Positions 1 to 29,889 of a stretch of DNA of 29,889 bases are shown piece after piece. Source of the DNA: Syncephalis fuscata (lineage: Eukaryota; Zoopagomycota; Zoopagomycetes; Zoopagales; Piptocephalidaceae); NCBI GenBank assembly GCA_025786725.1, contig JAHLTZ010000090.1, positions 1 to 29,889 of the forward strand, given 5' to 3'. The position numbers were made by a program, and so were the translations under genes. Below the pieces are notes generated by a model. That model searched no databases. It saw only the letters and a program-made list of their open reading frames with translations, and had not been told where the DNA came from. Position 1 is the first letter of the stretch. Every line of letters begins with the position of its first letter.

Positions 1-1
1 T

Positions 2-1414
2 GCTGCTATTGAAGACCAACGAGCGGCTATGCTTTGGGTAAAGCGAAATATTCGTGCTTTTGGCGGTGATCCCGATAACATTACACTATTCGGTTTTAGC
101 TCAGGTGCAACCTCGGTCGGTATTCATTTGACCTCACCGAGAACACCGCCCAATCTATTTAAAAATGCTATTATGCAATCGAATCCGTTTGGCATTCGAA
201 TGCGTAGTAAAGAACAAATCCGTGCCTCAAGTGTCGAGCTAGCAGAGCTTGTGGGTTGCAAAAATAGCGACGGCAAAGTTGATATGGCTTGCATGCGAAG
301 CAAGCCATGGAATACTATCATTGATGCCATGGGGCATGCGCCAGATGGAAAGCAAGTTGGAACTTCTCCGTTGTCGGATCCATTTGCATGGTGGGCCTCC
401 ATTGACGGCTACAATGTTGTTGAAAATCCACGTACAGCATTCCAAAACGGACATTTCAACAAAAATGTCCCAGTAATTTTGGGAAATACACAGTAAGTAA
501 TAGTAACAATACTTTAATTCAGTATAATCCATTTGGATACTAACTTATTAATTTATCAACTAATAAGGGACGAACTTGGTTTTTGGGTATTACAAATGTT
601 ATACAAGCCTGGTTCACCTGGCGCAGCCAAATTATTTGGTTTGAATGGTTACGAAAAACAAATGGAAACCATATTTAAAAACACTACAGCTGAAGTAAGT
701 ATCATCCACTAGTTATTGACCATGTTATTAACAACAACTAAAGGTTAGAAACCAGTATCCAATTGATGTCGATGTGAATAAAAACATAGACAGCTACATC
801 AGACTCGGTACTGACTACGAGTTTTTGTGTCCGAGTGATGACGTAAGTTGAAGTATATATGTATTTGCCGTTGTATAGGATGCTAAACTTTACTTTAGGT
901 GGCCAAAGCTATCACACGTCACGGTGGCCAGGCCTATGTTTATTATTTTTCACAAGCAGGAATATTCCCGCCCATTGGTTAGTAATGTTACATTATTATA
1001 ATCAGCTATAACTAACTTTATGTACAGGTGTTTGTAGGGGTCGCACATGCCACTCTGTTGACTTAACGTATACGTGGCGTGCGCCATTCTATTTCTTTAT
1101 GAGCAAAAAACAAGAGCGTCTTTCTGACCATTGGATTTCTTATTACACGAATTTCGCCACTACTGGCAATCCAAATAAAGGACCAAGCATCGAGGTAGAC
1201 ATGGAAGATCCGGAGTTTAAATCGCTATTGCCAACCTGGCCAGCATATAGCATTAATGAGCCACTCTATCAACATCTTGCTGATACTGTGCAGCCTATAT
1301 CGCCGCCACATCAAAAATCTTGTGCTTTTTGGGTAAGTAATAAATGCAACACATGCTTATAAGCTATATTTAACATTATAATGCACGCAGAACCAAGTTG
1401 GCTACCGATTTTAA
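2..1414 (+). CDS. Type B carboxylesterase/lipase, 3' part (5' end outside window)
   Basis: This is an alpha/beta-hydrolase of the carboxylesterase type B family, which hydrolyses carboxylic esters or lipids; such fungal enzymes are often secreted. I assemble six exons: 2-492, 568-694, 744-842, 899-977, 1028-1332 and 1391-1414, and the phases agree at every junction. The first exon opens inside the conserved DQRAAMLWVKRNIRAFGGDP block. The nucleophile elbow GFSSG follows and carries the catalytic Ser. The acid is probably the Glu of QDELGFW, at the exon 1/2 junction. The catalytic His is in RTCHSVDL in exon 5. The last exon of eight codons (NQVGYRF, stop) completes the usual FW...GY C-terminal motif. 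All introns are 48-75 nt. The N-terminal third, including any signal peptide and the oxyanion-hole motif, lies outside the window. The substrate cannot be inferred. Confidence 0.93.
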
Positions 1415-1661
1415 AGACAAAGATGACGGGTACTATTGCAAGGAATTCTAATAATGACAATACCAAATAGGTGCCGATGCATTTTAACTAACTAGAGCCA
1501 CCTTATAATGGCATTAATAGGATCCTAGAATTATTATTCTTTTTAAGTGACAATCATATCATTTTAGCATGTAATGGTATGAATAATTGTAATGCATGAA
1601 ATAAAGTAAATTTTACTACAACATCAGTGACAAGCTGTTTAATATACCCAGTGCTGTTTGT

Positions 1662-2123
1662 TTGTTTGTTTCCTATATATGCTCGGTACTGTTTGTAAAA
1701 ACGCATTGTTTAAAGCAATTACCATTTCCATCCAACATAAAAGCACGTGTATATAGCGAAATGATGGTGAATAACCAACCACGTTTGTACCACTTGTATC
1801 CGACAACAAAGGTATACGCCGGTAATGTTATGACTGAAAATAGCAAGATTATCCTTTTGCCCGAGCTCTTTACCATGCGAGATCAAGTCAATGATTTGCA
1901 TTTGGATGCATTTGGAAAATGTATAAACTGCTATATAAAAATGATCTTAGAAGCAGCATCAATCTGTATGGAAGGACATATACCTGTTATCATGCATGAG
2001 CCAGCATTACGGCACTACTCAAATACTCGGCTTTTTTTTCAGCTCCGTGTATTAGCCATTTTAAATTTCTATTCTCGTAAAGTTCATATATCATTTATAT
2101 ATATATTATTGCTGTTTTATTAG
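1662..2123 (+). CDS. Hypothetical open frame, possible orphan or relic coding segment
   Basis: An uninterrupted frame of 153 codons lies between the carboxylesterase and the first 7TM gene. This is long for AT-rich DNA in which neighbouring frames are full of stops. I recognise no family. The middle part (for example LLPELFTMRDQVNDLHLDAF) has a mixed, protein-like composition, whereas the last 30 residues are low-complexity and AT-driven. A polypyrimidine run followed by CAG near 2033-2042 could be a splice acceptor, so the real product may differ or the segment may be a decayed gene. It ends 49 nt before the 7TM start codon and would overlap that gene's 5' leader. Confidence 0.25.
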   Translation: MFVSYICSVLFVKTHCLKQLPFPSNIKARVYSEMMVNNQPRLYHLYPTTKVYAGNVMTENSKIILLPELFTMRDQVNDLHLDAFGKCINCYIKMILEAASICMEGHIPVIMHEPALRHYSNTRLFFQLRVLAILNFYSRKVHISFIYILLLFY

Positions 2124-2172
2124 TACAATTTACGCTGTAAATCTAACAATTTTATACGAAACTATAATCTAA

Positions 2173-3180
2173 ATGGCGGACTTGAAAGAAGAATGGAAGC
2201 AAAACGCCACTAGTATATTAGGAATTCGACTCCATCCATTGGGCGAAATATCCTTGCCAGACTTCGTCCTAGAGTCGGCAGACGATCGGGAGTTGACGCA
2301 TATAAAGCTGACTGGTATTTACCGCCAGCTTATATTTAATTTGCTCGCAGCACATTTGTTTGTATACAATTCTTGTCTTGCTTTTAAGATGATACTGGCT
2401 CAGCGACGCTCTTTTCCCGGATGGCTTTGCTTAATTCCTGCGGTGATGGGGATGGGAGCGGGTCTTTTAGCGGCACTATCCATATTTCCTACTGGGCTGA
2501 ATTGCCGCAAAATATCATGGTATGTTGGTGTGGCCATGATCGCATCGGTGTTTTGCAATAATCTCCTTGTATTGCAAAAAGCCTACCTGGTGCTATGTCG
2601 GAAACGCTGGGTATTGGTAATTGGGCTAGGATGTAGCGTACCACAATTACTTCCTATGTACTTTGGATGGGCTTCTAGTCCCGTCACCATCAAGGCTGAC
2701 ACCGGATGTATTGTCCACTACTCGTATCAGTTTCCCTGGTACTGGTTTGGATTAACAGCACCTATCAATGCATTCTTCTCTGCTATATTTGCCCATGTGG
2801 CATATAAACAATATCGCACATTTGGATCTGATGCATGGAAGCGTTTAACGCGCGATGGTATTCGAACGATGTGTCTTGTAGTGCTGTGCAACATTTTCTG
2901 CGCTACTGGAATTATTATAAAACTAGGTGGCATGTTTTCAGAAATGTTTTTACTTGTCGATTGGTGAGTGGTAAATAATTATACTAATTAAATAGCTAAT
3001 ATAAAACATAGGCTTTTTACGTCAACTATTCTTGTAAATCATTGCTATAGTATGCGCAAAGCAATTGCACTGTCGAATCGCCCGAAAACCGAGAATATGT
3101 TGCGCATAACTATTAACGGCGGAGAAAATCGGCCCAGCGACGAGCATACATTTATCAATCATTCGGCGCAAACACGCTAA
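2173..3180 (+). CDS. Seven-transmembrane receptor-like protein, paralogue 1
   Basis: A 319-residue polytopic membrane protein from two exons, 2173-2963 and 3012-3180, with the intron (GTGAGT...TAG, 48 nt) splitting a Trp codon. Seven hydrophobic segments are visible at about residues 50-75, 81-105, 114-140, 145-168, 187-213, 230-250 and 258-282. A hydrophilic N-terminus with one NAT glycosylation sequon precedes them, and a roughly 40-residue polar tail follows. Cys111 before TM3 and Cys179 before TM5 could form the disulphide typical of GPCR-like folds. The topology suggests a receptor, but I recognise no named fungal GPCR class and no ligand can be inferred. It is clearly paralogous to the gene at 10603-11545: same intron position and phase, with shared blocks such as AYKQY.TFG..AWKRL and STILV.HC. 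Confidence 0.82.
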
Positions 3181-3624
3181 AAAGCATAATCCGATTAATC
3201 AAAAACGACTTGGCTAATCGTCGAATATGTTTTATATGATAATAATATCTAAAAAACACCATGCATTAGATGTATATGTACATAATAAATTATTTATTTT
3301 GTTATTCTGCCAATATTTGATATCAGTGTTAATTCTATTCGGCCCGAAATTACTGGTTGGTTAACTATCACTTTGACTCCCACATTTTGCGTTTCAAAGC
3401 AGCAAATCATTTTACACAATCAATTGTAGTGATTTAAATAGTTGACGAGTTGATTAGATTAATTGTGGTTAAATGATCATTTACAATAAATATTAACGTA
3501 ATGTAATAATATTATCATTTCCATAGAATAGAATTGATTGTAACAGAACATTGTATCAGCAATAATATTAAACATTTAAATAAAAAATGTAACATACTAT
3601 TTGATTTCATTGAAGTTCACAAGG
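3181..3624. other. AT-rich intergenic stretch
   Basis: This stretch lies between the 3' end of the first 7TM gene and repeat copy A. It contains short TTTATT/AATAAA-like motifs that could serve polyadenylation (for example near 3286-3296). A short patch near 3371-3408 (ctttgactccca, then a tttgcgtttcaaa-like string) weakly resembles 7769-7800 upstream of repeat copy B, so the duplicated segment may once have been longer. I see no gene. Confidence 0.5.
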
Positions 3625-4232
3625 CCTATCATTATTGTTGTTGGCCATGCGTAGAAATATTAATCAAATATTAATAAAAGCCATTGATCGCAATTCCATG
3701 TCGTTTTGCAGTTGTTGTTGTTGTTACTACGTACAGTGTGGCTTTTTTGAATCTAACTGCTTTTTTTATTTTCTAATATTCTACTGTTGCACTTTGGACA
3801 TATTTGCGATGTAAAATACTCGTCTATGGTGGCAAAAAAATAGGAAGACTAGCGTTTCTGATGTTCACCATTGTCATGAGATTCTTGGTATTAACTTGGT
3901 AGATGCAAATTATTTGCCGACCATCGATAAAGCAAATGACCTCCACCATATGCAATAGTGATAGGCTGAGTGTTCACACCAGGAAGATCTTGTGGCGACG
4001 GTTATAGCCAGAATATACGGCATACCGTTGAGGTTACTTGAACAGGTGTTGATGTAAAATAAGATAAATAAAGAGATTGATAATGTTTTTTATTGATGTT
4101 CAAATATGCATGCTATCCATATTGGTATAGTTGGTATTATCACATAATATATTACTGAATAAAAAAATAAGATAGCAATAAGAAAAGGTGGTGAAATGAG
4201 TAAATAAAAATGTGGAAGTCAAAGTAAAAATG
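3625..4232 (-). repeat. Dispersed repeat family, copy A
   Basis: About 600 bp that recurs in the same orientation at 7885-8490 (copy B), with a shorter inverted copy at about 9313-9500 (copy C). The first 330 bp are nearly identical between A and B; the remainder is more diverged, with indels. Read on the minus strand, A carries a short frame containing the zinc-knuckle-like string ICPKCNSRILEN near 3800, and a downstream ATGGCCAACAAC start that soon meets a stop. These look like remnants of a protein-coding element, perhaps a transposon with a CPxC ribbon, but I cannot assign a superfamily. No terminal inverted repeats or target-site duplications were evident by eye. Confidence 0.7.
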
Positions 4233-5300
4233 ATTTGATCATGTAAACATTACGCGCTCAATCCAATGTTTTGTTTTATTGTAATATATAGCTATAATCT
4301 TTTATTAATGACTAATAAATAAATAAATCTGTTTTTCTATTATTGCAATAATGTATAATATCAGCTGCTTACTCTGATAGATGATTAAATTAAGCTTTGT
4401 AATACTTGGTTTAGTCTGTGGTCGTATAAATATAAGTATATATGGTTACAATGGAGTGTAAATATTCATCCGTACAAACAACCAGCATTATAAATTATAA
4501 TGACAATAATAAGCTATTTAACTACTAAACTCGCTAATTCAATTTTATTTACATCTATCTGTTTTCTGTGTGTTATTTTGGTTTAACGTTGCTGCTGTTC
4601 TGGTCGCATCAGCAACAGCCAACTTTTGATAAATTTAGTCTAGTTTAGCATAGGTATAATAATTTGTTATAAGTTAAACCAGTAAATCTTTAAGCTGCTA
4701 ATTGTTTTTCTATTGGTTTCTGCTTTGGCTTGTTTTTCTACATTCTATCCTGCTTAACTTGTCAAAAGTGGTTTCAGAAATTTAAGCAGCAGTTAGGCCT
4801 TGGATGATTACCAATTGATACGCAATCCATTGACATTATGCATTCAAAATTGCCGATATTGCCGAGCTATTTGATGTGTCTAGTCTAGTTTTGTATATTT
4901 TATTGTATAGAATTTAGCCAATGCAATATATTTTACAGCTGAAAACCGATGACGAAAATAACTTGTTGGAATGTTCCATTGCTCAAAACTCTGCGATGCA
5001 TCATGATACAAACGGCAATTATTGTATAGTTGATTCCGGGTGCTTTAGATTGGTTGTCTTTGACTGCTGGTGGTTGCACAACCTGTTACATGTTGTACCT
5101 GGATGTAATGCATTTGTGAATAAGACAATAATTGCCCCATAACAATGGGCATAGTGTCGAATGAAATGCATACATGTACCAATCAATACATTTTATAATT
5201 TAAGGAATCACAACTGGCTTATGTGTAGCAGTAAAAACCCGTATAAAATACCAGTTTGATACGATAAACTTGTTTTTGTGGCAATGTTGTAAGCTACTTG
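4233..5300. other. AT-rich intergenic stretch
   Basis: No convincing gene. The only notable open frame (4921-5142, plus strand, 73 codons) has no recognisable motif, no splice context and no paralogue in the window. I treat it as chance. Confidence 0.45.
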
Positions 5301-5302
5301 TA

Positions 5303-5858
5303 TGTATGTAAATATTGGGACCCGAGTTGCTCGGTGGAAGTGACAGCAAATACATCATTATTGTTTTACAAAACCAAACAATATACCTGTTTTTACCAAA
5401 TAGTTAAATTGTGTAACAAAAATACAAGCGAATATGTCTATTTTTATCATATATACTGGATTATGAACACTGTTAAAGTACTCGTGCAAATAAATAAGAG
5501 CTTGAAGTGAAGACCGGGCAGGTTGTGCGCTGTTTAGTATGCATATAGATATTAAGGGCCGAATCGGTAGGAATGGCGGCAAAAATATCATTATTGTTTT
5601 ACAAAACCAAGCAATATGCTTGCTTTTACCAAATAGTTAGACCGTGTAACGAAAATACAGGCGAATATGTCTATTTTTATCATATGTACTGGATTATAAA
5701 CACCGTTGCAGTACTCGTGCAAATAAATAGCAGATTGAAGTAAAGACCGGGCAGGTTATGCACTATTTTGTATGCATGCGGATATTGAAGACCGAGTCAT
5801 TAAGTGGAAGTGACAGCAAAGACATCATTATTGTTTTATAAAGCCAAACAATATAGAT
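5303..5858 (+). repeat. Tandem repeat, period about 235 bp, roughly 2.4 units
   Basis: Three successive units align with starts near 5303, 5540 and 5771. Each begins with a gtatg...atatt block, continues with a tgacagcaaa...catcattattgtttta block and then a ccaaa(c/g)caatata block. The first two units also share the tatgtctatttttatcata and cgtgcaaataaata strings. The third unit is truncated and runs directly into the conserved 5' leader of the peptide gene at 5960. Divergence is moderate, so the duplication is not very recent. The TATAAA in unit 3 (about 5837-5842) is about 120 nt upstream of the peptide start codon and may act as its TATA box, so the array could supply duplicated promoter sequence. 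Confidence 0.75.
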
Positions 5859-5959
5859 CATTACACTCTACTTCTTGCTAAACACGCACTACTTTCCACT
5901 CTCTACCAGCCACACTTTACGATCTCTTTTATTTGTTTGTCTTACAAATCAATATCATT
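5859..5959 (+). promoter_or_regulatory. Conserved promoter-proximal/5' leader of secreted peptide gene
   Basis: About 100 bp immediately upstream of the start codon are closely conserved with the minus-strand DNA at 19348-19451, upstream of the microexon peptide gene. Shared strings include acttcttgcta, cacgcactact and ttttatttgtttgtctta. Similarity falls away just upstream, which marks the edge of the duplicated gene block. A one-base indel between the copies in this leader breaks the in-frame upstream extension, so it is untranslated. Confidence 0.7.
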
Positions 5960-6160
5960 ATGAAGCTTTCTATTGCCGCTGTTTGCACTATTGTCGTAGC
6001 TCTTGTAGCCAGTACAGCTATGGTGGATGCTAAACCAGCCTTAATCCGTCGTGATTACAATAACTGCATGTTTGAATGTCGCATGGGTTGTTCCTATCCT
6101 GATTATGGAATGATTTGCAAAACCGTTTGCGACAGAGAATGCCGCCGTGCTAACCCATAA
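5960..6160 (+). CDS. Small secreted Cys-rich peptide, intronless paralogue
   Basis: A 66-residue pre-propeptide. Residues 1-24 (MKLSIAAVCTIVVALVASTA, then MVDA) form a signal peptide. Residues 25-31 (KPALIRR) are a short propeptide ending in a dibasic Kex2-type site. The mature 35 residues hold six cysteines as C-x3-C-x3-C-x8-C-x3-C-x3-C, a symmetric spacing expected for two short helices clamped by disulphides (helical-hairpin-like). I chose the ATG at 5960 because the in-frame upstream ATG at 5933 is not preserved in the paralogue. Signal, propeptide, 5' leader and 3' flank are closely similar to the minus-strand gene at 17305-19347, but the mature region is not and there are no introns. 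Function is unknown; defence, signalling or host/prey interaction would all be guesses. Confidence 0.8.
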   Translation: MKLSIAAVCTIVVALVASTAMVDAKPALIRRDYNNCMFECRMGCSYPDYGMICKTVCDRECRRANP

Positions 6161-6425
6161 ACCCGTAACCCATAACCATAAAAGGATTAGCATTGGTAGT
6201 GCAATCAAGCCACTATTTCAATACACTTTAGATATATATTCGGTGAAAAGCAAGACCATTTGACAAATACGCTGTCCAGTCTATTTATATATCAAGTTTT
6301 GGCCAATGCTCCGGTTTATCCAGTCTTTAATCAATGGAATCATTGTTTTATCAACAAACTTGCATCCAGTTGTTTCTATTCAACTGTGCAAGCTTATAGT
6401 AATAAACTTATGGTTTCATTTTAAC
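6161..6425 (+). other. 3' flank/UTR conserved with the microexon gene
   Basis: From about 6183 to 6425 this DNA matches the minus strand of about 17290-17050 at roughly nine bases in ten by eye, including ttcggtgaaaagcaagacca and gtttctattcaactgtgcaa. An open frame runs through it in both copies (6306-6503 and 17168-16863), but most differences between the copies change amino acids, so it is probably untranslated. Just after the stop codon lies a small slippage-like repeat (acccataaacccgtaaccca). Confidence 0.65.
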
Positions 6426-7884
6426 TATATACAATCAAATTGCTATATCTATAACCATGTTTTATTTGCATTCAATAATGACAATTATCAATCAAATAGT
6501 TAAATTAATAACAAAATGTGTATAATTATATCGTCTAAGCTATAGGCATAGATTAGTATGGATAGTAGCAAAGCTATCATTATCATATAGCCCAATAATA
6601 GTATGTTGAAATTAGAATAAAACGCTTTTTAATAAAACACGACAATAAAGCATACAATATTATAAAACAAAATAAATAGACAAGTCAAATGTGTGAATAG
6701 TAATAGCAAAACTATACTGTATGCAATTAGCCAATAGTAATGAACAAAATGAATCAAGATCTGCTAAAAGAATACAGCTAGCAATAAACTTTTAGCTTCT
6801 ATTAATATAATTTCTATAATTTACAATATTAATGATATAGACAGACATATAGTATGTGTATACAAGACAGATATGTACAGTACAACAATAATGATAAATA
6901 AATAGCTTAATAACCAATGACACTCAACAGCCAGTTTCATCTTCAATAAAGCGGATATTTCGTTTAAATGTGTGGCTATTATAGCTATTTAACTGCCAAA
7001 TCACACTAAACAACCAATAGCATGCTCAATATTGTGGAAAAAGTGATCTTTATTTAGTTAATAAAAATATCATAAGATTTGATACAAATCAAGTGGTTTA
7101 AATGATCCGTCATAACACCCTTTTAAGCTTCTTTCGCCATGTCCCACAACTCTTTTAAATTAGAACATTGGAGCGACTACTGCGACATTTAAAATGAACG
7201 TTACAAGTAGATTGTTCTAGTTTATCAATGACAAATGCCATGTTGACGGTTTTATTTTGCACATCTTCACTCTTGCTTGATACACCAACCAATTAATTTA
7301 AGTTGATCAAAGCAATAACACTTTTATGTAATTCGGAAATATTTAATTGCTATATCTGATATCTGGATGCTGTAAACCAATCTAATCTTATTTGTTGGTT
7401 AAATTCAAAATCTAAAAATATTAATTAATTAAATTATTTTTGTTTGCATTACACTTTATTGAATAAATTTAAACTGCTAATGAAACAGCTATTAAAATAA
7501 ATAAAAAACAGTTATTTCAATATTAACTACTAGTCCAATATCATTAGTGTTAATCCTTACATAGCATGTTTTTGTAATGTATTTGAGTTGTATTTGCCAC
7601 AAGTATATTGTTGAAAGTCTTTTAACAAATAAAATACAATTTGCATTGCTGTTGATATTACTATAATCAACTAAATTATGTAAATAAGCAAAATTTTAAA
7701 TTAAAATTTGTTGCATTATTTAAAAAAATCTTATCAGGCATTTTTAGCTTTTTCAAAATTCTCAATTTTACTTTGACTCTTATATTTTGAGTCTTCAAAT
7801 CCAACCTGGTTTTAATTGAAAATATGCTGTTATGTACAAAAAACATAGCCATAGTTTTTCATTTAAAAACTTTAAAATTTATAA
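6426..7884. other. Very AT-rich intergenic stretch
   Basis: Long A/T runs, many short direct repeats, and stops in all frames. I see no gene, RNA structure or splice-site clusters like those of the 17-19 kb array. Confidence 0.5.
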
Positions 7885-8490
7885 GGTCAGTTATTGTTGT
7901 TGTTGGCCATGCGTAGAAATATTAATCAAATATTAATAAAAGCCATTGATTGCAATTCCATGTTGTTTTGCAGTTGTTGTTGTTGTTACTACGTACAGTG
8001 TGGCTTTTTTGAATCTAACTGCTTTTTTTATTTTCTAATATTCTACTGTTGCACTTTGGACATATTTGCAATGTAAAATACTCGTCTATGGTGGCAAAAA
8101 AATAGGAAGACTAGCGTTTCTGATGTTCACCATTGTCATGAAATTCTTGGTATTAACTTGGTAGATGCAAATTATTTACCGACCATCGATAAAGCAAATG
8201 ACCTCCACCATATGCAATAGTGATAGGTTAAGCTTATTTACCAAAGTATACGGCATGCCGTTGATGCCACTTGAACAGGTGTTAATGTAAAATAAGAAAA
8301 ATAAAGACTAGGGATTAAATAATGTTCTTTATTAATATTCAAATACACGTGTTATTTATATTGTTATATTCAACATTATTATATAATATATTACTAAATA
8401 AAATATTTAAAAAAAGATAAGACGATAAGATAGCGATAACAAAAAAATAGTGAAATGAGTAAATAAAAATGGAGTGTCAAAGCAAAGTAG
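7885..8490 (-). repeat. Dispersed repeat family, copy B
   Basis: Same family and orientation as 3625-4232. The first 330 bp differ from copy A at only a few positions; a deletion near 8230 removes about 35 bp present in A. Read on the plus strand it contains a 60-codon frame rich in Cys and Phe, driven by a run of TTG repeats. Read on the minus strand it carries the same CPKC remnant as copies A and C, so I interpret the element as minus-oriented and degenerate. Confidence 0.7.
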
Positions 8491-9312
8491 CTTTTACTGG
8501 TTAATTGGGCGTCTGCTAGAGCTGTACCGATTTAAAACTATCTTAATGCAATAATTTGCATTTACTAGTGTATTTAATTGGTAATAACCTGTTTACTTGT
8601 ATGTGGCTATTGACGAAAATTTACCCCCCCCCATAATAACGACCCATCAATCAGTTTTTATTACTGAGAATTGCTATTTGTTAAAGCAGTGTCATATCAA
8701 CTCTGATTCAATTAATCAATATTAATTAATCTGCACTATTTTCAATATTTGATATTAGTGTTAATAAATATTATAGTATTTCATGTCACTTACAATAAAA
8801 TATAATAAATAGGTAAATGTTAATTCATATTATTGTTGCTGTGAAGTATTCAAAACATTATAATTTGATTATTTAATGTCACTCACCATTCAGTTCCATG
8901 TTTATTAGAATAACAAATGTGTAGTTCAATCATGTAAAAGATGTCAATTTTAGTCTTTTGATACTTAATCCCATGAGTCTACCAATAAATTACTTAATAT
9001 TAGTGAGCTATTTTACTTTTACTTTCATATTTTCATTTATTCATTTCACACCTCAACACTTTTAAATACAATTAATCATTCATTCATCACTACAACATGT
9101 ATAATATTGCATCCAACATTAATTAATTCATGTTTAATTATTAATACAATAATGTAATTAATTAGTTATCTTTATTATTGCTTTGATATGTATATTGTCA
9201 TTGTGATATTAATTGTTCAAAATGCCATTTATTTAGTCAGATTGGCTATAGGAAAGTGGCTGTTTAATAAACAATATTTATCATAATTATATTAATATTG
9301 ATCTTACATTAC
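8491..9312. other. AT-rich intergenic stretch
   Basis: No gene seen. Contains a C9 homopolymer at 8624-8632, unusual in this AT-rich setting, and many attaatta-type strings. Confidence 0.5.
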
Positions 9313-9500
9313 AAATATGCCCAAAATGTAATAGTAGAAGATTAGAAAATAGAAGAGACCATTCAAATGCAATAATCCACGCTGTATGTAGCAACAATAA
9401 CAACAAATGCGAAATAACATGAAATCACAATCATATGGCTTTTATTAATATTCTATCAATCTTTCTACACATGGCCAACAACAACGATGATCAACCTCAA
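9313..9500 (+). repeat. Dispersed repeat family, copy C (inverted, shorter, diverged)
   Basis: The plus strand here aligns with the minus strand of copies A and B: caaatatg(c/t)cca aa(a/g)tg, then the AAC-rich run, tggcttttattaatat and atggccaacaacaa. In this copy the frame is longer: ICPKCNSRRLENRRDHSNAI, then a further Cys pair, before a TGA at about 9418-9420. The paired Cys resemble a zinc ribbon, as in some transposases, but the match is too short for a family call. A second start (ATGGCCAACAACAACGATGA, near 9472) leads into a short frame ending at a possible donor GTATGT near 9523. Confidence 0.55.
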
Positions 9501-10602
9501 ATATTCCAAAGAAACCAAATGGTATGTTACATTCTTTATTTAATGTTTATATTATTACTAATATAATTTTTTGCTACATTTAATTTTATTTTATGGAAAT
9601 GACATCTAGGAGTCTCAAAACTTCAAAAACCGCAATGGCTAGATTCTGTTTTATAAACTTGATGTTTCATTTGGATAAAGCAGTACAAGTCCACTTTATA
9701 GCTTATCTTTACAAAAATAGCTCCTTGGCGGAAATCAAAAGGTTGTGGCGAGAAACGGTGCACTAAGTGAGGCCGATACAGTACTTTTAATAAGAGAATG
9801 AGAACTTGCAATTGTTTTGCATTTTTTTTATTAAACAGCAGACCATGTGCCAATTAGGAAGAAACTGTCACAAGTACAGTCATTAATAATTGGAAATTGT
9901 TCCATGAACGCGGTGTAGCCTGATAGTTCCACGCTTTCAACTGGGTCCTAGTGCGACTTACTCAACCATTATACTCGACCATGGGCACAACAATACACAA
10001 TATATATCGTCATATACACATTACTGGCGTAGTTGTATATTTAAGTTGCTAGTATGAACGCGCGCAATAGACCAGTAATAGGCGGAATAAAACCTGTATA
10101 AGCAAGTTATTTTCTAGTTAGTGCTAACTGAAGTAGACTGGAATTTCAGGATGCGACCGGATCGAACGAGAAAAAAAACGTGGTTACCTATTAACCAATG
10201 AACCTTACAATAGAATGTAACATGCAGATATAAAACATCATGTTCTGCTTGTGCAAAAGGCCTTGTTTAATGCAGCAATAAATGGCATGCATGCGCCAGC
10301 TCCCTCAGTATGTGTAAACCTGTCAGTGCTAGGCAAGGGCTTTTGCTTCAGCATAGAGTAAACGTAATCCTTTAAGTGAAAAGCCTAGTGTTGATAGATA
10401 GGCTGTTGCGCTGAAGTTTGATATCTACATGCAAGTAAACGGGTTTTTGGCCATGGTGCATTTATGTTCCTATATTATCTGTAGATTTCGAGTCCGCCAT
10501 CCGAATTTACTTAATTTCACCATTTAACTGCCCACCTTTTTTTACCAGCACTGACCACTCAATTTCATACGATTCTGTGTACACATCAAATATACTACAA
10601 TT
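9501..10602. other. Intergenic stretch upstream of 7TM paralogue 2
   Basis: Base composition is less AT-extreme between about 9600 and 10560 than in the flanking intergenic DNA. A 76-codon minus frame (9623-9853) and fragmentary plus frames (for example one including HFIAYLYKNSSLAEIKRLW) could be a decayed gene, but nothing is recognisable and stops are frequent. The 7TM promoter presumably lies within about 10500-10602. Confidence 0.35.
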
Positions 10603-11545
10603 ATGGATATGATCGAAGACCTCGGATACCATTCAGACTGGCGGCACAATGCCACGCGTCAATGGGGTATTCCGCTCCATCCAAGCGGCGAGTTATATTT
10701 GTACGATTACGCAGCCTTAAGAGACGACAGACTGTCCACGCAACAACGACTATTAAGCATTTATTTCGAGTTATCTGTTGATTTAATGATGTCGACTTTG
10801 TTTGCACAAAACTTTTTTAAAGCTGCAGTTATGATTATTAGACAGCCAAACTTTCTTTCCGGATGGTGTTGCATAATTCCCGCCTTTCTTGGAGCTGGCT
10901 GGGGAGTGGGTGTAGTTTTATATCTTCTTGGGCAAACAAGCTGTCGGCCTGTAGTTTGGTTCTTTGTTTTTGCTACTTCAATTTCCAGTATAAGCAACAA
11001 CATAATCATACTGCAAAAAGCCTATATTGCTCTGATCAAGCAGAAGCTAATACTGGGTATTGGCGCTCTGTTTATGATACCGCAAATGGTATTTATGTTT
11101 GTTTTTCTATCCTCCTCCTGGGTCACGACAAATGTTCAAGGAGGCTGTGCCATCCATTATGCTCCCTCAATACCTTACTACTGGTTTGCTTTAAGCATAC
11201 CTATTAACGTCCTATTTTCAACGCTATTTAGTTATGTGGCCTATAAGCAGTACACCACATTTGGAACTAAAGCCTGGAAACGACTGGCGCACGAAGGCAT
11301 ACAAACGATGTGTCTGGTGGTAATTTGTAATATTATTTGTGCAACATGTCTTCTACTTGAAGTAGGAGGCCAATTTGTAGATATGTTTTTTGTCGCAGAC
11401 TGGTAAGTATTTGACAAAATACTATTAGATAATTGCTAATATTAGTAACAGGTTGATTACATCAACTATTTTGGTATATCATTGTAGTACAGCAAGGAAA
11501 AACGTGGTGCGTCAATATCAGTTGGGCGTTGCTAAAACTCACTAA
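10603..11545 (+). CDS. Seven-transmembrane receptor-like protein, paralogue 2
   Basis: A 297-residue paralogue of the protein at 2173-3180, from two exons, 10603-11402 and 11452-11545. The intron (GTAAGT...CAG, 49 nt) splits the same conserved Trp codon in the same phase. Seven hydrophobic segments, an N-terminal NAT sequon, and Cys residues before TM3 (SCRPVVWF) and before TM5 (GGCAIHYAP) match paralogue 1. The cytoplasmic loop AYKQYTTFGTKAWKRLAHEG is the best-conserved block. The C-terminal tail is shorter and unrelated beyond TM7, so the tails have diverged or been exchanged. A membrane receptor-like role is inferred from topology only. The two genes are in the same orientation 7.4 kb apart and enclose the intronless peptide gene. 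Confidence 0.82.
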
Positions 11546-12194
11546 TTGCGTCAATAGCAAACAACATAACATTTATACTTTTGTTCTTTATTGGCTTTGC
11601 ACTCGCTATACCGTTATGCTGGCATAGGTATAACAAGTAGCGGCAGGCATATTTTTACTGCACATGCAACTTAGCCGAACTAGCATTAAAAAAAACTGAA
11701 TTATTTATGTAAACATAGTAGATTGTTAAAAACTAGTCTAAATAGTAAAATATTGAACTGGGTGTATAGTCCTGCAATAGAACTGATTTACTTTATGATG
11801 AAAATAAACTGGTATTATATTTTTTTGATAAAATAGTAATTAATATTTTCAAAAACTTTATTGTATTTATATTTATTTATAAATCTTATTTTCTAAAACG
11901 ACGTAAATACTTGGTCAGATACATATGAGATACTAATGTAATCGTGCTATGTGTATAATTTTGTTTAATTCTTTTCTTGGTAATTTAATGCTAGCAATTA
12001 TAATCATTGAATACTATTAACATATGCCACTTTTTAGCAACATTTAAACTTTATCACATATGCAATCCATTATTTAAAGAGCAACAATAAGATAAACGGT
12101 TTATCTTGGTATAATAAAGCTACTACAGCTTGTTACATCACAACAAATTCGCAATAACTGATTGAAATAATCACTGAAACTAACAACATCATAG
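11546..12194. other. Convergent intergenic region
   Basis: Lies between the 3' ends of 7TM paralogue 2 (+) and the PQ-loop gene (-). AT-rich, with several AATAAA-like strings usable for polyadenylation of either gene. No gene seen. Confidence 0.5.
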
Positions 12195-14122
12195 TTACAA
12201 AGACATGTCACGCACTGTATCAACTTCACCGTCCATCTGATCATCGTTATTAGCATGATGCTGGCTGACAGCATTACTGCGAACAATAACCGGCGCATCA
12301 GAGGGAAGAAAATCATAATCAGCATCGACCTCTTTTTGGGTATAATAATAAAATTGCATAAAAATAGTCATATCGAATATGAGTGTGCCACCACTTCCTA
12401 TTAAGAACGGCAATGCATGCTTGATATTTTCTACGGAAGTCGACCGCGCGAAAATAGAAGCAACATAGGTGAAGTTACCTATGGCGGCAAACATAAACAT
12501 AAACACGGATAATCCCTAGACAAGTTAAATTATTACAATGATTGGTTGGAATAAATATTAAATTATCGCATTTCACTGCTTAGTGTTACAGATCATTACT
12601 TACTTCAGCCGATTGCCGTTTATACTGCACAGATATGGTAGAAATAAGTATGGGTGCTACTATTATAAATTAAAAACTTACATTTTTGTATATCTGTGGT
12701 ATACGTGACGTTAAATAAAGAACCGTGCACGTCCAAGATATAATGATTCCAATATTATCACGTGTAAACCAGCGATCCATAAAGAAATCGGATTCGGTAG
12801 CCTGAGCAATAAATGCACGCCGTGTGAGATGTGACCATGACGTTGAAGTGCTATGGAATACAACGCCGCCATCTCCATTTGCTGATGTATCCAATCCGTT
12901 AGAAAACGGATCAATAAATTGGTAGAAAGCTAGAAATGACACAGCAAATAAAGTAGAGACACTAAATAACATTTCTACATTAGTAGCAATATAATGGTCC
13001 AATTATTAATGCTAAAATTACCTCTGGCGAATAGCCATACTATTACGTCGTGATGTTGTGTAATACGGCACTAGACTGGCGTCTTCAAGTAAAGGTGTAT
13101 TTTCGGTCGATTTAGCATCATTTTCCGATTCACTCTCGCTACTAAGTGGCGGCAATCGATGGCTATGTACCGAATGAACCGATTCGATGCACTCTTCGTC
13201 CGCAGAGAGGATTGTTGGATCTGCCCCATACGCATGGTGCAAATGTTCCTCGGTATTTTGCCGTACTGCTTGCTCAACTTCATGCTGCGGTGCAAACCAA
13301 GCGCCATGGCTATCGACCGACCCAGTCAGACAGTAGCGACGACGCTGACGATGATGGCCGTGTTGATCGTGTGACATAGCCGCCGAATGGGAAGCACGCC
13401 GAGAAATACGCGAGGGTGTTGTGAAATGCCTACGTCTACGTCGGTCCTTTCTACGATAGTAAAAGTATTGACATAGCAATGCCATATCAATCAGACAAAA
13501 ATAAAGTGCCAAGAATATCTACTATTGTTAGTATGTACATAATCTCTCATATACGTAATTATGTAAGTATAATTAAATCAACTCACTTGAAAAGGCAATT
13601 GACGTGTTAATACCGAGCCGATGAAATTGGTAATATCACCTACAAATGAATACAAATCAATGATACGTAATATATTTGTATAAACTGTTGTACTCACCCA
13701 TTAGCCAATTGAATAGGAAGCGCAGACTTAGCGAGGCCGCTGACTGGTTAAGATAGTTGGTATACAATTGACTAAAATCGTTATTAGCTACAGTTTGAAT
13801 AGCATGATTTCATTGGGAACTTGCGGAACTTGAGCGGTTAACCAACTGAAGATAGAAAGATAGCCTAGCCAGATGGGTTTATAAATAAGCTACCTATCAT
13901 TAATATAATGATACAACCCTGCTGACTTACCAAACAGGTTGCTAGTGGCAATACGTGGATCCTCCACGCAAATATTCATCCAATCCTAAATGATAAAGTG
14001 CATTGAGATAGAACAATATAACCTGTTAGTACTCTATAGTTGTAGAAGCAGCGTCTTACATTGAGCCAAGCAAAGAAAGGGGAATAAGGCTCGCAGACAT
14101 GTTCTGGCTTGGTAAAGTCCAT
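12195..14122 (-). CDS. PQ-loop repeat membrane transporter (vacuolar cationic amino acid type)
   Basis: I assemble nine exons on the minus strand: 14122-14060, 13985-13931, 13864-13825, 13771-13698, 13639-13587, 13518-13022, 12961-12682, 12624-12604 and 12515-12195. They give an in-frame 467-residue protein. The first PQ motif is in SWLTAQVPQLYTNYLNQSA, followed by LSLRFLFNWLMGD and LTRQLPFQ. The second is in SRIPQIYKNYKRQSAEGLSV. Seven membrane segments are interrupted by a long basic/His/Ser-rich loop encoded by exon 6, and the C-terminus is acidic. This is the layout of the Ypq/PQLC2-type family, which exports cationic amino acids from vacuoles or lysosomes; S. pombe Stm1 is a receptor-like relative. 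Two structural oddities: intron 3 is a GC-AG intron (donor GCAAGT at 13824), needed to restore QVPQL, and exon 8 is only 21 nt. The gene diverges from the PTPS-like gene. Confidence 0.88.
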
Positions 14123-14636
14123 ATTGACCGCTATATTGCCAACAGCAATAGACTTATTGCCGTTGTATAACTCGAAACAATATAGAACCAAGCAACTATG
14201 GACAGGCAATACAAAATAATAAACGAATAGTACCAATCGTACGCTATATAATGAGCCGACTATCGACGAACACAAAGTACAAACTGACTGATGACGTTTT
14301 AGTAGCGAGTAAAAGGATAGAGACGCCTTGCTGAAATGCCACTACTGTCACGGCTGCTGTTATTGCTGCTACAACAACAGGTGATAGTAATTGATAGTAC
14401 GAATGAAAGAGCGAAAATAGAAAATACTCAGTGGCCCATTTTGATATCAAGCCAATCAACGACCAATTCACATTGCTTATTGTTTAAGGAGGCAAAAATT
14501 TCGCACGACCTCTGTTTCTATTGCTAACTGTATACGCTTTATTTTCTTTAATTCTACAACCGATAGTAGCATTAGTATACTTGTCGGCAGTATTTAGCTA
14601 CTTATTCGTATATACGTATTTATATATTTAAAGGCC
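14123..14636. promoter_or_regulatory. Divergent promoter region (PQ-loop gene / PTPS-like gene)
   Basis: About 510 bp separate the two divergent start codons. TTTATATATTTAAAGG at 14619-14634 lies just upstream of the PTPS-like ATG. Open frames on both strands here (for example 14244-14471 minus) are driven by CAG/CTG-like low complexity around 14340-14380 and show no homology that I recognise. Some of this DNA is probably 5' UTR. Confidence 0.45.
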
Positions 14637-15255
14637 ATGCCTATTGGTTATATCTCGCGTATAGAGCACTTTTCTGCTGCTCATCGACTTCATTCGGCAG
14701 CACTGTCGGCCGAGGAGAATCAACTTGTGTATGGCAAGTGCAATCACCCTAACGGTCATGGCCACAATTATAAAGGTAAAGGGCCCTAATCGGCCAGTAT
14801 ATCTAATCAGCAGTTCTATCTAACCAATGGAAATTATGGTTATAGTTCAAGTAACGCTACGCGGTAAAATAGACCCGCAAACAGGTATGGTTACGAATCT
14901 GGTGAATTTAAAAAACTGCCTACAACTAGCAGTTATGGAGCCATTGGATCATCGTAACCTTGTAAGTTGTCATTAAAGTAAAGCGAGTTATTGTAGCAAG
15001 TGGGGCTTATTATAATACGACAGGATATTGATGTGCCGTTCTTTAAAACAAATGTCAGGTAAATTAACCACTAAATTAATCTGATGCAATTTGTATTGAT
15101 ACGCTTATTTATGCAGTACTACTGAAAACGTTGCAGTATTTATTTGGCAGCAAGTAGAAAAGCACATGGCATTAGCTGGTTGTCAAGGCAACTTACATGA
15201 GGTCTGCGTTTGGGAAACTGATCGTAATATGGTCATTTATCGTGGTGAAGAATAG
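14637..15255 (+). CDS. 6-pyruvoyl-tetrahydropterin synthase-like protein
   Basis: Four exons, 14637-14775, 14846-14961, 15024-15058 and 15117-15255, give a 142-residue protein, the usual length for PTPS. Family enzymes convert 7,8-dihydroneopterin triphosphate to 6-pyruvoyl-tetrahydropterin in tetrahydrobiopterin synthesis. The zinc ligands are visible: His16 in HFSAAHRL, and His41 and His43 in NGHGHNY. The catalytic Cys35 is in [11 protein letters not shown]. The Asp-His pair is in [10 protein letters not shown], and the Glu that anchors the pterin is in VWETDRN. All key residues are present, so an active eukaryotic-type PTPS is expected rather than a QueD/CPH4 variant, although paralogues can be hard to separate. 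The start codon precedes [18 protein letters not shown], which matches the family N-terminus. Confidence 0.94.
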
Positions 15256-16790
15256 GTGGTCATCATAAAAAGTCGTTTGTATTTTGTCTTTTAAATATAT
15301 AATTATTATTATATTATTGTCCGTTACATGTTTTATGATTACAGTCTATTTATATTCATTTAATCTTTATATTTATTACTTTAGTGTGGGTGTTAATGTA
15401 TTTTATAATTATTGATAATGAATGGATTAGTTTGTGTTATTTACGCTCCGCTTATTAATTAATTAACTCACATTTCTATAAATATTGTCTGTCAAGACTT
15501 GTCATTGACTATCTACATCATCGCCTTTCCTCTTCTCTTCTTTACACTTACAACATGTATCCATTGTATATTTCTACAGTCCATATATACTATCCAGATA
15601 GTGCCAGTAGTTGACTGACTATTAGTTAAATACCAGCACTTTTTACATTACCCACAAGCATTGCTCGTTTGTAATCTAACCTTTTCTACTAATTGTTTTC
15701 TCGGCTCTGTATATTGGTATTGGCATACTAACTATATTTTTGGTTTAACGCAGCATTATATTTAAATATATGCTGTGAAATTGCTACTGTGTGCCTTGTT
15801 TTATTGCCAATACTATTAGAAATCGTGCTGATAATAGTGTGCAATCTCGACAGTAGTAGGCCCCATTGTTATATGCGTGCAATTACCAACACAATAGCTG
15901 TATTGTCTATATTTGTTGTTAACTCTCCGGCGATAGAATAATATATAGTAGTGTGCGTATAAAATGGATATGATATGGGTGGATGAGGATATATAAGTAT
16001 ACTGGATATAGACTTACTGAATAATAAATCTGTGATGATGAGCATTTGATGCTTGATGTCACTTACAACCCAACCCATATCATGTTCGATAGAACAAATG
16101 TCTAGCTCAATTGCGCAAATGTTGTTAAATATAAGCTAATTTGAACATTCAAAGACATTGGCATTATAATACGAATGTATTTTTAATGAGCACGGGTGTT
16201 TTTTTAATAAGGATAAATAGGTGGTAATCATTTACGCCATTTTTGAATTAAAAAATATATACATTTTTAGAAAAGTATAATAAAGTTACTTTTGATTACC
16301 GTATTATATTTAATAAATAAATTATCTTTAACTGCTTGCTGCACATGTTAGAAATATATGCTAACGAGTGAGTTGTTTGTCTATGTAATGTGCCTGTGCA
16401 AAAACGATATATTGACCACATGGCACATGTTACAAGTATCGATCGAGTTCACTCTCTACTGCTTGACCTAGGATTGTAGATTAGAATTACTAAAGATGCA
16501 CATTTAAAAGTGATGCTGTGGCATCAGCAATTTTATTTTTTATTTTTTGCCATGTTTGCCGTCAACGTGAAAGGAAATATAATAAAAATAAGTGCAAATG
16601 ATAAATGGCGATTTAAACATAATTTAATTTAACCGCTCGCTAATCATTCAAGTCATTACAATTGATTGCGTAAAAAGGTCGTTTACTATATCTTACGCTT
16701 CCCATATTAAAAAAATGATTTATCTGACATTTTTGCAAAATTGATGTTCAGTCAATATAAGAGATACAAAAAAGGTGTTTTTTATAAAAT
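15256..16790. other. AT-rich intergenic stretch
   Basis: No gene seen. A 69-codon minus frame (15869-16078) has no recognisable feature. Several AATAAA/TATTTA strings just after 15255 could end the PTPS-like transcript. Confidence 0.45.
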
Positions 16791-16890
16791 CAAACAAAAT
16801 AATATATACAAGAGCCATTGGCCTGTCAATAAGTGCTGGCAAATATTGAACCGATGGAAGCATCACAAAGATTTGATTGCTTTTAAAATT
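16791..16890 (+). repeat. Direct repeat, left copy, flanking the microexon gene
   Basis: About 100 bp beginning caaacaaaataa and including tgtcaataagtgctgg and aaatattgaa. It recurs in the same orientation at about 20116-20215 with roughly four in five bases matching by eye. The two copies lie outside the 3' and 5' ends of the microexon peptide gene, about 3.3 kb apart. Their nature is unknown; they are too short and diverged to call LTRs. Confidence 0.55.
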
Positions 16891-17304
16891 GTTAATTGAA
16901 TAGTAGTACTAATATAGCTATACTGCTTCATATTGGTGACCGGTTTATAATTCCTGTACAAGTCTGATATTGGTATGCTTGTTCGATTAGTGTTGTTAAT
17001 TATTATATATAAATTAAATATAAACATATGCAACAAATTATTGCCATTATTAAAATGAAACCATAGATTTATTACTATAAGCTTGCACAGTTGAATAGAA
17101 ACAACTAGATGCAATCTTGTTGGTAACATAATGATTCCATTGATTAAAGACTGGATAAACCGGAGCATTGGCCAAAACTTGATATATAGATAGACTGGAC
17201 GGCGTATTTGTCAAATGGTCTTGCTTTTCACCGAATATATACCTAAAGTGTATTGGAATAGTGGTTTGGTTGCACTACCAATGCTAATGTCTTGAAGCCA
17301 TTGA

Positions 17305-19347
17305 TTATTCTGTATTTACAAATAAAAATATTATATGGTACATAATTAATTTATACTCTACTAATATAATACTACTTACTGCCTATTAGTATTAAGTTGT
17401 TGATACACATGGTGCATAACATGTGGTTAGTGCGTAATTAATTAATATATAATACAACCTACATTCATCTAATATTAATTAGTTGATGGATACAGTAAAT
17501 AGCATGTAGTTAGTGAGTAACCAGTTAGTATACAATATAGCTTACCTTCTATTGATATTAATTTATTGCCGCACACATTACATGGTGTATAATCAGTGCA
17601 TAGTTAGTTAGTACATAATACAACTTACTGCCTATTAATATTAAGTTGTTGATGCATATAATACATGACACAATCAATGCATAATTAATTAATACACACC
17701 ATAACTTACATTCTATTATATTAAACAATTAATGCAATTAGCAAATAACATAGTTAATGTATAGTCAGTTAATATACAATACCACTTACCAGCTATTTAT
17801 ATTAAACAATCGGTACAGTCAGTCAATATTATAGTCAATAAGTAGCCAGTTAATATGCAGCACAACTCACCGCCTGTTGGTATTAAGTTGTTGATTTATA
17901 CAGTAAATGGCATGTGGTTAGTACATAGTCAATTAATACAGAATTTCACATACAATCTATTAATAAGGTTGTTGATGTATACAGTATATAGCACATAATT
18001 AGTGTATAGTTAGTTAATATGCAGTGTTACTTACTTTCTATTGATATTAAATAATTGATATAATCAGTAGATAGCACATAATTAGTGCATAGTTAGTTAA
18101 TATTTAATGTTACTTACGACCTATTATATTAAATTGTTGATTTATACAGTACATGGCATGCAATTAGTAAATATTCAATTAATACATAATACAACTTACG
18201 ACCTATTATATCAAGTTGTTCATGCACACAATACATAGTACATAATTAGCTAGTAGCCAATTAATACACAACATAACTTACGAACTATTAATATTAAGTT
18301 GTTGATACACACAGGACATGGTATATAGTTAGTGCATAGTCAATTAATGCGCAATACTACTTACTCTCTATGGTATTAAGTTGTTGATAAACACAATACG
18401 TGACACAATCAGTGAGTAGTCAGTTAACATACAATGTTGCTTACGCGCTAATATATTAAGTTATTAATATACACAATACATGGCACATAATTAATACATG
18501 ATTAGTTAATATACAATGCTACTTACCGCCTATTAATATTAGGTTATTAATATATACAATGCATGATATATGATTAGTTAATACTCAATTAATATATAAT
18601 ATAACCTACATTCTATTAATATTAATTTGTTGATATACACGGTGCACAATATAAATTAGCACACAGTTGGTTAATACACAATACTACTTACTCTCTATGG
18701 TATTAAGTTATTGATACACATAGTGCATGGTATAGAATTAGTGCATAGCCGATTGATATACAATGTTACTTACCGCCTATTAATATTAAGTTGTTAATAC
18801 ACATGGTGCGTAACATATAATTAGTGAATATCAATTATTATATAATACAACTTGCATTTAGCTAATATTAATTAGTTGATGGACACAGTACATAATATAT
18901 AATTAATGTATATTCAATTAATATACAATACAACCTACCAGCTATTGATTTGTTGATGCATACAGTGCATGACATATAATTAATGAATAGAAATTTAATG
19001 CACAGTACAACTTACGATCTATTATATTAAATAATCGGTACAGTCAGTAAATAGCATAGTTAATATATAGTCAATTAATATACACCACAACTTACCCTCT
19101 ATTAATATTAAATAATTGATACAATTAATAAATAGCATGTGATTAGTGCAGTCAATTAATATACAATATCACATACGAGCTATTATAATAATTATTTAGA
19201 AATACCGTTAGTAAATAAAATGCCATATCATATTCATTGTTATTGCAGCATACCACGACGAACTAAGGCTGGTTTAGCATCCACCATGGCCGTAGCGGCT
19301 ATCAAAGCCACAACGACGATGCAAACGACGGCAATGGAAAGCTTCAT
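17305..19347 (-). CDS. Secreted Cys-rich peptide encoded by 25 exons, 23 of them 3-6 nt
   Basis: Exon 1 (19347-19254) encodes MKLSIAVVCIVVVALIAATA, then MVDA and the propeptide KPALVRR, plus one base (phase 1); it is nearly identical to the intronless paralogue at 5960. Then follow microexons at 19179-19177, 19098-19096, 19018-19016, 18941-18939, 18861-18856, 18776-18774, 18694-18692, 18612-18610, 18529-18527, 18447-18445, 18367-18365, 18284-18282, 18202-18200, 18120-18118, 18037-18035, 17956-17954, 17873-17871, 17792-17790, 17712-17710, 17631-17629, 17548-17546, 17468-17463 and 17382-17380. The terminal exon starts at 17309, with TAA at 17307-17305. Acceptors are TAG (one CAG); donors are GTAAGT/C, GTATGT, GTAGGT, GTGAGT and one GCAAGT. 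The joined frame is 57 codons. The 26-residue mature part has cysteines at C-x2-C-x7-C-x2-C-x3-C, and its C-terminal KDECK resembles DREC of the paralogue. Function unknown; splicing is predicted, not observed. Confidence 0.8.
17310..19253 (-). repeat. Tandem intron array, 82-bp period, about 23 units
   Basis: Twenty-three copies of a 77-84 bp unit, each consisting of one complete intron plus one 3-nt (twice 6-nt) exon. On the plus strand each unit shows the signature cttac-NNN-ctatta(ata)ttaa. On the minus strand this is ttaa...taatag | NNN | gtaag. Most of the rest of the unit (gttgttgat.cacaca.tacatggcatataattagtgcatagtcaattaatata.aata.aa) is conserved with substitutions and small indels. 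The NNN position takes 14 different triplets among 21 units while the bases on either side are nearly fixed. The first intron (19253-19180, 74 nt) and last intron (17379-17310, 70 nt) are diverged from the consensus where they meet the unique exons. Confidence 0.92.
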
Positions 19348-19451
19348 GGTGATATTGATTTGTTAAGACAAACAAATAAAAGGATAGTAGAGTGTGGTTG
19401 ATATAGAGTGAAGAGTAGTGCGTGTATAGCAAGAAGTAAAGTGTGATAATG
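19348..19451 (-). promoter_or_regulatory. Conserved promoter-proximal/5' leader of microexon peptide gene
   Basis: On the minus strand this matches 5859-5959 closely: acttcttgctatacacgcac, then ttttatttgtttgtctta, then a near-identical aacaaatcaatatca before the start codon. Similarity ends just upstream. An ATTTAAATAG string near 19484-19493 could be the TATA element. Confidence 0.65.
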
Positions 19452-20294
19452 TCATTACAATTAGCTGTGTGTATTTTGTGGGCTATTTAAATCTATGGCT
19501 ACGCTGAAATCCCAACAAGATGTACTGAATAAACTATTCCATTGATATGTAGTGTGAACCAATAACAATACATCCATGTGGTGGCATGAGGTGCATGCAT
19601 ACTAATGAATCAATGGCATGATAGCATAAGACCCGCCTTTGCTTCGACCTGTTCGGCATCTACACAGCCAATGGTCCAGTATGTGTGTGATAGAGATACA
19701 CGGATTAACCTGTATTTTATTACACAATTCAACTATTGGATGTAAGCTAGCTGTTATGGTGTTCCCTCCTGAACACCACAATATTTGCAACAGTATGATA
19801 GCTTATAATCAAAGAGGATCAAAGTATAATAATGCCCATAAAGTATTGAAACTTTTATTCTATAATAGCATAGTGCCGAATGAAAGATGAAAAGATATGG
19901 CTACAGTTACATTTTCGATGTAATAAAATATATACTAAATAGTAAATTTATTTGTTTAAGCGGGTATTGTTAACATTTTATTAATGTGTAAAACAATATG
20001 TGATTTATAGATGATTGAATAGTAATCCTTTAAAAGAGAAAGAAGAGTGGCGTCCAACAAAGCTGCAAGCAACAAAAAAGATGCCACTTAATGCATTCGA
20101 CGATGCACTGTTCAGCAAGCAAAATAACACATACAAGGGCCATCGACTTGTCAATAAGTGCTGGTAAATATTGAAACGATGAGAGCATTGCAAAGATCTA
20201 ATTATACTTAAAATTAATGAGTATTTTTCTTTTCAGGTAAGTATTTAACATAGTCATTCATTATTTAACAAATCGGTTACTTTATAGATTTATT
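19452..20294. other. Intergenic stretch upstream of the microexon gene
   Basis: Contains overlapping open frames on both strands around 19600-19890 with no recognisable family, and the right copy of the 100-bp direct repeat (20116-20215). A strong polypyrimidine-CAG joined directly to GTAAGT lies at 20221-20242. No confident gene. Confidence 0.4.
20116..20215 (+). repeat. Direct repeat, right copy, flanking the microexon gene
   Basis: Partner of 16791-16890, same orientation; shares tgtcaataagtgctgg, aaatattgaa and gcaaagat-like strings in order. It lies upstream of the microexon gene's conserved leader. Confidence 0.55.
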
Positions 20295-20468
20295 ATGTTT
20301 GTAAAAAAGATTAGTATAAAAAATCCACCAACACACCATCTTGGCCTACTAGAGCTGTCAGGTGGTGTGGAATCAAGATACTATGGCAGATCGGCAGAGC
20401 TTGCCAGACCATCTCAAACCAACTCAATCACCGTCGAGAGTACGGATTCAAGCATCTCTGACATCTAG
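20295..20468 (+). pseudogene. Orphan terminal-exon-like open frame, 57 codons
   Basis: A short frame with a coding-like composition (MFVKKISIKNPPTHHLGLLE, a mixed middle part, then SITVESTDSSISDI and stop) is preceded by a plausible intron: donor GTAAGT at 20237 and acceptor TTATAG ending at 20287. It resembles the basic-to-Ser/Thr-rich cytoplasmic tail of a membrane protein, such as the tail exons of the two 7TM genes, but no matching upstream exons are present; the DNA upstream is repeat. It could be a relic of a third 7TM-like gene or a chance frame. Confidence 0.3.
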
Positions 20469-20894
20469 GCGGAGAATGATTTGGATATCAAAGGTATGTG
20501 GATTTAAATGTCTAAAACAGCAATTACTGAATAGATAATGTATCATATTAAATTTATACGTATTTGTTTACCTCAATCGACAATCCATGTCACATTCTTC
20601 ATTTTTCATAATCACATGTTTCAATATATTGTGGATGGAAAAAACGGTTTGTTTCTCTTATCTTGCCGACTCTTCGTCTTTAGCTTGTAATTGTAGCTAT
20701 TCCCTCTTTATCGCCCCGTCTAACTGCGCTCCATTACTCATAGCAAAAACTTTTACGCTTATCGTTCTATTGACCAGTAAAGCAAGTGTGTGAAGCTTAA
20801 ACACTGTCACGAGTTATACGCAACAACATGTCTACCAGTGGTGTAAGTAGCCGTGTTGACCATACTATTTAGTAGTAATAAAGTATAATAGCCA
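20469..20894. promoter_or_regulatory. Upstream region of the seipin gene
   Basis: No gene recognised. A 68-codon plus frame (20587-20793) is hydrophobic and Ser-rich without identifiable features. The segment probably holds the seipin promoter and 5' UTR. Confidence 0.4.
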
Positions 20895-22380
20895 ATGTCT
20901 GCTGTCGTGGACCCTATTGCCAATGCAATGGATCCTTATGTCCGTCGGGCAACAGCCTCGCTCTTCTCTCCTCGAACGCAAAATGTCGTGATTAAGCTAG
21001 TGGTGGCGTTATTTGCCGTGACCGCCATGATTGGAGCAGCTGTTGTGGCCTACGCTGGCTTCTATTACTTTTACGTACCAAAAGTTGCTCACTCGGCACC
21101 TGTCTATCTTGATTTCGGGTAAGTACCATTAATAAATACTAATTGTATTAATCAATATACTTGAATGTTTGTTAGATCAACAGCTCATCCAATGGCCCGT
21201 GTTGATTTCGATACAATGAAGGAACACCAAGTAAGCGCTGTCGTGTGATACTATCATTAATGAACGCTTGAAAACTAATAGTACCACAATACTAATTTGT
21301 AGTTTCTTTCCTATGATCAAGATTATGATGTTACAGTAGATATGTATCTACCCAATTCAGATCGCAACTATGAAATTGGTAAGCTATTAATAATCACCGA
21401 ATATTTACTATTAAATACTAATTCATAATATTAAAGGCAATTTTATGGTTAAAGTGGATCTAGTGGCCGATGATGGCACCATTGTTCATTCTTCTAGTCG
21501 ACCAGTAAGTTTATTGTAAGATAATATTCAATTCTAACATCAATGGCAGGCCATTATGAAGTTCCAATCACCTTTATTACGTTTGGCGAATACAGTTACT
21601 CGAGTTCTTTTCCTAATTGCTGGTTGGAGTGCTGAAGCCCAAGAAATCAATCTATCCTTAATGGAGGGTGTTAATGATTCATATGTAAGTAATTTAGTAA
21701 TAATGTAATTAAATATAATGTTGATCATTGATATCTATTGATGATAGGAACATCCCATCTCTCATGCTATTGTTACACTCGGTGATCCCCGTGTCATGCT
21801 TTATTCAATGGATATGCATATTCGGGCACACTTTAAAGGTCTACGGTAATGATTACTATTTATATTTATACTGACTTGATACTAATATTTATTTATTTAT
21901 TTATTTACAATGATCAGATACCTTATGTATTACTGGTCTGTCCCTACAAGTATTATCTTTGTCGGCACCTTTGTTTTATGGTCACTTTTGTTTGCCGCTA
22001 TCGCTTGGCGTTCTCTCGCCCAGTGGTGGAGTGCACGTGCAGCCAATGCTTATGAGGCGGCAATGTCATTTGGTGAAGAGGAAGAGTATACACTGGCTGA
22101 CAATGATGCCAATGCCACCATGACAACTGGATATGATTCAGAACTGGCATCTCATGGCACATCTGGCCATCAGCCACTAACCACTACACTATCATCTTCC
22201 GATGAAGGTGAACTTCATAATGGTGAAGGTGGAGACGATGACCAAGTAGTGCCTGATTGGTCACAGAACCGTTCAGAAAGCCGTTCTTCATTCGATGTAG
22301 TTGATGATGAAATGGATCCACAAGGTGACAAGGCGGCATCTGGTGGTGATTATCCAGGATTACGTCGTCGTCAACTATAA
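20895..22380 (+). CDS. Seipin (lipid-droplet assembly protein)
   Basis: Seven exons, 20895-21118, 21176-21230, 21303-21378, 21437-21504, 21550-21684, 21748-21845 and 21918-22380, give a 372-residue protein with consistent phases. TM1 is at about residues 31-57, followed by the lumenal beta-sandwich with family motifs FLSYDQDYDVTVDMYLPNS, NYEIGNFMVKVDL, SSRPAIMKFQSPLLR and ALVTLGDPRV-like ITL-GDPRV. TM2 (about 225-250, YYWSVPTSIIFVGTFVLWSL) precedes a long acidic Ser/Asp/Glu-rich cytosolic tail. Seipin oligomers (yeast Sei1/Fld1, human BSCL2) mark ER sites where triacylglycerol lipid droplets form. The start codon was chosen as the first in-frame ATG before TM1. The acidic tail is longer than in yeast and may be regulatory; that is inference. 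Confidence 0.92.
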
Positions 22381-22548
22381 CTATCTATATTACTGGATAA
22401 CTACTCGTAAGAAGTACATTTGATTAAATGGATGATGTCGAGTAGTATAGCGATATTAACACCATTATAGTTATTCTATTCTTTTATTAATAGTATGTGG
22501 GTGTGGAATAATAGTAGAAATCCAATTAAAAATAAATTAGTCGTATTT

Positions 22549-22577
22549 CTATATATATATATATATGTGTGTGTATG
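22549..22577. repeat. AT/TG dinucleotide microsatellite
   Basis: Alternating (ta)n then (tg)n run in the short convergent gap between the seipin and F-box genes. Simple sequence, with potential for length polymorphism. Confidence 0.8.
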
Positions 22578-22592
22578 TTATTTATTCTTTGT

Positions 22593-24824
22593 CTATTTGG
22601 ACGACTCATCAAGAGTCGTTAGATTAGTAGATACAGTTTGACGGAAGTTACCAATAGCACGGGCCATAGTACGTAGTAATGTGGTGCGTCGTTGTAATGG
22701 ACGATGATCTGTTGCCGCTGTTGCAGTCTCTGATCCATCACTGCCATTATATTTGTTACTTGGTTGAGATGATGTTATAGTAGCTCGTCTCAATCTATGA
22801 ACTAATTTCCCTTCTTTATTACGCATAGGTAATCGATTGGGTGTGGCTAAATGAATCCGTGGCGCTGCCTTCTTAACTCGTACCATAGTGATGGCGCGTG
22901 GCCGTACACAAATCAGTAGATCGTGTCCAACTAAACCAACTGACCATCGTTGTCGTTCAAGTCCAGGACGTATACGATGCTGCCGTTTATGGGCCAAATC
23001 CCATTCATCTAGCAATAAAAAGTCTGTTCTAGTTAATTGATCATCAGCCGATATAGATGATATTAATGGTGATGGGATCTCTTCTAGTTGATGTAAATAC
23101 TGTTCACTCTTTTCAGTATCGACTAGAACGAGTTCACCATGAAAGGTGGCCCCCATAAGCCATAAGTCACCCACAATGGATTGTGGTATGCCTTCATGAG
23201 GTAGTCCGGGTATACCGCGTAATACTTGGCCCGTCTCTAGAGAAATAATACGAATCATCGATTCAGATGAAAGCAGCAGTAAATGCCGTCGATTAGGTGC
23301 AGGTATAACCGACTGGACCGTGTAACGCGGGCCTGTACAATGCCACAATTGCCCATTTTTACTGGTTGTAGTATGACTTAGCGAGTGCAGTAAAATAAAT
23401 GGCGTTAATCGCTGGTGTTCATCACGGGTCATGCCTGCCAATACAACACGCGTATTGTCCACTTGAGTTGATACAGTTCGGTGGATTTCATCAGGACGGC
23501 TGCCCAAACTACCCTCACTACTAAGACCCCATCGTTGTAAATTAGATTGAAGTTCGCCTGTATCATCAGCGCCGTCAATTGATGGTCGAATAAGTTGCCA
23601 GTTAAATTGTTGTGTTTCCCTATCATAATTATGGCGATAGACTAGTACATCGATAATAGATGCATCTGATAAAGGATAGGAGCGTGATGAACGGATTTTA
23701 TGTAAATGACAACATCCAGCTGCACCTTCTGCAACTACTATCGACTGCTTTAATTCATCAACTGACGTTATCGTATTTGTTTTTTGCGCATTTTGTTTAT
23801 CCATTGCCAGTTGACAAAACGTAAATGTCCAGTGGTGTTCACTAGAATTGTATAAAATATCTGTGGCTGTTTCATAGTTATGTGGCTGATACTGAGATTT
23901 ACTAATAGCGTTGGTTCGCTGTTGGTACCGTTGACGATATAGCAGAGAATGGTTGCAAATGGCCGATATAATAAATGGATATTGTGATCCAGAATACCAG
24001 CAAAGTGTACGGTCTACTAAACGCCATATCCAAATGGCTGAGCGCCACTGGCTTGTTGTACCTGTTGTACTAGCAGCAATAATAGTAACTACTGCATAGT
24101 CATTACCGCTTAATCGACCATGTATTTCATGGAACGGTGCATAACGAGCATTACTCCATAATTCAATATCGCCATCGTCAATACTAAGATGTTGATTATT
24201 ACCATTGCGTTTTATTAGTCGAGGATCAAGCGATAATGGACAAAGTCGTGTTGGTGATGCCCATTGAGAAATATTGGTTATTTCAGGGTCAGTTGAAGGT
24301 GGATGGCATGCTAGCAGAATGGTAAGTGGTTCGGTGCATGCCACCAATGACCATCCTTGTATATTAGCATCTAGTAGTTTTAATTCACCAGGAAATAACG
24401 GTTCGGAGACTTGTCGATCTGTATTGAGTGTATCCAGTTGCGGTAGAATGACTGGAAGCGACGCCACTGTTCCATGTTTCCAGTTTAATGGTGCAGCAGC
24501 GCGTAGACGGAGAAAGGTTAACCAACGAGCCGATGATCGTTTCGCTGGCATAGAAAGCTGGTCAGTATCATTTTCATCGTTGTTAGTAGTAGTAGTAGTT
24601 GATGAAATAGCCGGCAGTGTTGACGATATTAGCCAAATAGGTTCTTCGTCACCAAATTGTTCCTGATAGTGATAGCGCCATAAGCGTTCACTTTGGCAAA
24701 CTGCATCACCTAACCAGCGAGCACAGGTAGCTAAAGAAATAAGTGATTCTTGGTCCAAGTAGAGTAGAATGGCTTCCAACAATTCGATTGGCAATGCAAG
24801 TCGGTGCTTTGAACTATTCGACAT
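22593..24824 (-). CDS. F-box protein with large C-terminal domain
   Basis: An intronless 743-residue protein. An F-box lies at about residues 8-52: RLALPIELLEAILLYLDQES, then LISLATCARWLGDAVC and the SERLWRYHY end. F-box proteins bind Skp1 and bring substrates to SCF ubiquitin ligases. The remaining roughly 690 residues have short hydrophobic strands and patches such as HLLLLSSESMIRIISLETGQ, typical of beta-propeller-like substrate domains, though no clear WD motif is seen. The frame is open 35 codons further upstream to 24929, but that extension is hydrophobic and lies before the F-box; the ATG at 24824 (MSNSSKHRLALPIELLEAIL) fits the domain start better. The lack of introns contrasts with most neighbouring genes. 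The substrate is unknown. Confidence 0.85.
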   Translation of the reverse strand: MSNSSKHRLALPIELLEAILLYLDQESLISLATCARWLGDAVCQSERLWRYHYQEQFGDEEPIWLISSTLPAISSTTTTTNNDENDTDQLSMPAKRSSARWLTFLRLRAAAPLNWKHGTVASLPVILPQLDTLNTDRQVSEPLFPGELKLLDANIQGWSLVACTEPLTILLACHPPSTDPEITNISQWASPTRLCPLSLDPRLIKRNGNNQHLSIDDGDIELWSNARYAPFHEIHGRLSGNDYAVVTIIAASTTGTTSQWRSAIWIWRLVDRTLCWYSGSQYPFIISAICNHSLLYRQRYQQRTNAISKSQYQPHNYETATDILYNSSEHHWTFTFCQLAMDKQNAQKTNTITSVDELKQSIVVAEGAAGCCHLHKIRSSRSYPLSDASIIDVLVYRHNYDRETQQFNWQLIRPSIDGADDTGELQSNLQRWGLSSEGSLGSRPDEIHRTVSTQVDNTRVVLAGMTRDEHQRLTPFILLHSLSHTTTSKNGQLWHCTGPRYTVQSVIPAPNRRHLLLLSSESMIRIISLETGQVLRGIPGLPHEGIPQSIVGDLWLMGATFHGELVLVDTEKSEQYLHQLEEIPSPLISSISADDQLTRTDFLLLDEWDLAHKRQHRIRPGLERQRWSVGLVGHDLLICVRPRAITMVRVKKAAPRIHLATPNRLPMRNKEGKLVHRLRRATITSSQPSNKYNGSDGSETATAATDHRPLQRRTTLLRTMARAIGNFRQTVSTNLTTLDESSK

Positions 24825-24996
24825 GATCAGTAAGCATAGAGTGGCCGTCAACAGATGGTGTGTGTATGTGCCTAGTTGGTTAACTACTATAGTTATGATA
24901 GCTAAAAGTGTAATCACAAGCTTGCCCACTTATTTAGTTATAAAGATGAAGACTGCCCTGTATCGGGAGTACATATAGAGAAGGCGAAAGAGAGAC

Positions 24997-25028
<32 letters not shown>

Positions 25029-25371
25029 ATGAGTACAGAAGTAAAGATAGACTATACAACAAACTACTAGATCATTGAAATAAATATAAAGCGAAAGAAA
25101 GCGAACTAACAGAATAAATAAGCGGGCCTGTGCATGTCTATAATAGACACATGAAACACGACTGGCGTGAATAAACGTGATTCTCCATTTGAGTACATGC
25201 CAAGAGTTTACATAGAATTAAACTGTTATGCATATCTATCCACTATCTATGTATTTATTTATTTGTTATACTATTATTTATAAAAATCTATTGATAAATG
25301 TTCAAGTGAATAGAAATAATTGTGAGTATTTATACGTCATTCATATTTCATTCTACGTAATACTGTCAATG
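24825..25371. promoter_or_regulatory. Upstream region of the F-box gene with GA microsatellite
   Basis: Minus-strand promoter/5' UTR region of the F-box gene. It contains a purine-rich block at about 24975-25030 (gagagaaagacagagagaga type), which reads as a CT-rich tract on the gene's strand and may be a core-promoter pyrimidine stretch. AT-rich beyond that. No gene seen. Confidence 0.5.
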
Positions 25372-25785
25372 TTAGATTTGACGAGTGTCACAAGTATCGT
25401 TTAAATCAACACGAATAATCCATGCCCACATCCATGTCCGTCCACAATCTCTTTGTAAACCTGTTCGAAGTGTTACGGTTATATTATTTGATGTAGGTGC
25501 ATTACTAGGTGTATTTATATTACTATCAATAGATGGTATGGTACTGTTATTAGAACAGGACGGCGTTGGTGTCTTTTCGGACTGTGAAACGCTAACGGGC
25601 GTTGAAAGTCCTTTAAATCGATTAGTAAGCACGAGTATCGTTATTATCAAATAGTTACTCGTTCATTTACCTAAACTGCAATAACCAAGTAATGTTTTGG
25701 TTGTGGCACAAAGTAGAGCATTACCAAGGTAAATGATGCTTTGAATAAACATACTGAATAGACAAATGATGGAATAGAATGCTGT
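25372..25785 (-). CDS. Unidentified small or partial membrane protein, 3' exons
   Basis: Two minus-strand exons, 25785-25671 and 25610-25372, join in phase across a 60-nt intron (GTAAAT...branch TACTAAT...AAAG). The first exon encodes a hydrophobic stretch (TAFYSIICLFSMFIQSIIYL, then GNALLCATTKTLLGYCSLG) that probably spans the membrane. The second encodes a Ser/Thr/Asn-rich linker with poly-Asn-like patches, then a more ordered C-terminus containing RTGLQRDCGRTWMWAWIIRV. The 25785 boundary follows a plausible acceptor (GCTGTATAG), so an upstream exon may exist, but I could not identify it; alternatively translation starts at the internal ATG near 25752. Family not recognised. Confidence 0.55.
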
Positions 25786-28097
25786 CTATACAGCAATACT
25801 ATTTAGCATTTTATAGTCTGTTGATACTTATCTATCATATATTTATTATATGATATAGTATATAAATACATTTGATTAACAATAATTTATATAATACTAT
25901 TTATACAAATATTAATGTTAATGTTAATATAACTTATGCCGAGCCATTTAATTTGATTTAAATAATAAAGACTCTTTATTACATCCTTCTACAGTAAACC
26001 CCCCGCATTATTAAATTACAAAAAGTAGAGACATTACTATTAACAATGAATACTTATACGTATCTCCTTTACTCCCCTTTTAACGTGTTCAATAATTGAA
26101 ATTTAAAGAAAGGTTTGGCACTATCGTCACTGTCATCCGGTCATACAGTCATACGGTCATTGTGATCGCAGTATGAACCTTCTTCTTGTCAGGTCATCTC
26201 CTTTTCTTTATATTCGATCTACTATTGAATATAACCGTATTTCATCTACTATTACTTTCACATTTATTTCTATTCAATATATAGCACACATTATCGCTCT
26301 CTCTCTTTCTCTCTCTTTCTTTTTCTCTCTCTCTCTCTGCGTATTGATACGAGAAAGCAGTGGCAGGTCAATGACATGTATGAGTAAATCATCCATTGGC
26401 ACATTTACTTTCATTCTCCTCTTAAACTTGTACCAACCTTTCATTTTATTAACCTTTTTTATCACAGCAACACACACACACAACTTTACCACATACTTTT
26501 CTTTTATTTGAATCTATTAAGCCGTATTAACTTTGGTTTAACGGCTTACTATTCTATCATTACGTTTCTGTCTTTTGTTTGTTCGTTTGTCTATTCATTT
26601 GTTCGCTTATTCTACCTACTCTTTCGACCACTTTACTAGTTGTTTGTTACCGATCGTTACTTGGCATTGCTTACTAACACAGCGTTGTCATTTCAGCGTT
26701 GAACTGTACCGTCATTTAACAATAACAATAGTATTGGTAACATAAAAAGAGTCGTGTTCAGCTCTATTGCAGCTATTGCAACTATTGTGTAGCTCTAACT
26801 TGATTCTCGTGCCTTTCAAGGCTTATTGCGCAACAACAAGTATTCTCTCGTTGTTTCTTGCACCACCTGGCTTGTGCGCTTTCTTTTCACTACCTGACTA
26901 GCACTCTCTCTTACTCGTTATCAATTTCTCAAACCGCTTGTGACAACCTAACCATCTAGGCCTGTGTCGCCCGATCTATAAACTTGTGCTAGTTAACATC
27001 AACTAATTAACTAGAAGGTAGGTGTCAAGACAAACGACTTGCGATGATGTTTTGGCTTGGGCTTTGATGTTTGCACGTCACGACAAAATATTTGTCATTG
27101 GCCATGCCATAGAATAGGCATAGGATAGCCATTCTATACATGGTTTATGGCCATATGCTTTGTTGTATGCTAGTTGTATGCTTATTCTTGTTATTGCTGT
27201 TGCTATTGCATAACTGTATTCGTGACTATAAGCATGATCATAAACATGAAGGGTTGAACAGCATCAGTAGCAACTGCACTGGTAGTAGCTGCAGTATATC
27301 AGCACGTTATTGGAACGATTGATGCCTTGAAAAGCATCATGCTGACTCGATGTTCTACACGCATACATCGTCAACACTCGCCGTTCTATCCTCTCATAGC
27401 ATCAATAGATCTCACTCTCCGCCTATCGTTTATTGATGGATCTATATCAAAACTGATTTCCACAACAAAGTATGGTAATTACATTCTTTGTCATTCCACA
27501 CCATTATAAACACCACTTGATTGTTTTTTGTTTATAAGCCTATAATTAATCCACCACTATTGTTGTTATTGAAACCTGAATATGAATCAGGCGTTTGATA
27601 TTTGATCACGTGGTCTATTTATTCTGTCTGGGAAACCGCATTCTCACCTTTTCTCCGCCTCAGCACCACGCTTTCGGCCAAGCTTCCTTTTTCTCTCTGC
27701 TCTCTCTCCCTTTCCTCCACGTTAAAGTCGGCATTGGTCTCGCTTTCTCTCTCTTTATTACTCTTCCATTCTCACCCACCCACTCACACTCATCTCTTAC
27801 TTCCAGTCTTCTAAAGGCGGCACTTATTGCTGCTTCCATCTCGACGCTTTATTTTGTACTGCGTTCTGTGGTGATTCTGTCATTTCTCTCGGCGTTCATT
27901 TTTCGCATCTAGCTGTTGCGTTTCACTCCCCTCTATACATTGGTACAGTTTGGATTACCCTACCGTCTTTGTATTAGTCTTTATTTTATCGACTATCTAG
28001 GCGTTCCCTTTACCTATTCACTTACTTGCCACCATTACTATCACAACTAACAACAACCATAACAACAACAGCAATAACAATAACAGCAACAACAATA

Positions 28098-28134
<37 letters not shown>

Positions 28135-28553
28135 TTACTACTACGCATTGTTAAACACGCTGTTTCCGTCGTTTCGTTTCTATTTTCGTCTATATTTGCC
28201 TTTCTATTTCACTTCGTTTATTAGCTTATCTGTTCGCCATTATTAGTACTACTATTATTATTATTATTCCACTACTACTATTATTACCGCCCTTTTACTA
28301 CTCGTATTACTTTGCGGTATAGTGTAGTTGATTAGACTGGCATTTCTAAAACCGCCACTTTTACATTCCTTTGTTTTTTTACAACTTGCAACCGTAACGT
28401 GGTGCAACCCAGTCGTTTGTTTTACGCAACTGCTTGTCTTTGACTTCCACGTGTTTACAGTGCAACCACGTGCTTGCTTTGATTTCTGATACTTTCTTAG
28501 ATCTCTGCGTACTCTATCTAAACACTTTTACTCTTCTACTACAAGCTTAGATT
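25786..28553. other. Long intergenic region / candidate extended 5' leader, pyrimidine-rich
   Basis: About 2.8 kb without a convincing gene. From 26160 to 28550 the plus strand is strongly pyrimidine-rich (CT runs at 26299-26340 and 27670-27800), with an (ACT)n tract near 28100-28145 and AAC/ACA repeats before it. Open frames (26173-26511, 27595-27912) are made of these simple sequences and show no family features. Given the 5'-UTR intron just downstream, some of this may be a long leader or promoter of the Mub1-like gene. Confidence 0.4.
28099..28146. repeat. (ACT)n trinucleotide microsatellite
   Basis: About fifteen near-perfect act/cta repeats interrupted by one att, adjoining an AAC/ACA-rich stretch. 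Non-coding by context. Confidence 0.85.
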
Positions 28554-28754
28554 GTAAGTAATTGTACTCTTGATCATTATAAGGGACATTTTATTGCATG
28601 GCAACATTGCTATTTCTAAAGGCCTTTGTTACACTAAGCTGAATCAGTCACAGTGATTAGCGATTGATATTGTATTACATTATAATATATTGCTTATTAT
28701 TGATGCATTATACTATTTATTGCATTAGATACTAATCTGCTATTTTATTTATAG
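28554..28754 (+). other. Putative 5'-UTR intron of the Mub1-like gene
   Basis: Donor GTAAGT at 28554, a GATACTAAT branch-like motif about 25 nt before the end, and acceptor TTTATAG at 28754, only 13 nt before the start codon. At about 200 nt it is longer than coding introns in this window, as is common for leader introns. Confidence 0.5.
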
Positions 28755-28767
28755 AATCGCCGACAAT

Positions 28768-29889
28768 ATGCGTGAACAAAACTTTTGTTTTCCTGAGCAG
28801 CAACGTGCCTGCCTCACTATCACTCCATCGCTTTATGATCGACGCGCATTGGATTGCACGGCACCGCTACCATTGCTCACCTCATTGATGCATTTATCGC
28901 TCATGACATCATCATCACAGAGAGTACGTGAAGCTTTGTCAATCGATGGTGGTCTAGAACGCCTTACAAACATACTTGAAACCACTTCACGCTCCGATCA
29001 TCCAGATCGCCGCAGTGCCTGGCGTTGGATCCTTGCCTATCATTGCTTGGTCAATGTCGGTGTACGTGGATCGGAACAGATCCGCGCTCGTGTTGAACGA
29101 AGCGGCGGTGTACGAGTTATTATTCGTGTATTAGAGAGCTATTTAAAGACGCTAGAGTCGATGCGTATGGCAAGAGAGCCTGCTGCACGCAATGCACACT
29201 CTTTTTCAGCCGTTAACTTACCAATGGTAGCGGCTACAACAACAACAATCACAACTGAAGGTGTGGTTCCAATGGAGGTAGAAGAATCATTGCATATTGA
29301 TGCATCGGCCAATGCTGCTGCATCGACAGCTGCAGCAAGAGTAGCCGCTGGTATGACGACAAACCGATGATATGGATGCAGCAAGCAATATGTTGACCGA
29401 TTCATCGGTTATTGATACCAGTATGCGTCGTTTACCTACTTGGGCAGCCAATTAATTGCTGCACGATTACAGCAGGTAACACCACTGGCCGAATCATCAG
29501 CTGCCGCGAACGAACTTACAACAATGCCATTATCGCTTAATGACCCTGAAGCCACAAATCAACTCTATAGCGTTGTTAATAATATTATTAACCAAGTTGA
29601 TTCAGTATCTGCATCATTCTCAAACATTGCCGCTACACAGCTTGACCGGTCACGTACACTAATTCCATTATGGCCAATGTTCTAGATGAACCGCCATTTC
29701 CGTGAGAAGATATTTTACTGGCATTGCAACTATTGGCCTATTTATCTAAACATCCAAGTATTCGTGATCGTTTGCATGCCAACTATTCCGTTAATGTTTT
29801 ACACTGGTCGAGCGTTTCTGTGCTCGTCATCACTCTCATACCATCCAACTATGGGCTGGTGTAGTTATGCGCAATGGATGCCGCAAGGA
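28768..29889 (+). pseudogene. MUB1: Mub1/SamB homologue, N-terminal part with several lesions; runs off window
   Basis: The first 190 or so codons are intact and match the diagnostic N-terminus of fungal Mub1/SamB: NFCFPEQQRACLTITPSLYD, RRALDCTAPLPLLTSLMHLS, IDGGLERLTNIL, and AYHCLVNVGVRGSEQIRARV of the armadillo-like domain. In yeast Mub1 works with the Ubr2 ligase to ubiquitylate the proteasome regulator Rpn4; in Aspergillus SamB affects morphogenesis. The C-terminal MYND zinc finger would lie beyond the window. After about 29350 the conserved reading moves between frames: frame stop at 29368, a shift back near 29440, a shift near 29665, an in-frame TGA at 29703, and another shift in a T run near 29797. 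Conserved pieces (LLALQLLAYLSKHPSIRD, IQLWAGVVMRNGCRK) are still readable. Either this copy is decaying, or the assembly has base errors here, or unrecognised introns exist. Confidence 0.75.

Follow-up and report, generated by a model that had tools for sequence, protein, structure and literature searches.

Probable runs of consecutive three-base exons in a large family of predicted secreted-peptide genes of Syncephalis fuscata

The genome of the mycoparasite Syncephalis fuscata contains a large, fast-evolving family of genes in which long rows of microexons, most of them three bases in length, are very probably joined into the coding sequences of secreted peptides. One of these genes lies in the window, the whole 29,889-nt stretch of DNA analysed here, where it spans positions 19347-17305 of the minus strand and consists of exon 1, 23 microexons, and a terminal exon (Table 1). 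When the minus strand of the array was scanned with the pattern [CT]AG + exon + G[TC][AG]NG[TC], 3-nt exons were found 21 times and 6-nt exons twice, reproducing the 23 tiny segments of the original prediction. Among all other exon lengths from 0 to 15, the same scan returned just 13 and 15, one occurrence each, and the number of 3-nt cases expected from 1000 first-order Markov simulations of the array region had a mean of 0.34 and a maximum of 4. The introns are 70-80 nt long. Each segment had been described as bordered by AG and by a donor with G at +5, and this was borne out, except that one donor (18855) has GC instead of GT. Exon 1, whose signal peptide was assigned by eye, closes in phase 1, so that a 3-nt exon supplies the last two bases of one codon followed by the first base of the next. 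The earlier statement that nearly every codon is its own exon therefore holds only in that each exon carries one codon's worth of sequence; with introns in phase 1, codon and exon do not coincide. The recomputed joined frame agreed with the predicted one, running for 26 codons past Arg-Arg to the stop TAA, and its product after Arg-Arg is AQDPAKCEKCAQIRRQNCAECKDECK, with 26 residues and five Cys, each encoded by TGC.

Table 1. Features of the microexon gene and of its intronless paralogue in the window
Feature	Positions	Strand	Basis or remark
Exon 1: signal peptide and KPALVRR propeptide (dibasic, Kex2-like site), phase 1 end	19254..19347	-	
Microexon 1, CTC	19177..19179	-	pattern scan
Microexon 2, AGG	19096..19098	-	pattern scan
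Microexon 3, ATC	19016..19018	-	pattern scan
Microexon 4, CTG	18939..18941	-	pattern scan
Microexon 5, CTAAAT, 6 nt, GC donor	18856..18861	-	pattern scan
Microexon 6, GCG	18774..18776	-	pattern scan
Microexon 7, AGA	18692..18694	-	pattern scan
Microexon 8, AAT	18610..18612	-	pattern scan
Microexon 9, GCG	18527..18529	-	pattern scan
Microexon 10, CGC	18445..18447	-	pattern scan
Microexon 11, AGA	18365..18367	-	pattern scan
Microexon 12, TTC	18282..18284	-	pattern scan
Microexon 13, GTC	18200..18202	-	pattern scan
Microexon 14, GTC	18118..18120	-	pattern scan
Microexon 15, AAA	18035..18037	-	pattern scan
Microexon 16, ATT	17954..17956	-	pattern scan
Microexon 17, GCG	17871..17873	-	pattern scan
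Microexon 18, CTG	17790..17792	-	pattern scan
Microexon 19, AAT	17710..17712	-	pattern scan
Microexon 20, GCA	17629..17631	-	pattern scan
Microexon 21, AAG	17546..17548	-	pattern scan
Microexon 22, ATGAAT, 6 nt	17463..17468	-	pattern scan
Microexon 23, GCA	17380..17382	-	pattern scan
Terminal exon start: acceptor AAATACAG, then AA and stop TAA (17307-17305)	17305..17309	-	
3'-UTR motif ATTAGCATTGGTAGTGCAA, common to both genes	17270..17288	-	
Intronless paralogue: same signal/propeptide, then uninterrupted six-Cys peptide	5960..6157	+	
3'-UTR motif downstream of intronless paralogue	6186..6204	+	19/19 bases as in microexon gene

The array of the window is not unique and belongs to a large family of arrays in the genome. 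The microexon motif matched the S. fuscata genome 2915 times versus 22 times for the control; among the matches listed (of 2915), 99 of 100 places were grouped in seven clusters. A motif search with an additional leading T gave a single match. The exon 1 peptide of the window gene matched at least 150 places, paired copies and intronless genes included, and a 25-base pattern overlapping the 3'-UTR motif was found at 127 genome places (control, 0). When the protein database was searched with a profile, 14 proteins were listed at E <= 0.01, every one from S. fuscata. We modelled 28 arrays with exon length left free from 1 to 30 nt, and 673 of the 686 distinct microexons were 3 or 6 nt long (641 and 32, respectively). 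Arrays carried 13 to 48 microexons, exon 1 ended in phase 1 in 28/28 genes, and the introns had a median of 78 nt, 747 of 775 falling within 62-92 nt. GC donors made up approximately 6% of 496 training splice sites. In the 16 complete arrays, phase 1 was kept into the terminal exon in 14 and the terminal acceptor was AAATACAG in 13, the terminal acceptors of L045 and L056 having probably been mis-chosen by the script, with the C-terminus of L045 uncertain.

In genomic order, the 16 complete arrays gave 2 stops and 84 Cys in 508 codons, compared to means of 28.3 stops and 37.4 Cys when unit order was shuffled; none of 2000 shuffles reached either genomic value. For the first 12 complete arrays, reading in phase 1 gave 1 stop and 69 Cys. 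The other two phases were rejected, phase 0 with 2 stops and 1 Cys and phase 2 with 33 stops and 19 Cys. Exactly six Cys were found in 10 of the 16 complete arrays, as in the intronless paralogues; the window copy holds just five. Similarity to the best intronless paralogue exceeded that of all 200 order shuffles in 7 of 12 genes, a comparison that left out L048 and L066 (mature part <20 residues) and L063 and L068 (without a stop). Several arrays have broken frames: a 2-nt exon breaks the frame of the complete arrays L063 and L068, and the L048/L066 pair (13 microexons) has a stop near the end and lacks the order signal. No Cys occurs in the peptides joined from L059, L060, and L065.

Copies of the arrays were then compared. 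In five near-identical pairs, excluding the window pair, differences affected 1 of 710 donor hexamer positions, 5 of 713 acceptor hexamer positions, 3 of 390 microexon positions, and 204 of 8908 intron positions; with the window pair included, the counts were 7/465 for microexons versus 233/10501 for introns (P = 0.42). In L053/L068, L055/L032, and L063/L037, the sole more distant pairs used, which align unit by unit, introns were 87-89% identical, microexons 54-72%, and splice hexamers 94-99%. A size and identity filter was passed by 31 of 378 pairs, of which 25 were not near-identical, and in all 25 the microexons were less conserved than the introns, pairs at 78-80% intron identity being indistinguishable from misaligned units (shifted-unit alignments gave 69-78% identity, and 81-92% where the shift restored register). 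The near-identical-pair counts and the 25 diverged pairs speak against general purifying selection on the microexons. Their change presumably reflects diversifying selection on the peptide; lost constraint combined with homogenised introns is a possible alternative.

Whole units also differ between copies. The partner copy of the window gene is 98% identical and has 28 microexons. Between microexons 7 and 8, the window gene is missing an 824-nt segment of the partner (four microexons plus an insertion), and between microexons 18 and 19 it is missing one 81-nt unit (one microexon), so that the peptide is altered by whole residues. The window gene probably represents this partner array in contracted form. 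Whole-unit differences were found in two of six near-identical copy pairs, and we infer recombination as their source. The original suggestion that the architecture serves for making or varying a secreted peptide thus stands in the evolutionary sense, near-identical copies differing by whole exon-intron units.

Public gene models that enter an array run into an early intron and then stop. P0006 and P0009 seem to contain one or two tiny exons: for P0006, the best reconstruction has canonical sites around the first 3-nt exon and non-canonical borders around a second tiny exon, no reconstruction being obtained from canonical sites alone, and the spacing of P0009 is compatible with two 3-nt exons. 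P0007 skips the array, and P0001 is threadable, its second exon beginning at the first microexon acceptor and then reading on. Such models would be expected if translation were truncated, with the first one or two introns spliced, a stop met in the next intron, and the remaining array untranslated. This reading is very unlikely, since the order and Cys signal extends to the array end and phase 1 is carried into the terminal exon, mostly through the same acceptor. Still less credible, to the point of being extremely improbable, is a non-coding minisatellite, in which an ~81-nt tandem repeat would have spread behind signal-peptide exons, its splice-like borders kept for other reasons and the mature peptide absent. 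Tandem Repeats Finder reported arrays with periods near 77-83, and the broken frames are consistent with such a repeat; against it stand the dependence of the reading on order (2 stops where 28 were expected) and on phase, the resemblance of the Cys framework to that of the intronless genes, and the near-fixed splice hexamers beside 3-nt slots that change faster than introns. In a satellite that codes for nothing, there would be no reason for fast change to be limited to these slots. Microexons might instead be optionally included or skipped, one gene yielding many peptide variants. Skipping would be frame-neutral for the 673 microexons of 3 or 6 nt, and splice-site strength varies, as the GC donors illustrate; conversely, full inclusion yields exactly six Cys in 10 of the 16 complete arrays, which suggests selection for full microexon inclusion, and we consider combinatorial splicing unlikely.

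The intronless paralogue at 5960, described in the original prediction, is real and shares the 3'-UTR motif with the window gene. Intronless paralogues and array genes have their 5' and 3' ends in common, and the intronless genes continue directly into sequence resembling the start of the terminal exon. In a tree of 26 genes built from exon 1 and flanks, the intronless genes did not form one clade, and because its well-supported branches cannot be reconciled with fewer than two changes, change in either direction may have been repeated. The intronless genes could be ancestral rather than cDNA-type copies, the arrays having arisen by an introner-like burst of introns. The absence of a single clade of intronless genes leaves room for such an origin, which is possible, if doubtful: the listed motif places lie in seven clusters, and the intronless genes lack every intron at once and have the terminal-exon-like continuation, as a reverse-transcribed mRNA would. 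The tree itself is compatible with either direction between arrays and intronless genes.

Returning to the reading of the arrays as protein-coding genes, we infer that they are expressed and completely spliced. Exon 1 would provide the signal peptide and KPALVRR propeptide, with cleavage expected after Arg-Arg, and the mature peptide, as read from the DNA, is written in 13-48 consecutive microexons between homologous ~78-nt phase-1 introns. The spliceosome would excise every intron, so that each gene would have one main mRNA, in most cases encoding a short secreted peptide with six Cys. Since a 3-nt exon is too small for two splicing complexes at once, introns would probably be removed sequentially via intron definition, each ligation joining the lengthening exon to the donor that follows. 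Because a unit consists of an intron plus 3n nt and all introns are alike and in phase 1, unequal recombination within introns could add or drop whole residues with the frame intact, and diversifying selection on the peptide would drive the fast change of the microexons. From the mycoparasitic lifestyle, one may guess at a role of the peptides towards the fungal host. The fullest form of this model, which we judge evenly balanced between right and wrong, makes the spliceosome a residue-by-residue peptide assembler and the ~81-bp minisatellite an in-frame cassette array, in which intron recombination inserts, deletes, or swaps residues, with the intronless paralogues as reverse-transcribed snapshots.

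Venom-peptide-like families combine a conserved signal region with a hypervariable, Cys-rich mature part, and the array genes resemble them in their near-constant exon 1, fast-changing mature part, and kept Cys framework; we know of no such family that is cut into single-codon exons. In schistosome micro-exon genes (MEGs), alternative splicing gives protein variants; the exons of aphid bicycle genes are longer than 3 nt; and introners scatter among ordinary genes. Excerpts of one report describe MEGs as encoding parasite secreted proteins from numerous tiny exons in succession, whose lengths are mostly divisible by three and which are difficult to annotate automatically, with exons of 6-81 bp (3-81 bp in the abstract; mostly 15 bp) and introns of 0.1-5 kb (PMC10526429). 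The array genes share with them a signal peptide (assigned by eye) and consecutive small exons in multiples of three, and are set apart from that description by exons of which 641/686 are 3 nt and by homologous ~78-nt tandem introns. Bicycle genes, in the excerpts of their report, are fast-evolving putative effectors with ~17 exons each and unusually small internal exons starting at codon position 2, and a "megacycle" gene has >100 microexons (PMC9168663). Array microexons likewise start at codon position 2 (28/28 with exon 1 in phase 1; 673/686 keeping phase); tandem-homologous introns and single-codon exons are not mentioned in those excerpts (PMC9168663). Exons of 1-15 nt are within reach of the spliceosome, as illustrated by a 3-bp exon of Drosophila homothorax, a 1-nt exon in Arabidopsis, and small plant microexons, and the excerpted reports of these single small exons describe no rows like the runs of 13-48 in array genes (PMC7392893, PMC4674806, PMC8831610). 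Introner-like elements are invasive introns multiplying in fungal genomes, according to excerpts of PMC4457414; in the S. fuscata genome, 99 of 100 motif places among the matches listed lie in arrays. In the open-access literature, with most subscription papers and preprints outside this scope, no description of such microexon arrays was found. The originally proposed architecture of consecutive three-base exons is supported by the free-length modelling, order shuffles, Cys framework, near-fixed splice sites around fast-changing microexons, and public gene models that seem to contain the first tiny exons. If the genes are expressed as read, the lower limit of exon size moves from rare single cases to a family-wide rule, and the spliceosome copes with 14 to 49 introns in a single short transcript with exons of 3 nt between them. 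Peptide diversity would then have a new route in which indels are always whole residues, gene finders would miss such genes (14 database proteins versus at least 150 exon 1 places), and the arrays, paired within one genome, would lend themselves to natural tests of intron definition and recursive splicing.

Some array introns contain insertions, which we guess to be SINEs; a tRNA origin is unconfirmed because Rfam at gathering scores matched neither the window nor L048 or L049, and ARAGORN gave no tRNA in the window, L039, L048, L049, L052, and L069. For the window's intronless paralogue, Pfam gave no family at E 0.001, and its structure model was of low confidence (pLDDT 64.5). With the threshold relaxed to E 1, eight Pfam families were matched among the 13 members of A1, each in a single member; the best was Toxin_2 (scorpion short toxin; E 0.00025), a match that we take as a resemblance of Cys pattern. 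As to alpha-hairpinin peptides (C-X3-C ... C-X3-C), vicilin peptides were among the matches of a PDB search, at E 0.79-8.9 only. The joined peptide of L053 matched open reading frames at 8 places along its whole length of 64 residues, with 58-65% identity, approximately half of this length being the shared signal region.

Exon 1 of the window gene codes for MKLSIAVVCIVVVALIAATAMVDAKPALVRR plus one extra base and is followed, after its donor, by an array of 23 microexons, 3 nt long in 21 cases and 6 nt long in two; the only other exon lengths of 15 nt or less in the array were 13 and 15 nt, once each. Each microexon is preceded by a YAG acceptor and followed by a donor with G at +5 (GT in 22 cases and GC in one), and the introns are 70 to 80 nt long. 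First-order Markov simulations gave a mean of 0.34 three-nt cases, compared to the 21 observed. All junctions are in phase 1, so that a 3-nt microexon completes one codon with two bases and opens the following codon with its third, and the joined frame reads AQDPAKCEKCAQIRRQNCAECKDECK and then stops. Judging by eye and from general knowledge, we predict a signal peptide, its cleavage, and a Kex2-like cut after Arg-Arg.

Positions of features in the window and in related sequences
Feature	Sequence	Position	Strand	Remark
Array gene, exon 1	window	19347-19254	minus	
Array gene, terminal exon	window	from 17309	minus	
Array gene, stop codon	window	17307-17305	minus	TAA
Intronless paralogue	window	5960-6157	plus	
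Repeated unit	window	5331-5855		233 nt, 2.2 copies
Related protein, first	window	2173-2967	plus	
Related protein, second	window	10603-11406	plus	
F-box gene	window	22593-24929		
F-box gene, other match	C289	362274-364619		
3'-UTR motif	C239	35052		past the end of the P0009 model
Intron insertion	L039	about 1230-1720		numbered on the reverse complement of L039

When the genome (28.95 Mb, 299 contigs) was scanned, the pattern CTTACNNNCTATTA occurred 2915 times, compared to 22 times for the reversed control, and the exon-1 peptide had at least 150 matches (150 scored of 317 candidates). With up to two mismatches, the start motif of the first intron was found at 123 places (control, 3), some perhaps belonging to other repeats. 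The 3'-UTR motif, with up to three mismatches allowed, was found at 127 (control, 0). Both counts include copies on paired contigs, and the latter also includes intronless genes. The 14 database proteins that matched the family were all from Syncephalis fuscata. We modelled 28 arrays, 16 of them complete, leaving exon length free from 1 to 30 nt; the splice-site models had been trained on strict examples 3 or 6 nt long. The 686 distinct microexons comprised 641 of 3 nt, 32 of 6 nt, and 13 of other lengths, with 13 to 48 microexons per complete array, and 747 of the 775 introns were 62 to 92 nt long (median, 78). When the first 58 loci were scanned without trained models, length 3 came up 594 times and length 6 came up 21 times, compared to at most 10 times for any other length. 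The strict motif was matched by 460 of the 686 modelled microexons, from which a total of about 4350 in the whole genome may be extrapolated. Three array genes of the same family (L059, L060, and L065) give joined peptides without cysteines and have exons of 9, 12, or 15 nt; they may form another class of peptides, or their models may be wrong.

The order of the microexons carries coding meaning. The joined phase 1 codons of the 16 complete arrays, which include the near-identical pairs of the window gene with its 28-microexon partner L039 and of L048 with L066, numbered 508, with 2 stops and 84 Cys. When microexon order was shuffled 2000 times within genes, the means were 28.3 stops and 37.4 Cys, and no shuffle reached either observed value. 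When the first 12 complete arrays were read in other phases, phase 0 gave 1 Cys and phase 2 gave 33 stops. Exactly six Cys were present in 10 of the 16 arrays, and the remaining ones had 5 (window gene), 8 (L045), 4 (L063), 3 (L068), and 2 (the L048/L066 pair), with a 2-nt exon breaking the frame in both L063 and L068. The L048/L066 pair was without order signal and holds both stops of the set. A similar six-Cys framework was found in intronless paralogues when these were read directly. The spliced peptide of array gene L053 matched open reading frames over all 64 residues at 8 places with 58 to 65% identity, the shared signal region making up about half of those residues. Twelve spliced peptides (four further complete arrays were left out) were each compared to the best of the intronless genes, also 12 in number, and 7 of them beat all 200 shuffles of their own order. 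The number of shuffles that did as well as the real order was 1 for L040, 13 for L051, 1 for L055, 7 for L057, and 4 for L045, each out of 200.

In five near-identical pairs, the window pair apart, the differences were 1/710 in donor hexamers, 5/713 in acceptor hexamers, 3/390 in microexons, and 204/8908 in introns (Fisher's test versus introns, P = 4e-6, 0.003, and 0.05 for the first three, respectively). Two of the three microexon changes were synonymous and the third affects the stop codon formed in L053 across the junction with its terminal exon, an exon that the L069 model lacks; if microexons changed at the rate of introns, some 7 nonsynonymous changes would be expected. In the window pair the differences were 4/75 in microexons, three of them nonsynonymous, and 29/1593 in introns, and with this pair added the microexons (7/465) were not more conserved than the introns (P = 0.42).

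A filter of at least 30 microexon bases, at least 600 intron bases, and an intron identity of at least 0.78 was passed by 31 of the 378 array pairs, and in all 25 of these that were not near-identical the microexons were less alike than the introns. Misaligned units may explain many of the 25, and five pairs were checked unit by unit. Two were out of register through insertion or deletion, and three (L053/L068, L055/L032, and L063/L037) were in register, with introns 87%, 89%, and 88% identical, respectively, compared to 70 to 78% for shifted units. For the same three pairs in the same order, microexon identity was 54% (49/90), 67% (34/51), and 72% (28/39), exon 1 was 97 to 98% identical (92/94, 94/97, and 92/94), and the splice hexamers were 94 to 99% identical (acceptors, 183/185, 97/102, and 73/78; donors, 183/185, 107/108, and 75/78). 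The 3-nt slots of these pairs therefore show two to three times the divergence of the surrounding introns, and the splice sites are near-fixed. This pattern is read most simply as diversifying selection on the mature peptide. The broken frame of L068 and L063 alone would not make exons change faster than introns.

Copies also differ by whole units. The window gene and L039 have introns about 98% identical and 23 versus 28 microexons, and their alignment contains one gap of 81 nt (1 microexon), one of 824 nt (4 microexons plus a foreign insertion), and no further gap; L039 reads AQDPAKCERCVERCARIRRQNCAEKCKDECK, with six Cys. The L059/L060 pair has a 162-nt gap with 2 microexons, and two more are absent only from the L059 model. 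No whole-unit difference was present in the other four near-identical pairs or in the more distant L053/L068. The 5-mer sharing of introns was 0.385 at distance 1, 0.323 at distance 12, and 0.339 between genes, and this greater likeness of neighbouring introns within a gene is what local tandem duplication would be expected to leave. Some array introns contain inserted sequences of at least about 400 nt. Those of L039, L048, L049, L052 (intron 8), and L069, about 400 to 500 nt long, are flanked by direct repeats of 8 to 16 bases that may be read as target-site duplications; for other insertions the detected flanking repeat was shorter, of low complexity, or absent. The right ends of some insertions look tRNA-like by eye, ARAGORN found nothing in these five loci, and a SINE-type retroposon is offered only as a suggestion. 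The predicted peptide of L053/L069 is unchanged by intron insertion.

Exon 1 and the 3'-UTR motif are common to intronless and array genes, and several intronless genes continue past their last codons into a stretch resembling the terminal exon of array genes. The intronless gene L076 contains AATAATCGATGGTTTCAAGACAT, a perfect match to bases 1 to 23 of the terminal exon in L051 and L057, and its frame continues through this sequence; L071, also intronless, ends AAA TAA at the terminal-exon junction, as does the window gene. The intronless relatives resemble spliced products, which would be consistent with reverse-transcribed mRNA. A tree of 26 genes required four changes between array and intronless labels, of which well-supported branches enforce at least two, and it indicates no direction of change.

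Public protein models of the family were compared to the arrays. P0006 shares its exon 1 with the L039 gene and is placed on a contig equal in length to that of L039; it had no reconstruction with canonical splice sites alone. Among reconstructions with at most three introns, the two richest in canonical sites contain CTC as a 3-nt exon between canonical borders plus another 3-nt exon whose borders are non-canonical and which in one of them lies 2 nt from predicted microexon 2; both then read through the third intron. In P0009 (contig C239), residues 1 to 32 are joined to 34 to 60 across 230 nt, a spacing that fits three introns plus two 3-nt exons, and the 3'-UTR motif lies about 2.6 kb beyond the model. 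P0001 can be threaded so that its second exon starts at the first microexon acceptor, as in all 8 listed of 12 threadings, and the single intron of P0007 skips the array.

We propose that the array genes would be transcribed and every intron removed. A 3-nt exon has no room for two splicing complexes, and the array introns would thus be spliced sequentially by intron definition. The peptide would then undergo Kex2-type processing and be secreted, and unit differences would be caused by recombination between introns. That the peptides act against the fungal host is no more than a guess prompted by the mycoparasitic way of life.

Judged by published descriptions, the S. fuscata arrays come closest to schistosome micro-exon genes (PMC10526429) and aphid bicycle genes (PMC9168663); they appear to work partly like both but depart from the former in exon size and intron size (PMC10526429). 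One aphid gene is reported to contain over 100 microexons (PMC9168663). Exons of 3 nt and 1 nt are known in isolation (PMC7392893, PMC4674806), constitutive exons having previously been known only down to 6 nt (PMC4674806), and according to a 2024 abstract functional microexons had not previously been described in filamentous fungi (PMC11121469). Searches of an open-access library listed no recognisable description of such arrays of single-codon-size exons, and as read from the genome the arrays would constitute a new gene architecture.

Elsewhere in the genome the window F-box gene matches a single place, at 99%, so the window contig is probably the other haplotype of the C289 region or a recent duplicate; the window array gene and the window intronless gene both have partners on C289. 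The assembly seems to contain both haplotypes or a recent duplication. The window esterase gene has an apparently ordinary intron with, by eye, similar signals (GTAAGT...TACTAAC...TAATAAG). Two related proteins of the window look like multi-pass membrane proteins and had no match in Pfam, and their open reading frames both end in DW just before GT. The repeated unit lies directly upstream of the intronless paralogue and is perhaps duplicated promoter sequence.
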